A program made the translations under genes and the position numbers. Shown here piece by piece: positions 1 to 64,000 of a stretch of DNA of 64,000 nt. The stretch's first letter is position 1. Every line of letters starts with the position of its first letter. This stretch comes from Pantoea cypripedii (GTDB lineage: Bacteria > Pseudomonadota > Gammaproteobacteria > Enterobacterales > Enterobacteriaceae): the NCBI RefSeq assembly GCF_002095535.1, contig NZ_MLJI01000001.1, forward strand, positions 1,125,604 to 1,189,603. Reading direction: 5' to 3'. Under the pieces are notes generated by a model. It had not been told where the DNA came from and did not search any database. It saw only the letters and a list, made by a program, of their open reading frames with translations.

Positions 1-160
1 TAGGATCGTCATCGCCGATCCAGGCTTCAAACAGGTCACCGAGGATGTAAAGTGCATCGCACTGATGCGCTTCACGCTGCAAAAAATGCAGAAAACCGGC
101 AGTAATTGCCGGTTCGTCCTGACACAGATGAAGATCTGCGATAAACAGCGTGCGCGACAT
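1..160 (-). CDS. lpxH: UDP-2,3-diacylglucosamine diphosphatase LpxH, N-terminal part
   Basis: Only the first 53 codons lie in the window; the gene continues past position 1. LpxH removes UMP from UDP-2,3-diacylglucosamine in lipid A synthesis at the inner membrane. The calcineurin-type metallophosphoesterase metal ligands are visible: Asp9 and His11 in ADLHL, and Asp42 in [11 protein letters not shown]. The ATG overlaps the ppiB stop as TAATG, so the two genes are probably translationally coupled, as in E. coli. Confidence 0.93.
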
Positions 161-654
161 TACTCGCTAACGGTCACTTTCTGGATGATCACGTCATCTT
201 TCGGCACATCCTGGTGCATGCCGCTGCGGCCGGTAGCGACCGCTTTGATTTTTTCGACTACGTCCATACCTTCAACCACTTCAGCAAACACGCAGTAACC
301 CCAGCCCTGCAGGCTTTCGTCACGGAAGTTCAGGAAGTCGTTGTCGGCTACGTTGATGAAGAACTGCGCAGTGGCAGAGTGCGGGGCCTGAGTACGAGCC
401 ATCGCCAGGGTGCCACGGGTGTTTTTCAGACCGTTGTTGGCTTCGTTACGGATTTCTTCTTTGGTGGCTTTCTGTTTCATGCCAGGCTCAAAACCGCCGC
501 CCTGGATCATAAAGCCATTGATGACACGGTGGAAAATGGTGTTGTCGTAGAAACCATCACGGCAGTAATCCAGGAAGTTCTTTACGGTTGCCGGCGCTTT
601 ATCATCGAAAGTTTTAATTACGATATCGCCATGGTTCGTCTGGAAAGTGACCAT
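160..654 (-). CDS. ppiB: Peptidyl-prolyl cis-trans isomerase B (cyclophilin)
   Basis: A 164-aa cytoplasmic cyclophilin that isomerises Xaa-Pro bonds. The whole protein is the single-domain fold. Hallmarks include [13 protein letters not shown] near residues 43-55 with the catalytic Arg, GTLAMART, and [10 protein letters not shown]. Length matches E. coli PpiB. Two ATGs in a row (657 and 654) both follow the Shine-Dalgarno AGGA; I chose 654 because the E. coli protein starts MVTF. It is divergent from cysS across about 215 bp that must hold both promoters. Its stop overlaps the lpxH start. Confidence 0.96.
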
Positions 655-870
655 CATTCTCGTCCTGTAAAGGTTGTCGTCGGTGCCAATAGCCGCGCAT
701 GCAAAGCAGCGGGCCTTTTTGTAGACGCTCCTTATATCACAAATTGTGATGACGCGTCAGCAAGGTGGCGGCTGTTGCTATGCTGGCGTCGCGCTGGCGT
801 AAAAAATACGGCACAATACGCAGCTAGCCTGAACAGGCCTTCTTCGCACACGTTTATACGGAACCTTTCA

Positions 871-2256
871 ATGTTAAAGATTTATAACACCCTGAGTCGA
901 CAGAAAGAGGAATTCAAACCCATCCATGCTGGCGAAATCGGCATGTACGTGTGCGGCATCACGGTGTACGACCTCTGTCATATCGGCCACGGGCGTACCT
1001 TCGTTGCGTTTGATGTGGTGGCGCGCTACCTGCGCTATGTCGGTTATACGCTGAAGTATGTGCGTAACATCACCGATATTGACGACAAAATTATCAAACG
1101 TGCCAACGAAAACGGCGAAAGTATCGAAACTCTGACCAATCGTATGATCGGTGAAATGCATAAAGATTTCGCCGCGCTGGGTATCCTGCCGCCAAATCTG
1201 GAGCCGCGCGCCACGCGTCATATCGACGAGATTATCGAGCTGGTTGGCCTGCTGATTGAGCGTGGTCACGCCTATGTGGCTGACAACGGCGACGTGATGT
1301 TTGATGTCCTCAGCGACAAAGATTACGGTGCGCTGTCACGCCAGGATCTGGAGCAATTGCAGGCCGGTGCGCGCGTGGAAGTGGCTGAAGTGAAACGCAA
1401 TCCGATGGATTTTGTGCTGTGGAAGATGTCCAAAGCGGACGAACCGGCATGGAGTTCACCGTGGGGCAATGGTCGCCCGGGCTGGCATATTGAATGTTCG
1501 GCGATGAACTGCAAACAACTCGGCACCCATTTCGATATTCACGGCGGCGGTTCCGATCTGATGTTCCCGCATCATGAAAATGAAGTGGCACAGTCCACCT
1601 GTGCGCATGACGGCCCGTACGTTAATTACTGGATGCACTCCGGTATGGTGATGGTTGACCGCGAGAAGATGTCAAAATCCCTCGGCAACTTCTTTACCGT
1701 GCGCGATGTGCTGCAACATTACGATGCGGAAACCGTGCGTTATTTCCTGATGTCGGGCCACTATCGCAGCCAACTTAACTATGGCGAAGATAACCTCAAT
1801 CAGGCGCGTGCGGCGCTGGAACGCCTTTACACCGCGCTGCGTCATACCGATGCTGCTGCGGTGGCGGCGGGTGGTGAAGAGTTCGAAACGCGTTTCCGTA
1901 CCGCAATGGATGATGACTTCAACACGCCGGAAGCTTACTCGGTGCTGTTTGATATGGCGCGTGAAGTGAACCGTCTGAAAACAGAAGAAAAAGCGGCTGC
2001 CGATGCGCTGGCGGCGAAACTGCGTCAGCTGGCGGATGTGCTGGGCATCCTGCAACAGGATCCGGAGCAGTTCCTGCAAAGCGGTGCGCAGGCGAACGAT
2101 GATGAAGTGGCGGAGATTGAAGCGCTGATTCAGATGCGTAACGATGCGCGTAAAGCGAAGGACTGGGCGCAGGCCGATGTGGCGCGCGATAAGCTGAATG
2201 CGTTGGGGATCGTGCTGGAAGATGGTCCGCAGGGCACGACATGGCGTCGTAAATAA
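871..2256 (+). CDS. cysS: Cysteinyl-tRNA synthetase
   Basis: A 461-aa class I aminoacyl-tRNA synthetase that charges tRNA-Cys in the cytoplasm. The HIGH motif is at residues 37-40, KMSKS is in the second half ([10 protein letters not shown]), and the zinc ligand Cys28 is in [10 protein letters not shown]. Length equals the E. coli enzyme. The frame is open well upstream, but the protein starts at the ATG at 871 (MLKIYNTLS) by family alignment; the upstream open frame is antisense to ppiB. A strong hairpin terminator follows at once. Confidence 0.97.
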
Positions 2257-2257
2257 G

Positions 2258-2287
2258 AACAAGGGCGAACTTCGGTTCGCCCTTGTT
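2258..2287. terminator. Bidirectional terminator between cysS and ybcJ
   Basis: A perfect 13-bp stem, AACAAGGGCGAAC paired with its complement, closed by a TTCG tetraloop. It lies between the convergent cysS and ybcJ stops and its arms give T-rich tails on both strands. Confidence 0.85.
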
Positions 2288-2289
2288 GT

Positions 2290-2502
2290 TTATGCCACAA
2301 CGGTAATGCGTTGACCGGCAAATTCCACCGTCTGACCGGCGAAAATCTTACAGCGTTTACGGGTTTCCACTGCGCCATCAACGAGCACTTCACCTTCGCC
2401 GATGACCGCTTTAGCCTGAGCGCCACTCTCTACCCAGCCTTCGAGTTTCAGCAGATCGCACAGATCAACATGCGGGTGTTTACCCAGAGAAAAACTTGCC
2501 AT
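2290..2502 (-). CDS. ybcJ: S4-like RNA-binding protein YbcJ
   Basis: A 70-aa protein with one S4-type RNA-binding fold (LCDLLKLEGWVESGAQAK...GEVLVDG...ETRKRCKI), the usual length for YbcJ. Its RNA target is unknown. The start codon overlaps the folD stop as TAATG, so it is translated with folD. The folD-ybcJ pair is conserved in E. coli. Confidence 0.9.
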   Translation of the reverse strand: MASFSLGKHPHVDLCDLLKLEGWVESGAQAKAVIGEGEVLVDGAVETRKRCKIFAGQTVEFAGQRITVVA

Positions 2503-3368
2503 TATACGTTCTCCTCATCGTGATATTCTTCGCACGCCTGCAGCGTGTTTTGGATCAGGGTGGCGACCGTCATCGGGCCAACACCGCCCGGCACCGGCGT
2601 GATATAAGAAGCGCGTTCGGCAGCGGCAGCATAATCCACATCACCCACAACTTTACCGCTTTCCAGACGGTTGATACCCACATCGATCACAATCGCGCCA
2701 GGTTTAATCCAGTCACCTGGGATAAAGTTTGGTTTACCCACCGCGACGATTAACAGGTCAGCATGTTCAATATGGTGACGCAGATCTTTAGTGAAGCGAT
2801 GGGTGACGGTGGTGGTGCAACCCGCCAGCAGCAGCTCCATGCTCATCGGACGCCCAACAATATTCGATGCGCCAACCACCACGGCATTCAGGCCGTAGGT
2901 ATCGATGTTATAGCGCTCCAGCAACGTCACGATACCGCGCGGGGTGCAGGGGCGCAGTTTCGGTGCGCGCTGACACAGGCGACCGACGTTGTACGGATGG
3001 AAGCCATCGACGTCTTTATCCGGCACGATGCGTTCCAGCACTTTGACGTTATCGATGCCTGCCGGCAGCGGCAACTGCACCAGAATGCCATCGATCTCGT
3101 GATCGTTGTTCAGGGCATCGATTAAATCCAGCAGCTCGGCTTCGCTGGTAGTGGCAGGCAAATCGTATGAACGGGATATGAAGCCCACTTCTTCACAGGC
3201 GCGACGTTTGCTGGCGACATAGATCTGTGAAGCAGGGTTTTCACCCACCAGAACGACTGCCAGTCCCGGGGCGCGTTTTCCGGCTGCCAGACGCTGCTGT
3301 ACTTTTTCCGCAACCTCAAGGCGCACCTGCTGCGCAATCGTTTTACCGTCAATAATTTTTGCTGCCAT
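2502..3368 (-). CDS. folD: Bifunctional methylenetetrahydrofolate dehydrogenase/cyclohydrolase FolD
   Basis: A 288-aa cytoplasmic enzyme that interconverts 5,10-methylene-THF and 10-formyl-THF using NADP, supplying one-carbon units. The catalytic domain carries [14 protein letters not shown] with the active-site Lys. The dinucleotide-binding domain carries [13 protein letters not shown] and the C-terminus PGGVGPMT. The start at 3368 ([10 protein letters not shown]) matches the family; the longer upstream frame is not conserved. It is divergent from the yicN-like gene. Confidence 0.96.
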
Positions 3369-3533
3369 CAGAGAGGAAATCCACTGTGTTATGTTGAATC
3401 GGGGAAAGGCGCCTATTCTGTCAGAAGCGCGCCGCGCTGTCAGGCACAGATTGATCCTGAGGTCTGCTTTTGTCACTTCAGATCGTCAGCGTTAACCCGT
3501 ATCATGCCTGGCGATTAATTTAGTGGAATGCAT

Positions 3534-4034
3534 ATGATCTGGCTAATTCTTGCGACTTTAGTGGTGGTATTTGTAGTGGGTTTCCGCCTGCTGACTGCCG
3601 GTTCACGCCATGCGGCGCAGGCGCTGAGCAAGCGACTGCAACTGCCCCCGGTGCATGTGGAATCGATGTTGTCGCTGATGGGCAAAGAGGCGGCGAAGGA
3701 GTTTACCGACTACATCACCGGCGACAATGAAAGCCATTTACAAAATGCCGCGGCGGTGCTGCTGATCTGGCAGGTGTTTATCGTCGATAGCGGGGAGGCG
3801 AATATGCAGCGCTGGCACCAGATTCTGACGCGCGCGCATTTTTCTCCGGTTATCACGCAACAACAACTGTTGCTGGCGATGGGTTTTCTGCGCGAACTGG
3901 AACCCGACAGGCAGGAGATGAACGCGCTGCGCGAACGATTTAATGGCGGTTTTGCCCAGGGAATCGAGCTGGAAGGCGAGGCGAAAGAAGAGACGAATCT
4001 GATCTCAATGAGCGAATATCGCAATCGCCACTGA
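3534..4034 (+). CDS. yicN: DUF1198 family membrane-anchored protein YicN
   Basis: A 166-aa protein of unknown function. Residues 1-20 form one transmembrane segment (MIWLILATLVVVFVVGFRLL), followed by a soluble region with VESMLSLMGKEAAKEF and ESHLQNAAAVLLIWQ, which I recognise from E. coli YicN. I start at 3534 (MIW) rather than the in-frame ATG 6 bp upstream because the family begins MIW. Compared with the recalled YicN, the tail GIELEGEAKEETNLISMSEYRNRH is extra or diverged. A decayed copy of this gene lies at 6736-6870. Confidence 0.8.
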   Translation: MIWLILATLVVVFVVGFRLLTAGSRHAAQALSKRLQLPPVHVESMLSLMGKEAAKEFTDYITGDNESHLQNAAAVLLIWQVFIVDSGEANMQRWHQILTRAHFSPVITQQQLLLAMGFLRELEPDRQEMNALRERFNGGFAQGIELEGEAKEETNLISMSEYRNRH

Positions 4035-4075
4035 GCGGCGATTGGCTGGCGGGCGCAAGCGCACTCATACCGCAA

Positions 4076-4113
4076 AAAAATGCCCCCGTCTGTTACCAGC
4101 CGGGGGCATTTTT
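4076..4113. terminator. Bidirectional terminator between yicN and the serC-like gene
   Basis: The stem TGCCCCCG/CGGGGGCA around a 12-nt loop is flanked by A7 on the left and T5 on the right. It serves the convergent genes on either side. Confidence 0.85.
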
Positions 4114-4130
4114 ATTGCTGACACCGATGA

Positions 4131-5231
4131 TTATTTGCGGTTTTTACGCATGAAATCATCCATGAAGTTGGTCAGTTTTTCAGCCGCAGGCAGGGACAGT
4201 GCATTATAGATAGAGGCACGGATACCGCCGATGGCGCGATGGCCTGCCAGGCCTGAGAAGCCTGCTTCATGGCTTTCAGCCAGGAATTTTTTCACCAGCA
4301 TTTCATCAGGAAGTTTAAACGCCACGTTCATTTGTGAGCGGTCTTCGACGCTGCTCCAGCCATTGTAGAAACCATCACTGTTATCCAGCATGGCGTACAG
4401 CAACTCAGCTTTATGGCGGTTGGTTCGCGCCATATTTTCCAGACCACCAACATCATTAAGTAACCAGCGGGTAACCAGCAGTACAACGTAAATGGCAAAC
4501 ACCGGCGGCGTGTTGAGATTGGAATGGGATTCCACCTGACGGCGGTAGTTCAGGAAAGAGGGCAACTCCTCAGAAGAGGCTTTTACCACGGTGTCATGTA
4601 CCAGCACGATGGTGACGCCTGCCGGGCCGATGTTTTTCTGGGCATGAGCGTAAATCACCGAGAATTTATTGGCATCGCAAGGTTTTGACAGGAAATCAGA
4701 AGACATATCGCACACACGCGGAACATCATCGCGGCCCAGGATGCGCTGGAATTGCAGCCCTTCAACCGTTTCGTTCGAGACGTAATGCAGATAAGGCGCG
4801 TCCGGTGAAAAATCGAGTTCATCATCAGCAGGCAGGCGGTTAAATCCGCAAGATTCACCGCTCCAGAGCACTTTAACCGGGCCTTCGCGGCGAGCTTCAG
4901 TGACAACTTTACTGCTCCAGTAACCGGTATCAAGATATTCAGCGGCGTGTTTCTGACCGCGAAGCAGTGTCATCGGTACCATAGAGAACTGCTGCGTGGC
5001 ACCGCCTTGCAGGAACAGAATGTGGAAATCTTTCGACAGCCCCAGCAGGGTGCGAATGTTGTTTTCTGTTTCTTCAACAACGGCAGCAAACCAATCAGAA
5101 CGATGGCTGATACCGAGGATGGACAGGCCAACTTCTGGCACTTCTTTAATTGCAGCTTCAACCTGTGCGAGAACCGTTTCCGGTAATGCCCCAGGGCCAC
5201 CGGAGAAATTCAGGGCGTTACGTGAAATCAT
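4131..5231 (-). CDS. SerC-like phosphoserine aminotransferase paralogue
   Basis: A 366-aa class V PLP aminotransferase of the SerC family, which normally converts 3-phosphohydroxypyruvate plus glutamate to phosphoserine. The PLP lysine is in AHAQKNIGPAG and the C-terminal GHRAIGGIRASIYNA is intact. Several stretches differ from the housekeeping enterobacterial SerC as recalled (for example FLQGGATQQFSMVP in place of CHGGGRGQFAAVP). It is not next to aroA, where serC normally sits, and is separated by 2 bp from an upstream ATP-grasp gene. I infer a specialised paralogue that makes an amino acid for that ligase. A displaced true SerC cannot be excluded. Confidence 0.75.
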   Translation of the reverse strand: MISRNALNFSGGPGALPETVLAQVEAAIKEVPEVGLSILGISHRSDWFAAVVEETENNIRTLLGLSKDFHILFLQGGATQQFSMVPMTLLRGQKHAAEYLDTGYWSSKVVTEARREGPVKVLWSGESCGFNRLPADDELDFSPDAPYLHYVSNETVEGLQFQRILGRDDVPRVCDMSSDFLSKPCDANKFSVIYAHAQKNIGPAGVTIVLVHDTVVKASSEELPSFLNYRRQVESHSNLNTPPVFAIYVVLLVTRWLLNDVGGLENMARTNRHKAELLYAMLDNSDGFYNGWSSVEDRSQMNVAFKLPDEMLVKKFLAESHEAGFSGLAGHRAIGGIRASIYNALSLPAAEKLTNFMDDFMRKNRK

Positions 5232-5233
5232 GT

Positions 5234-6517
5234 TTATTTTTGTCCTTTTAACGCATCATCAGATGTGTCGGTGTGCGCAAAGGCACGGGATAACAGCAAA
5301 TTGCGGCATGCTGTTTTAACTTTGTTCATGTGGATTTGTTTATGCGGGAACATCTCTTCCAGATCCATTGCATGGACGACCATTGCCGGGTCAATTTCAA
5401 ACACCAGCAGGGTGCCTTCCGGTGTTTCACTGCAATCAATTCCCAGATAATCGAGCTGCGTGGTGTCGTAAATAGCCTTCAGCGCCTGCTGGTGACGGTT
5501 TGCAAAATCCTGGAAGTGATCCAGAAAAGCCGCTTCTTCTTCACGTTTTTTCGGATCTTCGTACATGGACGCGTTGACGTAATGCACCATCCAGTGTGAT
5601 GAAATCGCCATATGGCAGGCATAAGGCACACCGTCGATCAACGAAATACGGTACTTGCGGAACTGACCATCTTCATTGCTGTAATCAATAAAACGAGACA
5701 GGAAATAGTCTTCAACCTTAACGCGTGTCAAATATCCGGCCAGTTCGTCCTGGCTGGTGATTTTCTCCAGACCATGACCGCCATGTGACCCTGCCGGGCG
5801 CAGGATCACCGGGAAGTCACTGTCGGGCAGGGCATCGCGCAGTGTCATTTGTCCGGCAGCGACTGCGGCCAGTGTCGAAAATGTCACCGGATGTGCCTGC
5901 GCGATGGTTAAACCGGGTTTGTTCTGCAACACCCTGCTGGCGGTATGGCGCTCAGAACCCGGAATATGTTGCGGTGCATTGATCACCGGTACCGGCCACT
6001 GATTCGTGATGCTTTCAAGCTGTTGCAGCAGGAACAGATTTTCGGTGGTGGCACTGATGCCGATCATCAGGAGATCATGTTCAGGGATCGGAGATTCAAA
6101 CGGGGCTTCTGGCGTAATGTAGTAATAAATCAGCTCGATATCGCTGTTTTCCAGCAGGCAATCGAGGGGCACATTGGCGGAAAGCGTACCGGGAACCATC
6201 AGCATCAGTAAACGCAGCCTGGCTGGTTGTTGTGCAGCCCTGAGGGTGTAAACCTGTTGCATCGCCAGGGCCTGATTCTGAATCGTCAGCCCCAGGTCAG
6301 TGCATTGCAGGCACTGCATGACGGTGGAAAGATTCATCCACAATACCGCGTCATCAGGATTTTGCTCAGCGCGCTTGATCAGTTCCTGTGCGATCTGAGT
6401 ACATTCATCGCCCGCAATACTCATGCGTAAAAACGGTGCCAGTCCAAGGAAATGTGTCGCGTCAAAAGCCCTGGGCGTTGAGTTCTGGTCCGGAGAGAGG
6501 GGGGATAGTGTTTGCAA
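5234..6517 (-). CDS. ATP-grasp (RimK-like) ligase with N-terminal TPR-like region
   Basis: About 427 aa. The first ~100 residues contain TPR-like helices (AQELIKRAEQNPDDAVLWMNLSTVMQCL). The C-terminal half is an ATP-grasp domain, with VILRPAGSHGGHG as the ATP-binding loop and FEIDPAMVVHAMD at the metal-binding position. Such proteins ligate a carboxylate to an amine or thiol with ATP; the substrates here are unknown. The gene lies 2 bp upstream of the SerC paralogue, so the two form an operon. The start is uncertain: I use TTG at 6517; ATG at 6424 would remove part of the conserved-looking N-terminus. No export or peptide gene is adjacent. Confidence 0.65.
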   Translation of the reverse strand: MQTLSPLSPDQNSTPRAFDATHFLGLAPFLRMSIAGDECTQIAQELIKRAEQNPDDAVLWMNLSTVMQCLQCTDLGLTIQNQALAMQQVYTLRAAQQPARLRLLMLMVPGTLSANVPLDCLLENSDIELIYYYITPEAPFESPIPEHDLLMIGISATTENLFLLQQLESITNQWPVPVINAPQHIPGSERHTASRVLQNKPGLTIAQAHPVTFSTLAAVAAGQMTLRDALPDSDFPVILRPAGSHGGHGLEKITSQDELAGYLTRVKVEDYFLSRFIDYSNEDGQFRKYRISLIDGVPYACHMAISSHWMVHYVNASMYEDPKKREEEAAFLDHFQDFANRHQQALKAIYDTTQLDYLGIDCSETPEGTLLVFEIDPAMVVHAMDLEEMFPHKQIHMNKVKTACRNLLLSRAFAHTDTSDDALKGQK

Positions 6518-6735
6518 AGAAGTCGTCTCTTTTGGCCGTATGGTGCATCGAATACTGCATCGGTTTCTGTCCGTAGGATAACGAATCAGAGGGGGTGCCA
6601 ATCGCCAGAAAATCGCTAAATTATTCGTCGACTAATACTGATTAAGGGCTTTTGATCTGGCTTAAACAGGCTGGATGTATCTAAACGTAAAAATTAATGT
6701 GGGTGTGCTTCTGCCAGTTATCATCGCATTCGGCA

Positions 6736-6870
6736 TTGTTATCGCGATGCGGCACAGACGCTCAGCAAATGGCTGCAACTGCTTTCAATTCCTGTGGAAT
6801 CGAGCTGGAAGGTGAGGCGAAAGAAGAGACGAATCTGATCTCACTGAGCGAATATCGCAATCGTCATTGA
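6736..6870 (+). pseudogene. Decayed internal-deletion copy of yicN
   Basis: Positions 6736-6800 match the 5' part of yicN (about 3600-3664). After the shared GGAATCGA the sequence jumps to the yicN 3' end (3967-4034) and ends at the same stop codon. In intact yicN, GGAATCGA occurs at 3659-3666 and 3960-3967, so a 301-bp deletion between these short direct repeats explains the copy. 301 is not a multiple of three, so the frame is broken. No start codon or signal-anchor segment remains recognisable. Confidence 0.8.
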
Positions 6871-6965
6871 GGGGGATTGGTTATATGATCATCACTCTGC
6901 ACTTAGCGGGTGCAAAAACGTTGACGCGACAACGTGCCAACGTATAATTCGACGCAACCGCATAT

Positions 6966-7042
6966 GCGCCCTTAGCTCAGCTGGATAGAGCACCGGCCTT
7001 CTAAGCCGTAGGTCACAGGTTCGAATCCTGTAGGGCGTGCCA
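6966..7042 (+). tRNA. argU: tRNA-Arg (anticodon UCU)
   Basis: A 77-nt cloverleaf with encoded CCA: acceptor GCGCCCT/AGGGCGT, anticodon loop CTTCTAA, T arm ACAGG-TTCGAAT-CCTGT. Position next to folD matches E. coli argU, where a prophage integrates. Two oddities: a G1-U72 pair and a C27/U43 mismatch at the top of the anticodon stem. The 3' end was restored by the integrated island. Confidence 0.95.
7024..7035 (+). other. Left attachment-site core of the island (attL)
   Basis: The 12-nt AATCCTGTAGGG in the T arm and acceptor of tRNA-Arg is repeated directly at 22902-22913. A P4-type integrase gene follows directly, the normal arrangement for tRNA 3'-end integration. Confidence 0.65.
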
Positions 7043-7156
7043 TCTCCTCTTCTTCCTATATCCTTTTTAGTCTGCGAATCCCCTCGCAACCCTTATCACT
7101 GCTGCATTCCCGCTCTTTTAACTTCTATTCAGTTCCGCTAAAAACTTTACTTTTGT

Positions 7157-7205
7157 GGGGGCATCATTGGGGGCACTGGCCTGTTCAATGGAGTGAGATG
7201 CCCCC
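7157..7205. promoter_or_regulatory. Arm-type GGGGGCAY sites at the left end
   Basis: GGGGGCAT at 7157-7164 and GGGGGCAC at 7169-7176 are spaced 12 bp start to start; an inverted copy, ATGCCCCC, is at 7198-7205 just before the integrase start. The same pair with the same spacing lies inside the right end (22822-22841). I infer integrase or excisionase binding sites that may also autoregulate int. Confidence 0.5.
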
Positions 7206-7207
7206 AA

Positions 7208-8389
7208 ATGAAGCTCAATGCCCGTCAAATCGAGACTGCCAAGCCGAAAGACAAAGCCTACAAACTGGCTGACGGCGGCGGTCTGTACCTCGAAATCTTC
7301 CCCACTGGTGGTAAAAGCTGGCGGCTGAAATACCGCTTTGCAGGAAAAGAAAAGCGCGTGGTGTTTGGTTTGTATCCTGCGGTGTCACTTGCTCAGGCGC
7401 GGGGCAAGCGCGAAGACGCGAAAAGGATACTGGCCGCCGGTGGCGACCCCGGCGCGCTGAAGCAGGAAGCGAAACAGGCCAAAATCCTTGCGTTGAACAA
7501 CAACTTTGAAGCGATGGCGCGGGAATGGCACGAGTACAAGAGCGTGGGCTGGTCGAAGGGCTATGCTAACGACATCCTTGAGTACCTGCGCAAAGATATC
7601 TTTCCCCACGTCGGCAAAATGCCCGTCACTGAAATCAAATCGACCAGAATGCTCGAAGTGCTGAGGAAAATGGAGCAGCGCGGCGTGCTGGATAAACTAA
7701 AGAAAACCCGCCAGGCGTGTAGTCAGATCTATGCCTACGCCATCATAACCGGCAGGGCGGAGTACAACCCCGTCACTGATCTGGCCGGTGCGTTGAAAAG
7801 CCCGAAGCAAAAACATTTCCCTCATCTGCTGAATAATGAGTTAGGCGCGTTTATGCGCGCGCTCTGTGGTTATAGCGGCAGCCTGATGACTCAGTACGCC
7901 ACGCGCTTGCTGATGCTGACAGGGACGCGAACGATTGAGTTACGCGCTGCTGAGTGGCGTGAATTTGATTTAAGTAAAGGACTCTGGGAGGTCCCCGCAG
8001 AACGCATGAAGATGCGGCGTAAGCATTCTGTGCCGCTGTCTCGGCAGGCTGTTGAGTTGCTGGAGGAGATCCAGCAACTGACCGGGCGTGGGAAGTATGT
8101 GTTTCCGGGTAGGAGCAATGCCGGAAAGCCGATGAGTGAAGCCACGATTAATCAGGTGATCAAACGGGTTGGCTACGATGGGAAGGCTACAGGGCATGGG
8201 TTCAGGCATACCATGAGTACCGTTTTGCATGAGCAGGGGTATAACACCGCGTGGATTGAGTTGCAGTTGGCGCATGTGGACAGGAATACCATTCGCGGCA
8301 CGTACAACCATGCGCAGTATATGGATGGGCGGAGGGAGATGTTGCAGTGGTATGCGGATTATTTGGATGGGTTGAGGGATGGGGGTTGA
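7208..8389 (+). CDS. int: P4-type tyrosine integrase
   Basis: A 393-aa site-specific recombinase that inserts and excises the island at tRNA-Arg. Residues 1-90 are the P4-integrase N-terminal arm-binding domain (KLNARQIETAKPKDKAYKLADGGGLYL). The catalytic domain shows Arg241 in TGTRTIEL, His330-x-x-Arg333 in HGFRH, His356 in LAHV and the nucleophile Tyr366 in GTYNHAQY. All catalytic residues are present, so it is probably active. I start at 7208 (MKLNARQ) by family alignment; the upstream in-frame ATG at 7198 would add MPPN-type residues encoded by the putative operator. Confidence 0.92.
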   Translation: MKLNARQIETAKPKDKAYKLADGGGLYLEIFPTGGKSWRLKYRFAGKEKRVVFGLYPAVSLAQARGKREDAKRILAAGGDPGALKQEAKQAKILALNNNFEAMAREWHEYKSVGWSKGYANDILEYLRKDIFPHVGKMPVTEIKSTRMLEVLRKMEQRGVLDKLKKTRQACSQIYAYAIITGRAEYNPVTDLAGALKSPKQKHFPHLLNNELGAFMRALCGYSGSLMTQYATRLLMLTGTRTIELRAAEWREFDLSKGLWEVPAERMKMRRKHSVPLSRQAVELLEEIQQLTGRGKYVFPGRSNAGKPMSEATINQVIKRVGYDGKATGHGFRHTMSTVLHEQGYNTAWIELQLAHVDRNTIRGTYNHAQYMDGRREMLQWYADYLDGLRDGG

Positions 8390-8735
8390 GTTTAAGGAAT
8401 GGGGTAAGTCGGTTTTGTGTCAGAGATGGGCGTTGCAGGAAATTGTTATTACTCTCATTTCATTGTTCAACCCCATGTAAAGCGGGCAGTTCAGCTTATT
8501 AGCTACCAGCAGCCGAGGGTATAAACCTGTGTACCGTATGGGATGTGGAATAAAGCGCAAGTAAAGCCGGGTATCAGGCAGCAGCGCGTTTTGAGTCTTA
8601 GTTATCGTCCACTTGAAGTAATGTAAATATCACACAATTTTATTGCATGTTACTCATTGACCCTCTTTTGGCGGTTTGAATTGCCAGGATAATTAAGGCA
8701 TTAATAACACTTCTGCGCGACCCGGAGGGATAACA
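8390..8735. other. Non-coding gap between int and the SIR2 gene
   Basis: 346 bp with no convincing ORF or RNA. It should contain the promoter for the SIR2 gene. GGAGGG just before 8736 is that gene's ribosome-binding site. Confidence 0.5.
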
Positions 8736-10673
8736 ATGGAGATGGATGACTGGTGGTTTGGCTGGAAGGGGTTCACGCCCGAACGGCCTTGTCCAGGCAA
8801 GGTTGTGTTGATGGTTGGGGCGGGGATTTCCATAGAGAGCCCCACGCAGCTACCCGGCGGATACGCACTAACGGAGGCACTGCTCGACCATTTGCTTGAC
8901 GGCCATGCGGCCTCCGAAATAAAAACGGTGTTTAGCAAATGTGAGCAGTGGATGGGGCGAAGACTGCCGCGTCTGGAACACGTTCTTGATAAAGCGTTTG
9001 AACCGTCAACTATTGAAGGAGTCGAGCGTAGCGGTGCCGCGCGGGAACTGCTGCGCATCTTTTCCCAGCGTCCTCCGAATGCGAATCACCACCTGATTGC
9101 TGATTACCTGATTAAGCAACGTAGCTGGTGTATTACCACCAATTTTGATGACTGTATCGAACAGGCTGGGCGTCATCAGATCCCTGTGCACGTTATTGAT
9201 CCTGATACCAAAACCTTTGACATCCTGCATCGGGTATACGGCGAAGATTGGGGTATCATCAAAGTGCACGGCACCATAGAACACGGCTGTGCTGGGCTTG
9301 GCGCAACGCTTGCGGATCTGGAGCACGGGCTGCCAGAAGCGTTCAAAATGCTGCTCGAACAGGTTACAGTTCAGGCCGAATTGATGATTGTCGCGGGCTA
9401 CAGTGGTACCGACCATTTCGACATTAATCACTGGATCCGCGAGCGCTGGAACGGGGATCGCGCTACCCGATTGGTATGGATCGACCATCAACCGGAAGAG
9501 GTGGAAGAATTCTGGCGGCTAAGCAAACAAGAGAATCGTGAGCCGAGAGTCTACTGGCAAGGAGCCTTTGGCGGTATGAAGGTTCAGTACGGGCCAACGT
9601 CAGAGCTGCTGACCGCCCTACTGGGAATTTCCCGCAGGACGTTGGCCGATGCAGGAGACGGTAGCGATTGGTGGCGGACTGCCCTGACTGAATATTATAC
9701 CCCAACGGAGAAAGAAAAGTATCTTACCGGTACCCGGCTGGCCAGTTCGATCGGGCTTGGCCAACTGGCCGAAGAGCAGCTTCGCTATTTGAAGCGCCTG
9801 TTGGAGAACGACGATTTATTGGCGCCTTTTGAAGCTGAGATTTACTACTCCCGTGGGTTTATTGCCGGGGCGCTATTGATTCAAAACTATCTAAAACCCC
9901 CACACGAAAAAATCAGAAAAGTGAACCGTACAGGTCTAATTCGCGCTAAAGGCAAACCTGCAAAAGCACTTTTATTTTATCTTGCGCAGTGGTTAAGGAG
10001 TCCACGTAAACTCTCACTTGATGAGCAAATTGACGCGTTTGCCTGTCTGCTCGATATCGCTGAACGGAGGCAAAAATGGCGACTCTGGCAAAGTAAACCT
10101 TTACGGCGCTTGAGCGAAAAGATATGTAGCATTTTCTGTCATAATTTCATGAAAATTGAGAATGAAAATCTGCCTCTTTATCTGCACGGGAGGATGCAAA
10201 TGCAGTCCATTCGCATGGGCACCCTGTTTTACGATGAAGATGTCTTTTCCTTCGGCGAGGTTTGGAATTTACTATACCGCGAGAGCAGTCCGCCGAGTTT
10301 TTATACCCCGCATGGCCCGGCAATCCGAGGTTTTTATCTTATTGAACGCAGCACAGCCCGTGAGGAAGACCGCATCGCAGACCTGGTGCTGGCAAATATT
10401 GATTACGTCAATATCCTGCTTTCCGCGCTGCGGCGTCGCTGGCCTAAGGGCAGCCAAAGCGTGCTGAAAGAAAGGCAGTGGCGTGAGGGATATCAGGATT
10501 CGGGAGACCATGTTGTGACGTATATCGTGCAGTTGTTAAACGAAAGCTCACAGATCGTCAGCGCTCTCAACGCCCCACATTTGCAGATTCTGATTGCCAG
10601 AGCGTGGCTTAGGGCGGACAGCATTTTGGGCGGCATCGAATACTGGAAGCAGCAGCGACTGTATCTCGCTTAA
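8736..10673 (+). CDS. SIR2-domain protein, probable NAD-depleting defence effector
   Basis: 645 aa. Residues 20-240 are a SIR2-like NAD-binding fold: VGAGIS at 27-32, TTNFDD with Asn136 at 134-139, KVHG with His178 at 176-179, and GYSGTD at 221-226. Asn and His are the usual catalytic pair. The remaining ~350 residues match nothing I know and could sense infection. Related SIR2 proteins (ThsA, Dsr, SIR2-Argonaute) destroy NAD during phage infection. No TIR, Argonaute or HerA partner is adjacent, so this would be a one-gene system. The domain is clear; the defence role is inferred from the island context. Confidence 0.8.
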   Translation: MEMDDWWFGWKGFTPERPCPGKVVLMVGAGISIESPTQLPGGYALTEALLDHLLDGHAASEIKTVFSKCEQWMGRRLPRLEHVLDKAFEPSTIEGVERSGAARELLRIFSQRPPNANHHLIADYLIKQRSWCITTNFDDCIEQAGRHQIPVHVIDPDTKTFDILHRVYGEDWGIIKVHGTIEHGCAGLGATLADLEHGLPEAFKMLLEQVTVQAELMIVAGYSGTDHFDINHWIRERWNGDRATRLVWIDHQPEEVEEFWRLSKQENREPRVYWQGAFGGMKVQYGPTSELLTALLGISRRTLADAGDGSDWWRTALTEYYTPTEKEKYLTGTRLASSIGLGQLAEEQLRYLKRLLENDDLLAPFEAEIYYSRGFIAGALLIQNYLKPPHEKIRKVNRTGLIRAKGKPAKALLFYLAQWLRSPRKLSLDEQIDAFACLLDIAERRQKWRLWQSKPLRRLSEKICSIFCHNFMKIENENLPLYLHGRMQMQSIRMGTLFYDEDVFSFGEVWNLLYRESSPPSFYTPHGPAIRGFYLIERSTAREEDRIADLVLANIDYVNILLSALRRRWPKGSQSVLKERQWREGYQDSGDHVVTYIVQLLNESSQIVSALNAPHLQILIARAWLRADSILGGIEYWKQQRLYLA

Positions 10674-11028
10674 CGATGGCAGGCTATGGGTCGATATAGC
10701 ACAGCACTGTTTTCACCACCATTTCACGGACGTGTCTGATGCGCTCCATCGGAGCACATCGTCCCAGAAGAGCCTGGAGAAGGTGTAACTGTTGGCAACG
10801 TGGTAGAAGAAGTTGTTTATCAGAAGGTGAACGTCTTTGATTCTGGCCGTGCGGCAGAATAGCAGCTTCATTTCAGTTAATTGGAATAGATAGGTTCTTT
10901 CTTCTCCCTGCTACTCCGTGTTTGACTGCTTTGTGCCAGGAGCGGAACTTGCTTACATCGTACTATGTTAGTTTGCAGGGAACAGGTCACAGACAGTTCA
11001 AATGACGTTATCGACTGAGGACGGAATA
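10674..11028. other. Gap with a possible coding remnant
   Basis: 355 bp. A short open stretch around 10766-10851 reads EGVTVGNVVEEVVYQKVNVF and then a stop. It has no start or Shine-Dalgarno and looks like the tail of a deleted gene. Nothing else is supportable. Confidence 0.3.
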
Positions 11029-11301
11029 ATGATTACTTATCAAGATGCGATGGACAAGGCTTTGGATTACCTTAAAGGCGATGACATTCCAGTCGTAATT
11101 ACACTCCATGGCCGATTCTCAGAAGGCTGGTTCTATTGTTATGAATCGAGAGAGTATCTGGAAACGGGTGAGTTTTCTGCTCAGTTGGCAGGGAATGCAC
11201 CATTCATAATTGATAAAGATAATGGAGAAATTCACTCATTTGGAACTGCTTATCCGTTAGATAAATATCTGCAGGATTACGAACAACTAAAAAACAAATA
11301 A
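11029..11301 (+). CDS. yrhB: YrhB-domain protein (Imm35-like)
   Basis: A 90-aa protein closely resembling E. coli YrhB along its length (MITYQDAMDKALDYL...PVVITLHGRFSEGW...LAGNAPFIIDKDNGEIHS). YrhB has been described as a small heat-stable chaperone-like protein, and the domain also serves as an immunity protein in polymorphic toxin loci. No toxin is adjacent, so it may be an orphan immunity gene. I start at 11029 after GAGGACGGAATA; an ATG at 11002 lacks a ribosome-binding site. Confidence 0.8.
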   Translation: MITYQDAMDKALDYLKGDDIPVVITLHGRFSEGWFYCYESREYLETGEFSAQLAGNAPFIIDKDNGEIHSFGTAYPLDKYLQDYEQLKNK

Positions 11302-11398
11302 CGTCTGCATCTCGCTCATGTCGGACTAAGGTCGACAAGGCGAAAGCTTCAGAATATCAAACGTTAATTTATGGGCAGCAGTTCGTGGGGGCAAAATT

Positions 11399-11635
11399 AT
11401 GAAGCATGAGCTATGGACAAATGAAGATGGTTTAGATTTGTTTTGTCTTGCCGGTCCACAGGGAGAATCCGCTCGTAAATTGCTGGATCCGGACTACAGA
11501 TTAGTGTGGACATGTGATGCAGATTCCCACCTTGAAGCAATGAAAAGATATTACACGTTCCGTAACTGGGGAGAATATCAAACTGATTTTCCTGAACAGG
11601 ATAGTAAGACCTACAAAGAAATGGGATGGGAGTAA
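11399..11635 (+). CDS. Hypothetical acidic 78-aa protein
   Basis: Not recognised. It is small, acidic and soluble, and rich in Trp and Tyr (WTNEDGLD, WTCDADSHLEAMKRYY, NWGEYQ, KEMGWE). Start context is weak but the reading frame is clean. Together with the YrhB-type gene it looks like part of an orphan immunity array, because immunity proteins are often small, acidic and clustered. That is inference from size and position only. Confidence 0.5.
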   Translation: MKHELWTNEDGLDLFCLAGPQGESARKLLDPDYRLVWTCDADSHLEAMKRYYTFRNWGEYQTDFPEQDSKTYKEMGWE

Positions 11636-11784
11636 AAAGCACAACACTCATACATAACATAGCCGCCGGTGTTCTAATGTCTCCGCGACGTCCGCACTTC
11701 GCTCATAGCTGCCAGTTAGATTTTTCCGGGCTTTTATTTTGAAAAATGCGAGGTTCAGTGGTGGGCAACCCATACATCATCTTC

Positions 11785-11984
11785 CCCCACTTCCCCCCCA
11801 CTTTGGAGTCGTCCCACCTTTCCCCACTTCATTTTTTCATATCACCATAACTCATTGTTTATAAGTGTTTTTCATGACTTCCCCCACTTAACGTATATAT
11901 GCAAATGGGAAGTGGGGAAAATCAGCCTAAAAAGCGATTGTTGATACTGCTTCCCCCACATGTTCCCCACTTAATCCCCCACTT
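11785..11984. repeat. CCCCACTT repeat cluster
   Basis: The octamer CCCCACTT occurs at 11785, 11796, 11822, 11882, 11965 and 11977, and in reverse at 11910: seven copies in 200 bp, the last two within or at the 3' end of the following minus-strand fragment. They could be iterons or the degenerate 3' end of a repetitive coding sequence. The rest of 11636-11970 has no supportable gene. Confidence 0.5.
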
Positions 11985-12270
11985 TAAGATCATGGCAAAG
12001 TGGCCTGACATGCTCACCATCGCAAATAATCAGGCCTTCTTTTTTCAGTTTTTCCAGCCAGCGGTTAAATTTCTTGGAAACATCGAACCCCATTTTTCTC
12101 ATATCATCACGAAGCAAAGTACGAGTACATGGTTCACCGTAGGCAGTGCGCAAACGAATAGCTTTCCAGAGCGCCAGATGGTTTTCAGTCAAACGTGAAA
12201 TCCCGGCCAATTCAGCATTGCCTTCATCATCCGACTCATTGACTGGCCTTCCTTCATCCTTTGGTGCCAA
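11971..12270 (-). pseudogene. C-terminal fragment of an unidentified mobile-element gene
   Basis: About 99 codons with no ATG; the frame begins inside the 3' end of the truncated integrase gene. The protein (LTENHLALWKAIRLRTAYGE...LRDDMRKMGFDVSKKFNRWLEKLKKEGLI) looks like the winged-helix-like tail of an island primase or replication protein, but I cannot name the family. It is best read as the surviving 3' end of a gene joined to the integrase by deletion. Confidence 0.5.
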
Positions 12271-12796
12271 AAACGATACTCAATCGCTCAGCCCCCTGGC
12301 TCAGTTGCTTCTGCCAGGTTTTGAGGGAGGCGCAACACTGAACGGATTCCTGTGACCGCAACCCCAGCAAACAAGAGAGTTGCAGGGCCGCAGCCAGCCC
12401 CTCATCGAGCTGCTCGGCTTTTTGCATAATTTGCCGATATTTCTCTGAAGGAATCGCTAACTTCGTTCCTGCCCGACTACAACCACCGAGGCCTAATGCC
12501 CGGTTCGTCAGTCTTTCAGAGGACATCAGTTTTTCTCGTCCAGCCTGATCCAATACGGAACGCAATGCAGCCATCTCGTTTTGCAGGGTACGCGGAGCAA
12601 TCCCCTGCGAACGCCGTGCCGCGATATAGCTTTCGATATGCCTGGCTTTCAGATACTTGACGCTACGTACCTGAATATTGAGTGCCAGCAAATGGCGGCT
12701 AAATCTGTCGGCGATCCGCATACGATCATGCACCGTTTTATGGCTGCCCCCGGCCTGCTTCGCCAGTTGCTTCATTTCTTTACCTGTCTGACTCAT
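12254..12796 (-). pseudogene. Truncated integrase-domain protein
   Basis: About 180 codons of an integrase-domain protein of the type carried by integrative conjugative elements: an SAM-like N-terminal DNA-binding region (KTVHDRMRIADRFSRHLLAL...IESYIAARRSQGIAPRTLQNEMAALRSVL) and the start of the catalytic domain (LLGLRSQE). It stops after SIVFGTKG, before the later catalytic His and Tyr residues, so it cannot recombine DNA. I start at 12796 behind AAAGGAAAAACGG. Confidence 0.65.
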
Positions 12797-12852
12797 CCGT
12801 TTTTCCTTTTTAAAATTCAATACCGATTTGCTTCCCTGGCGCATGGCAAATA

Positions 12853-12877
12853 ACGGATACAGCGATGCTGTATCCGT
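12853..12877. repeat. Perfect inverted repeat upstream of the integrase fragment
   Basis: An 11-bp stem, ACGGATACAGC and its complement, around a GAT loop. It lies about 57 bp upstream of the integrase-fragment start and could be an operator or a terminator remnant. Confidence 0.6.
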
Positions 12878-13103
12878 GCTGAACGTTGCCTGTGCGCCAG
12901 GGCGGTGCAGTTGAGGTATTGCGGGGTGTCAGTGGTGCACTCGGTGCAACTGCCTGCTATTGCAGGTCATCCCCAGGCTTAAGCCTGCCTCGGCAACAAT
13001 TCAGTTCTCCTGTGAAATGGATAGTTAGCGCGTAAAGCGCGGTGTCAGAGTTCATGGCCCGGATGTAATGGGCGAAAGTAGAAGGTTTATGGCGGTGTTT
13101 GCT

Positions 13104-13146
13104 GTGGCGTCACTTTCATGCGTTAACACGCAAAAAGTGACGCCAC
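13104..13146. repeat. Nested inverted repeat (cruciform-like)
   Basis: Outer arms GTGGCGTCACTTT (13104-13116) and its exact complement (13134-13146) enclose a second palindrome, GCGT-TAAC-ACGC (13120-13131). No T-run follows, so it is not a typical terminator. It sits in a gene-free stretch of old mobile-element DNA and may be an origin or recombination site. Confidence 0.65.
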
Positions 13147-13294
13147 GTATTAACACGCAGCAGGGCAGGCGCATGCAGATGCCTGACGGCATAGCAAGGC
13201 GCAGCCAGCAGCGTTTAATACGTGCCAGATAGCGATATGCAAATAGCAGGATGTAAGGAACAATCCTGAGGAGTATGTGAATACAACTTCGTCC

Positions 13295-13323
13295 GTGACC
13301 TACGGCTTAGAAGGCCGTTGGTC
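13295..13323 (-). other. tRNA-Arg(UCU) anticodon-arm fragment
   Basis: Positions 13295-13317 are the exact reverse complement of tRNA-Arg positions 6994-7016 (23 nt). Just beyond the match, the fragment has A at tRNA position 27, giving a perfect anticodon stem, where the intact tRNA has a C/U mismatch. D arm, T arm and acceptor are not recognisable. I read it as a relic of another att or tRNA copy. Confidence 0.65.
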
Positions 13324-13505
13324 ATGAATAGTAGATATGATTATAAGAGCTCAAACAAACACACAATGTGGTGCTTGCTCATAGTCGAAACGCTCGTTAT
13401 AAGCCGTTTGACGTGGTGTATTAGCTCCAGACCTTCATCACAATTGTGATCCCTATTCTCAAAGGTTAAAAAGGGGTTTAGCCACAAGGGTATCCTCTTT
13501 CAGGC

Positions 13506-13640
13506 TGCAAGGATATTTGACCGCCCGAAGGCGTTTCTCTCAGGTCATACGAAACATTGACTAGCACTCACCCGAAGGCGCTTCTCTCAGAGTGCAGAAG
13601 CATTGGATGGCTGTCGTAGACAGCGGGTCTTCGTGGCCGA
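13506..13640 (+). ncRNA. Structured RNA, copy 1 (C4/P4-CI-like antisense RNA)
   Basis: Successive hairpins are visible: GACC/GGTC (13519-13546), GCACTC/GAGTGC (13564-13595), CTGTC/GACAG (13611-13623). The first two enclose the same loop motif, CCCGAAGGCGYTTCTCTCA. A diverged copy lies at 14639-14755 with GAAACATT, CCCGAA and CTTCTC conserved and different stem sequences. The pattern resembles the antisense immunity RNAs of P4/P1-type elements as I remember them. Family membership is not verified. Confidence 0.5.
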
Positions 13641-13733
13641 ATCTACGATAACTAATGATAGGGTTCAAGGGGGATTATGGGAGGGAAATTGTGAGAGATT
13701 AGATATCTCCTGTTTAAGCTGTGGAGTTAAAAA

Positions 13734-13823
13734 ATGAATTGTATATATCGAAACCTCTTTCGATCTCTTCATTTTAGAGGTCCTTTCATTATTTTTAGTG
13801 TTCAATTAGTTATTCGTTTTTAA
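13734..13823 (+). CDS. Possible 29-aa leader or small peptide
   Basis: A short ORF, MNCIYRNLFRSLHFRG and so on, preceded by GGAG with 8-nt spacing, downstream of RNA copy 1. C4-type RNAs regulate translation of a short leader near them, so it could be such a leader. Nothing in the sequence proves expression. Confidence 0.2.
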   Translation: MNCIYRNLFRSLHFRGPFIIFSVQLVIRF

Positions 13824-14023
13824 GTGGTTATAATTATGAGGTGCTTTAGCTGTGTGAGGTGGGTGCTGTTTTATTACGAGATCTTTTAAATAGTGTTCCT
13901 AAATTATGGTTGGTTCGTAAATTTCAGTTTTCCCTGGGTGCTTAAAGTATTAATTAACATTCTTTCGGCTCTACTATATGATTCACCCCAATACGTTAAG
14001 ATTAAATGTCAATAGGAAATATT

Positions 14024-14182
14024 ATGATCAGAGAAAGTAAAAAATTCGGTTCCACTAAAGCGATGGCTGCTGCGAAACGCTCCATTGAATTCTGGGCCAC
14101 TATCGACGGTAAGAAGCTTGCCAAAGTCGGTCAAAACGAAAAATATATGGATTTAGTCGGACCGGAAAAAAGAAAAAGTTGA
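14024..14182 (+). CDS. Basic 52-aa hypothetical protein
   Basis: Not recognised. A lysine-rich soluble protein beginning MIRESKKFGSTKAMAAAKRS and ending GPEKRKS, with a good ribosome-binding site (ATAGGAAATATT). It lies alone between the two structured-RNA copies, where phage-satellite immunity regions keep their regulated small gene. It has no hydrophobic segment, so it is not a type I toxin. It could be a small DNA-binding protein or anti-repressor; that is speculation. Confidence 0.55.
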   Translation: MIRESKKFGSTKAMAAAKRSIEFWATIDGKKLAKVGQNEKYMDLVGPEKRKS

Positions 14183-14638
14183 CCAGATTTGCATAATCAG
14201 ATTAATTAAAATAAATGACTAAGGCTCCTGAGAGGGGCGCCACGATTGAGTAATTTATTTCCTATTTCCGATTTTTTTTGGTGTTATAAGGAATGTTCCT
14301 GCATCTCGAAATGTGAGAGTTGAAGTTTATTTATTCAGTTATTCGTCCGTTTTTTTTTGCGAGATGGCTTTTTGACATCCAGGAGATGCTTGTCGATTAT
14401 AAGATAATAAAAGATTAATAATAAGGTGATGTGTTGTTTTTAAATTTCAGGAGAAGGCCGTTGGTTTAAGGGGGGATGTATTAAAAGAGCACAGGCTTTC
14501 ATAAGGTGATATTTTATTTTCTTCATAAGATAGTTGTTGATAGACATTTGATTGATTTTAAAGAACTTCCTCACGGGCTGGTGTTCCGATTTTTCAAAGA
14601 CTTAAATGGGAGCACCATAAGAGCATTTTCTATCTTGG

Positions 14639-14755
14639 TTGCAAGGAAATTTGAACATCCTGAGGGGTCACTCAGGCCAGATGAAACATTAGCTGGCACT
14701 AACCCGAAAGTACTTCTCGCTGGATGCCTGTCATAGGTCACGGGTTTTATGGCAA
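14639..14755 (+). ncRNA. Structured RNA, copy 2 (C4/P4-CI-like antisense RNA)
   Basis: Hairpins CCTGAG/CTCAGG (14659-14676), CCAG/CTGG (14677-14696) around the conserved GAAACATT loop, and GGCA/TGCC around CCCGAA...CTTCTC. Compared with copy 1 the stems differ while pairing is kept, which suggests a selected RNA structure. AGAAGGCCGTTGGT precedes both copies, 187 bp (14452) and 197 bp (13309) upstream. The overlapping 76-aa frame at 14506-14736 is probably not a gene. Confidence 0.5.
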
Positions 14756-15103
14756 TGAGTTGCAAGGTGAAAAATATTTAACTTCGGTAAAAAACTATAA
14801 AATTGATATATACAGGATTTAATATCTATATTATGTCAATATTTTGGTTTTTTGTTTTGTTATTTGTATTAATTTAGTGATTATGTGGCTAATGAATGAC
14901 ATAAAAAATCATTAATAGAGTTTCTTTTCTTATCAATTCCTGAGAAAAAAATTTACAAAAACAAATCAATATAATAGTGTTATGTATATGGGATGAATCT
15001 CAATTTAAAATATATTTTTTGTTTTATATCAGTATGTTAATTGGTGTATTAGCCGATTGTGGTTAAGTTTTCTTGACGACAGTCCTCTAGGAAAGAGGTT
15101 GAT
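14756..15103. other. AT-rich upstream region of the HXS operon
   Basis: About 350 bp, extremely AT-rich and without a credible ORF. It must contain the HXS promoter; its composition suggests H-NS silencing. No specific operator is visible. Confidence 0.4.
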
Positions 15104-15379
15104 ATGTTGGTTAAAAATATAAGAAAAACAGTATGTTCTGAATGGGTGATGAGAAACAGTCTTTACTGGATGAGTACTCTTAGTCGATGGAGACTTGAAG
15201 AAAACGACTTTGAGTGGGTAGTGTCTTTTGATACTTACAGTAGGGAGGTCGAGTTCGAGTTTGAACGACTCCTGAATGACTACAAGTTGAGGGAATGCCT
15301 TCATAGTCAAACCGGAGATGTAAGAGCTTCAATCATAGGTAATGTTCTCAAGAGCATTGATTCGAGACTGTCTCAATGA
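15104..15379 (+). CDS. hxsD: His-Xaa-Ser system protein HxsD
   Basis: 91 aa. The motif LLNDYKLRE (residues 57-65) is the signature for which the HxsD family was first named, and NSLYWMS near the N-terminus also fits. Its biochemical role is unknown; it may present the substrate to the maturases. It is the first gene of a four-gene operon with overlapping stops and starts (ATGA with hxsB). The start follows AGGAAAGAGGTTGAT. Confidence 0.85.
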   Translation: MLVKNIRKTVCSEWVMRNSLYWMSTLSRWRLEENDFEWVVSFDTYSREVEFEFERLLNDYKLRECLHSQTGDVRASIIGNVLKSIDSRLSQ

Positions 15380-16770
15380 ATACCATGCCGTTTAACTTTG
15401 ATAGGTTGAATGATGGCAAAGTTTTCATCAGCAACCTTGCTGGTTTTCACTACTTCGTTGAAGACGAAGAACTTAAACTTCTTGCTCTAAATCATTTCAC
15501 TCAGGATCACCCTTCTTCAGCAAAGCTAGAAACTAGACTGTTCGTTACAGATGAATCTAATCAGCTTTTAGCTAAAGCATCCTTAAGTTCTGGCTTTGCA
15601 AAACGACTAATGAATGAATTAGCCGTTAGACCCATTTTTATGATCGTACCGACATTACGATGTGATCATACTTGCAAATATTGCCAGGTTAGTAGGGCAG
15701 CTATTGGAGCTGATGGATACGACTTGGATCCGGCTCTGATTCCTCAAATAATCTCTGCGATAAAGAAACTTGGAACTGCACCGTATAAAATTGAAGTGCA
15801 GGGTGGTGAGCCATTGCTGAGATTTGATCTGGTACAGATGATATATGAAGAATGCCAGCACATACTTGGTCATGATACTTTTGAGATGGTTATTGCAACC
15901 AGTTTATCATTGCTTGATTATTCAATAATCGATTGGGTAAAGGATAGAAATATCACCTTCTCAGTTTCACTTGATGGAAATGAAAATGTTCACAACAAAA
16001 ATCGTATTCTTAATGGAGGGGAAGCCCACTCCAAAGCTGTTGTTGGCATAAAAAATCTCCATGAGAAACTTGGCGAAAATCGTGTTGCGACAGTTACCAC
16101 TGTTACTAAGGAACTTACCACAGAACCTGCTTCGATAATTCAAGCACACCTGTCGTTAGGCTTGAAAGATATGTTTATCAGACCGGTAAGCCCTTATGGA
16201 TTTGCTCACAAGCAAACTTTTACTTTTTCCATGTCTGAGTATTTTGATTTTTATGATCAATTAATGCGGGAAGTCCTCTGGCATAATCAGAGAGGAAATT
16301 CTGTGGTAGAGCATTCCGCTGCAATACATCTGAAACGCATCTTTAATCCGGGTTTTAGTGGTTATGCAGATTTGAAGTCACCAAGTGGTGTTGTACTCAA
16401 TTGTATTCTTTTCAATTACGATGGACGAGTATATGGAAGCGACGAAAGTCGTATGCTTCAGAAAGTAAATCAAGATGCTGATTTCAGTGCCGGGAAGTTT
16501 GATTCGCTGTCTTTTCGCAGTAATGAATACTATCGTTCTGTTTTGGCATCCTCATTCAACTTTGCTATTCCAGGCTGCGACACTTGTGCCTATCAGCCTT
16601 TTTGTGGGGCTGATCCCTGTCAGAACATCAGTGTTCATGGTGAACCTATTGGAGACAAGAGTCGGTCAACCTTCTGTCAGTATCACAAAGGTATGTTCCG
16701 TTACCTCTTGAATGAAATTTCCCAGAAAGGAGCAATGGCGGAGATGCTCAAAGGCTGGGCCTATGTCTGA
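15376..16770 (+). CDS. hxsB: His-Xaa-Ser system radical SAM maturase HxsB
   Basis: A 464-aa radical SAM enzyme. The SAM-binding [4Fe-4S] cluster ligands are Cys96, Cys100 and Cys103 in RCDHTCKYC, followed by a GGEPLLRFD motif. A C-terminal SPASM-like cysteine region (CDTCAYQPFCGADPC...FCQYHKG) would bind auxiliary clusters. It is predicted to modify HxsA; the chemistry is not established. The start overlaps the hxsD stop (ATGA) and its end overlaps hxsC. Confidence 0.92.
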   Translation: MNTMPFNFDRLNDGKVFISNLAGFHYFVEDEELKLLALNHFTQDHPSSAKLETRLFVTDESNQLLAKASLSSGFAKRLMNELAVRPIFMIVPTLRCDHTCKYCQVSRAAIGADGYDLDPALIPQIISAIKKLGTAPYKIEVQGGEPLLRFDLVQMIYEECQHILGHDTFEMVIATSLSLLDYSIIDWVKDRNITFSVSLDGNENVHNKNRILNGGEAHSKAVVGIKNLHEKLGENRVATVTTVTKELTTEPASIIQAHLSLGLKDMFIRPVSPYGFAHKQTFTFSMSEYFDFYDQLMREVLWHNQRGNSVVEHSAAIHLKRIFNPGFSGYADLKSPSGVVLNCILFNYDGRVYGSDESRMLQKVNQDADFSAGKFDSLSFRSNEYYRSVLASSFNFAIPGCDTCAYQPFCGADPCQNISVHGEPIGDKSRSTFCQYHKGMFRYLLNEISQKGAMAEMLKGWAYV

Positions 16771-17875
16771 GGTATTGAGGAACGATATCTTTCACTTTGC
16801 ATCTGAATCCCCTGTACCGCAGGGATTCTATCGGTTGTGTAAACAAAAGCCCGAAGATCCACAATTCTATCTTCCAAATTTATTGGTTACGGGGGCTATC
16901 CCTGTTTCACCGTTACCTGCATATTTCTCTGATTCGGTGTCCGGTAAATACTTATACGATTCGATAGAAGATGGTGATATCGGAATAGTTAATAATGGCA
17001 ATATGCTCAGGGTAATTTTGTCCCGGAGAGCCAATCACAATACTGTTTTGGTAACTGAGAGATGCAACAACAGTTGTTTGTTTTGTTCTCAACCACCTAA
17101 GACAGGAAATGATGACTGGTTACTCAGTCAGTCAGCATTGGCTATAGCCTCCTTTGCTATTGATGGAGTCGTTGGTGTAAGTGGGGGAGAGCCTCTCCTG
17201 TATGGGGAGGATTTCTTGCACTTCCTGGATTTCATTATTGAGAACTCTCCAGAAACTGCACTACATGTTCTATCAAACGGGCGTAAATTTTCTGATGTGG
17301 CCTTTACTCAGCAGATTAAAGAGCGAAGTGAAAAAATCAAAATCACTTTTGGCATTCCGCTTTATTCTTCAAGGCCGTCTGTGCATGACTATCTGGTTGG
17401 AAGTGAGGGTGCATTTAATGAGACGGTCAGAGGGTTAATCAATGCTGGTAACTCAGGCATTAACATCGAACTGAGAGTCATCCCGACTCAGGGTAATTAT
17501 ACAGAGCTTGATGACATCGTAGAGTTTGCTGGCCGAGTGTTCTCCAACATTAACCAGATTTCCCTAATGGGGCTGGAATCAATTGGTTGGGCTCGTAAAA
17601 ATTGGTCATCAATCTTCATTGAGCACGATAGCTATAGCGATAAGATTCTTTCGGTTGTAGATACTGCACTCAGGTCAGGAATCCCTCTGACCATCTTCAA
17701 TTACCCATTGTGCCACCTTCCTGAGAGAGCACGCGGTTTTTCTACACAGTCCATCTCTGACTGGAAAAATTACTATCCCAAAGAGTGTGATCAATGCACT
17801 CAGAAGTCTTCTTGTGCTGGTTATTTCAGTTCATCAAAAGGCCGTTTTCATCAACCTCCGAGACCAATAATATGA
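16763..17875 (+). CDS. hxsC: His-Xaa-Ser system radical SAM maturase HxsC
   Basis: The second radical SAM enzyme of the system, 370 aa. Cluster cysteines are Cys101, Cys105 and Cys108 in RCNNSCLFC, with GVSGGEPLLYG following. A shorter cysteine-containing tail (CDQCTQKSSCAGYF) replaces the full SPASM region. I start at 16763 (MSEVLRND), overlapping the hxsB stop by 8 bp; the longer frame from 16712 lies fully inside hxsB. Paired with HxsB it probably acts on HxsA. Confidence 0.92.
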   Translation: MSEVLRNDIFHFASESPVPQGFYRLCKQKPEDPQFYLPNLLVTGAIPVSPLPAYFSDSVSGKYLYDSIEDGDIGIVNNGNMLRVILSRRANHNTVLVTERCNNSCLFCSQPPKTGNDDWLLSQSALAIASFAIDGVVGVSGGEPLLYGEDFLHFLDFIIENSPETALHVLSNGRKFSDVAFTQQIKERSEKIKITFGIPLYSSRPSVHDYLVGSEGAFNETVRGLINAGNSGINIELRVIPTQGNYTELDDIVEFAGRVFSNINQISLMGLESIGWARKNWSSIFIEHDSYSDKILSVVDTALRSGIPLTIFNYPLCHLPERARGFSTQSISDWKNYYPKECDQCTQKSSCAGYFSSSKGRFHQPPRPII

Positions 17876-18507
17876 AAAAGTTTAACCTCGCAGCTCTGCT
17901 TCCGGGTTTTTTGGCTCTTAATAACTCTGTATGGGCAAGTGATTCATCAACTGGTGCAAGTGATTTACCGGGCATGACCTTAAATGAACATGATCTGGTT
18001 ATAGCTCCTCTTAACACTGAAGTACCGTTTTATATTGCAGGACATCGTAGCCATAGCTCTCACCGGAGTCATAGCTCACACCGGTCTTCATCAGGTGGTG
18101 GCTACTATGGTGGTGGTTCTCCTTATTATCCAAAGACATACAGCACACCCAGCACTTCTGACTCTTCAGGTTCAGGAACTAGCTCATCATCGTCTTCTTC
18201 ATCGACCCGTTCGCTTCGTTCTAACAATACCGATAGCTCTACGAGCACGACCTCTGCCGGAACGACCGGAGCCAATCGTGCAACGAATGGTCTTACTTCT
18301 GATGTTGAAAAACGTAAGCGCCTGATCATGAGGGTTCAGTTTGCACTGCTTGATAAGGGCTATTACAACGGAAATATTGATGGGAATATGGGGCCAGCAA
18401 CACGGACCGCTATCAAAAATTATAGAGTAGCAAATGGTTTACCTACTCCTGCAAGAGAAACTCTTGATACTCAGTTATTAAATTCATTGAATATATTAGC
18501 CCGATAG
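17872..18507 (+). CDS. hxsA: His-Xaa-Ser repeat protein HxsA
   Basis: A 211-aa exported protein and the predicted substrate of HxsB/HxsC. Residues 1-23 are a signal peptide (MKKFNLAALLPGFLALNNSVWA). Five tandem H-x-S units occupy residues 58-72 (HRSHSSHRSHSSHRS), followed by a Gly/Tyr patch and a long Ser/Thr-rich linker. Residues ~145-208 form a peptidoglycan-binding domain (RVQFALLDKGYYNGNIDGNMGPATRTAIKNY). The start overlaps the hxsC stop (ATGA). The design suggests a modified histidine-serine cluster tethered to the cell wall; its function is unknown. Confidence 0.92.
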   Translation: MKKFNLAALLPGFLALNNSVWASDSSTGASDLPGMTLNEHDLVIAPLNTEVPFYIAGHRSHSSHRSHSSHRSSSGGGYYGGGSPYYPKTYSTPSTSDSSGSGTSSSSSSSSTRSLRSNNTDSSTSTTSAGTTGANRATNGLTSDVEKRKRLIMRVQFALLDKGYYNGNIDGNMGPATRTAIKNYRVANGLPTPARETLDTQLLNSLNILAR

Positions 18508-18585
18508 CTGATATGAAATTAATAAGTGGAGGTTTCTTAATTATAAAATCCTTCTCAAGAATGATTAAATATAAGAGGTTGTGAA

Positions 18586-20214
18586 ATGTCAGTAAGTTAT
18601 AATATTTACAGGATGCCACATAAATCACTGCCAGAATTGACGAAAAAAATCCTGCGAGAAGGCCTTATTGAGCAGAAGTCTATTCTTCATCAGGGGTATC
18701 AGATGAAATTTTATTTTTCTGATAAATTAAAAGGAAATGAGGTATGGTGGTGGGAGGTTTTCAGTCATTTCTTTAATGAAGATATTGAAAAACCTTATAA
18801 TATCTTTTATTTCGGTCTGTTAATAGGATATAAGGAGAAAGAACCTGAAAATTGCTATCTGATCAGTCTGGGTAAATCACATTTCTATCTTAGTAAGTTT
18901 ATAGAAATAGATTTTGGGCTAAATGTGGCAATGCGTATAGCGAACGATGAGAATATCTTGCTCAAAAAAAGTAGATTCTTTTGCGGTGGTAAAAATCAAG
19001 AGGCTTCATCATATTTACAGTTTGTAAAAGGTTCGTATCTACCAGGTGAATCAATTGAGCATTTGAAAACAAAAGCAAAAGAAACTGAGAGGTGGGGTGG
19101 AAATAATATAACATTTTCAGACTCAATTCAATTAAGTCTGGATGGAGCACCAACAGAATTGGTTGAAGTTTTCAACGATATAGATTCTTCGTTAAAGACA
19201 AAAGAAAATATCGAATTTCCAAAATCTGAAAAGATTACGGATGAATTTAAGATTAAAGAGCTTGACGATTATCTCCTTGGTTCAATTATCAAAGGGAATG
19301 CAAATGTTATTATAGATGAGATTCAATCATTCGGTTCGTCAATAATAATCGCTAATTCCTTATTAAGATTTAAGTTGCATACAAAAGTTGAAGGCAGTAG
19401 TAAGTATCAATACTCGACCGATTATATCACTGATGTAAAAATAGAGGATGTAAAAGAATTTATAACTGAACATGAAGTGGATAATATCAATAGAATATTT
19501 GTTAAGATAACAAATGAAACAAATGGCAGCCACACAAGCACTTTGAAAGAAATACTTAGCATTACGCATACTGAAGGAAGTGAGCATTATTTTCTTAAAA
19601 GAGGGCTTTGGAATAGATTCAACTCTGCTTTCATGAAGTATCTATCTGTTTCTTTATGTTCAATTGATTTTGAACTTAAAGATGATCTGAAGGAGGCTGA
19701 TTTCAACGCATGGAAACTTGTTAAAGCTAAGGAAATTGCAGATGGTAAAGCCAAAGATAAATTAGAATATAGAGAGTATTATTTCAATGAGAAAATGTCT
19801 CTTGATAAAGGATATGCTCTTTTAGATCGTCAGCTTAAGAAAATACCTTCACTCAGGGATGACGGAAAGGATTACAATGTTGAAATTGCAGATCTTTACA
19901 AAGGCGGAGAGCTTATAGCTGTCAAGATATCGGATAAGCCGCATGATCTGATTTATAATGTCGAGCAGTCTAAAACAACTGTTCAGGCTATAAAAAGAGG
20001 CGTTTTAGAGTTCGACGATCCTTTGACGGATGTAGTTTTATGGGTCTCCACAACTAATAAAGCAAAAAAAATAATTGATATCAATTCGATTCAATTTCTC
20101 TTGGCGGTACAATCGTGGAAGGAGGTAGTTGAAGGATTTGGTTTGACACCTAAAATATATTATTCTTATCATGAAAAACAGAAGGAAAAGAAGGGTGCTG
20201 AAAGTAATCCTTAA
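18586..20214 (+). CDS. TIGR04141/DUF6119-like sporadically distributed protein
   Basis: 542 aa, charged, soluble, with no membrane segment or nuclease motif that I can identify. Features such as KGSYLPGESIEHLKTKAKETERWGG near residues 147-171 and the C-terminal half (FNEKMSLDKGYALLDRQ...VKISDKPHDLIYNVEQSKTT) fit the TIGR04141 (DUF6119) family as I remember it; the assignment was not searched. It starts 78 bp after hxsA on the same strand, with AAGAGG as ribosome-binding site, and may be cotranscribed. Function unknown; its patchy distribution suggests a role in genome defence or conflict. Confidence 0.6.
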   Translation: MSVSYNIYRMPHKSLPELTKKILREGLIEQKSILHQGYQMKFYFSDKLKGNEVWWWEVFSHFFNEDIEKPYNIFYFGLLIGYKEKEPENCYLISLGKSHFYLSKFIEIDFGLNVAMRIANDENILLKKSRFFCGGKNQEASSYLQFVKGSYLPGESIEHLKTKAKETERWGGNNITFSDSIQLSLDGAPTELVEVFNDIDSSLKTKENIEFPKSEKITDEFKIKELDDYLLGSIIKGNANVIIDEIQSFGSSIIIANSLLRFKLHTKVEGSSKYQYSTDYITDVKIEDVKEFITEHEVDNINRIFVKITNETNGSHTSTLKEILSITHTEGSEHYFLKRGLWNRFNSAFMKYLSVSLCSIDFELKDDLKEADFNAWKLVKAKEIADGKAKDKLEYREYYFNEKMSLDKGYALLDRQLKKIPSLRDDGKDYNVEIADLYKGGELIAVKISDKPHDLIYNVEQSKTTVQAIKRGVLEFDDPLTDVVLWVSTTNKAKKIIDINSIQFLLAVQSWKEVVEGFGLTPKIYYSYHEKQKEKKGAESNP

Positions 20215-20229
20215 AAAAAAGCAGAAGTT

Positions 20230-20421
20230 ATGGCGAAAGGAAGAGCATGTTGGATATATATTTTCCAAGCAGTCAATCAGGACATGGCGAACATTGATAC
20301 TCAGGAACTATCTGGGTTTCGTGAACTGGCAAAGCATTACGCTGCTCTCTCAGATCAGAACATTACAGCACTCATGAAGATTAAAGAACTGGTGGAGATT
20401 TGCCATGACTGCAAAAACTAA
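20230..20421 (+). pseudogene. Truncated RelE/HigB-type toxin remnant
   Basis: 63 codons resembling the C-terminal half of a RelE/ParE-fold toxin (IYIFQAVNQDMANIDTQELSGFRELAKHYAALSD...LVEICHD). The N-terminal half is missing; the TIGR04141-type gene ends 15 bp upstream. It overlaps the antitoxin start, the usual toxin-antitoxin layout. Probably inactive. Confidence 0.6.
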
Positions 20422-20728
20422 ATTCAAAAGCCCTGCTTTCGAAGCTATCCATAGCGCAGCTTCCGGGATGTTTAAAGCTGGTGTGATCCCACAGAAAACT
20501 ATGCGCATCTTTGATGCAACCTGCATCGAAGATGTGGCAGAATTACAACCATCTGAAATAAAAAGGCTACGTGAAAAACTAAAAGTGAGTCAGCCAGTTT
20601 TCGCCCGTTATCTGAATACCAGCGTTTCGACCATTCAGAAATGGGAAACAGGGATGAAACGCCCCAGCGGGATGTCCTTGAAGCTGCTGTCTGTGGTGCA
20701 AAAGCATGGGCTGGAAGTGCTAATTTAA
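20405..20728 (+). CDS. HigA/NadS-like antitoxin, HTH domain
   Basis: 107 aa. The C-terminal half (residues ~55-105) is a Cro/CI-type helix-turn-helix: LREKLKVSQPVFARYLNTSVSTIQKWETGMKRPSG. Start at 20405 after GGTGGAGATTTGCC. It normally neutralises the toxin encoded just upstream and represses the pair. Since that toxin is truncated, this antitoxin is an orphan and may act only as a regulator. Confidence 0.8.
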   Translation: MTAKTKFKSPAFEAIHSAASGMFKAGVIPQKTMRIFDATCIEDVAELQPSEIKRLREKLKVSQPVFARYLNTSVSTIQKWETGMKRPSGMSLKLLSVVQKHGLEVLI

Positions 20729-21468
20729 GTAGCCACTTGCGGCAATATTATCAATGGGCACGACCAAAACCTCTGGCGAGATAAAAATAATCAGTAAACG
20801 TATTTGGGATACTGCTCAGGTTTTAAGGGGGCAGTCCAGGAGTAAGTCCTAACTTACATCAGTAATTAAGTTTATTATACGATACGAATACAACACTCTA
20901 ACAGATAAAAGTGAAATTAATTTCAAAACAATCCATGATCGCAAAGTTGATATGATGAAACGTTTTATGGCTGCTAATACTGAAGCAGAGCGAAAAGGTG
21001 AAGTGATCTACAAGCTACTTTAATCTCTCGAAATGCGTCATAAGAGAAAAAGCTCAGTTGGAATTTTTATATCCAAATAGTCATAGGAGTGTGTTCATCA
21101 TCGTTAGAAAAATGCCGATAGGTGGTGATGTATTTATTAGCTCTAACTTTATCAGTTAGTGATCTTTTGAAGAACGTTAGACTTTTATTCATCCTCCGAA
21201 CGGCTTTACCAGTGTGTAGCATCCATTAGTTGAACCCACAGCGAAAAGTGAACGATTCAGCTTAATAGTAAGCAATGATGAACTGGCAGGTTTGCAAGAA
21301 ACAGCTCACCAAATGTTATAAGAAAATGATATCAGTAATATACTAAACAGCTTGAATGCGTCTGGATTACATGTGGCGATCAAGTTTAAACTCTGCTAAT
21401 GAGTAGGACAGATTGCAACAGTATGGATTTTTTCTAAAAATGCTCTGCGCTGAGTAAAGGAGATACTG
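20729..21468. other. Gene-free, decayed region
   Basis: 740 bp, AT-rich. Short frames such as MMKRFMAANTEAERKGEVIY (from about 20951) and FSLIVSNDELAGLQETAHQM (about 21257) look like remains of genes broken by stops. No intact gene, RNA or repeat is supportable. Confidence 0.4.
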
Positions 21469-22644
21469 ATGATTTACCAATGTTATTCATGTAATAAAAT
21501 ATCCTTCGAAGTTAGCTGTCCATGGTGTTCCGGAGTGATACCAACAACATCGACTCAATGGGGTATCAAAGCTCCATCTGCATCTGAGATGCAACGAATG
21601 ACACCTCTAAATCCGTCTTTTTATCCAGAGTTTCAATACCGTTCAAAAGGTATGTTTAAAGATTTATTTGGAAAAAAGAAGGAATTGTCACAGCTTAACC
21701 AACTGCTAGAGAATGTTCTGGAGAAATACTCTAGTTTTAAGGACCCATACTTTACAAACTTCATTTATACATCCAGGTTTTCTCATGAAGGAGAAATAGA
21801 TAATAACTATTCGGAAGATAATGGTGTTTACTCAGAATTACGATTGTTTCGGGAGGTTCTTGTCCGAAAAGGATTTAATGAGCTTGAACAACTACCATTG
21901 TTATTGGGTAAACTACTACTGACAACATCCTTCAATGCTTTATATAATGGCTTTTCAAAAGAAGTTCAAAGGCATATTAAGCCAACTCTGACTGAATCCT
22001 TAAAATCGTGGATAGAAGAGGCTGGTACAACTTTTCGAGCAGACCTCTCATTGTTCTTGTTTTATGTTTGGAAAAATAGAGTGCAGTTTTCAACGCTAGA
22101 ATTCAATGATAATGCGGAAACTACACCTGGTGTACCGTTAGTTTCATTTGATAATGTTAAAAACTATCTCGCTATATGCGAAAGTATTTATTTCGATATT
22201 TTAGTTGAAAGATTAGCGACTCGGCTTGAGTATTTCAATCCAAATAAATTTGTCACAATGTATCTGGTTGATGCAATGGATGGATTTCAGTTCGAAGACT
22301 TTTTGGTCGAGATATTTCAGACTATGGGATATGACGTTAAGGAAACAAAGAGGACTCAAGATCAAGGTGCTGACTTATTCGTCACTCGTTTTGGTAAAAA
22401 TATGGTTATTCAGGCGAAAAACTACTCCGGGTCTGTGGGTAACTCAGCCGTGCAACAGGTTATCTCTGCAAAAACATTTTATGGTTGTGATGAAGCAATG
22501 GTAGTTACAAACTCTTATTTTACTAAATCCGCAAAAGAATTGGCTGATTCTGCCACGGTTCGTTTGATAGACAGAGATGAGCTACAGAATTATCTGGATG
22601 ATTATAACCAGAAAATCATTGAAGATTTCCAATCACATTCATAG
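21469..22644 (+). CDS. Mrr-type restriction endonuclease with N-terminal zinc ribbon
   Basis: 391 aa. A zinc ribbon is formed by Cys5, Cys8, Cys17 and Cys20 (CYSC...CPWC). The middle ~240 residues are not recognised. The C-terminal ~110 residues are an Mrr-type PD-(D/E)xK domain: FEDFLVEIFQTMGYDV, DQGADLFV with the catalytic Asp, and VIQAKNY with the QxK motif. Such proteins cut foreign or modified DNA. No methylase is adjacent, so it may be modification-dependent. The start follows AAGGAGATACTG. Confidence 0.85.
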   Translation: MIYQCYSCNKISFEVSCPWCSGVIPTTSTQWGIKAPSASEMQRMTPLNPSFYPEFQYRSKGMFKDLFGKKKELSQLNQLLENVLEKYSSFKDPYFTNFIYTSRFSHEGEIDNNYSEDNGVYSELRLFREVLVRKGFNELEQLPLLLGKLLLTTSFNALYNGFSKEVQRHIKPTLTESLKSWIEEAGTTFRADLSLFLFYVWKNRVQFSTLEFNDNAETTPGVPLVSFDNVKNYLAICESIYFDILVERLATRLEYFNPNKFVTMYLVDAMDGFQFEDFLVEIFQTMGYDVKETKRTQDQGADLFVTRFGKNMVIQAKNYSGSVGNSAVQQVISAKTFYGCDEAMVVTNSYFTKSAKELADSATVRLIDRDELQNYLDDYNQKIIEDFQSHS

Positions 22645-22821
22645 TGAATGTTTTTTCATCATTTATCAGCAAGCTGTAAAGTTTTAATGTCTGCTTTTAG
22701 CTCCATCTCTCTTTAAAGAGTAGACTCTTGGACAGGCATGAGCCAAAGGCAGACCGTAACTCTTTAGTTATCGTTATGAACTGTATTTTTTTGAACGATA
22801 ACCCCTACCACCAAAAAAAAC

Positions 22822-22841
22822 GGGGGCACTTCCGGGGGCAT
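22822..22841. promoter_or_regulatory. Arm-type GGGGGCAY sites at the right end
   Basis: GGGGGCAC at 22822-22829 and GGGGGCAT at 22834-22841, spaced 12 bp like the pair near the left end. They lie 60-80 bp inside the right core repeat. I infer integrase or excisionase arm sites. Confidence 0.5.
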
Positions 22842-22901
22842 GACAGAAAACCAAAACACGATTTACCCCCCCATAAATCATCCAATTACGTCTTATTTTT
22901 C

Positions 22902-22913
22902 AATCCTGTAGGG
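22902..22913 (+). other. Right attachment-site core of the island (attR)
   Basis: AATCCTGTAGGG repeats the tRNA-Arg T-arm/acceptor sequence at 7024-7035. The flanking bases differ on both sides. It defines an island of about 15.9 kb. Confidence 0.6.
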
Positions 22914-22914
22914 G

Positions 22915-23337
22915 CTAATAATAAACTTCCTTTGTCAGCACAATTTTACTCTCATCCCCACTAACCCAAAGTAAAAAGACATCATTACTCCTTTCATTTT
23001 CCCAACGCTCACCGTATCCCTCATCGTTTCCCATATACTTATAGCCGAGCGATTCAATGTATTTTTTTAACGGCATGACATCTGTAGCACCATTAAAAAT
23101 AATACTACTCATCAATGGCACCATACCGTCTTGAGCGCGATACCTAAAACTATAGTCATTGCTGACTCTCGGGGTATTCTGTATCTGATTGTCAGTGAAA
23201 TAATGATATCTAAAAAAATCGCTCTGCCGGTATTCAGGGCGAGAATCAATTGTTTTCCCCATTCCCCATATCAGAGTTGAAATAAGTAGAACAACTAAAA
23301 TCAAAACGACAGACAGTTTGCGCAAAATTTTCATCAT
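22915..23337 (-). CDS. Hypothetical single-pass membrane protein
   Basis: 140 aa. Residues ~8-27 are one transmembrane segment (LSVVLILVVLLISTLIWGMG); the rest is a soluble, presumably periplasmic domain ending in DVFLLWVSGDESKIVLTKEV. Not recognised. Its ATG overlaps the stop of the upstream gene (ATGA), so the two are coupled. Its stop codon lies one base beyond the island repeat. Confidence 0.65.
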   Translation of the reverse strand: MMKILRKLSVVLILVVLLISTLIWGMGKTIDSRPEYRQSDFFRYHYFTDNQIQNTPRVSNDYSFRYRAQDGMVPLMSSIIFNGATDVMPLKKYIESLGYKYMGNDEGYGERWENERSNDVFLLWVSGDESKIVLTKEVYY

Positions 23338-24044
23338 TGACCCTTTACATGTTTGGGTTCAAGAAGGCTAAAGATAATACCATTCTTACTAACAGGATAG
23401 GCAATGCCTGATTGAACTTCAGTGAAGGGTTTTATGCGTTGCATCCATACCGGCAATTGACCACGGTAAGGATGATGTTTGATTCCAGGGATTTGAGGAT
23501 CAGGAAAAAACATTGGGCAAAATGAGGTATTCTTATACTTACCTAAAGGGCCATAGTAATCCCAGCGTCGAAGCGCGGCTTCCTGAGAAACTGGTTTGAG
23601 TTGATGGAGGTAATTCTGAGGTGATACAGCGTAATAGAAACCCAGAAGATTTGATACTAAATCCTCAGCGCTGAAACCACTATCAGTCGTCCAGCTAAAA
23701 TAGGTTTGCCAGCGTTCGAATGCATGAGCCGTATGCATCATCATTGCTAGCGCAATACTATATATCTCAGCTGTGGTCCTGCCACGTTGGATTTCCCACT
23801 CAACAAAACGCCCTGTGCCAATAAAACGAGAACCAATAAACATCATCTGTTGGTACTTGATTCTGTAGAATGCCTTATTGCTGTTTTCGCCAATGCGAAA
23901 ATGTTGCAATAGCGTTTTAATATCCGAGCCTCGTGCATGTCCCAAATCTATCCAACCCAAAACCTCTGAATAGATGAGACCATATGAATGTGGGGATTGC
24001 TCTGCTTTAGACGGTTCAGCAAGAATATCACTTCTCTTACTCAT
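23334..24044 (-). CDS. Hypothetical protein, possibly DUF4056
   Basis: 236 aa, soluble, with no signal peptide visible. The stretch GLIYSEVLGWIDLGHARGSD, the central WEIQRGRTTAEIYSIALAMMMHTAHAFE and the repeated aromatic residues suggest the DUF4056 family, recalled only tentatively. It forms a two-gene operon with the membrane protein downstream. An inverted repeat (TAACCTGT/ACAGGTTA, 24057-24081) lies just upstream and may be its operator. Confidence 0.6.
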   Translation of the reverse strand: MSKRSDILAEPSKAEQSPHSYGLIYSEVLGWIDLGHARGSDIKTLLQHFRIGENSNKAFYRIKYQQMMFIGSRFIGTGRFVEWEIQRGRTTAEIYSIALAMMMHTAHAFERWQTYFSWTTDSGFSAEDLVSNLLGFYYAVSPQNYLHQLKPVSQEAALRRWDYYGPLGKYKNTSFCPMFFPDPQIPGIKHHPYRGQLPVWMQRIKPFTEVQSGIAYPVSKNGIIFSLLEPKHVKGQ

Positions 24045-24056
24045 AACAACTCCTTG

Positions 24057-24082
24057 TTAACCTGTAAGGGGATAACAGGTTA
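24057..24082. promoter_or_regulatory. Possible operator upstream of the DUF4056-like gene
   Basis: TAACCTGT and ACAGGTTA form an 8-bp inverted repeat around AAGGGGAT, 13 bp before the start codon on the minus strand. There is no T-run. Nothing else is recognisable in 24083-24301. Confidence 0.35.
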
Positions 24083-24301
24083 GCTTTTCCTGGAGAGGTT
24101 GTCATGATTAATTTTGTCGAAAATTTCAATGTCAGAATTGGATTAACGAAATAACTAAATATAATTACAAGGTTCAATGTAACTACAAGTGATTAACTTG
24201 TCTGGTTAGCATGACCGATAAATAGTTGGTGAAAAAGAGTGATTATTAATTTAAGGAGGGGATATTTAATTAACGCCAACATCCCCCGACCAGATAACCC
24301 C

Positions 24302-25738
24302 TTATCTCCCCGCCGAAACACTTCTCCCCGCATCCGGTGCCAATCTCACCATATCCAGCACCCCAATCAGCGTTATAACCGCAATCACCACAAACCCGAC
24401 CTTAAACCCCATTCCGGGCACCGATCCATAGCCTAAATCATCTCCCAGCACCGTTCCCAACCGAATACACAGCGCCCCCAGTGTTACGCCCAGCCCATTC
24501 GCCAGTTGCAGTGAGGTACTGAATAACGTATTCGCCGAACTCATTTCCTGGGCGGGTACTTCAGCAAATGCCAGAGAACTGATCCCGGTAAATTGCATCG
24601 AGCGGCTTAGTCCCCCTAAGAAAAGCAGAACCAGCGTAATGACATGTGGCGATGTCGGCGTGAGGAACGCACACAACAACAGCGTCAACACACAAGCCAC
24701 CCCATTGCCAATCAGCAATTTACGGAAGCCAAAGTAACGAATCAGCGGTGTAGTGGCGGGTTTCATTGCCAGGTTGCCTGCAAATACCGCCAGCACCAGC
24801 GAGCCTGCCTGAAATGCGTTCATGCCAAAACCCACCTGGAACATCAGCGGCAGCATAAACGGGGCGGAGCTGATGGTGGCGCGCAACAGAAATCCTCCAC
24901 GCATGGTGATGCGGAAAGAGGGGACAGCCAGTGATGACAGTCCAATCAGCGGCGCTTTGCTACGACGCAAATGCCGGATGCTCCAAACCAGCGTCCCCAG
25001 CCCGATGGCAATTGTCACCGCCGCACTCGCCAGGTTTGCGCTTTGCTGGCTCAGCATCTCCAGCCCGGCAACCAGGCACAGCATCGTGATGCCAGTGGCA
25101 ACAAATCCGGTGAAATCGAATGAGCGTCGTTCATGCGCCGACTGGTTCGGCATCATGCGCAGAGACAGCACGATGGCGATAATTCCCAGCGGCACGTTGA
25201 GGAAAAAGATCCAGTGCCAGCTGGCGTAAGTGGTGATAAATCCCCCCAGCGGCGGTCCGATGATCGGGGCCACCAGCGCGGGCCATGTCAGGGTCGCAAT
25301 GGCTTTTATCAGCTGATTTTTAGGTGTGGTACGCAGCACCACCAGACGTCCGACAGGCACCATCATGGCACCGCCAACACCTTGCAGAATGCGCATCAAT
25401 ATGAATTCTGTGACGTTATGCGTCAGGCCGCAGAACAGTGATGACAGGGTAAAAATACTCAGCGCGAGGGTGAAGACATTCCGTGCACCAAAGCGTTCCG
25501 CCACCCAGCCATTGGCCGGAATTAACACCGCCAGCGTCAGCAAATAAGCACTGATACCAATATTCAGATCGACGGCTGAGACACCAAACGCTTTCGCCAT
25601 ATCCGGCAACGCGGTAGCGATCACCGTGCCATCAAGGAATTCCATAAAGAATGCGCTCGCCACCAGCAGCGCCAGCCCTGAAATGCGGCCCGAACCAGAA
25701 CGGGAAATATCGTCCCCGGTTGAATCAGATAAAGCCAT
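24302..25738 (-). CDS. MFS multidrug exporter, DHA2 family (MdtD-like)
   Basis: A 478-aa inner-membrane drug/proton antiporter with about 14 hydrophobic segments. MFS landmarks: FLDGTVIATALPDMAKAFG in the first helix, GWVAERFGARNVF in loop 2-3, and ILQGVGGAMMVPVGRLVVLR (DHA2 motif C-like) in helix 5. Similar in length and sequence to E. coli MdtD, but the context differs. The substrate is unknown. It is divergent from the FCD regulator at 25978, which might control it. Confidence 0.85.
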   Translation of the reverse strand: MALSDSTGDDISRSGSGRISGLALLVASAFFMEFLDGTVIATALPDMAKAFGVSAVDLNIGISAYLLTLAVLIPANGWVAERFGARNVFTLALSIFTLSSLFCGLTHNVTEFILMRILQGVGGAMMVPVGRLVVLRTTPKNQLIKAIATLTWPALVAPIIGPPLGGFITTYASWHWIFFLNVPLGIIAIVLSLRMMPNQSAHERRSFDFTGFVATGITMLCLVAGLEMLSQQSANLASAAVTIAIGLGTLVWSIRHLRRSKAPLIGLSSLAVPSFRITMRGGFLLRATISSAPFMLPLMFQVGFGMNAFQAGSLVLAVFAGNLAMKPATTPLIRYFGFRKLLIGNGVACVLTLLLCAFLTPTSPHVITLVLLFLGGLSRSMQFTGISSLAFAEVPAQEMSSANTLFSTSLQLANGLGVTLGALCIRLGTVLGDDLGYGSVPGMGFKVGFVVIAVITLIGVLDMVRLAPDAGRSVSAGR

Positions 25739-25977
25739 GAGGCGTCCTTAGCATGCAACTTTTCAAAGCAGAGGTTGATGTCTGACAGGTTTGAAAAGTT
25801 GTTATACCAAAAAAACAATTGGCATAAGAACCCTCTCTTCATACTTGTTAGCTAAATATTGATATTTGACAATCATTTCCCTCTCTGATGACGCACGCAA
25901 TTTCCATCACAAGCCGTTCTGCAACCGGTGCTCAGGATGGTAAGATACGGCAATAATCAGCCCGGGAAGAGGTCAGA

Positions 25978-26664
25978 ATGAGTCAGGTCGCCACCGCGAA
26001 ACAGCGAGAAGTGCAGCGTATTGTTGATGCGTTGTCGCTGGCCATCGCGCAGCATCGTCTAAAGCCCGGTCGGCGCTTAGTCGAAGCGCAGATTGTTGAG
26101 GCGCTGAAAGCCAATCGAAACCATGTTCAGGCCGCTTTGCAGCGCCTGGCGTTGCAGCATATTGTCACCATTGAACCGAATATCGGGGCGATGGTGGCAC
26201 ATCCCGAAGCGACCGAAGCGCGCGAGATTTTTATCGCGCGTCGGGCAATTGAGAGCGCCATTGTTGCCTCCATCACCCCCGAGCAAATGGCGCAGTTTGC
26301 TGATGAGATCGAGGCACAGCAAACGGCGGAACATGCTGCCACCGGGCAACAGGACCGTCGCCATATTGTGCGTGAATTAAGTGCGTTTCATCTGTTGCTG
26401 GCAAAGGTCAGTGGTAACAAGGTGCTGAGCGAGATCCTGTCCAACCTGATGGTGCGCAGTTCTCTGATTGTGGCGCTCTACCAACGCAATGATGTGCCGT
26501 CCTGTCAGTGTGCTGAACATGGAGCCATTCTGGCGGCATTAAAAGCGGGCAATATTGCAGAAGCGCAGCAAACCATGCTGGCGCATCTGGATGAGCTGGA
26601 AGCCGAGCTGGATTTAACCGAAGTGGTTTCTGAGGATTTGTCGCTTAGCCAGGCATTGATTTAG
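25978..26664 (+). CDS. GntR-family regulator, FCD subfamily
   Basis: 228 aa. An N-terminal winged helix (IAQHRLKPGRRLVEAQIVEALKANRNHVQAALQRLA, residues ~20-55) and an all-helical FCD ligand domain with the metal-binding residues spread over residues 90-200 (ELSAFHLLLAK, CAEHGAILAALKAGN). FCD regulators bind small carboxylates or related metabolites. It converges on the amidohydrolase-Liv operon and diverges from the MFS gene; either could be its target. Confidence 0.88.
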   Translation: MSQVATAKQREVQRIVDALSLAIAQHRLKPGRRLVEAQIVEALKANRNHVQAALQRLALQHIVTIEPNIGAMVAHPEATEAREIFIARRAIESAIVASITPEQMAQFADEIEAQQTAEHAATGQQDRRHIVRELSAFHLLLAKVSGNKVLSEILSNLMVRSSLIVALYQRNDVPSCQCAEHGAILAALKAGNIAEAQQTMLAHLDELEAELDLTEVVSEDLSLSQALI

Positions 26665-26693
26665 CGGCGCATTTCGTGCGCCGCTTCAGGCTT

Positions 26694-27908
26694 TCAGGGG
26701 CGATAGAGCGTTGCCTGCGGACGGGAAAAGGTTTGCCGCCCGCGCTTAAATCCGGCGATCGGCGGCGCTATCTGCGCCACAATCTGGTCGGCGCGTGCCA
26801 CATCAAACACCACCATATCAGCCAGACATCCCGGTGCTAACCCATAGTCGGTTAAGCGCAACAGCTTTGCTGACTGGCTGGAGATCCAGCTCAGGCAGCG
26901 CAGCAAATCCGCCTGCGTTCCCAACTGGCGCACGTTGGCGAACAAATTGGCCTGACGCACCAGCGAAGCATCGCCAAAGGGCGTAAAGGGATTGGCGATA
27001 TTGTTGGTGGAGAGCGAACACACCACGCCGCAGCGATCCAGTTCATCCAGCGGGGCTACGCCACGCGGTTGCAGTGCAAAGCGATCGCGCGCGGTGAGAA
27101 ACAGGTCGGTGGCGGGCAGGGCAGTGACCTGCACACCGGCCCCGGCCAGTTTGCGGCCTAACTCATGCAGCTTATCCCTCGCCAGAATCGACAGCTTAGT
27201 GACGTGCCCGACAGTGACGCGGCCACCCCAGTTGGCAGCTTGCGTCTCATCGATCACGCAGTCAATCAGCCGATTCTCTGGCGCGAGATCGAAATCGAGG
27301 TGGAAATCGATATCGACATCGTAGCGTTGAGCCAGGGCGAATAGCCTGCGGATCTGTCCAGCCGGATCGCTGTCGGTATACGGACAGCCCCCCAGCAGAT
27401 CCGCGCCCGATGCCAGCGCTTCACACAACAGTTCTTCGGTGCCGGGATTATTCAGCATCCCTTCCTGCGGAAACACGCAAAGTTGCAGATCCATCGCCCA
27501 GGCATATTCCGCCTGTAAACGGCGGATGGCACGAAAACCTTTCAGACCGATCACCGGATCGATTTCGATATGGGTACGCATACGCGTGGTGCCCTGCGCA
27601 ATGGCTTGCTCCAGCACGCGGGCACCGCGTTGATAAACATCCTCTTCACTGAAATCGGCTTTGGCGCGTGCCGTTTCACGAATCGCCTCAGCCAGCGTAC
27701 CTTCCTGCTGATGGCAACGATCAATGATGCAGGCTTTGTCGAGGTGGATATGGGTTTCCAGCAGACCGGGCAGCACCAGCGCACCGGCAAAATCCAGCGT
27801 CTCTGCCGGTCCACTCTGCGTAGCAACAAAATGCTCCCCGGCGATATGCAGGGTCTGCAATGCATCTTCACCCGGCACGCGGGCGTTGATGATGGTGAGT
27901 CGCTTCAT
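26694..27908 (-). CDS. Amidohydrolase, cytosine deaminase-like
   Basis: 404 aa, metal-dependent TIM-barrel hydrolase. ETHIHLDKACI near residue 50 holds the HxH metal ligands; DFHLDFDL and RVTVGHVTKLS hold further ligands and LSTNNI the late motif. This set is typical of cytosine deaminase and ring-amine hydrolases. Being the last gene of a Liv-type importer operon, it probably deaminates or hydrolyses what the transporter brings in, perhaps a pyrimidine or triazine-like ring. The start overlaps the transporter stop (ATGA). Confidence 0.8.
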   Translation of the reverse strand: MKRLTIINARVPGEDALQTLHIAGEHFVATQSGPAETLDFAGALVLPGLLETHIHLDKACIIDRCHQQEGTLAEAIRETARAKADFSEEDVYQRGARVLEQAIAQGTTRMRTHIEIDPVIGLKGFRAIRRLQAEYAWAMDLQLCVFPQEGMLNNPGTEELLCEALASGADLLGGCPYTDSDPAGQIRRLFALAQRYDVDIDFHLDFDLAPENRLIDCVIDETQAANWGGRVTVGHVTKLSILARDKLHELGRKLAGAGVQVTALPATDLFLTARDRFALQPRGVAPLDELDRCGVVCSLSTNNIANPFTPFGDASLVRQANLFANVRQLGTQADLLRCLSWISSQSAKLLRLTDYGLAPGCLADMVVFDVARADQIVAQIAPPIAGFKRGRQTFSRPQATLYRP

Positions 27909-30388
27909 GCGTTTCCTGCTCCCAGCCAGGCTTCTGCCAGATCCGCCTGCGCCAGCAAATCCTGCGCACGTCCGGCTTTCACCACTTCACCCGATTCCAG
28001 CACCAGCGCCCGGTCAGCAATGGTCAGGGCGAGGTTCGCCATCTGATCGACCAGCAGCAACGTGACACCTTCATTGCGCAATCCTGCCAGTGCGTCATAT
28101 AACTCGCCGATCATCGCTGGCGACAAGCCCAGGCTGGGTTCATCCAGCAACAGGATCGAGGGGCGGGACATCAGCCCGCGACCGATGGCCACCATTTGCT
28201 GCTCACCGCCAGAAAGCAGCCCCGCCTGGCTGTGCAGACGATCGCGCAGACGGGGGAAGCGGCGCAGAATCGACTCCACTTCTGCCTGCGGATCGAGGCG
28301 TTGGCTACAGGCATATTGGCCGATCAACAGGTTTTCCAGCACGGTCATTTGCGGGAACAGTTGTCGGCCCTCCGGTACCAGCGCCAGGCCGCGCGCAGCG
28401 ATCTGAGCGGCATTGAGTTCCTTGATCGAGTGATCGTGCAGATAGATCGCGCCGCTGCGTGCCGGATGCAGGCCCGCCAGCGTTTGCAGAATGGTTGATT
28501 TCCCGGCACCGTTTGCTCCGAGGATGGCGACGGTTTCGCCTGGATTCACGGTAAAGCTGACATTACGCACCACCGGCGCGGCACCATAATCCAGCGTCAG
28601 TTTATCCACCACCAGACCCGGTTCTCCGTTGGATCGCAGCGGCATCACGCGTGGCTTGCCGCGATATTCTGTACCGCCGAGATAGGCAGCGATCACCGCC
28701 GGATTGCGCTGCACTTCAGCCGGGTTGCCCTGTGCCAGCGGCTTACCGGCATCCAGCACCTGCAAACGATCACTCACTGCCATCACCAGCGCCATGTCGT
28801 GTTCAACAACGATCACCGCCAGACCAAAGCCAGCCAGACGACGCAGCAGCGGGATCAGCGCATCGGTTTCTTCCCGGCTCAGTCCGGCGGCGGGTTCATC
28901 CAGCAACAACAGGGCGGGATCCAGCGCCAGCGCACGGGCAATCTCCACCAGACGACGATCAACATGGGGCAGATCTTCTGCCGGGGTGTGCACCGAACCG
29001 CGATATCCCACCAGCGCCAGCAGTGCCATCGCCACCGCCTGTGCCTCCCGGCCCGGATGACGCCACGGCAAGCCCTGGCGGCCACGTTGCTGCGCCACCA
29101 GCAGGTTTTCCAGTACGCTCATGCCGCTGAACAGCTGGGTGGTTTGATAGGTGCGGGCGATTCCGGCACGCGCCACCCGCCACGCAGGCAGACCACGCAG
29201 TTCCTGTTGCAGACGGATGCTGCCGCTGTCGGCGCGATAGAACCCGCTGATCATATTCAGCACCGTGGTTTTACCGGCCCCGTTCGGTCCCATCAGTCCC
29301 AGGATTTCTCCGGCGCGCACGTTGAAGCTCACGTCTTTTGCCGCCTGCACGCCACCAAAACGGATGCCGATGCCTTCAACTTTCAGCACATCCTGGCCAG
29401 CACGCTGGAAGTGGCGTTGCAGCAGCGTTTCATCCGGAGTTTCCGGGGCGAATTGCGGGACGGGTTTGACCAGCCAGCGCGCCAGTGTGCCCAGCAGGCC
29501 ACGCGGTGCCAGCCACAGTACGCTGAGCAGCAGCACGGCGAAAATCAGCAGACGATATTCGGCAAAGGATGACAGCAGCTCCGGCAGCACCACAATCAAC
29601 AGCGCACCGAGCACCGGGCCGAACAGCGTGCCGCTGCCGCCCACCACCACGGCCAGTACAAACAGGATCGATTGAGAAAAAGGGAATGAATCCGGGTTGA
29701 TAAACATCATCAGAGGCGCAACCAGGGTTCCGGCAGCACTGGCCAGCATGGCGGAGAGGGTAAACGCCAGCGTTTTGCTCACCACCGGATTAAAACCCAG
29801 CGAGCGCGCGGCAATGTCGCTGGCCTTGACGGCACGCATCGCCAGTCCCCACTGGCTGCGTTGCAGACGGGCAAACAGCGCCAGCGCCACAATCATCAGC
29901 AGGGCACAGCACAGCGCCAAACCCACGGTGGGGTCCAGCGGGCCAAAGTCCGGCATTGGGATGCCCATCAGGCCGTTCGAGCCGCCCGTCACCTCGCGCC
30001 ACTCAATCAGGACATGGCGCACCACCAGTGCGAAGGCTATGGTGATCATCGCCAGGAACGGACCGCTGACGCGCAACGCCGGAATCGCCAGCAGCCCGCC
30101 AATCACACCACATACCAGCATGGCTGCCAGCATCGCGACGCCCAGTGGCACGCCGTTCATGGTCAGCCCTGCCGAAATATAGGCTCCGACGGCATAAAAA
30201 GCGATGTGGCCGAAGGAGATTTGCCCGCTCAGTCCCAGCAAAATATTCAGCCCAACCACCGTGGTGACAGCGAGGGCAAATAACGAAAACACCAGCAGGG
30301 CATAGCTGCCGAGCACGAAGGGCAGCAGCAGGCTCAGCAGCGCGACGGCTGCCAGCGCGAGTGCATTGAAGGGGAGGGTTTTGATCAT
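27905..30388 (-). CDS. Fused LivM-LivG-LivF ABC transporter protein
   Basis: 827 aa: a branched-chain-type permease (residues ~1-300, about 9 membrane segments) followed by two complete ATPase domains. The LivG-like one starts near residue 335 (Walker A GPNGAGKTT, Walker B LLLLDEPAAGL), the LivF-like one near 595 (GANGAGKST, signature SGGEQ, LLLDEPSLGL). The LivG signature reads LPHVDRRLVEIARAL; the usual glycine is Val (codon 28961-28963). I start at ATG 30388, which overlaps the LivH stop. All three parts being one chain is unusual. Confidence 0.88.
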   Translation of the reverse strand: MIKTLPFNALALAAVALLSLLLPFVLGSYALLVFSLFALAVTTVVGLNILLGLSGQISFGHIAFYAVGAYISAGLTMNGVPLGVAMLAAMLVCGVIGGLLAIPALRVSGPFLAMITIAFALVVRHVLIEWREVTGGSNGLMGIPMPDFGPLDPTVGLALCCALLMIVALALFARLQRSQWGLAMRAVKASDIAARSLGFNPVVSKTLAFTLSAMLASAAGTLVAPLMMFINPDSFPFSQSILFVLAVVVGGSGTLFGPVLGALLIVVLPELLSSFAEYRLLIFAVLLLSVLWLAPRGLLGTLARWLVKPVPQFAPETPDETLLQRHFQRAGQDVLKVEGIGIRFGGVQAAKDVSFNVRAGEILGLMGPNGAGKTTVLNMISGFYRADSGSIRLQQELRGLPAWRVARAGIARTYQTTQLFSGMSVLENLLVAQQRGRQGLPWRHPGREAQAVAMALLALVGYRGSVHTPAEDLPHVDRRLVEIARALALDPALLLLDEPAAGLSREETDALIPLLRRLAGFGLAVIVVEHDMALVMAVSDRLQVLDAGKPLAQGNPAEVQRNPAVIAAYLGGTEYRGKPRVMPLRSNGEPGLVVDKLTLDYGAAPVVRNVSFTVNPGETVAILGANGAGKSTILQTLAGLHPARSGAIYLHDHSIKELNAAQIAARGLALVPEGRQLFPQMTVLENLLIGQYACSQRLDPQAEVESILRRFPRLRDRLHSQAGLLSGGEQQMVAIGRGLMSRPSILLLDEPSLGLSPAMIGELYDALAGLRNEGVTLLLVDQMANLALTIADRALVLESGEVVKAGRAQDLLAQADLAEAWLGAGNA

Positions 30389-31248
30389 ACTTTTACCCTT
30401 AATTTTTGCCCAAACAGACCGTTCGGGCGCAGCGCCAGCGCCAGAATCACCAGTGAGAAAGTGAAGATTTGCGTGAAGGCGGAACCAAACCACAGCGTGA
30501 CCAGCGCTTCGCTGAGGCCAAACAATAAACCGGCGACCCAGATACCGCTGCTACTGGCGAGGCCGCCAAGGATCGCTACCGCAAAGGCTTTCAACCCGAA
30601 CAGCGTGCCCATATCGCTTTGGATGCTAAACAAGGGGGCGATCAACAAACCCGCCAGCGCAGCAAATACGGTGGAGAGGGCGAAGGCCACGGCGATCACC
30701 CGGTTGACGCGGATGCCCATTAATTGTGCCGCACGCGGATTTTGCACCGTGGCTTCCAGCACTTTGCCGATACGGCTGTAACGCCGCACCAGCGTCAGGG
30801 CCACGACGATCACCACGCCGGTCAGGGGGATCAGCAGGTTGATCAGTGACCATGAGGTACCGAACAGGGTAAAGGTGACGTCGGTCACCGGGAACTGGCG
30901 CGGTTCTTTGCCAAAGGTGAACATCGCGAGGTTATCGACCAGGATCCCGCCTGCCACCGTTGCCATCAGCCAGGCTTCGGAATTACGCGCCACAAACGGC
31001 CGCACCAGCAGGCGCTCAATCACGACGCCATACAGCGCGCAGCACAACAGTGTGGCGGGTAAGGCCAGCCACAAGGGCCAGCCAAATGTCACGTACAAAC
31101 TGTAGCCAAGGGTAGCACCGACCATCATCGCGCTACCCTGAGCGAAATTCAGGGTGCGCGACACAATCCAGGTGATGTGAAAACCCAGCGCCAGCAGGGC
31201 ATACATGCTGCCGAGGCTCAGTCCGGTGGACAGGGCAGTGCTCCACAT
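30385..31248 (-). CDS. Branched-chain-type ABC permease (LivH-like)
   Basis: A 287-aa inner-membrane permease with about 8 hydrophobic segments, containing the family stretch GVVIERLLVRPFVARNSEAWLMATVAGGILV and, near the end, ILGGLASSSGIWVAGLLFGLSEAL. It pairs with the permease half of the fused protein. It lies 11 bp after the binding-protein gene and overlaps the fusion gene by 4 bp. Confidence 0.88.
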   Translation of the reverse strand: MWSTALSTGLSLGSMYALLALGFHITWIVSRTLNFAQGSAMMVGATLGYSLYVTFGWPLWLALPATLLCCALYGVVIERLLVRPFVARNSEAWLMATVAGGILVDNLAMFTFGKEPRQFPVTDVTFTLFGTSWSLINLLIPLTGVVIVVALTLVRRYSRIGKVLEATVQNPRAAQLMGIRVNRVIAVAFALSTVFAALAGLLIAPLFSIQSDMGTLFGLKAFAVAILGGLASSSGIWVAGLLFGLSEALVTLWFGSAFTQIFTFSLVILALALRPNGLFGQKLRVKV

Positions 31249-31259
31249 AATCCGTCTCC

Positions 31260-32438
31260 TTACTCAGTGACTGGCAGGATCTGCTCGCCTTTGAACTGGG
31301 CGAAAACGTAATCTTTCGGCCCCAGCGCATCGTGCTGCTGCACGGTGAATGGTTGCTGGTAGTGCTTAATCAGTCCGTCATAGTCTTTGATGGCGTAGAA
31401 ACCGTCGCGAATGGCGGTGCCATCGAGGCTGCTGGCGTTGTTAAGTGCCATCGCTGTCAGGTGCATCGCATCGTAAGCGTTGGCGATACCCACAGCCGGA
31501 GTGACATCCGCCAGCCCTTTGATTTGCGGATACTGTTTTTTCAGTTCATCCATCACCTGGTTGCCTTTGGCCGAATTGTGGTCGGTGAAGACAAAAGTCT
31601 GGATAAAGGTCACCTGATCGGCTCCCGGCCCTGCCAGCTCGCTGAAGCGTCCACCAGCCGGTCCCCAGTGCGAAACCACCGGCACCTGCCAGTTCATCTT
31701 ATGCAGCGATTTAACCACCTGAGCAGAAGGGCCGACGTTGCCGACCATCAGCAGGGTGTTGGCACCGTCGTTTTTCAGGCGGGTCAGCTGCGGCACCAAA
31801 TCAACATCGCTGTCTTCAATACGCTCGACGCCCGCTACCGGGATGTTGTTTTTCTGCAACGCGGCACGGAAGCCTTTCTCGTTTGATTCACCCCACGGGT
31901 TGTTGACCAGAATCATGCCGGCTTTTTTCATGCCTTTCTTTTCGCTGGCGTATTCCACCAGCGCTTCATCCACCAGTTCATCCACGGCGGAGACACGGAA
32001 CACATAGTTTTGTTTCGCACCGTTATGGGTAATGCCAGTACCGGCGGCCCACAGTCCGACAAATGGCGTTTTCAGTTGATTAGCCAGCGGGACGATCGCC
32101 AGAGATACCGGGGTATCGAGGCCACCAAACAGCACGGCGACTTTTTCCCGTTGGATCAACTCACGCGCCGCCAGCATCCCTTTGCCGGGGTTACTTTCGT
32201 CATCGCGGCGTACCAGTTCCAGTGGATGGCCTTTTACGCCACCGGCAGCATTGATCTCGTTGATGGCGATGGTCAGCCCGCGCGTCAGGGCTTCACCTGA
32301 TTTTGCTGATTGACCCGATAACGCCGTGACCAGGCCGACTTTGATCGGATCCGCTGCGATAGCGGCTGCCGACATCATGGTCATCACGGTCACGACAGCG
32401 CATTTACGCCAGTTTTTCAGTAACGATTTTCCGGACAT
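31260..32438 (-). CDS. Periplasmic binding protein of a Liv-type ABC importer
   Basis: 392 aa. A signal peptide ending near residue 29 (AVVTVMTMMSAAAIAA) is followed by a type I periplasmic-binding fold: PIKVGLVTALSGQSAKSGEALTRGLTIAINEINAAGGVKGHPLELV. First gene of the operon LivK-LivH-LivMGF-amidohydrolase. The ligand is unknown; the last gene suggests a cyclic amine or amide rather than a branched-chain amino acid. Confidence 0.88.
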   Translation of the reverse strand: MSGKSLLKNWRKCAVVTVMTMMSAAAIAADPIKVGLVTALSGQSAKSGEALTRGLTIAINEINAAGGVKGHPLELVRRDDESNPGKGMLAARELIQREKVAVLFGGLDTPVSLAIVPLANQLKTPFVGLWAAGTGITHNGAKQNYVFRVSAVDELVDEALVEYASEKKGMKKAGMILVNNPWGESNEKGFRAALQKNNIPVAGVERIEDSDVDLVPQLTRLKNDGANTLLMVGNVGPSAQVVKSLHKMNWQVPVVSHWGPAGGRFSELAGPGADQVTFIQTFVFTDHNSAKGNQVMDELKKQYPQIKGLADVTPAVGIANAYDAMHLTAMALNNASSLDGTAIRDGFYAIKDYDGLIKHYQQPFTVQQHDALGPKDYVFAQFKGEQILPVTE

Positions 32439-32605
32439 CTCTCACCTCGGGTAGATTGCTAGCAATAATATTTTTATTTCTAGCAATTACGATGCCAGTT
32501 TGATATTGCTTAGAAACAGGCGCTTTTTAACGCAAGTTAGCGACAAAACTGCGCCATTTTGGTGCTGATGCGCCAGCGTTGTGCAAATTACCTTCAGGAG
32601 GCGTT

Positions 32606-33007
32606 ATGTCTGGCATTGAGCAGGCAGTAGAAGTGGTGAAGAAGTTTCTGGCGGCATCGATGGCACCCGATGCGGTGTTAGCGGCAACCTATATGCATCC
32701 GCAGGTGAGCATTACCTTTACCGGTAAACGTGAGTTTCCCACCACCAAAGGGATCACCGATTTCAATGGGGCACGTTATAAATGGGTGAAGAAGTCACTC
32801 GGGCAGTTTGACTGGATGGATCGCGGCGATCATGTGGTGGTGTACTCCAACGGCACGCTGTATGGGGAATGGCCGGATGGTCAGCCTTTTGCTGGCAACC
32901 GTTATCTGGATCGTTATGAAGTCCGCGACGGATTGATCGTGAAAATGGATGTGTGGAACGACAGCGCCGAATGGATACTGGCGCCGGAAATTGGCCGGGT
33001 GGCGTAG
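32606..33007 (+). CDS. SnoaL-like/NTF2-fold protein
   Basis: A 133-aa alpha+beta-barrel protein. VEVVKKFLAASMAPDAVLAATYMHPQVSITFTG, followed by a compact barrel ending YEVRDGLIVKMDVWNDSAEW, is typical of the NTF2-like/SnoaL superfamily, which includes isomerases, dehydratases and ligand-binding proteins. Its substrate cannot be predicted. It is divergent from the importer operon with a shared ~170-bp regulatory region. I start at 32606 behind AGGAGGCGTT. Confidence 0.72.
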   Translation: MSGIEQAVEVVKKFLAASMAPDAVLAATYMHPQVSITFTGKREFPTTKGITDFNGARYKWVKKSLGQFDWMDRGDHVVVYSNGTLYGEWPDGQPFAGNRYLDRYEVRDGLIVKMDVWNDSAEWILAPEIGRVA

Positions 33008-33034
33008 TTCTTCGCCATGGCGGCGTGATGAATT

Positions 33035-33057
33035 GCGCGATAAATCGCGCCGCTACA
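33035..33057 (-). repeat. Intergenic palindromic repeat, copy A
   Basis: A 23-nt sequence centred on GCGCGATAAATCGCGC, followed by CGCTACA. Exactly the same 23 nt, inverted, occurs at 53565-53587. It lies between the SnoaL-like and lipoprotein stops and looks like a dispersed REP-like repeat. Confidence 0.65.
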
Positions 33058-33069
33058 ACCTGGCGCTGG

Positions 33070-33321
33070 CTAGCTGCTGGCGTTTTGCGCATCGAAACTG
33101 ATATACAGATTTTCCGGCATGCTGAAAATCCTCTCCAGCGACAACATGTTTTTCGCGCCGGTATCAATATTGGTCGGAGCCAGGCGCGGGCCTTCAGCAT
33201 TATTTTTTGATTCAGTGGATTTAATAACGTGCGGCACTATCATTCCCGTTATTTTCTTATTATCACAACCAATAAGAACCAGACAGCACAGCAGTGCGGT
33301 GAGTATCGGCCAGTTATTCAT
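33070..33321 (-). CDS. Small predicted lipoprotein
   Basis: 83 aa. A signal sequence with lipobox LIGC at residues 16-19 (MNNWPILTALLCCLVLIGC) is followed by a short hydrophilic chain. Not recognised. It should be lipid-anchored; Asp at +2 of the mature protein (CDN) suggests retention in the inner membrane. No operon partner. Confidence 0.65.
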   Translation of the reverse strand: MNNWPILTALLCCLVLIGCDNKKITGMIVPHVIKSTESKNNAEGPRLAPTNIDTGAKNMLSLERIFSMPENLYISFDAQNASS

Positions 33322-33455
33322 TTTTCTCGTCCCTGTAAGTAACAGTGGGGGGAATATAATGGCATATCCCGGACGAAATACTGATTACCCGCAAAGTTTG
33401 CTATGAAAATTAAATTTCCCCGTCTCCGTTTAACTCCGGTTAAATGTTGTTTGTG

Positions 33456-33575
33456 CTACACAGCCAGCCATGACACGATATTAAAGGTCAGCAGGCCAAC
33501 CAGTGTGGTAGCGATCATAGCACCTAAAACAAAGAAAATAACTAATTTAACTGATTGTTTTTGAATTGGTTTCAT
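33456..33575 (-). CDS. 39-aa single-pass membrane micropeptide
   Basis: MKPIQKQSVKLVIFFVLGAM followed by IATTLVGLLTFNIVSWLAV: a basic N-terminus followed by one transmembrane helix. It is divergent from the P-type ATPase gene 240 bp away. Many small membrane proteins (KdpF, MgtS) bind transporters, so it may regulate the ATPase; this is inference. The start has only weak ribosome-binding similarity. Confidence 0.5.
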   Translation of the reverse strand: MKPIQKQSVKLVIFFVLGAMIATTLVGLLTFNIVSWLAV

Positions 33576-33812
33576 TGGATGCCTCGTCGCTGAATAAAAA
33601 CAAAATAGATAGCCAGTAACCTCTTATTATTTGTGGGTTAGAATCTTCTTACCCTGATAATAATTTACCCTGGTTACTAGCCCGCACTGAATTATCGTGG
33701 CAGCTTTTAACTGAGGAAAACATGATGTCGGTCATCACGCTAGCGGGAAATATTATTAAAGTATCATTTTTATTTTGCTTTTCATTAATTGAGTAAATCG
33801 CGCGGGGTAATT

Positions 33813-36545
33813 ATGAACATCATTCCTTTTGAGGCGAGGCGAACGGAAGCATCCGATCGGCCTTTATATCAGCAAGATAGTACGGCGGCATTTACGGCAT
33901 TAAATAGCTCTCCGTCAGGATTAAGTGGTGAAGAGGCGCAGACGCGGCTGCGCGATCATGGTCCTAATGTTCTGCCGCAGAAGCAGGGCAAATCTGCTTT
34001 CATGCGTTTTATTGCCCACTTTAAAGATGTGCTGATTTATATCCTGCTGGCCGCTGCGGTGATCACCGCGCAGATGGGCCACTGGGTCGATACCTTTGTC
34101 ATTCTCGGCGTTGCTGTCATCAACGCACTGATTGGATATATCCAGGAAAGTAACGCCGAGAAGTCATTGAAAAGCATTCAGAATATGCTGTCGAACGATG
34201 CCATCGTGTTGCGTGAAGGGTTGCAGGCGACCGTGGCAACGCAAAATATCGTGCCAGGGGATGTGGTGATGTTGCGTCCAGGCGACAAAATCCCGGCCGA
34301 CTTGCGTCTGTTCGAAGTCCATAACCTGCGCGTCGAAGAAGCGATTCTCACCGGTGAATCCACCGTGGTGTCGAAAAACACCGCTGCGCTGGAGGGGGAA
34401 AAATCCCTCGGTGACCGCGTCAATCTGGCTTATTCCGGCACCACCGTCAGCGCGGGTACTGCTGCGGGGGTGGTGATTGCCACCGGTGGCGATACGGAAC
34501 TGGGCCATATCAATGCAATGATCTCCTCGATTGAGGAGGCAAAAACCCCGTTGCTGGTGCAGATCGATAAACTCGGTAAAGCCATTTTCGCCATCATTCT
34601 GCTGATGATGGCGGGTCTGTTCGTGTTTGGTTTTCTGCTACGCGACATCCCGCTGGGGGAGTTGTTGCTGTCGGTGATCAGTCTGGCGGTGGCGGCGGTG
34701 CCGGAAGGGTTGCCGGCCATTATCTCCATCATTTTGTCTCTTGGTGTGCAGTCGATGGCGCGCAATCAAGCCATTATTCGCAAATTGCCGACGGTGGAGA
34801 CCCTCGGGGCAATGTCGGTCATTTGCTCCGACAAAACCGGCACCCTGACCATGAACGAGATGACGGTGAAGGCGGTGGTGCTGGCCGACAGCCAGTGGCG
34901 TATCAGCGGCGATAGCTATGAACCCAAAGGTGAGTTTCACGCTGAGGTCAGTGCCAGCGGCGTGTCCGCGGCACAGGATGAGGTGTTGCAGGGCTTTTTA
35001 CAGATTGTCGATATCTGCAATGAAAGCCAGCTGCATCAGGACACCCACGGTCATTGGGGCATCGTCGGCGGCCCCACCGAAGGGGCGTTAAAGGTGCTGG
35101 CGGCAAAAGCGGGTATCAGGTCCGACAGAGTCGACGTGGTCAGTAAGCTGCCGTTTGATTCGCTATACAAATATCAGGCGGTCAGTGCGGTCATTGATGG
35201 CAAACCCGGCATTATGCTGACCGGTGCGCCGGATGTGCTGCTGTCCCTGTGCCAGCAGCAGCAGGGTGATCAGGGCGTCGCGCCGCTCGATCGTGCGTAT
35301 TGGGAACAGGCCATCAGCACCTACGCCAGTGAAGGTTTACGCACCGTGGCCGCCGCATGGCGCTGGTTACCGGTGGCTAAACAGACGCTGGACCATGACG
35401 ATTTGCGTGACGGCATGGTGTTGCTCGGCCTGGCCTGCATGATGGATCCGCCGCGTCCGGAAGCCATTACCGCCATTCGGGACTGCCAGCAGGCCGGTAT
35501 CCGCGTGAAGATGATCACCGGCGATCATCAGGAAACGGCGATGGCAATTGGTCAGATGTTGGGTATCGGCAACAGCCAGTCGGCGGTGACCGGTTATCAG
35601 CTGGAGCATATGGATGATGCCGAGCTGAGCGTGGCGGCGCAGAAGTATGACATTTTTGCCCGCACCAGCCCGGAGCATAAACTGCGCCTGGTGAAGGCGC
35701 TGGCGTCGGTGGGCGAAATAGTTGGTATGACCGGCGATGGCGTGAATGATGCGCCTGCGCTGAAGCAGGCCAATGTCGGTATCGCGATGGGGATCAAAGG
35801 CACGGAAGTGACCAAAGAAGCCGCAGATATGATCCTCGCCGATGACAACTTCGCTACCATCGCTGCGGCGGTGAAAGAGGGGCGTCGTGTCTATGACAAC
35901 CTGAAGAAAACCATCCTGTTTGTAATGCCGACCTGTTTTGCCCAGGGGTTATTGATCATCATTGCGATTCTGATGGGCAACCTGTTGCCGTTAACCCCGG
36001 TGCAGATTCTGTGGATGAACATGGCAACCTCGGCCACGCTTTCCTTTGGCCTCGCCTTTGAACCGGCGGAAAACAACATCATGCGCCGTCCACCGCGTAA
36101 CGTGCGCAGCAATGTGATGGATGGGTTCGCCATCTGGCGTGTGGTGTTTGTCGGCCTGCTGATCTCGGTCAGCGCCTTTATGCTGGAAGCCTGGTTGCAG
36201 CCGCGCGGCTACAGCCCGGAGTTTATCCGTACCGTGCTGTTGCAGATGCTGGTCACGGCGCAGTGGGTGTATATGCTCAACTGTCGTAACAGCGACGGCT
36301 TCTCACTGGATGCCGGTCTGCTGAAGAATCGGGGGATCTGGCTGGTGACCGTGGTGCTGATTCTGCTCCAGGCATTGATCATCTATGTGCCGTTGATGAA
36401 CACCTTGTTCGGTACGCAACCGCTGCCGCTGAAATACTGGTTGATCGCCTTAGTGGTCAGCGCCGGTATCTTTGTGCTGGTGGAGATAGAAAAACGCCTG
36501 ACGCGCGGCTGGCGTGCATCAGGCGAGCAGGAGATGGTGCGATAA
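33813..36545 (+). CDS. P-type (P2) cation-transporting ATPase
   Basis: A 910-aa inner-membrane ion pump resembling PMR1/SERCA-like Ca2+ or Na+ pumps. An N-terminal cation-ATPase domain, the TGES motif (ILTGESTVVS), the phosphorylation site CSDKTGTLT, MITGDH and TGDGVNDAPALKQANVGIAMG are present, with about 10 membrane segments. PEGLPAI in the fourth helix is the ion-binding motif of the P2 class. The ion cannot be fixed from sequence alone. Start at ATG 33813 behind GGGGTAATT. Confidence 0.9.
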   Translation: MNIIPFEARRTEASDRPLYQQDSTAAFTALNSSPSGLSGEEAQTRLRDHGPNVLPQKQGKSAFMRFIAHFKDVLIYILLAAAVITAQMGHWVDTFVILGVAVINALIGYIQESNAEKSLKSIQNMLSNDAIVLREGLQATVATQNIVPGDVVMLRPGDKIPADLRLFEVHNLRVEEAILTGESTVVSKNTAALEGEKSLGDRVNLAYSGTTVSAGTAAGVVIATGGDTELGHINAMISSIEEAKTPLLVQIDKLGKAIFAIILLMMAGLFVFGFLLRDIPLGELLLSVISLAVAAVPEGLPAIISIILSLGVQSMARNQAIIRKLPTVETLGAMSVICSDKTGTLTMNEMTVKAVVLADSQWRISGDSYEPKGEFHAEVSASGVSAAQDEVLQGFLQIVDICNESQLHQDTHGHWGIVGGPTEGALKVLAAKAGIRSDRVDVVSKLPFDSLYKYQAVSAVIDGKPGIMLTGAPDVLLSLCQQQQGDQGVAPLDRAYWEQAISTYASEGLRTVAAAWRWLPVAKQTLDHDDLRDGMVLLGLACMMDPPRPEAITAIRDCQQAGIRVKMITGDHQETAMAIGQMLGIGNSQSAVTGYQLEHMDDAELSVAAQKYDIFARTSPEHKLRLVKALASVGEIVGMTGDGVNDAPALKQANVGIAMGIKGTEVTKEAADMILADDNFATIAAAVKEGRRVYDNLKKTILFVMPTCFAQGLLIIIAILMGNLLPLTPVQILWMNMATSATLSFGLAFEPAENNIMRRPPRNVRSNVMDGFAIWRVVFVGLLISVSAFMLEAWLQPRGYSPEFIRTVLLQMLVTAQWVYMLNCRNSDGFSLDAGLLKNRGIWLVTVVLILLQALIIYVPLMNTLFGTQPLPLKYWLIALVVSAGIFVLVEIEKRLTRGWRASGEQEMVR

Positions 36546-36552
36546 TTCTCGT

Positions 36553-36576
36553 GGCGGGTGCCGTTCGGCACTCGCC
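36553..36576. terminator. Terminator between ATPase and AI-2E transporter genes
   Basis: Ten-base arms GGCGGGTGCC and GGCACTCGCC around a GTTC loop, with one G-U pair, between the convergent stops at 36545 and 36578. Confidence 0.65.
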
Positions 36577-36577
36577 C

Positions 36578-37681
36578 TTAATCGCGTTTTTTACCCTCTT
36601 CGATAAATTCTTCGTCAATTTCCTCAACGTTATCGCGATTGTCGCGCCCGGAGAGCAGATTCCAGCAGGCGATAAACAGCGCGGCGATCAGTGGTCCGAT
36701 AACGAAGCCGTTGATGCCGTACACTTCCATGCCGCCGAGGGTGGCGATCAGAATCATATAGTCCGGCATTTTGGTGTCTTTCCCCACCAGCAATGGGCGC
36801 AGAATATTATCCACCAGACCCACCACCACCACGAAAAAGCCGATCAGGAAGAACCCTTTCCACAGCGCGCCAGTGGCGAAGAAGAAAATGGTTGCCGGTA
36901 CCCACACGATAGCGGAACCAATTGCCGGAACCAGCGACAGGAACGCCATCAGCGCGCCCCACAGCAGGCTGCCGTCAATGCCGGTGAACCAGAAGGCCAG
37001 TCCGCCCAGTACCCCCTGAACCACCGCGACCACCACCGTGCCTTTAACCGTGGCGCGGGATACAGCGGCAAATTTCAGCAGCAGGTGATGCTTCACATGA
37101 GTGGAGAGCGGCAGTGATTCCAGGATCAGGTTGACCAGCCAGGCTCCGTCTTTCAGCAGGAAAAACAGCAGGTACAACATCACGCCAAAACCCACGGTAA
37201 AGGTGAAAGTGCCTTTGCCAATGATGAACACGCTGCCTGCCATGTACTGGCCACCCTTGAGGGCAAAACCGGAGAGTTTTTCCTGAATTTGCGCGGCATT
37301 ATTCAGGTGATGCTCGGACAGGTAATTGCGCGCCCACTCGGGCAGATGCTGAAACAGATCGGCAAACACCGCGGGAAACTGCGAGGAGTTGTTTTGCAGT
37401 TTGTTGTAGACGGTATTGATCTCCACTACCAGCGACGACGTGACGATCGCCAGTGGTGTGAAGACGATCAGGCAGATAATCAGCAGCGTAATCAGCGAAG
37501 CCAGTCCATTACGATCCCCCAGTTTCTGCCGCAGCAGTGATTTCAATGGATGGAAAATCACTGCCAGAATCGCCGCCCACAAAATGGCGGAGAAGTAAGG
37601 TGCGAGCACATCAAAAAACGCCACCGTGACAATCGCCAGGATGACAATGAAAAAACCGATATTCAATCCTTTAACTTGCAT
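36578..37681 (-). CDS. AI-2E family transporter (PerM/YdiK-like)
   Basis: A 367-aa inner-membrane protein with about 7-8 hydrophobic segments. The C-terminal family region LSLVPAIGSAIVWVPATIFFF...GLVDNILRPLLVGK...MILIATLGGMEVYGINGFVIGPLIAAL is characteristic. Members export AI-2 or exchange ions; the substrate here is unknown. Start at ATG 37681 after AAGAGACGTGTTA. Confidence 0.85.
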   Translation of the reverse strand: MQVKGLNIGFFIVILAIVTVAFFDVLAPYFSAILWAAILAVIFHPLKSLLRQKLGDRNGLASLITLLIICLIVFTPLAIVTSSLVVEINTVYNKLQNNSSQFPAVFADLFQHLPEWARNYLSEHHLNNAAQIQEKLSGFALKGGQYMAGSVFIIGKGTFTFTVGFGVMLYLLFFLLKDGAWLVNLILESLPLSTHVKHHLLLKFAAVSRATVKGTVVVAVVQGVLGGLAFWFTGIDGSLLWGALMAFLSLVPAIGSAIVWVPATIFFFATGALWKGFFLIGFFVVVVGLVDNILRPLLVGKDTKMPDYMILIATLGGMEVYGINGFVIGPLIAALFIACWNLLSGRDNRDNVEEIDEEFIEEGKKRD

Positions 37682-37864
37682 TAACACGTCTCTTAGATAA
37701 TGGGGACGAATGAACTATAGAAGGTCTGATGGGGAATGTAACAAATTCGGATGACAGGAAACCGGCCAACTGATGTCCTGATTTGTCCCTGCTTCGTCCG
37801 GTCCGGGGCTGGTCAGGCACCGTCACCAGCAGCGATGATGGCATTTCACCAACAGGAGAAAACC

Positions 37865-38098
37865 ATGCTGGAATTACGTCCCAACTGTGAATGCTGCGAT
37901 AAAGATTTACCGCCGGAAGCGCCTGATGCGCATATCTGTTCGTTCGAATGTACCTTCTGCGCCCGCTGTGCCAGCGAGGTTCTGCATGAACGTTGCCCCA
38001 ACTGTGGTGGGGAGCTGGTGCGACGCCCCATCCGTCCGGCTGCTGAGCTGCTACTGCATCCGGCTTCGACCACGCGCCATAAATCGACGTTGCGCTGA
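37865..38098 (+). CDS. DUF1272 cysteine-rich zinc-binding protein
   Basis: A 77-aa protein. Nine cysteines in CECCDKDLPPEA, CSFECTFCARCA and CPNCGGELVRRP suggest two zinc sites. This is the DUF1272 family, small proteins of unknown function. The start at 37865 follows AACAGGAGAAAACC. Confidence 0.82.
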   Translation: MLELRPNCECCDKDLPPEAPDAHICSFECTFCARCASEVLHERCPNCGGELVRRPIRPAAELLLHPASTTRHKSTLR

Positions 38099-38603
38099 CT
38101 GACATTTTTTCCACCGGCAGTTTCTGCCAAAGCAAATACCTGAACATGAGTATTACACAGGGTATTATTCGCTTCATCTTTAGGGTGGAAAAAGAAAAGA
38201 ATCTCCAGAAGGCTGGTTCAGGCAGAATTAACGCATCTGATAAACTTCGTTAATAATGCTAATATTGAGCTCTGTATTAATCACGGTTGTGTATTAAATC
38301 TTCCTGGCAGGAATTTATACCAATTGGTGAAAAATAAAATTTGTCTTAGCGGAAGTGAGACGTAAAGTTTTGCCAGTGATGGATGGGTTTTTGTATTGAT
38401 TTTAATGATTTTTTTATGATTTCAGGGTGACGTCCTCCTGAAGTTAGTTGAACGGGTAAAATAACGTATGATTTGTGCTGGTCGGAGCACAGACCTTATT
38501 CCCTGTAAAATGATACTGCGCAATACATTATTTCTTTAACCCGCTAACTCTTTACGTATTTTTCCGAAAAATAGTCATTTTTAAAAGTTTTTTTCATTTT
38601 TAA

Positions 38604-38696
38604 ATGGTATTGTTTATCGGCAATGCTAGTGATGTGGCGTTGTGTGCTTCAGTTTTACCCTCACTTTTTGCAGGGTTCTCCCTCTTTATGCAATAA
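38604..38696 (+). CDS. Possible 30-aa hydrophobic small protein
   Basis: MVLFIGNASDVALCASVLPS plus LFAGFSLFMQ, ending 17 bp before a strong terminator. Hydrophobic enough for one membrane helix, but there is no clear ribosome-binding site. It may instead be part of a small RNA. Confidence 0.2.
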   Translation: MVLFIGNASDVALCASVLPSLFAGFSLFMQ

Positions 38697-38712
38697 ATGG
38701 AAATTGATTCCT

Positions 38713-38740
38713 CCCGATCCCTGCGATCGGGCTTTCTTTT
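38713..38740 (+). terminator. Rho-independent terminator of an unassigned transcript
   Basis: CCCGATC and GATCGGG pair around CCTGC, followed by CTTTCTTTTC. It marks the end of a plus-strand transcript in the gene-free region. Confidence 0.7.
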
Positions 38741-38951
38741 CTCTTCCGCTGGTTTCCGCATGGCAAATATTGCTGCTTTTTCGGTCCATTCAATGTCAGT
38801 ACAGACACAAGTGTTAAGAAAGCGATAAACCGAGGTAATTTATTGTAAGACGGCGGTTTTTTAGGAATTTTGGAAATGCGCTTTTGCCTCCATATCATCA
38901 ATAGTATTGCTTAACGGCGCTACCATTGCCGTTATCATTGGAGGCAACACC

Positions 38952-39425
38952 ATGAAAAAAACAACATTAACGCTAGTCGCTTCGCTTATTGCATGCAGCT
39001 CACTGATTTCCAGCGTTTCCTGGGCCGATGGTCCGGGCGATCAACACTGGCAGCCACACGGTGGCAACCAGCATCAGGATCACGGTAATGGCCCCGATCA
39101 TGGTGGCAATCGTGGTCCCGACCATGGCTATGACCGTGGCCCGGATCGGGGTAACGATCATAACGATCATTATGCTGGCCGTCCGATGCCGCAAGATCAT
39201 CATGGCGGCGATCGTTTCGCCTGGAATGGTCATGACTTCCGTCGTGGCTACCCGGCACCGCCGGAGTACCGTGGTCCGCATTATCGCGTTGATGACTGGC
39301 GTGGACACGGTCTGTACGAACCGCCACGCGGCGAGCACTGGGCGTATATCGACGGTAACTATGTTCTGGTCGCGGCAGCCACCGGTATCATCACCGCCAT
39401 TCTGCTGAATAACGCGTTCAACTAA
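38952..39425 (+). CDS. RcnB family periplasmic protein
   Basis: 157 aa. The signal peptide ends at VSWA (residue ~25). A long His/Gly/Asp-rich region (HGGNQHQDHGNGPDHGG) and the conserved RcnB-type C-terminus (DWRGHGLYEPPRGEHWAYIDGNYVLVAAATGII) follow. RcnB helps limit nickel and cobalt uptake in E. coli. The His-rich part here could bind metal. No rcnA or rcnR gene is nearby, so the role is by family only. Confidence 0.82.
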   Translation: MKKTTLTLVASLIACSSLISSVSWADGPGDQHWQPHGGNQHQDHGNGPDHGGNRGPDHGYDRGPDRGNDHNDHYAGRPMPQDHHGGDRFAWNGHDFRRGYPAPPEYRGPHYRVDDWRGHGLYEPPRGEHWAYIDGNYVLVAAATGIITAILLNNAFN

Positions 39426-39433
39426 TCTCCCGC

Positions 39434-39459
39434 AGACGGATGGCACTCGCCATCCGTCT
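39434..39459 (+). terminator. Terminator of the RcnB-like gene
   Basis: AGACGGATGGC pairs with GCCATCCGTCT around ACTC, followed by TTTTCG, 9 bp after the stop. Confidence 0.85.
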
Positions 39460-39534
39460 TTTCGCTGTTTTCTCCTCCCTGCCAGGCTATCCTGTAAAGC
39501 GTCTGTTTTCCTTTCAAAGCGCTAAGGAGTGATG

Positions 39535-40362
39535 ATGGCCGTGGTAAAAATGGTGGCGGTGGATATGGACGGCACCTTTCTCGACGATAAAAAACAGTAC
39601 AATCGCGCACGTTTTCAAGCCTGTTACCACCAGATGCAACAGCGTGGCATCAAATTCGTGGTCGCCAGCGGCAACCAGTATTATCAACTCAAATCTTTCT
39701 TCCCCGACATTGCCAGTGACATCGCTTTTGTGGCGGAGAATGGCGCGTGGATTATCGACCGTGATGAAGAGTTGTTCTGCGGCTCTTTCTCACGTGATGA
39801 CATCCATGCGGTGATGGATACGCTGCAACGCGGCCACTATCCCGACCTGAAATACCTGATCGCCGGTCGTAACAGCGCTTACTACTTCTCGGGTGTCGAT
39901 GAACAATGGCTGACGAAGATGCGCCATTACTGCCATCGGCTAACCGCCATCGACAGCCTGAGTGACACCGGTGATGACAAACTGTTCAAGTTTGCCCTTA
40001 ACCTCTACGACGACTATGTGGCGATTCTGATGGCCGATATCGAGCGTTTGCATCATGGGGCTGCGGCAGCGACGTCCAGCGGCCATGGTTCGGTGGATTT
40101 GATTGTGCCGGGCCTGCATAAAGCCAATGGCCTGCGCTTGCTGCAAACCCGCTGGGGCATCAACAATGATGAAGTGCTGGCTTTCGGCGATGGTGGCAAC
40201 GATCTTGAAATGCTGGCGCAGTCTGGCTTCAGCTTTGCCATGCAAAATGCCCCGCAACGCGTGAAACAGGCGGCGCGCTATCAGGCGCCGTCCAACAATG
40301 ACGAGGGCGTGTTGCAGGTGATTGAGCAGATGCTGGCAGGGCAGGGGCCGTTCCAGGTTTGA
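39535..40362 (+). CDS. supH: HAD-superfamily sugar phosphatase SupH (YbiV)
   Basis: A 275-aa cytoplasmic Cof-type HAD phosphatase acting on sugar phosphates. Motif I is VDMDGTFL (catalytic Asp pair), motif II VVASGNQYYQL, and motif III/IV FGDGGNDLEML. KFVVASGNQYYQLKSFFPD and LHKANGL match E. coli YbiV closely. Start at ATG 39535, 5 nt after AAGGAG; ATG 39532 is too close to the Shine-Dalgarno sequence. Confidence 0.88.
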   Translation: MAVVKMVAVDMDGTFLDDKKQYNRARFQACYHQMQQRGIKFVVASGNQYYQLKSFFPDIASDIAFVAENGAWIIDRDEELFCGSFSRDDIHAVMDTLQRGHYPDLKYLIAGRNSAYYFSGVDEQWLTKMRHYCHRLTAIDSLSDTGDDKLFKFALNLYDDYVAILMADIERLHHGAAAATSSGHGSVDLIVPGLHKANGLRLLQTRWGINNDEVLAFGDGGNDLEMLAQSGFSFAMQNAPQRVKQAARYQAPSNNDEGVLQVIEQMLAGQGPFQV

Positions 40363-40370
40363 GACATGAT

Positions 40371-40400
40371 GGTAACGGCGCAATACACTGCGCCGTTACC
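40371..40400. terminator. Hairpin between supH and the Fe-ADH gene
   Basis: A perfect 12-bp stem, GGTAACGGCGCA with its complement, around ATACAC, between convergent stops. It lacks a T-run but its position fits a bidirectional terminator. Confidence 0.65.
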
Positions 40401-40420
40401 GGGTTGTGTGTCTGACAGGA

Positions 40421-41584
40421 TTAAACAATCGGCCAGGCGGCGGCGATCATGTCGCGCAGGATTTCCGGGTCGTAGCTGACCCAGCCGTTTTTACTGTTCG
40501 CGCGGGCCACTATCCACTCCACCTCGGTGGTGGATAAGGCTGGGCCATCCAGCCAGAACGGCATGATGGCATGCTGTTGCAGCCAGGCTTTTAATGCAAG
40601 CGCCGGTGGTGCCGGATCCTCTGGCAACAGTTGCTGCGCCAGTTGTGCCATCAGGCGCTGCTGTTCGGGATGTTCACTTTCGGCCAGTACCTCAAGGAAC
40701 GGAAACAGCAAACGTCCGCAGACTTCCCCATGATGGAAAGGTTTAATCGCCCCCAGCTCACCGGCGATGCCGTGGATCACACCTAATCCGGCGCTGCTCA
40801 GACATACGCCGCCCAGCCAGGAAGCCATCATCATCGCTTCGCGTGCGTCATCACCAGCCTGGTCGTTGCGATTGAGCGCAGGCCAGGCTTTAAAGAACAG
40901 TTGCAAACCATTCAGCGCCATTTGCTGGCTGAACAGATTGCCTTTGCGTGACAGATACGCCTCAAACAGATGGGTGAAGGCGTCAATGGCGCAGGTCGCC
41001 AGCACCGAATCCGGCGTTCCTCTCAGTAAATCCGGGTCGAGAATTGCCACCTGTGGCACAAATACCGGATGACGTAGCGAGGCTTTCACCTGGATATTTT
41101 GCTGATCGGTCACGACGGCATTCTGCGTCGCTTCGCTGCCGGTACCGGCGGTAGTGGGAATGGCGATCAGCGGCAATGTTACGGGCTGCACCGGCGTATC
41201 ACCGACCTTTTCCAGATAACGCGCGGTCGGCAGCGGGTGTTGCATCATGGCGCTAAAGGCTTTGGCTGCGTCCAGCACGCTGCCACCACCAATCGCCACC
41301 ACGCGATCCACATGACCCCGCCAGCGCGTGACCCAGGCATCGATCTCAGCGGGCGATGCTTCATGGCTGACGATCTCATAACCAAGAATGTGATCGTTGA
41401 GTGCCGTACCCAGGCGCGCCCAGGCCGGACCGTTGAGAAACGAGCGACCACAGAACAGCAACGTGGGCTGTGGATTCGCGGCAAGCAACGGCACCAGCCG
41501 GTCAATACTGCCACGGGCAAACAGGGTTTGTTGATTACTGTACAGCTCAATCAGATTCTCACTCACCTGCAGATCCTTTTTCAT
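40421..41584 (-). CDS. Iron-containing alcohol dehydrogenase family protein
   Basis: 387 aa. The NAD-binding motif VVAIGGGSVLDAAKAFSAM (residues ~90-108) and the metal-ligand regions ATCAIDAFTHLFEAYLS and GVIHGIAGELGAIKPFHHGEVCG (ligands Asp and three His) are intact. It oxidises or reduces an alcohol/aldehyde, substrate unknown. The start at 41584 (MKKDLQVSE) is followed by the conserved fold. It is divergent from gntT and may belong to the same sugar-acid module. Confidence 0.82.
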   Translation of the reverse strand: MKKDLQVSENLIELYSNQQTLFARGSIDRLVPLLAANPQPTLLFCGRSFLNGPAWARLGTALNDHILGYEIVSHEASPAEIDAWVTRWRGHVDRVVAIGGGSVLDAAKAFSAMMQHPLPTARYLEKVGDTPVQPVTLPLIAIPTTAGTGSEATQNAVVTDQQNIQVKASLRHPVFVPQVAILDPDLLRGTPDSVLATCAIDAFTHLFEAYLSRKGNLFSQQMALNGLQLFFKAWPALNRNDQAGDDAREAMMMASWLGGVCLSSAGLGVIHGIAGELGAIKPFHHGEVCGRLLFPFLEVLAESEHPEQQRLMAQLAQQLLPEDPAPPALALKAWLQQHAIMPFWLDGPALSTTEVEWIVARANSKNGWVSYDPEILRDMIAAAWPIV

Positions 41585-41855
41585 AGGCGGAAAACCCCTA
41601 GTGTAACCAAACCCCCCTGGCTGTCGGGACAAACATTCTGATAACTGACCGGCAAAAATTTGATCACCTTCTCAATTCAGAAATTCACCTGGCGTAGCAG
41701 GTGATTTCTTCATCTTGTTACCCTTAACATGATACCGGTAACAAGATGCATCGCGATGTAACAACATCTCAAATGCTGCTGTATCCATCGTCCTCAGGAC
41801 TTATCACAACAAACCGCTGCCGGTGAAAGACCGTGCAAAAAGGTGGAGAAAAATT

Positions 41856-43172
41856 ATGCCATTACTCTACGTGGCAATTGGCGTGGCGTTACTGCTACTG
41901 CTGATGATTCGCTTCAAACTGAACGGATTTATCGCGCTGATTCTGGTGGCGCTGGCGGTCGGCATGATGCAGGGCATGCCCGTCAATAAAGTGATTGGCT
42001 CGATCAAAACCGGTGTCGGCGGCACGCTGGGCAGCCTGGCGCTGATCATGGGGTTCGGTGCCATGCTGGGCAAACTGCTGGCCGATTGTGGTGGCGCACA
42101 ACGCATTGCCACCACGCTGATTGAAAAGTTCGGGCAAAAGCATATCCAGTGGGCGCTGGTGCTGACGGGCTTCACCGTGGGCTTTGCGCTGTTTTATGAA
42201 GTGGGCTTTGTGCTGATGCTGCCGCTGGTGTTCAGCGTTGCCGCGTCTGCGCGGGTGCCATTGCTGTTCGTGGGCGTGCCAATGGCGGCTGCGCTGTCGG
42301 TCACGCACGGCTTTTTACCACCACATCCGGGTCCAACCGCGATTGCCACGCTGTTCAATGCGGATATGGGCAAAACCCTGCTGTTCGGTACCCTGCTGGG
42401 CATTCCTACCGTTATTCTGGCGGGACCGGTCTACGCACGTTTTCTGAAAGGTATCGATAAACCGATCCCGCAAGGACTGTGGAACCCGAAAACCTTCAGC
42501 GAAGCGGAAATGCCGGGCTTTGGCGTCAGTGTTGGCACCGCGCTGGTGCCGGTGATTCTGATGGCGCTGCGTGCGGTGGCCGAAATGGTCCTGCCAAAAG
42601 GACATGTGATCCTGCCTTACGCTGAGTTCTTTGGCGATCCGATCATGGCGACGCTGATTGCGGTGCTGATTGCGATCTTCACCTTCGGTCTGAATCGCGG
42701 ACGCAGCATGGATGAAGTGATGGGCACATTAAGTGACTCGATCAAAATCATCGCCATGATGCTGCTGATTATCGGTGGTGGCGGGGCGTTTAAGCAGGTG
42801 CTGGTGGATAGCGGTGTCGATAAATATATCGCCAGCATGATGCATGAAACCAATGTTTCCCCGATCTTTATGGCCTGGTCAATTGCGGCGGTGCTGCGTA
42901 TCGCCCTGGGTTCCGCTACCGTGGCGGCGATTACGGCGGGGGGCATTGTGGCGCCGCTGATTGTCACCTCTGGTGCCAGCCCGGAACTGATGGTGATTGC
43001 CGTTGGCTCAGGCAGCGTGATTTTCTCTCACGTCAACGATCCGGGATTCTGGCTGTTTAAGGAATATTTCAACCTGACGATCGGTGAAACCATTCGCTCC
43101 TGGTCAGTGCTGGAGACCATCATCTCAGTCTGCGGTTTAGTGGGTTGTCTGCTGCTGTCGATGGTGATTTGA
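41856..43172 (+). CDS. gntT: Gluconate:H+ symporter GntT
   Basis: A 438-aa inner-membrane GntP-family permease, nearly identical in layout to E. coli GntT, with family stretches GALFYEVGFVLMLPLVFS-like (42190-42240), HGFLPPHPGPTAIAT and FSHVNDPGFWLFKEYFNLTIGET. About 12 membrane segments. It imports gluconate or a related sugar acid. Start at ATG 41856 behind GGTGGAGAAAAATT. A hairpin follows the stop. Confidence 0.88.
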   Translation: MPLLYVAIGVALLLLLMIRFKLNGFIALILVALAVGMMQGMPVNKVIGSIKTGVGGTLGSLALIMGFGAMLGKLLADCGGAQRIATTLIEKFGQKHIQWALVLTGFTVGFALFYEVGFVLMLPLVFSVAASARVPLLFVGVPMAAALSVTHGFLPPHPGPTAIATLFNADMGKTLLFGTLLGIPTVILAGPVYARFLKGIDKPIPQGLWNPKTFSEAEMPGFGVSVGTALVPVILMALRAVAEMVLPKGHVILPYAEFFGDPIMATLIAVLIAIFTFGLNRGRSMDEVMGTLSDSIKIIAMMLLIIGGGGAFKQVLVDSGVDKYIASMMHETNVSPIFMAWSIAAVLRIALGSATVAAITAGGIVAPLIVTSGASPELMVIAVGSGSVIFSHVNDPGFWLFKEYFNLTIGETIRSWSVLETIISVCGLVGCLLLSMVI

Positions 43173-43179
43173 TGTGAAG

Positions 43180-43204
43180 ATGCTGAGGCATGTCGCCTCA
43201 GCAT
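43180..43204. terminator. Hairpin between gntT and the hcxB-like gene
   Basis: ATGCTGAGGC and GCCTCAGCAT pair around ATGTC, directly after the gntT stop and before the convergent gene's stop. Confidence 0.7.
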
Positions 43205-43211
43205 TCGCGGT

Positions 43212-44294
43212 CTACTGCGCCAGTGCGCGGAAGGCCGCCAGTTCTTCTTCTGGCATCCCCGCCTGTAAAGCCGCCTGGCAAATTTTGTCCCAGCTATTGG
43301 TATCCAGCGGAATGCCTTCGCGTTCACGCTCCAGACGATTGTTCTCTTCCCATTCGCCCGGTATCTGAATCGGCGCATCGCCGCTTTGTGGCGAACGTTT
43401 TACCCAACTGAGGAAGGCTTCCGCTTCCTGCTGCATTGCGGGCGCATCAAAAGCTTCCGGATTCACGATGATGGTGGTCATGCAGTTGAAGATGGCATCG
43501 TGGCAGCTCACCAGGGTTTCGTCATGTGTGGTGCGTCCACCTGACAGCGCACCGCCGAGAATTTCACACATGGTAGCCAGTGCATAACCCTTATGCAGCC
43601 CAAACGGCAGCAGCGAGCCATAAGGTTCCTGATGCATCACGCCAGGTTCGGTGGTGCCTTTGCCCTGATGATCGATCAGATACCCCGGTGCAACCTGCTG
43701 TTCTTTGTTCCATGCCACACGGGTTTTGCCGAAGGCAATGCCGCTGGTGGCGAAATCAAGCAGCAGCGGTTTGGCGTTGGTGCGCGGGAAAATGGCACAG
43801 AAGGGGTTAGTACCAAAACGCCGGTCGCTGCCGTTGAACGGTGCAACCATCGGGTCACCCGCGACGTTGACGAAGTGAAAAGAGACAAACCCGGCAGCCG
43901 CACATTGTTCAGCCCAGTGACCGATGCGCCCGATATGATGCGAATCGTGCAGGCCAACGGCGGCGATACCAAATTTTGCCGCGCGCTCGATCCCCATCTT
44001 CATGGCTTCCCATGCGGCGACCTGGCCAAAACCATTATGGCCGCTCAGAGTCAGCACCGCGCCGACATCTTTTTCAACCGTGGTGTGCTGATTCAGCTGC
44101 AAAAAACCCTGAGAGAGAGAAACCATGTAACTCGGGATCATGCCTACGCCATGCGAATCATGACCCGCCAGATTCGCTGCCACCAGGTGGTCGGCGACCA
44201 GCCGTGCTTCGTCGGCACTACTGCCTGCATGTAACCAGATAGCTTGTACAAATTGATGGAGCCGGGAAGAAGGGATACGAAGAAGGGCACTCAC
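43212..44294 (-). CDS. hcxB: Ldh-family hydroxycarboxylate dehydrogenase (HcxB/YbiC-like)
   Basis: 360 aa, type-2 malate/lactate dehydrogenase family, NAD(P)-dependent. Landmarks are HDSHGVGMIPSYM near residue 46, VGLHDSHHIGRIGHWAEQCA and TNPFCAIFPR. Similar in length and sequence to E. coli HcxB (YbiC), which reduces or oxidises 2-hydroxycarboxylates. The start is GTG at 44294 behind AAAGGAGATCAAC. It is convergent with gntT. Confidence 0.85.
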   Translation of the reverse strand: MSALLRIPSSRLHQFVQAIWLHAGSSADEARLVADHLVAANLAGHDSHGVGMIPSYMVSLSQGFLQLNQHTTVEKDVGAVLTLSGHNGFGQVAAWEAMKMGIERAAKFGIAAVGLHDSHHIGRIGHWAEQCAAAGFVSFHFVNVAGDPMVAPFNGSDRRFGTNPFCAIFPRTNAKPLLLDFATSGIAFGKTRVAWNKEQQVAPGYLIDHQGKGTTEPGVMHQEPYGSLLPFGLHKGYALATMCEILGGALSGGRTTHDETLVSCHDAIFNCMTTIIVNPEAFDAPAMQQEAEAFLSWVKRSPQSGDAPIQIPGEWEENNRLEREREGIPLDTNSWDKICQAALQAGMPEEELAAFRALAQ

Positions 44295-44400
44295 GCGGTT
44301 GATCTCCTTTCAAAATAGGTACTCCATCCTGCGACGAATGCTTAATAACGGCAAGTGAGAATTGTCGAAAGCAAAGGGCCACAAGATGTGGCCCAAAAAC

Positions 44401-44646
44401 TCAGTGCGGTTGTTCAAAACCCGCTTTAACCATTTGGTCGCGCAACGCGCGGGTAATCTCACGGTTCCCACCCGTGACAGGGTAAATAACATTGTTGACG
44501 ACATCGTCAAGATAATGTTCTTCAAACTCCTGCATGGTGAGCTGGGTGCCACCTTCGTCATTGATGGCAATGCTTCCTCTGATGTGATTGCCATAGTCCT
44601 TTGCCTTCAGGCTATAACGCCCCATGCTGGTATTTATCGTGCTCAT
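44401..44646 (-). CDS. Hypothetical 81-aa protein
   Basis: Not recognised. A soluble, slightly acidic chain (MSTINTSMGRYSLKAKDYGN...YPVTGGNREITRALRDQMVK). The strong ribosome-binding site AAGGAGATTAT and clean frame support a real gene. No operon partners. Confidence 0.6.
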   Translation of the reverse strand: MSTINTSMGRYSLKAKDYGNHIRGSIAINDEGGTQLTMQEFEEHYLDDVVNNVIYPVTGGNREITRALRDQMVKAGFEQPH

Positions 44647-44905
44647 ATAATCTCCTTGTTACTTAGGCAGTGATAACAATTGAGGCCTGCTACAGGCGCT
44701 GTAAGTTTAGACAGTAGGCGGCGGGAGAACGAAGCGGCAAAGTTAAGAAAAATCTGTAGCTGCGACCGGCCTCGCAGAAATAATCATCAGCTAAACGAAA
44801 CCACAGCATGATGGCGTGATGGCTATCGCACCTGACAGCAGAAGCAGGATCTTCGTCTATACTTGAGTGAACTGGCGCTATTAATGATGTAAAAAGGAGC
44901 GGAAA

Positions 44906-44989
44906 ATGAAAATAATCCTGTGGATCATCGCTATCATCTTCATTGTTGGGCTGTTAACCATTACCGGCGTGTTTAAATTGATTTTCTGA
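44906..44989 (+). CDS. yohP: Small membrane protein YohP
   Basis: A 27-aa protein, MKIILWIIAIIFIVGLLTIT followed by GVFKLIF. I recognise it as E. coli YohP, a tail-anchored-like single-helix inner-membrane protein. The ribosome-binding site is AAAGGAGCGGAAA. A terminator hairpin follows within 6 bp. Confidence 0.85.
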   Translation: MKIILWIIAIIFIVGLLTITGVFKLIF

Positions 44990-44994
44990 CGCTT

Positions 44995-45016
44995 ACAGGC
45001 ACCCGTAGGTGCCTGT
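44995..45016 (+). terminator. Hairpin terminator after yohP
   Basis: ACAGGCACC and GGTGCCTGT pair around CGTA, starting 6 bp after the yohP stop; only a short T-run follows. Confidence 0.65.
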
Positions 45017-45022
45017 TGACGT

Positions 45023-45208
45023 TCATTCGGCTTTGGTAAAGGCAGGTGAGTGGGGACGCGAGACTGGCAAAATCACATCCCGCAGATTGAGCGGCTTTTG
45101 ACACTCAGCACAACAGGCGCCGTGGTGGCTTTGCTGCCTGGTTTGTCTGGTTCCGGGCAGCGTATAAAAAAACCGGACACACCCACAGCGGCTACAACGA
45201 ATAGTCAT
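45023..45208 (-). CDS. Small zinc-ribbon protein
   Basis: 61 aa. CSRCGCVRFF near the N-terminus and CCAECQKPL about 27 residues later make a CxxC...CxxC zinc ribbon. Not assigned to a named family. Start at 45208 behind AAGAGGAATGCTG, with a second ATG 6 bp upstream. Confidence 0.55.
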   Translation of the reverse strand: MTIRCSRCGCVRFFYTLPGTRQTRQQSHHGACCAECQKPLNLRDVILPVSRPHSPAFTKAE

Positions 45209-45600
45209 CAGCATTCCTCTTTATCTCCCTCCTGGAATGCTGAGATTTATCTCATTCATCTGATTAGTTCAATCGATAAATTTCATTAATTTATTTACGT
45301 TATCAACAATGAAGCACAGATTGCTGAAAATTAAGTCATTTCCGCCAGGCATTGTTAAGAGAACACTGCACATTTTATCAATTATGCCAATAGCCCCTTC
45401 GTTTATCCCCGGTTCCGGTAGCATTTGGTCATTATGGTAAAATGCGCCCATCGCGTGTCGGAAATTCCAGACAATACCTGGAGTGTTTCAGGAAACTTTT
45501 CACTAAACTTTTCAGACAGTAGCGTTAATTTTTGGGCAGACGCCGGGCAGGATATCCGTGGCTCTGTCGTCTTAAGGATTGTTTTACAGGAACCTTCGTT
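45209..45600. other. Upstream region of pagP
   Basis: About 390 bp without a credible gene. A possible PhoP-like direct repeat (CGTTTA at 45400 and GGTTCC at 45411) lies upstream of a TAAAAT -10-like element near 45437. PhoP control of pagP is known in enterics; the match here is imperfect. Confidence 0.35.
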
Positions 45601-46173
45601 GTGAATCGGTACATTTCGGCAGCCTGTGTTGGCTGTATTTTGACCCTCGGAAGCGCTTTTTCTGCCTCGGCAGCTACTGCCACTCAGACCATCAAATCAG
45701 GCTGGAATACCTTTACTGACAATGTGGCCGAGACCTGGTCGCAGCCGCAAAATTATGATTTTTACCTGCCCGCCATTACCTGGCATAACCGCTGGACTTA
45801 CGATCAGGAGCATATCGACAGGTACAACGAACGCCCATGGGGCGCGGGGGGCGGTGTTTCGCGCTGGGATGACAAAGGTAACTGGCATGGCCTGTACCTG
45901 ATGGCGTTTAAGGATTCGTTCAACAAGTGGGAACCGATTGGCGGTTACGGCTGGGAAGCCACCTGGCGTCCGCTGAGTGATGACAATTTTCACATCGGTG
46001 CTGGCTATACGGCGGGTGTCACTGCCAGAGATAACTGGAAATATATCCCGATTCCGGTTTTATTGCCGATGGCTTCTATCGGATATGGCCCTGTTACCTT
46101 CCAAATGACTTATATTCCAGGTACTTATAACAATGGTAATGTCTATTTTGCCTGGTTACGATTTCAGTTTTAA
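45601..46173 (+). CDS. pagP: Lipid A palmitoyltransferase PagP
   Basis: 190 aa. Signal peptide to about residue 24 (SAFSASA), then an outer-membrane eight-stranded barrel. It transfers palmitate from phospholipid to lipid A, giving resistance to cationic peptides. The catalytic His lies in [10 protein letters not shown] and the Asp-Ser pair in AFKDSFNKW; the C-terminus ends in Phe. I use GTG 45601 (MNRYISAAC); the open frame upstream lacks a signal peptide start. It precedes cspE. Confidence 0.9.
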
Positions 46174-46323
46174 CTGATGAAGACGGATGGAAAGTGTGAA
46201 GGTTGGCGAAAAACACGATATTTATCACTTTTTCATCAATTCGCACTGGACAAATGTCACCGCAATTGCTGTACTAGACGCCGACACAGTTTAGTGTCCA
46301 TTTTTCATGTAAAGGTAATATAG

Positions 46324-46533
46324 ATGTCCAAGATCAAAGGTAACGTTAAGTGGTTTAATGAATCTAAAGGATTCGGTTTCATTACTCCTGAAGATGGCAG
46401 CAAAGATGTATTCGTACACTTCTCTGCAATCATGAGCAATGGCTTCAAAACTCTGGCTGAAGGTCAGCGTGTAGAGTTTGAAATCACTGACGGCGCTAAA
46501 GGCCCATCTGCTGCTAACGTTATCGCTCTGTAA
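46324..46533 (+). CDS. cspE: Cold-shock-type RNA chaperone CspE
   Basis: A 69-aa cold-shock domain. RNP1 is KGFGFITP and RNP2 DVFVHFSAI. It binds single-stranded RNA and acts as an antiterminator and RNA chaperone. Adjacency to pagP identifies it as CspE, the constitutive family member. A terminator follows. Confidence 0.93.
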
Positions 46534-46551
46534 GTTAACACGCAGAATTCT

Positions 46552-46577
46552 AAAAACCCGCCTTCTGGCGGGTTTTT
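46552..46577 (+). terminator. Terminator of cspE
   Basis: AAAAACCCGCC pairs with GGCGGGTTTTT around TTCT, ending in a run of T. The A-run makes it usable in both directions. Confidence 0.92.
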
Positions 46578-46676
46578 TTATGCCTGCCACCAAATGATGG
46601 CCCAGGCGACCAGGGCGAAAGTGCTGATGGATAATGCCAGCATTTCATCCAGGGTTCGTGGGATCATACTCTTCAT
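46578..46676 (-). CDS. 32-aa small membrane protein
   Basis: MKSMIPRTLDEMLALSISTF then ALVAWAIIWWQA: one C-terminal hydrophobic helix. A near-consensus Shine-Dalgarno, CAGGAGGCAACGCA, precedes the ATG. It shares the cspE terminator from the other side. Not recognised. Confidence 0.55.
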   Translation of the reverse strand: MKSMIPRTLDEMLALSISTFALVAWAIIWWQA

Positions 46677-46880
46677 TGCGTTGCCTCCTGTCGCATTCAG
46701 GCCAGCATGGCAAAGCAATATTAAGTCTGCCTTAAGCGCTGATGACAGGCGCATGACAGGGCACAAACTGCGGCGTCTCTCACAGATAATCTCTGTAACA
46801 TCCCCATAACAATCCTTACTTGCAGCTTTTTGGCTGACAACGCTATATAACAGCAGGAAATGGATTACTGAGGAGGCAGG

Positions 46881-47306
46881 ATGAAGATACGTCAGGCACA
46901 GGCGAAAGACAGTTTTGCTCTGAGTGCACTGCTAACCGAACTGGGTTATGACGGCACTGAAGGGTTTATTGAGACACGATTAGCACAGCTTTGTAGCCAT
47001 CCCGATGAAGTGCTGCTGGTGGCCGAGCATGGAACTCAGGTGCTGGGTTTTCTGTCGCTCCACTTTATCCCGCAACTGGCACTGGCGGGCGATTTTGCCC
47101 GTATCAGCTATTTCTGCATAGCCGAAGGCGAGCGCAGCAAGGGGAGCGGGCAGCAGTTGCTCAGCTATGCCGAGCAACTGGCACGCGAGCGTGGCTGTGA
47201 TCGCATGGAAGTGCATTGCCATGCCTCACGCCTGAAAGCCAACCAGTTCTACGCGCGCGAAGGCTATGTGGAATCGCCGCGTTATCACATCAAAGATTTG
47301 GGCTGA
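46881..47306 (+). CDS. GNAT-family acetyltransferase
   Basis: 141 aa, one GNAT domain. Motif A, with acetyl-CoA binding, is at FCIAEGERSKGSGQQLLSYAEQLARERGC; the C-terminal YAREGYVESPRY is the usual end. The substrate is unknown. Its 3' end overlaps the convergent MocR gene by 17 bp. Confidence 0.85.
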   Translation: MKIRQAQAKDSFALSALLTELGYDGTEGFIETRLAQLCSHPDEVLLVAEHGTQVLGFLSLHFIPQLALAGDFARISYFCIAEGERSKGSGQQLLSYAEQLARERGCDRMEVHCHASRLKANQFYAREGYVESPRYHIKDLG

Positions 47307-48645
47307 GGTTAATTTCGCGACCAGAAGCAATCACCAGCGCGTCAGCAATACTGTCAAGTTGCTGCAATGGCAGCATGGCAGTGCTGACGCGAATGAATTG
47401 TTCGGCGTTGATGCTGTAGCGTTCACCCGGCACGGCGGCGATACCTCGGGCAGCCAGCGTAATCATGGCATATTGTTCTGACGCCACCGGAATATACAGA
47501 CTGAGGCCGTCACGTTCGGCCAGCACCAGCCCGCGAGCTTGCAGGGCATGCAGCAGCTGCTGGCGACGTTCCCGATAGGTGGTTTTTGCCTGTTCTACCT
47601 GCTGCTGCGTGGTGGCGTCTGTCAGCATCCAGGCAACGGCATCCTGCAAAATTCGGCTGGTCCAGCTGACACCAAAATTACGCCATGCCTGAATGCGTTT
47701 CACCAGTTCACAGGGGGCGGAAAGCACAGCAAGCCGCAGATCCGGGCCGTAGGCTTTCGAAAACGAATGGACATGCACCACGCGTTCGGGAAAGTGGTAT
47801 CCGAGGCTCCACACCGGCCAGCGTGATAAGTCGCCAATCCCGTCATCTTCCACAATCAGCGTTTTGCTATTGGCCAACACGCGCGCCAGCTCAGCGCTAC
47901 GTTGCTGTGTCACGGTATGTCCGGTGGTTGAATGGGTACGCGGCTGGTAGATAAACATCGCCGGTGATTTGTGCAGATGCGCGGCCAAGGCGGAGGGAAT
48001 CGGTCCCTGTTCATCGCAGGGCAGCGGCAGAATCTCCGCGCCGATATTGTCCAGCATATCCAGCAAACGTGTTGCGGTGGGATCTTCGAGTACCACCCGA
48101 TCACCAGGAGACAGCAGCGTTTGCACGATTAAATTCATCGCATCAAAGCCACCATCGGTCGCCAGCCATGCCTCTGCCGGATAGGGCCAGCGTGGCGTAA
48201 TTGCCGCCAGTAGCTGAGGTGAAATGGCTTCACGATGATAGCTATTCAACTGGGGCGACTGAAGGCCAGCCAGCATCGCTGGCTGCAAATCGGGTAACAG
48301 CGCCGGATCCGGGGAGGCCATTGCCAGATCGGCCTGGATGTTATCGCCGTAGTTGCCGATTTTTTCAAAACGAATCGGCCGCGGCATCACCGTATTGCCA
48401 CACACCCACACGCCACTGCGGCCTTTACCGGCCAGCACTTTTTGTTTTTTCAGCTGCGACCAGGCCGCCGATACCGTTGCAGGACTCACGCCCAATAGCT
48501 CCGCCAGCTCGCGTACGGCGGGCATCTGCGTACCGACAGCAATCTGACCATCGCGAATTAATGTGGAAGCGGTAAGCGTAATGCCCTTCACCGACGCATC
48601 GGTAATTTGCGCGCTGAACCAGTCGATATCTACCGTTTGCGTCAT
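47290..48645 (-). CDS. MocR/GntR-type regulator with aminotransferase domain
   Basis: 451 aa. The N-terminal winged helix (IAVGTQMPAVRELAELLGVSPATVSAAWSQL, residues ~35-66) is fused to an aminotransferase-like domain with the PLP lysine in HSFSKAYGPDLR. MocR proteins sense PLP plus an amine and usually regulate a divergent operon. The divergent gene at 48783 starts an amidase-ABC operon, the likely target. Confidence 0.88.
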   Translation of the reverse strand: MTQTVDIDWFSAQITDASVKGITLTASTLIRDGQIAVGTQMPAVRELAELLGVSPATVSAAWSQLKKQKVLAGKGRSGVWVCGNTVMPRPIRFEKIGNYGDNIQADLAMASPDPALLPDLQPAMLAGLQSPQLNSYHREAISPQLLAAITPRWPYPAEAWLATDGGFDAMNLIVQTLLSPGDRVVLEDPTATRLLDMLDNIGAEILPLPCDEQGPIPSALAAHLHKSPAMFIYQPRTHSTTGHTVTQQRSAELARVLANSKTLIVEDDGIGDLSRWPVWSLGYHFPERVVHVHSFSKAYGPDLRLAVLSAPCELVKRIQAWRNFGVSWTSRILQDAVAWMLTDATTQQQVEQAKTTYRERRQQLLHALQARGLVLAERDGLSLYIPVASEQYAMITLAARGIAAVPGERYSINAEQFIRVSTAMLPLQQLDSIADALVIASGREINLSPNL

Positions 48646-48653
48646 AAGAAAAA

Positions 48654-48686
48654 CCTTTGTTCAGTAACAAAGAATTTATTGTTCAG
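48654..48686. promoter_or_regulatory. Possible MocR operator
   Basis: A direct repeat TGTTCAG at 48658-48664 and 48680-48686 (22 bp apart); the first copy also forms the inverted repeat CTTTGTT-CAGT-AACAAAG. It lies between the divergent MocR gene and its presumed target operon. MocR operators commonly contain direct repeats. Confidence 0.45.
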
Positions 48687-48782
48687 GTTAGTATTCCCGA
48701 TTTAGTATCAAATTCAAGCACAATTTGCTGAATAACTAAACGCAGCCTGACTGCAATCGGAACGAACGGGGAAACAACAACT

Positions 48783-49742
48783 ATGGTAACCATCAGACTG
48801 GCGGTTCGTGACTGGGATTACTTTACACCGCTGGCACTCGGCGACCTCAAGCCGGAAGGATTTCAGCTGGAAATTGACCGCGTCGGCACGCTGGTTGATA
48901 ACCTGGGCAGCAGCGACAAATACGATGCCGGCGAGGTGTCCTTTAGCCGTTATGCCCAGTCACGCGCCAAAGGCGACACCTCGCTGCTCGGTCTGCCACA
49001 CTTTCTGATGCGTGGCTTTCGTCAGCGTTGCATCATCACCACGGCGGACAGCCCGATTACCACCCCGGCTCAGCTGAAAGGAAAAAAAATCGGTGTCACG
49101 GGTTGGCAGGATTCCGGCAATACCTGGACGCGCACCGTGCTGCGTGAAGCCGGGGTCGGTATTGATGATGCGTACTGGTTTGCGGGCCGCCTGACTGCAG
49201 AACACCCGATTGTTGACCGTCTCGCGGGCTTTGGCCGTCCGGGACGTATTGAAGTCGCTCCCGGCGAACGCCCGTTGATTGAGCTGTTGAAAGCCGGTGA
49301 GCTGGATGCGGTTTTCACTCCGTTTATGCCAGAAGGCTTCTTCCTGCCGGAATCCGGGCTGCGCCAGCTGCAAACGGATTTCGCCAGTGCCGAGCGCGAT
49401 TACTTCAATCGTGTTGGTTATGTGCCGGGGATTCATATTCTGGCGCTGAAACCCGCACTGGCGGAACAACATCCGTGGCTGCCGCAGGCGTTGAGTGAGA
49501 TCATCGATCGTTCGTACCAGCTATGGATGAAGAAACGCGAAAAATACGCCGACACCACGCCGTGGTTGCTGGACGATTTGCGACGTACCGCGCAGGAATT
49601 ACCGGCCGACTGGAATCAAAACGGATTTGCCGCTAACAAAAAGATGATTGCGGATTTTGCCAGTGAGTTGTTTGAACAGGGCTTAACCAAAACATTGCTG
49701 ACGCCGGAAGCGATCTTCCCGGCGGTGGCGCAGGGGGAATGA
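48783..49742 (+). CDS. Substrate-binding-fold protein resembling 4,5-dihydroxyphthalate decarboxylase
   Basis: 319 aa, without a signal peptide (MVTIRLAVRDWDYFTPLALG). The chain resembles type II periplasmic-binding folds of the Pht5/NMT1-like group: TPAQLKGKKIGVTGWQDSGNTW, ELLKAGELDAVFTPFMPEGFF, GIHILALKPALAEQHPWL. Cytoplasmic members include decarboxylases. First gene of a five-gene operon; the enzymatic role is inferred only from fold. Confidence 0.72.
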   Translation: MVTIRLAVRDWDYFTPLALGDLKPEGFQLEIDRVGTLVDNLGSSDKYDAGEVSFSRYAQSRAKGDTSLLGLPHFLMRGFRQRCIITTADSPITTPAQLKGKKIGVTGWQDSGNTWTRTVLREAGVGIDDAYWFAGRLTAEHPIVDRLAGFGRPGRIEVAPGERPLIELLKAGELDAVFTPFMPEGFFLPESGLRQLQTDFASAERDYFNRVGYVPGIHILALKPALAEQHPWLPQALSEIIDRSYQLWMKKREKYADTTPWLLDDLRRTAQELPADWNQNGFAANKKMIADFASELFEQGLTKTLLTPEAIFPAVAQGE

Positions 49743-50539
49743 TGATGAAAGTAGCGATGGGGCAATTTGCGGTCAGCCGCGAATGGCAGGAAAACGCCGA
49801 TATCTGCATCGGCCTGATGAATAAGGCACTGGCGGGCGGAGCCGATTTGCTGGTGCTGCCGGAAGGCGTGCTGGCGCGTGATATTGCCGATCCAGACCTG
49901 GTGCTGAAAGCGGCACAGCCGCTGGATGGTCCTTTCCTGACGCAGATCCTCGCGGCCAGCAAAGGTAACACGCTGACCACCATGATGAGCGTGCATGTGC
50001 CAACCGAAGGGCAGAAGGCGCTTAACGTGCTGATCGCCATTCGTAATGGCGAAATCATCGCGGAATACGAAAAATTGCACCTGTACGACGCCTTTGCCAT
50101 GCAGGAATCACAGCGTGTTAACCCCGGCCATGTCATTCCGCCGTTGGTTGAAGTGGCGGGAATGAAGGTGGGTCTGATGACCTGTTATGACGTCCGTTTC
50201 CCTGAGCTGGCGCGCCGTCTGGTGCTGGATGGTGCCGATGTGCTGGTGCTGCCTGCGGCCTGGGTGAAAGGGCCGCTGAAAGAGATGCATTGGGAGCTAC
50301 TGACCACGGCACGTGCGCTGGAGAACACCTGCTATATGGTGGCGGTGGGAGAATGTGGCCCGCGCAACATCGGCAACAGTCTGGTGATCGATCCGCTTGG
50401 TGTGGCGATTGCCAAAGCACCGGAGTCGGCGGCACTGGTGTTTGCTGACCTCGACCCACAGCGTATTGCTTATGCACGCAGCGTGTTGCCGGTGCTTGAG
50501 AACCGCCGCTTTGCTCGCCCTGAACTGAAAACACACTGA
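49739..50539 (+). CDS. Carbon-nitrogen hydrolase (nitrilase/amidase family, YbeM-like)
   Basis: 266 aa. Nitrilase-fold triad: Glu in VLPEGV, Lys in EYEKLHLYD, Cys in MTCYDVRFPELARRL. Members hydrolyse amides or nitriles. In E. coli the relative YbeM lies next to tatE, and this gene is close to tatE too, so it may be the ybeM equivalent captured in an operon. It overlaps the previous stop by 4 bp. Confidence 0.85.
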   Translation: MMMKVAMGQFAVSREWQENADICIGLMNKALAGGADLLVLPEGVLARDIADPDLVLKAAQPLDGPFLTQILAASKGNTLTTMMSVHVPTEGQKALNVLIAIRNGEIIAEYEKLHLYDAFAMQESQRVNPGHVIPPLVEVAGMKVGLMTCYDVRFPELARRLVLDGADVLVLPAAWVKGPLKEMHWELLTTARALENTCYMVAVGECGPRNIGNSLVIDPLGVAIAKAPESAALVFADLDPQRIAYARSVLPVLENRRFARPELKTH

Positions 50540-50559
50540 CAGCACTGGGAAATTGAAGA

Positions 50560-51447
50560 ATGAAAAAAATGACTCTCGCTATCGCGCTGGCTCTGGGCCT
50601 GTCGGCATCATTCGCTCAGGCGGCTGATGCGATTCCCAGCCAGAAAGTTGACCAGGCGCTGCACGATCGTCTGCCTGCGGATATCAAAAGCGCTGGCAAA
50701 ATGATCGCCGTGAACAACGGTTCTTTCCCTCCGTATGAGATCGTCAATGGTACGCACTCGATGGATGGCGCTTCTGCCGATCTGGCGGTGGCGCTGGGAC
50801 AATTGCTGGGGGTGAAAATCGAACATGCCACCGTCAGCGGCTTGTCCGGGGTGCTGGCAGGGATTAATTCCGGCCGTTATCAGCTGGCGATTGGGCCGAT
50901 TGGTGATTACCCGGATCGTCAGGAGAAGGTCGATTTCATCGATTTTGTGCAGGAGTTCGTGGTATTTGGCGTACCCAAAGGCAATCCGGCCAAAATTAAT
51001 GGCCTTGATGACACCTGCGGCAAGCGTATCGCGGTGATGGCGGCGGGTTCTGCGGAGCAGGTGATCCGCAAGCAATCTGATGCTTGTGTGGCTGCCGGTA
51101 AACCTGCGGTGGTGGTGCAGTCCTTCACTGATCAGCCTTCTTCGATTCTCGCGGTGCGTTCAAAACGTTCTGACGCCTTCTTCTCGTCACAGGCTCCGCT
51201 GACGTACTTTGTCGAGCAGGCCAATGGTCAGCTGGAATTGTCCGGCAAGGGCCAGAAAAACGGCTTTGGTGATATCTTCCAGGGCACCGTGGTGCCGAAA
51301 GGTTCTGAGCTGGGTAACGTGGTGCTGGACGGGTATAAAGAACTGTTCAGCAACGGGACTTACGCTGCCATCATGAAAAAGTGGAAGCTGGACGGTAACA
51401 TGTTGCAGGCACCGGGCCGTAACCTGGCGAAAGGGGCAGCAAAATGA
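50560..51447 (+). CDS. Polar-amino-acid-type ABC transporter binding protein
   Basis: 295 aa. Signal peptide ending at residue ~22 (SASFAQA), then a type II periplasmic-binding domain: KMIAVNNGSFPPYEIVNGTHSMDGASADLAVALGQLLG, SGVLAGINSGRYQLAIGPIGDYPDRQEKVDFIDFV. The family imports amino acids or related compounds; the ligand is unknown. Confidence 0.88.
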   Translation: MKKMTLAIALALGLSASFAQAADAIPSQKVDQALHDRLPADIKSAGKMIAVNNGSFPPYEIVNGTHSMDGASADLAVALGQLLGVKIEHATVSGLSGVLAGINSGRYQLAIGPIGDYPDRQEKVDFIDFVQEFVVFGVPKGNPAKINGLDDTCGKRIAVMAAGSAEQVIRKQSDACVAAGKPAVVVQSFTDQPSSILAVRSKRSDAFFSSQAPLTYFVEQANGQLELSGKGQKNGFGDIFQGTVVPKGSELGNVVLDGYKELFSNGTYAAIMKKWKLDGNMLQAPGRNLAKGAAK

Positions 51448-52403
51448 GTTTACACACCAACGATTCGCGAGCCAGGGACAAGGCCGACGTGCAGCAGCGC
51501 GACGTGGCTTTTGCCCGCAACGCGCCCACTTATGGACGCTGGGTCTCATGGATTGTGGTGCTGGTGATCGCCTCCAACTTCCTTTGGCTGGTGGCGACCA
51601 ACCCAAACTTTGAGTGGACGGTGGTGCTGAAATGGTTCACTGAAGGTTCGGTGCTGAAAGGGTTGCAGGTAACCCTCGGGCTGACGGTGGTGTCGATGAT
51701 CCTCGGCACCCTGCTGGGCCTGCTGCTGGCGGTGTGGCGTCTGTCGGAGAACAAGCTGCTGAGTGGCATCTCGTCGCTCTACATCTGGTTCTTTCGCGGC
51801 ACCCCGCTGCTGGTGCAATTGATCTTCTGGTATAACCTGTCAACGCTGTTCCCGACGTTGTCGATTACCATTCCCTGGACCGGCATCACCTTTGCCAGCT
51901 GGAATACCAATGATCTGATCACGCCGTTAACTGCCGCGATCGCTGGTCTGGCCCTGAATGAAGCCGCGTATATGGCGGAAATCATTCGTGCGGGTTTACT
52001 CTCGGTCGATAACGGCCAGGTAGAAACCACACAGGCTTTCGGCATGAGCCGCACGCGTGCACTGCGCCGCATCATCATTCCGCAGGCCATGCGTTCCATC
52101 ATTCCTCCCACGGGTAATCAGTTGATCAGCATGATCAAAGCCACCTCGCTGGTGAGTGTGATAGCCATGGGCGATCTGCTGTATTCGGTGCAGGCGGTCT
52201 ATAACCGAACCTTTGAAATCATTCCCATGCTGATGGTAGCGGTGATCTGGTATCTGCTCATCACCTCAATTCTCAACGTGGGTCAGTCGGCTATTGAACG
52301 TTACTACGCCCGCGGTACCCGACGCACGGTGGTTGTCACCAAACGCCGCAATCAGAGTGACGATATCAGCCAGCGGGCCCTGGTGCAGAAGGAGGATGTA
52401 TGA
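51444..52403 (+). CDS. Polar-amino-acid-type ABC transporter permease
   Basis: A 319-aa His/Glu-type permease with a long N-terminal soluble stretch. The permease signature is [46 protein letters not shown]. The start overlaps the previous gene (ATGA). Only one permease is present, so it likely forms a homodimer. Confidence 0.9.
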
Positions 52404-53170
52404 GTGATGTTCAGCCGCTGGTGCGCGCCCGCAATGTGCAGAAAAGCTACGGTGATAATGAGGTGCTGAAAGGTATCGATCTGGATGTGTTTCCGGGCGA
52501 AGTGGTGGTGATCCTCGGGCCGTCCGGCTCGGGCAAGTCAACCTTTCTGCGCTGTATTAACCATCTGGAAGATATGAACGCCGGTTCGATCATGGTGGGT
52601 GATGAGCAAATTGGTTATGAATTAAAAAAAGGCATTTTGCATCGCCTGTCGCCACGCCGGATTGCCCATCAGCGCCAGAAGATTGGCATGGTGTTTCAGC
52701 AGTTCAACCTCTATCCGCATATGACGGTGCTGCAAAACATCATTGAAGCGCCGATTGGCGTGCATAAGTTCCCGCGCCAGGACGCGTTAAAACATGCCCA
52801 TGAGCTGCTCTCGACGGTGGGGCTGAGTGATAAAGCGGATGCCTGGCCGCGTCATTTGTCCGGTGGTCAGCAGCAGCGGGTAGCGATAGCGCGAGCGCTG
52901 GCGATTAAGCCATCACTGATGTTGTTTGATGAACCGACCTCGGCGCTCGATCCTGAGCTGGTGGGGGAAGTGCTGGCGACCATGCGCACGCTGGCGGATC
53001 AGGGATTAACCATGATTGTGGTCACCCATGAAATTGGTTTTGCCCGTGAAGCCGCTGACCGTGTGGTATTTATGGATGGTGGCGTGGTGGTGGAGCAGGG
53101 CAGCCCGGAGCAGGTGATTGGCAATCCGCAGCACCCGCGTACTCAGGCGTTTTTGAGCCGTTTTATCTGA
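52400..53170 (+). CDS. Polar-amino-acid-type ABC transporter ATPase
   Basis: 256 aa. Walker [10 protein letters not shown], signature [16 protein letters not shown], Walker [12 protein letters not shown] and the switch His in VVTHE are all intact. Last gene of the operon with the Pht5-like protein and amidase; overlaps the permease gene by 4 bp. Confidence 0.93.
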
Positions 53171-53278
53171 AATTTGCCCGGTGGCCGATCTTACTCTGTT
53201 ACAGATTGCAGTTGAGCTGGCAAGCGATCTGCGCGTAAATATCAGTCACCGTTTTTCGCTAAGGTTGAAAGGTTAATT

Positions 53279-53482
53279 ATGGAAGGTATCAGTATTGCCA
53301 AACTGCTGATCATCGGTGCTCTCATCGTTCTGCTTTTTGGCACCAACAAGTTACGTTCACTGGGTGGCGATCTGGGTTCCGCAATCAAAGGCTTCAAAAA
53401 AGCCATGAAAGATGATGAATCCACCGCAACCAAAAGCACTGCTGAAGAAGCACCGGCAGAACGTGTCAGCCACAAAGAGTAA
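53279..53482 (+). CDS. tatE: Twin-arginine translocase subunit TatE
   Basis: 67 aa, TatA/E type: a short N-terminal helix ([40 protein letters not shown]) followed by an amphipathic region and acidic tail. It forms part of the pore complex exporting folded proteins. Location next to lipA and size equal E. coli TatE. Confidence 0.93.
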
Positions 53483-53526
53483 TCTCTGCGGCTAACGTCA
53501 ATAAGTGTAAAAATTTATTACGTTGT

Positions 53527-53558
53527 AAAAAACCAGACTGATGCCAGTCTGGTTTTTT
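53527..53558. terminator. Bidirectional terminator between tatE and lipA
   Basis: A 14-bp perfect stem, AAAAAACCAGACTG with its complement, around ATGC. It gives T6 tails in both directions for the convergent tatE and lipA. Confidence 0.92.
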
Positions 53559-53564
53559 GTTTTC

Positions 53565-53587
53565 TGTAGCGGCGCGATTTATCGCGC
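53565..53587 (+). repeat. Intergenic palindromic repeat, copy B
   Basis: TGTAGCGGCGCGATTTATCG and the following CGC are identical, in inverse orientation, to 33035-33057. It lies between the tatE-lipA terminator and the lipA stop. Confidence 0.65.
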
Positions 53588-53641
53588 GCCTTTGGTTTTG
53601 ATGCAGCGACCGAACAGTGTCGCTGCGAATGGGCGCAGGGA

Positions 53642-54607
53642 TTACTTAACTTCCAGACCTTTGGCCTGCATGTCGGCATGGTAAGAGGAGCGCACGAACG
53701 GGCCACAGGCCGCGTGGGTGAAGCCCATTGCCATTGCTTCAGCTTTCATCTCATCAAACTCAGCAGGGCTGACATAACGCTGCACCGGCAGATGATGACG
53801 GCTCGGTTGCAGATACTGGCCCAGTGTCAGCATGGTGACGCCATGACGACGCAGATCGCGCATCACCTCAACAATTTCCGCATTGGTTTCACCCAGACCC
53901 ACCATCAGGCCGGATTTCGTCGGCACGTCCGGATGCGCTTCTTTAAAACGCTCCAGCAGCTTGAGTGACCACTCGTAGTTGGCGCCCGGTCGTACCTGAC
54001 GGTAAACGCGTGGGACGTTTTCCAGGTTGTGGTTGAACACATCTGGCGGCGTCGCGGTAAGGATTTCCAGCGCACGATCCATACGGCCACGGAAATCAGG
54101 TACCAGGGTTTCAATCTTGATCGACGGGCTTTTTTCGCGGATAGCGCTGATGCAGTCGGCAAAGTGCTGAGCACCGCCGTCGCGCAGGTCATCGCGGTCA
54201 ACCGAGGTGATAACCACATAACGCAGCGCCATATCGGCGATGGTTTGGGCCAGTTTCACCGGCTCGTTAGCATCGGGGGCAGTCGGGCGACCGTGTGCCA
54301 CATCGCAGAACGGACAACGACGGGTACAGATCGCGCCAAGAATCATAAAGGTGGCGGTGCCGTGGTTAAAACATTCTGCCAGGTTGGGGCAGGAGGCCTC
54401 TTCACACACCGAATGCAGGCCGTTTTTGCGCATGGCGGCCTTGATGCCCTGGATACGGCTGGAGTCGGCAGGAAGTTTGATCTTCATCCACTCCGGCTTG
54501 CGCAGAATTTCCTCGCGCTCAGTGACCACGGTTTTCACCGGAATCAGCGCCATTTTGTCGGCATCGCGATATTTGACGCCACGTTCCATCTGAATTGGTT
54601 TACTCAT
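53642..54607 (-). CDS. lipA: Lipoyl synthase
   Basis: A 321-aa radical SAM enzyme inserting two sulphurs into octanoyl groups on dehydrogenase E2 and GcvH. Auxiliary cluster cysteines [12 protein letters not shown] and radical SAM motif CTRRCPFC are present; the C-terminal [10 protein letters not shown] holds the auxiliary-cluster Ser. The ybeF gene found between lipA and lipB in E. coli is absent; the 175-bp gap contains no ORF. Confidence 0.96.
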
Positions 54608-54782
54608 AAATCTGCAGGTTCCGGTCGGGATTGCGATTTGAAAGCTTCCTCACTCAAACTGAGAACCAGGCTTTCAACTTTATTTGAAAAAACTTGCAAA
54701 AACTTATATCATCTCGCAGCGCGGGAAGCAGCCGCTGTGAATGTCATCAGGTTACAAAATTGTAAATACGCACTGACAGACA

Positions 54783-55445
54783 TCACAGCGTGGGTTCATC
54801 CTGTCGCCACTCGCTGGTGGTAAAGCCGGTCAACTGGGCAAAATGCTGCACCAGACGTGGCTGGACATCAGCGGTGGTAACGCCGGGCTGGAACTGCCCC
54901 AGCTGTGTCATACGCATACCGGCATAACCACAGGGATTGATGCGCAGGAAAGGGGCGAGGTCCATCGCCACATTCAATGCCAGGCCGTGAAACGAACACC
55001 CTTTGCGGATGCGCAGACCGAGCGAGCAAATCTTCTCTTCACCCACGTACACACCTGGGGCATCTGGTCGCGCATGGGCGCTGACACCGTAATCCGCCAG
55101 GGTGGCAACCACCGTTTCTTCCAGTGCCGTCACCAGTTGGCGCACACCAAGCTTACGGCGTTTAACATCGATCAGCACATACATAACCTGCTGGCCGGGA
55201 CCGTGGTAGGTGACCTGGCCGCCGCGATCGCTCTGTACCACAGGAATGTCGCCGGGCATCAGCAGATGCTCAGCTTTGCCAGCCTGGCCCTGGGTAAACA
55301 CCGGGTTATGCTCCACCAGCCAGACTTCATCCGGGGTGTCGCTGTCGCGTTGATCGGTAAAGCGGTGCATGGCGTCAGAAATCGGCTGCCAGTCGCGCTG
55401 GCCGAGTTGACGAACAAGAAGCGTATTAGCTGACAAAACGGGCAT
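54783..55445 (-). CDS. lipB: Octanoyltransferase LipB
   Basis: 220 aa. It moves octanoate from ACP to lipoate-dependent proteins. Family motifs [15 protein letters not shown], the active-site Lys in [13 protein letters not shown] and the Cys in [10 protein letters not shown] are present. The start is uncertain: ATG 55445 is used; an in-frame TTG lies 21 bp upstream. Confidence 0.94.
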
Positions 55446-55505
55446 CCGGTAAAGAGTGAGAGGCAAAGTATAACGCTGGCAAAGATCCCTTTGCCAGCGT
55501 CAGCA

Positions 55506-55769
55506 TTACAGCACCATGCGCACGATATCGATATTGCCTAACTCTTCATACAGGGTTTCAACCTGTTCGATGTGTGTGGCCATGATGGTGATGGAAACAG
55601 AATGATAATTGCCTTTGCTGCTCGGCTTCACATCTGGCTTGTAGTCGCCGGGCGCATGACGCTGCACCACAGCAACCACTTGATCAACCAGCTCCGGTTG
55701 CGCCAGACCCATCACTTTATAGGTAAAGGAGGTAGGGAATTCGAGCAGTTCATTCAGTTTGGTTTTCAT
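55506..55769 (-). CDS. ybeD: DUF493 protein YbeD
   Basis: An 87-aa ferredoxin-like (ACT-like) protein, nearly identical in pattern to E. coli YbeD ([20 protein letters not shown]...[13 protein letters not shown]). Function unknown; it is conserved beside lipB. Start at 55769 by family alignment; the upstream open frame is the dacA terminator region. Confidence 0.92.
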
Positions 55770-55794
55770 ATTGACTCCGGTGCATAAAAAACAG

Positions 55795-55814
55795 GCTCCC
55801 GCCTGAGCGGGAGC
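55795..55814 (-). terminator. Terminator of dacA
   Basis: GCTCCCGC and GCGGGAGC pair around a 4-nt loop; on the minus strand the stem is followed by CTGTTTTTT. Confidence 0.85.
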
Positions 55815-55988
55815 AATAATCCCCGTCATATTTCAGTCTGCAGGTGCGTTGGCTACGTTCGTTCACCCCAGTCACTTACTATTGTAAGCTCCCGGGGATG
55901 AACTCGCTTGCCGCCTTCCTGCACCCTGAACTATTTAGGGGATAGTAAATATATGATGGTATATGGCGGGTTTTTCAACCATACGGCC

Positions 55989-57200
55989 TTAGCCGAACCA
56001 GTGGTGGAACATCAGTTTGATGTAATCAATGATACGACTGATGAAACCGCCTTCCTGCACTTCGTTCAGCACCACCAGCGGACGCTGTTCAATGGTTTTG
56101 CCATCCAGCTGGAAGTTGATGCTGCCCACCACCTGGTTTTTCTGTAGCGGCGCATGCAGTTCGGTGTTGTTCAGCACGTAGCTGGCTTTCAGATCTTTCA
56201 TGCGGCCACGCGGGATGGTCAGATAAGCATCTTTCTCCACGCCGAGCTGCACGCGGTCGCTGTTACCAAACCACACCGGCTCAGAAGCAAATTCTTTACC
56301 GGCCTTCAGCGGTGCCACGGTTTCAAAGAAACGGAAGCCCCAGGTCAGCAGTTTTTTGCTCTCGGTTTCACGACCTTTGTAGGTATGGCCGCCCATCACC
56401 GCCGAAATCAGACGCATTTGGCCTTCGGTTGCTGACGCCACCAGGTTGTAACCTGCGGCATCGGTATGGCCGGTTTTGATGCCATCGACATTGAGGCTGG
56501 TATCCCACAGCAGGCCGTTACGGTTCAGCTGGCGGATGTTGTTAAAGGTGAACTCTTTCTCGTGATAAACCGCGTACTCGTCCGGAACGTCACGAATCAG
56601 TGCCTGGCCGATCAGCGCCATATCGCGGGCTGAGCTGTACTGGCCGTCTGCATCCAGACCGTGTACCGTCTGGAAATGGGTGTTTTTCAGACCCAACGCC
56701 TGCACATAATTGTTCATCAGGTTGACGAAGGCATCCTGGCTGCCTGCCACATAATCGGCCATGGCAACACAGGCATCGTTACCGGATTGCAGCACGATAC
56801 CGCGCGTCAGCTGCGAAACGGGAACGCGATCGCCTGGTTTGAGGAACATCAGCGAGGAGCCTTTAAATACCGGGTTACCGGTCGCCCAGGCATCTTTACC
56901 CACGGTGACAATATCATCCTGATGGATTTTACCCGCTTTGACCGCCTGGCCGATGACGTAGCTGGTCATCATTTTGGTCAGACTGGCTGGGTCGCGACGT
57001 GCATCGGCGTTCTTTTCCGCCAGCACCTTGCCCGAGTTATAGTCGATCAGAACGTAAGCTTCAGCATCAATGTCCGGGACACCCGGAATCATGGTTTTGA
57101 GGTTTACATCGTCCGCCAGGGCGGCATGGCTGAGTGAAAGGGCGACCAGTGATCCCACTGTCAGGCGTTTCAGAAAACGAGAAGGTTTCAGCGTATTCAT
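55989..57200 (-). CDS. dacA: D-alanyl-D-alanine carboxypeptidase PBP5
   Basis: 403 aa. Signal peptide to about residue 29, a penicillin-binding domain with SLTK (SxxK), SGN ([10 protein letters not shown]) and KTG ([10 protein letters not shown]), then a beta-rich domain and an amphipathic membrane-binding C-terminus ([16 protein letters not shown]). It trims pentapeptides in the periplasm and maintains cell shape. Confidence 0.96.
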
Positions 57201-57299
57201 GTTCAGGACTACAACATCCGTGAGGTTGAGAGTAAAAAAAAGTGCCTTGACTCAAGCAAACGCCTGATTGGGCGACATCTTGCTTTGCAAAACTGTAGT

Positions 57300-57323
57300 A
57301 ACCAGGCAGCACTATGCCTGGTT
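57300..57323. terminator. Hairpin downstream of rlpA
   Basis: AACCAGGCA and TGCCTGGTT pair around GCACTA, 8 bp after the rlpA stop on the minus strand. A T-run is lacking, so it is at best a weak terminator. Confidence 0.5.
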
Positions 57324-57330
57324 GTTATTA

Positions 57331-58437
57331 TCACATGCCGTTATGCGACGTGGTAATAAATGAACTCATCTGCGCTTCGTTGTTCAGGCGCTGCTGCAAT
57401 GCAGCGGCTTCCGCGCGGGATTTATAGCCACCCAGCTGCACGCGATAAACGTTGCCATTGGCTTCAACCGAACCCGGTACGCCGAAACGTTTGCCGAGGC
57501 TGGTTGCCAGCTCGCGTGCGCGGGCGGCATCGTTAAGTGCGCCCACCTGCACCACATAACCGCCAGCGCTCTGGCTGGTGGCTGGCGCTGCAGCTGCGGC
57601 TACCGGAGCGGCTACCGCAGCAGTCGCCGCGGGTGCAGACGCAGCGGCGGCCGGTTGCGGTTCGCTGCCTTCCAGTACGCCATTGGCTAACGGTTGCGGT
57701 GCGCCAAGAAAACCATTGCTGCGCACCGGTGCGCCCATGCCATCGCTGCTTTGCAGCGTGCTGTTATCCACCGCGCGGACATCCTGCGCCGGAGGTGTGG
57801 CGCTTTGGGTGCTGGCACTGCCGCCCATCATCACCATGCCGCCGCCCAGGTCAGGACGTGCTGGCAGTGCGTAACTTTGTTTAGCGACCGTGGTACCAAT
57901 GGTGCCGGGACCCGACAGCGTGCCGTCCGGTGCGACATTGATATAGTCAACGCGTACACGGGTATTATTCGAGATATTCAGACGGTCGGCTGCGGCGCTC
58001 GACAGATCGATAATTCGGCCCGGTGTGTAGGGACCGCGATCATTGACGCGTACCACGATCTGACGACCATTCGCCAGGTTAGTGACGCGCACATAGCTGG
58101 GTAAGGGCAGGGTCGGATGAGCCGCGCTCATGGCGTTAGGATCGAAGGTCTCACCAATCGCGGTACGATTGCCCTGGGCTTCAGTACCATAGGAAGTGGC
58201 TAAACCCACTTCACTGAAGTTAGAAGGATCTTTAACGATACGGTAGGTTTTACCGTTGACGCTATAGTCCTGGCTGGTTGACGGATTGATCGGTTCATAG
58301 CGCGGTTCCACCCCCGGAATTTCAACCACCGGGCCGTTGTAAGCCGGTTGTGGTGGGGCGGTATTCTGCGGTTCCTGAGAGGAACAGGCAGCCAGTACCA
58401 ATGATGCCAGAGCAACCCCAAGCCAGTCCTTACGCAT
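57331..58437 (-). CDS. rlpA: Septal ring lytic transglycosylase RlpA
   Basis: A 368-aa outer-membrane lipoprotein. Lipobox LAAC near residue 19; double-psi beta-barrel with GLATSYGTEAQGNRTAIGE and RVNDRGPY; an Ala/Pro-rich linker; a SPOR domain at the C-terminus (YVVQVGALNDAARARELATSL) that targets denuded glycan at the septum. Start at 58437 (MRKDWLGVAL). Confidence 0.94.
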   Translation of the reverse strand: MRKDWLGVALASLVLAACSSQEPQNTAPPQPAYNGPVVEIPGVEPRYEPINPSTSQDYSVNGKTYRIVKDPSNFSEVGLATSYGTEAQGNRTAIGETFDPNAMSAAHPTLPLPSYVRVTNLANGRQIVVRVNDRGPYTPGRIIDLSSAAADRLNISNNTRVRVDYINVAPDGTLSGPGTIGTTVAKQSYALPARPDLGGGMVMMGGSASTQSATPPAQDVRAVDNSTLQSSDGMGAPVRSNGFLGAPQPLANGVLEGSEPQPAAAASAPAATAAVAAPVAAAAAPATSQSAGGYVVQVGALNDAARARELATSLGKRFGVPGSVEANGNVYRVQLGGYKSRAEAAALQQRLNNEAQMSSFITTSHNGM

Positions 58438-58447
58438 GTGCAGCCTC

Positions 58448-59566
58448 TTAAACGCTTTTAGATAACATTTTTCGATGAGTATGGATCGACATGACGATGC
58501 CAAATCCAGCCATTAGTACAATCAATGCCGATCCGCCGTAGCTGACCAGCGGCAGCGGTACGCCAACCACCGGTAAGATACCACTAACCATGCCAATGTT
58601 AACGAAAACATAAACGAATAAAATCAGCATCAAACCTCCCGCCATCACGCGACCAAAGGTGGTTTGTGCACGGGCTGCGATAATCAAACCACGCATAATC
58701 AGCAGCAGATACAGCACCAATAGCAGCAGCACGCCGACCAGCCCCAGTTCTTCCGCCAGTACGGCAAAGATAAAGTCAGTATGGCGCTCAGGCAAAAACT
58801 CCAGCTGCGACTGGGTGCCATGCAGCCACCCTTTACCGCGCAGGCCACCTGAGCCGATGGCAATTTTGGACTGAATGATGTGATAACCGGCACCCAGTGG
58901 ATCGCTCTCGGGATTGAGCAGCATCATCACGCGGTCGCGCTGATAATCGTGCATCAGGAAGAACCACAGCACCGGGATAAACGCCGCAATCAGCAGCACC
59001 GCAACGCCAATCAGTTTCCAGCTCATGCCTGACAGGAACAGCACGAACAAACCTGATGCAGCGATCAGGATTGAGGTCCCGAGGTCAGGCTGCGCCGCAA
59101 CCAGCAGGGTCGGGGCGAAGATCAGGATCAGTGCGATGCCGGTGTTCTTCAGCGTTGGCGGACACACATCGCGGTTGATAAAGCGCGCCACCATCAGTGG
59201 CACGGCTATTTTGGCGATCTCCGACGGCTGGAAGCGCACGATACCTAAATCCAGCCAGCGCTGCGCCCCTTTACTGATATGGCCGAAGGCATCAACGGCA
59301 ATCAGTAATATCACGCAGATGATGTAGAGATAGGGTGCCCAGCTTTCGTAAACGCGCGGTGGCACCTGCGCCAGCACGATCATGATTACCAGACCCATCA
59401 CAATCTGGCCGATTTTACGTTCCATCATGCCGGGATCCTGGCCACTGGCGCTCCAGATAACGAAAGCGCTATAGACCAGCAGGCCGATGATCACCAGCAT
59501 AAAGAGGGGGTCAATATGGATGCGCGTCCAGATCGTTCTTTTCTGCGGACTATCGTTCATGGACAT
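58448..59566 (-). CDS. mrdB: Rod-shape SEDS glycosyltransferase RodA
   Basis: A 372-aa integral membrane protein with 10 segments that polymerises peptidoglycan in the elongasome with PBP2. The region [23 protein letters not shown] and the catalytic-loop stretch [32 protein letters not shown] match E. coli RodA almost completely. Two bp after mrdA. Confidence 0.96.
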
Positions 59567-59568
59567 GC

Positions 59569-61473
59569 TTATTCACCTTCGTAACCGGGTGGCGTCGGTG
59601 CGGCTTCTGGCAGCACCGTGTTGTTATCGCCTAACATAATGTGGTCGAGAATCTGACGCATCACCGAGCCAACAGCCGGACCCGCACCGCCGTTCTCCAG
59701 AATCATGGTGACGGCGACACGCGGTTTATCGAACGGCGCGAAGGCGGTCATCAGCTTGTGGTCGCGCAGATGCTCAGCAATTTTGTGTGCGTTATAGGTT
59801 TCGTTCTCTTTCAGACCGAATACCTGGGCCGTACCGGATTTGGCGGCGATTTTATAGGGTGCGTCGGCAAAGCTCTTATGCGCAGTGCCGTTAGGGCGGT
59901 TGGCAACGCCATACATCCCGTCTTTGGCGATCTCCCAGAAGCCGGAGTGGATATCGCCAATCGGTTCATCTGCTGGTTGGCGATACGGCACCATGGTGTG
60001 GCCTTCACGGGTGGCGTGCAACAGATGCGGCACTTTTATTACCCCATCGTTTATTAAAATCATCATCGCTTTGTTCATCTGCACCGGTGTGGCAGTCCAG
60101 TAGCCCTGGCCGATCCCCACCGGGATGGTATCGCCCTGATACCAGGGTTTCTTAAAGCGTTTCAGCTTCCAGTCACGCGTCGGCATATTGCCGGGGCTTT
60201 CCTGCGGCAGGTCAATGCCGGTGCGATGGCCGTAGCCAAATTTGGTCATCCATTCAGACAGGCGATCAATCCCCATGTCATAGGCAACTTGATAGAAGAA
60301 GGTATCGGCGGATTCTTCCAGCGCTTTGGTGACGTTGAGACGACCATGGCCCCATTTTTTCCAGTCACGATAACGCTTTTCAGAACCCGGTAACTGCCAC
60401 CAGCCGGGGTCAAACAGGCTGGTGTTGCGGTTAATCACTCCGGCACTGAGCGCTGATACCGCGACATAAGGCTTCACCGTGGATGCCGGAGGGTAGGCGG
60501 CCTGCAAGGCGCGATTATAAAGTGGACGGTTTTCATCGCTGAGCAGCGCTTTGTAATCTTTGCTGGAGATACCATCGACGAACAGATTCGGGTCGTAGCT
60601 TGGTGTTGAAACCAGCGCGAGGATTTCCCCGGTGCGTGGGTCGCTCACCACCACCGCCGCACGGCTGCCCGCCAGCAGCGTTTCGATGTACTGCTGCAAT
60701 TTGAGATCGATGGTGAGATAGATATCGCGCCCGGCCTGCGGTGATTGTTCATGCAACTGACGGATCACCCGGCCACGGTTATTCACCTCGACTTCTTCAT
60801 AACCGGTGGTGCCGTGCAGCACATCCTCGTAATAGTTTTCGATACCCAGCTTGCCGATGTCATGCGTTGCCGCATAGTTCGGCCATTTGCCTTCCTGATC
60901 GAGACGCGTGACATCACGATCGTTAATTTTCGACACGTAGCCCACCACATGGGTCAGCGTTTGTCCGTAGGGATAGTAGCGGCGCTGGTAGCCTTTCACT
61001 TCCACGCCAGGGAAGCGGTACTGATTGACAGCAAAACGTGCCACCTGCACATCGCTCAGGGCGGTTTTGACCGGAATGGAGGTGAAGCGGCGAGAACGCT
61101 TGCGTTCTTTTTCGAACGCGTCCAAATCGTCATCAGTGAGATCGAGGATCGGGCGCAGGTCCTGTAGCGTTTGCTTCAGGTCATCGACTTTTTCCGGCAC
61201 CAGCTCGGCCTGATAAATGGTGCGGTTCAGCGCCAGCGGCACGCCGTTGCGATCAAAAATGATACCGCGGCTCGGTGCCACCGGCACCAGCTTGATACGG
61301 TTGTCATTGGAGCGGGTGCTGTAATCAGCAAAACGCAGAATTTGCAGGTGGTACAGGTTGACCACCAGAATACCGGAAAGCAGCAGGATGCCGAAAAAGG
61401 CCACCAAAGCCCGACGGACAAACAGCTTTTGTTCGGCAGTGTAATCGCGAAAAGCGTTGCTTTGTAATTTCAT
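59569..61473 (-). CDS. mrdA: Penicillin-binding protein 2
   Basis: 634 aa. One N-terminal membrane anchor (residues ~22-42), a dimerisation/pedestal domain, and a transpeptidase with SxxK ([11 protein letters not shown]), SxD and KSGTAQVFG. It cross-links wall peptides during elongation together with RodA. The start [15 protein letters not shown] matches E. coli. Confidence 0.97.
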
Positions 61474-61507
61474 CCGCTGCGTTTAATGTCCGGGGTTGGC
61501 CTGGCGT

Positions 61508-61978
61508 TTATTCACGGTGATAAGGATGATTGGCGGTGATGCTCCAGGCACGGTACAGGCTCTCGGCCACCAGCACACGTACCAGCGGATGTGGCAGCGT
61601 CAGGGCCGACAGCGACCAGCTCTGTTCTGCCGCCGCCTTACAGGCAGGCGACAGGCCTTCAGGCCCGCCGATCAACAGGCTGACATCGCGGCCATCCTGC
61701 TTCCAGCGTTCCAGCTGCTGTGCCAGCTGCGGGGTTTCCCACGGTTGCCCGGGAATATCCAGCGTCACAATGCGGTTACCTTTGCCCACGGCCGCCAGCA
61801 TCGCTTCACCTTCTTTTTCAAGAATGCGTTTGATGTCAGCGTTTTTGCCGCGTTTACCTGCTGGCACTTCGGTCAGTTCCAGCGGCATATCTTTAGGGAA
61901 ACGGCGCAGATACTCGGTGAAACCGGTCTGAACCCAATCCGGCATTTTGGTGCCGACGGCCACAAGCTGCAATTTCAC
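61508..61978 (-). CDS. rlmH: 23S rRNA pseudouridine-1915 N3-methyltransferase RlmH
   Basis: 156 aa, SPOUT fold with the knot motif [17 protein letters not shown] and C-terminal [18 protein letters not shown]. Methylates helix 69 of 23S rRNA. Three bp after rsfS, so cotranscribed. Confidence 0.96.
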
Positions 61979-61981
61979 CGC

Positions 61982-62299
61982 TTAGCTCCAGAGCTTTTCC
62001 AGCTCATACAGCTGACGGCTGTCTTCCTGCATGACGTGCACAATCACGTCACCCAGATCGACCACCACCCAATCGGCTGCCGCTTTACCTTCAACGCCTA
62101 ATGGCTTCAGGCCCGCAGCGCGTGACTCCTGCATGACATGGTCAGCAATTGAGGTCACATGACGGGTTGAGGTGCCGGTGCAGATAATCATGCAATCGGT
62201 GATGCTGGATTTGCCCTGAACGTCAAGCGCGACGATATCCTGGCCTTTGAGATCATCAATCTTATCAATAACGAACTCTTGGAGTGCTTTACCTTGCAA
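61982..62299 (-). CDS. rsfS: Ribosome silencing factor RsfS
   Basis: A 105-aa protein that binds ribosomal protein uL14 and blocks subunit joining in starvation. Family stretch [21 protein letters not shown] and [22 protein letters not shown]. The start is TTG at 62299, supported by AAGGGGAACC and by family alignment (MQGKAL). Confidence 0.95.
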
Positions 62300-62460
62300 A
62301 AGGTTCCCCTTAAATCAGGTGATTACGGGCAGGCTGAATGCCCTGGAAACGCAGCCAAAAATGAAGCGGCGCAGTATAGCATGCCGCGATTGGTCGCGAT
62401 ATATACCCGTTATACATCAAATTGCAGGAGCGTTAACTGTCAGCGAGCCTGCAAGCCGAA

Positions 62461-63105
62461 TTATTTAAGGTATAAGCCTGCGCGATCGATATAGTCGATG
62501 ACCGCCGCAGGCAGTAAATCCGCGCAGGACTCGCCCTGTAAGCGACGCTGGCGGATCTCGGTGGCTGAAATATCAAAAAGCGGCGTATCGGCCAGCCAGA
62601 TAAGGCCAGCCGGAAGGCGATGCAGTTGTTGCACATCGCGCGCGAGATGCTGATCCAGCCACTGCTGCATCTCAGGGGTGTCCATTTGCGCCGGATAAGC
62701 CGGGCGTTTGCACACCAGCAAATGACACAGCGACAACAAATCCTGCCAGCGGTGCCATTTGGCTAACGTTAGCAGAGAATCCTGGCCAATGATAAACCCC
62801 AGGGGCTGCTGATCACCACGTTGCGCACGCAATGCTTCCAGCGTTGCCACCGTCCATGACGGCGTTTCCCGCTCCAGCTCGCGCGTATCGATATCAAACA
62901 ACGGGCGGTCTGCAATGGCACAGTGCAGCATGGCGACGCGCTGTTGCGCACTGGCCTGGGGTTGCGGGCGATGCGGTGGCACATTGTTCGGCAGCAGCGT
63001 CACCTTTTTCAGGCCGATCTGTTGCGCCAGTGCTTCGACCGGACGCAAATGTCCATAATGGATGGGATCAAAGGTGCCGCCGAACAGGGCGTCAAGTTCA
63101 GACAT
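62461..63105 (-). CDS. nadD: Nicotinate-mononucleotide adenylyltransferase NadD
   Basis: 214 aa. It makes deamido-NAD from nicotinate mononucleotide and [14 protein letters not shown] near the N-terminus holds the HxGH nucleotidyltransferase motif; ISATEIR near the C-terminus is the second motif. ATG 63105 lies inside the holA 3' end, overlapping by 8 bp. Confidence 0.95.
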
Positions 63106-64000
63106 CAGCAAAGCTCATCGGGAAATCACGGTGGCAGAGCAGCAGGGACAGGGTCTCCAGCTGCGGCCACAGGTTTTGACCGTAGTCCTGTTTCAGCGAC
63201 AGCTCCAGCTCCGCCAGCAAATGAACCGCACGTTGTAAACGACGGGCATCCAGCCGTTGCAATGCCTCCATAAACAGCGCACGGCGGTTCTGCCAGATAC
63301 GTTGTTGATCCATCAGCGTGCGCAGCGGTTGCCGGGCCTGATGGCGTTGCAGATGCAGTAACGTCAGCAGATCGCGTTGCAGGCTGCGCAGCAGGATCAC
63401 CACTTCGCTGTCTTCCTTCTCCAGCTGATGCAGGATATGCAGGGCGCGCTTACTTTTGCCCGCCAGCAGGGCATCAACCCAGTGGAAAGGCGTAAAGTGG
63501 GCGGCATCATTGACCGCTTCTTCGACCCGAGGCAGGGTGAGTTTGCCATCCGGCCATAACAACGAAAGGCGTTCCAGCGCCTGAGCCAGCGCCAGCAGGT
63601 TGCCTTCATAACAGTAGCAAAGCAGCTGGATGGCGGCATCATCGACGCTCAACTTCATAGCTTTGGCGCGATTTGCCACCCAGCGTGGCAACTGGGCCTG
63701 TTCCGGGGTCTGGCAGGGTACCAGCACGGCCTGCGCACTCAGCGCTTTAAACCAGGCGCTGTTTTCCTGCGCTTTGGTCAGCTTCGCCATGCGCAGCACC
63801 AGCAGGATATCGCTGTGCAGCAGGCTGGCAAGTTTGACCAGCTGCTCGGCCATGGCGGCGTTCGGGCCATTTTCCGGGAATTGCAGCGTCAGTGTCTGAC
63901 GTTGGGTAAACAGGCTGAGTGACTGGCAGCTGGCAAACAGGTCGTCCCAGCTGGTTTGTGCATCCAGTGTGACGCTGAAATGCTCTTCGAAGCCCTGAGC
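63098..64000 (-). CDS. holA: DNA polymerase III delta subunit, 5'-truncated by the window edge
   Basis: About 300 codons; the gene continues past 64000 (E. coli HolA has 343 residues). The clamp-loader subunit opens the beta clamp. The frame is open to the edge ([22 protein letters not shown]). [52 protein letters not shown] matches E. coli closely. Confidence 0.95.

Follow-up and report, generated by a model that had tools for sequence, protein, structure and literature searches.

A His-Xaa-Ser operon with an exchangeable gene slot in Pantoea cypripedii suggests a role in mobile-element conflicts

Analysis of a 64,000-nt stretch of the Pantoea cypripedii genome (hereafter, the window) revealed a complete plus-strand His-Xaa-Ser (HXS) operon at positions 15104–18507, whose informative part is its genomic setting, overlooked in the first-pass annotation. 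Directly behind hxsA lies a slot in which the resident gene, frequently a known or candidate defence gene, is exchanged between relatives. Together with carriage on mobile DNA, this defence-gene slot suggests a role of HXS in mobile-element conflicts. The operon is not itself new, as it is common (154 of 5426 E. coli genomes and 345 plasmid records have matches) and already catalogued. Nor does an annotated HXS operon suffice as the full answer, since the slot is non-random in strand, distance and content.

The four genes form a genuine set, with neighbouring open reading frames overlapping by 4 nt (hxsD/hxsB), 8 nt (hxsB/hxsC) and 4 nt (hxsC/hxsA). Completeness had been claimed from the letters alone, and a search with the curated NCBIfam profiles TIGR03976–TIGR03979 bore this out, placing all four proteins above their cut-offs: the helper protein HxsD (15104–15379; TIGR03976, 84.6 bits, cut-off 50), the radical SAM maturase HxsB (15376–16770; TIGR03978, 559 bits, cut-off 370; Radical_SAM, 51 bits), the second radical SAM maturase HxsC (16763–17875; TIGR03977, 397.1 bits, cut-off 267.9; Radical_SAM, 41.1 bits), and the presumably exported His-Xaa-Ser repeat substrate HxsA (17872–18507; TIGR03979, 172.9 bits, cut-off 121.65). 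As start codons, we chose the ATG at 16763 for hxsC (listed ORF opening at 16712) and position 17872 for hxsA (listed ORF opening at 17794). The translations contain the expected motifs as well, LLNDYKLRE in HxsD and CxxxCxxC in both radical SAM proteins (CNNSCLFC in HxsC). The operon probably works as a RiPP-like modification operon.

The HXS system (TIGR03976–TIGR03979) was reportedly described by Haft and Basu in 2011. Their work is cited in the available text of PMC9062424, and that of PMC8446631 places P. aeruginosa hxsA–D among genes including conjugative-element, phage and CRISPR genes, with no comment there. The earlier statement that knowledge of the family comes solely from comparative genomics agrees with our literature search, which lay largely outside subscription journals and found no experimental study of HXS among the papers listed. 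Literature searches and word checks likewise did not find the setting, i.e. an exchangeable defence slot and a P2 moron, in print.

HxsA carries five consecutive H-x-S units (HRSHSSHRSHSSHRS; 18043–18087, plus strand; residues 58–72), just as had been read from the sequence. This run is not due to chance, as none of 200,000 shuffled HxsA sequences reached five units and its pN/pS across 28 distinct related hxsA genes was ~0.006 (pS values above 1 in this stretch being an effect of simple path counting for serine codons). Such a ratio indicates extremely strong purifying selection on the repeat. Among the remaining parts of the gene, pN/pS amounted to 0.043 for the signal peptide (judged by eye; codons 1–23, 17872–17940, plus strand), 0.087 for the wall domain, and 0.272 for the linker. 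The signal peptide is hence constrained at least as much as the wall domain, and the linker is not; selecting the 28 genes from 30 by a signal-peptide pattern favours conservation there somewhat, the two omitted genes (L015, L104) having very similar starts. Perhaps this unusually conserved region doubles as a recognition sequence. The claimed wall-binding domain was recovered as Pfam PG_binding_1 (PF01471; residues 154–191, 18331–18444, plus strand; 28.2 bits, cut-off 23).

In the mechanism we propose, the precursor combines the signal peptide, a conserved stretch, the five H-x-S units and the wall-binding domain, all of which are present in its sequence. HxsB and HxsC, with HxsD as a putative adaptor, would act on each unit in the cytoplasm. 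Cyclophane-type maturases link an aromatic residue to residue i+2, and the likely outcome here would be, in the same manner, a histidine ring joined to the side chain of the serine two residues on. Modified HxsA would then be exported and held on peptidoglycan by its wall-binding domain, presenting a rigid, positively charged histidine array.

The cysteines of HxsB (C96-x3-C100-x2-C103 and the C-terminal C401, C404, C410 and C434) are each at least 97% conserved across 81 HxsB proteins, and D59 and R63 of HxsD are invariant in 49 aligned sequences. Among the best 25 of 65 NCBIfam families, HxsB weakly matched PapB (71.1 bits), YhhB (46.5 bits) and AmcB (37.1 bits), far under the cut-offs of these cyclophane/thioether maturases (340, 445 and 425, respectively). 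Its weak relatives include peptide crosslinkers, e.g. PapB. The adaptor role of HxsD is without sequence support, because hhalign detected no similarity to PqqD, albeit against an incomplete set (14 PqqD rows, three empty and one a fragment): probabilities were 0.20% for HxsD and 0.13% for the HxsB N-terminus, giving neither of them sequence support as a PqqD-like recognition element. A search of PDB sequences returned only distant relatives for HxsB and HxsC and nothing better than E 0.39 for HxsD. In PADLOC, HxsB and HxsC gave weak pVip matches of up to 25 bits, and HxsD and HxsA none.

The surroundings in the window look like the mobile island that had been claimed. A tRNA-Arg gene (tct; 6966–7042, plus strand; ARAGORN) is the presumed integration target, next to which lies an ORF (7193–8389, plus strand) that we take, on reading it, to be tyrosine-integrase-like. 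From the 3′ part of the tRNA gene, 12 bp (7024–7035) recur at 22902–22913 (plus strand); this repeat, weak evidence by itself, marks a candidate right end, and the three features together lend modest support. The slot holds a DUF6119 gene (18586–20214, plus strand; PF19614, 80.9 bits; TIGR04141, 61 bits, cut-off 35) that starts 78 nt past the hxsA stop codon. This cargo gene probably shares the hxsA transcript, an idea resting on spacing, because scans for promoters (14 sites vs. a shuffle mean of 17.0) and terminators (2 vs. 3.0) were no better than shuffles. The DUF6119 protein had no match in a plasmid search and no useful relative among solved structures (best E 0.092), and PADLOC matched neither of two DUF6119 proteins scanned. 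Genes farther downstream in the window read as HTH and Mrr-like.

The slot is a directly observed property of related loci. On the same strand and within 150 nt, a first gene followed hxsA in 31 of 45 loci and preceded hxsD in 2 of 40, counts drawn from 46 non-independent loci that include relatives of one another, and Fisher tests on this placement, as on the HXS/DUF6119 co-occurrence below, ignore kinship. The count contains the IS-disrupted L123 and a few spurious-looking ORFs (L094, L026). L029 is truncated at a contig edge, and in six loci either the upstream gene or hxsB could not be called. Omitted beforehand were L100, L101, L108 and L111 (same places as L028, L024, L021 and L029), L095 and L099 (no recognised hxsA or hxsD), and L105 (partial hxsB), and the four E. 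coli regions L144–L147 postdate the count. In related Enterobacterales, the slot contained another DUF6119 type, Gabija (L011), Qat A–D (L012), a SIR2/ThsA-like gene (L097), a PRTase-type (PRTase-CE) NTPase (L103), PADLOC candidates, or a RiPP-like ATP-grasp peptide cassette (L102, resembled by L120). PADLOC made the Gabija, Qat, SIR2/ThsA-like and NTPase calls and further identified PDC-S28 with LmuA (L030), PDC-S19 (L028, 320 nt off), and, each as the second gene of the slot, PDC-S06 (L018) and MkoC (L017). Gabija in L116, L128 and L129 was assigned outside the PADLOC run, from annotation or ORF size and resemblance; the Qat of L098 and the ATP-grasp cassette of L120 were assigned likewise.

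Even near-identical HxsB proteins go with differing cargo genes. On a tree of 35 hand-picked rows, many of whose inner branches are weak (7 of 31 starred), the slot changed state at least 22 times, a count that includes the states none, other, IS and prophage and has no shuffle baseline. Similarity dropped at the hxsA stop codon in all five pairs with different cargo and persisted in both same-cargo pairs (seven pairs); upstream, it ended ~0.1–0.3 kb before hxsD in an ungapped comparison. Such boundaries would also be expected of any conserved anchor beside variable genes, and the slot might be an accident of element architecture, with homologous recombination at the conserved operon swapping cargo that has no joint role with it. 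To this explanation we assign a chance not far short of even. It agrees with the lack of an intact cargo gene directly behind hxsA in the P2 copies and in one Klebsiella plasmid copy, but leaves unexplained why known or candidate defence genes so often sit there, in the same orientation and no more than 150 nt away, and it is compatible with HXS still being a conflict gene. As the readings considered here overlap in this manner, their probabilities are not additive to one.

We tentatively propose, at a probability clearly below even, that the HXS operon, complete and probably working as a RiPP-like operon, is the invariant half of a mobile cassette used in conflicts. Wall-held HxsA would give the cell carrying the element an advantage in conflicts at the envelope, most likely because phages or mobile DNA arriving later are kept out, and the gene behind hxsA, whose arrangement is seen in the loci, may act as an exchangeable second weapon, here DUF6119. 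We lean towards mobile-element conflict because the slot swaps anti-phage systems and because HXS is a moron, without cargo, in P2-like prophages of E. coli, where it sits between ogr and D. Four P2-like prophages devoid of HXS have an ogr–D interval of ~40 nt (L169, L172) or other genes there (L170, L171). Of 392 genomes from the family, 7 had both HXS and DUF6119 (~0.5 expected from 19 HXS and 11 DUF6119 genomes), and in all seven the two were adjacent and on the same strand. Against the cassette proposal, 4 of the 11 DUF6119 genomes lacked HXS and G590 harbored a second, HXS-free copy; DUF6119 accompanied just 6 of 80 HXS loci from genome contigs, all in Enterobacterales; and in a class-wide sample (HXS in 5, DUF6119 in 3 of 369 genomes) the window's own genome was the only overlap. 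Also against it, several Pseudomonas loci share common genes flanking HXS, as expected of a resident locus. More specifically, HXS could be an unrecognised envelope-level defence or superinfection exclusion system, in which mobile elements and P2-like prophages would turn a radical-SAM-modified histidine array on the wall against invaders that come later. Directly behind hxsA, this fixed module would offer a socket for another defence gene that acts inside the cell (DUF6119, Gabija, Qat, SIR2 and others). We regard this proposal as rather doubtful.

Metal or redox chemistry remains a strong rival to a conflict role. HXS may be a passenger that benefits the host through metal binding, redox or envelope stress functions at the wall, its defence neighbours reflecting a hotspot effect; this, too, we hold to be possible at distinctly less than an even chance. 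A wall-held histidine array would fit Cu or Zn binding, as the His-crosslinked lanthipeptide noursin binds copper (PMC10206099, available text), and a MauG-like diheme peroxidase in marine HXS operons (6 of 80 loci; in L023, the one scanned, TIGR03981 at 618.5 bits and its partner TIGR03982 at 185 bits) points to periplasmic oxidation chemistry. The pairing of HXS with a diheme peroxidase is already named in NCBIfam (TIGR03981, TIGR03982) and was set aside as a novelty. PADLOC also matched upstream genes (two clear matches, L015 and L020, and a weak one, L011, among ten scanned), so that part of the slot's defence enrichment is that of islands, and the resident-looking Pseudomonas loci fit a passenger as well. 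However, the adjoining gene was never annotated as metal-handling or redox in 15 annotated E. coli regions and one plasmid, the slot is co-directional and tight downstream and not upstream, and a P2 moron is less expected for pure metal chemistry. Farther from the operon, paoD occurs in the host DNA flanking L121; L005 contains a class III alcohol dehydrogenase beyond an IS26, as well as fecI at a distance of about 14.5 kb.

Short HxsA2 forms terminate in free H-x-S tails, which would suit an offensive or signalling, bacteriocin-like product released from the wall, with the neighbouring genes providing producer immunity or defence. Bacteriocin-type RiPPs beside defence genes are described in the available texts of PMC12715929 and PMC11118758, and the ATP-grasp cassettes of L102 and, similarly, L120 are themselves RiPP-like. 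We nevertheless consider such a product improbable: the wall-binding domain is present throughout the 28 aligned hxsA genes, the gene behind hxsA varies, and neighbour clustering found no partner besides hxsA–D common to most of the 80 loci.

The company of HXS offers a testable guess at the purpose of a curated family, for which E. coli is an easy test organism. If the doubtful envelope-defence proposal were true, it would represent a new use of radical SAM chemistry in immunity and make DUF6119 and the ATP-grasp peptide cassette further candidates.

Compared with the known HXS system, the window proteins show no difference, sharing its operon logic and H-x-S repeat substrate. MauG-associated HXS operons of marine bacteria (TIGR03981, TIGR03982) have the same core and an extra gene pair directly after hxsA or hxsC, whereas the slot in the window has no MauG-like TIGR03981 gene and contains the PF19614/TIGR04141 (DUF6119) gene instead. 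Variable cargo in P2-like prophages, as seen here, resembles the P2/P4 phage hotspots of antiviral systems in the available text of PMC9122126; HXS differs in its position between ogr and D, and a word search of that main text found none of the words HXS, His-Xaa, radical SAM and ogr. Noursin, in the available text of PMC10206099, demonstrates that a natural crosslink from histidine to a side chain exists, yet it is a free peptide made by a lanthipeptide synthetase, while HXS pairs radical SAM enzymes with a wall protein. Finally, H-x-S suits the aromatic-x-acceptor spacing of the cyclophane/thioether radical SAM/SPASM maturases YhhB, AmcB and PapB, from whose substrates that of HXS is set apart by being a wall protein in which His-x-Ser occurs five times in tandem.

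The four overlapping genes that the first-pass annotation had read as a complete HXS operon, namely hxsD (15104–15379), hxsB (15376–16770), hxsC (16763–17875) and hxsA (17872–18507, all on the forward strand), were recovered at these positions by an ORF check, and in the HMM search it had proposed, all four proteins exceeded the curated cut-offs of the NCBIfam HXS models. HxsA begins with a signal-peptide-like stretch, followed by the H-x-S repeat, a Ser-rich linker and a Pfam PG_binding_1 domain; both this domain and the run at residues 58–72 (HRSHSSHRSHSSHRS) agree with the earlier reading, and five H-x-S units arose in none of 200,000 shuffles of the protein. The operon itself conforms to an established type; the company it keeps is the part that deserves attention.

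Relatives were collected by scanning genome contigs with a six-row HxsB alignment; of 539 stretches confirmed, the best 80 were retained. With the window and a further two annotated loci added (83 in total), a filter for runs of four or more H-x-S units selected 84 ORFs in 81 loci, the runs being mostly five or six units long and maximally eight. A long form, with a tail of >60 residues beyond the run (49 ORFs), chiefly carries S or R at the x position, and a short form (35 ORFs) chiefly S or A. Some loci (L041, L044 and L060; L-numbers denote HXS-bearing loci from other genomes unless stated otherwise) encode two H-x-S substrate ORFs per single maturase pair. Across 28 distinct Enterobacterales hxsA genes, pN/pS was 0.006 in the repeat itself, 0.034 directly ahead of it and 0 in the Gly/Tyr stretch that follows; the signal peptide gave 0.043, the wall domain 0.087 and the linker 0.272. 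The high conservation of the signal peptide suggests that it may also be read by the maturases.

Directly 3′ of hxsA lies a cargo slot, which in the window holds a DUF6119 gene (18586–20214, forward strand) starting 78 nt downstream. In a sample of 392 genomes from the window's family, HxsB occurred in 19 (18 above the cut-off), DUF6119 in 11 and both in seven (Fisher p = 5.6e-8, kinship not corrected for); in all seven, DUF6119 sat directly 3′ of the operon on the same strand. Two DUF6119 types, unlinked to each other by phmmer at E 1e-4 and both lacking a specific match when scanned with the defence-system models of PADLOC, occupy the slot. They are present in 71 and 31 of 5426 E. coli genomes, and among the matches listed, DUF6119 directly followed HXS in 29 of 30 pairable rows, the remaining pair being separated by IS elements. 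Past its DUF6119 gene, the window encodes an HTH antitoxin-like protein (20405–20728) and an Mrr-type restriction endonuclease-like protein (21469–22644). The same island carries a SIR2-domain protein (8736–10673; PF13289, 36.2 bits) and a shortened second phage-type integrase (12254–12844), whose Integrase_1 match covers only positions 1–79 of 149 and which is apparently the remnant of another insertion.

In other Enterobacterales the slot is filled differently: PADLOC identified there Gabija GajA and GajB (L011), QatA-D (L012), PDC-S06 preceded by a 97-aa gene (L018), a SIR2/ThsA-like protein (L097), an NTPase with a PRTase as in type III-A retrons (L103; Pfam PRTase-CE), PDC-S19 (L028; 320 nt off by our ORF call), MkoC after DUF6119 (L017) and, outside these genomes, PDC-S28 with LmuA in a gammaproteobacterial MAG (L030); matches for the L015 gene were weak only. 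The slot of L102 (9973–12087) encodes a precursor-like repeat protein, a relative of ATP-grasp peptide maturases (scoring 230 bits, where the cut-off is 350) and the product of a third gene, and that of L120 three genes of similar sizes with the same start, annotated as hypothetical; this set is a RiPP-like cassette beside a RiPP-like operon. Two L102 genes and the 97-aa gene of L018 gave no specific PADLOC match. Just past the hxsA stop codon, L115 (a P2-like prophage) and L005 (a Klebsiella plasmid) retain sequence resembling the start of the cassette's first gene, as if the ATP-grasp cassette had once been present and then lost.

A same-strand gene lay within 150 nt 3′ of hxsA in 31 of 45 loci with a callable gene, and within 150 nt before hxsD in two of 40. 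When 35 selected HxsB sequences were placed on a tree, the state of the slot, with none, other, IS and prophage also counted as states, changed at least 22 times, and cargo differed despite near-identical HxsB, e.g. between L129 and L098. In ungapped, base-by-base comparisons of seven operon pairs in 20-nt blocks, the five with different cargo showed 75–95% block identity as far as the hxsA stop codon and 5–50% thereafter, while similarity continued past it in the two with the same cargo; on the 5′ side it stopped ~0.1–0.3 kb ahead of hxsD. The constant unit therefore comprises a short upstream stretch plus hxsDBCA. As two of ten upstream genes scanned with PADLOC gave clear matches and one gave weak matches, hotspot behaviour alone could account for part of the slot pattern. 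An 8-bp tandem repeat (TTAGCTTC), located no more than 0.7 kb 5′ of hxsD, is present in eight copies in L098 and two in L129, yet their operons are near-identical; among 32 loci checked, six others have one copy, and the window and the remaining loci none. This repeat could turn expression on and off.

Among 5426 complete E. coli genomes, operon DNA matched 154 (146 at ≥80% coverage), chromosomally in every case, and hxsB alone matched 151. It also matched 345 of 72,556 plasmid records (301 at ≥80% coverage; 343 from Klebsiella), and HxsB was found in five of 369 genomes of the class sample; HXS also occurs in viral contigs and, with all four hxs genes, in a Leptospira phage record. Among 15 E. 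coli HXS regions read from annotation, seven had a DUF6119/TIGR04141 gene in the slot, frameshifted in one region and located behind IS elements in another; one further region had an ATP-dependent nuclease together with a UvrD helicase, and one an L102-like gene set. Six (L115, L117, L118 and L144–L146) were set in P2-like prophages by annotation, with HXS between ogr and D, the latter on the opposite strand; an IS66 element interrupts D in L117 and L146, and an IS interrupts hxsC in L118. A query spanning hxsA and the phage gene D matched 1126 of 5426 genomes, 28 at ≥80% coverage, and 24 of 25 among the matches listed hit the D side only. In the HXS-free prophages L169–L172, the ogr–D interval measures ~40 nt in two, whereas of the other two intervals one contains a pair of hypothetical genes and one a DUF3800 gene. 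HXS in P2-like prophages thus behaves as a moron.

In a marine form of the operon, six loci among the best 80 of 539 encode a MauG-like diheme peroxidase on the same strand ~3.4 kb past the hxsB start, accompanied in five by a small partner gene. In L023, the one locus scanned, both belong to existing NCBIfam HXS-associated families; PADLOC gave no specific match for this marine pair. The pairing points to periplasmic oxidation, and keeps alive the alternative that HXS is a host-benefit passenger acting in metal binding or redox chemistry. Exclusion of invaders is our leading, if tentative, candidate for its use.

HxsB carries a CxxxCxxC motif and a set of C-terminal cysteines, and conservation of these reaches at least 97% across 81 sequences. 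A His-Ser crosslink is the most likely modification, a reading we hold with middling confidence. In the part of the matching papers searched, none was found to connect HXS with defence cargo or with prophages of the P2 type. PMC12715929 and PMC11118758 describe, as a general observation, RiPP clusters close to defence genes, and PMC8446631 lists hxsA-D among Pseudomonas aeruginosa island genes. Some HXS elements (L006, L116) occupy the tmRNA site, a known E. coli hotspot according to PMC10121019. PMC10250203 gives a radical SAM protein as a conserved flank of core defence hotspot 1 of P. aeruginosa. Among known enzymes, HxsB is weakly similar in sequence to peptide crosslinking maturases.
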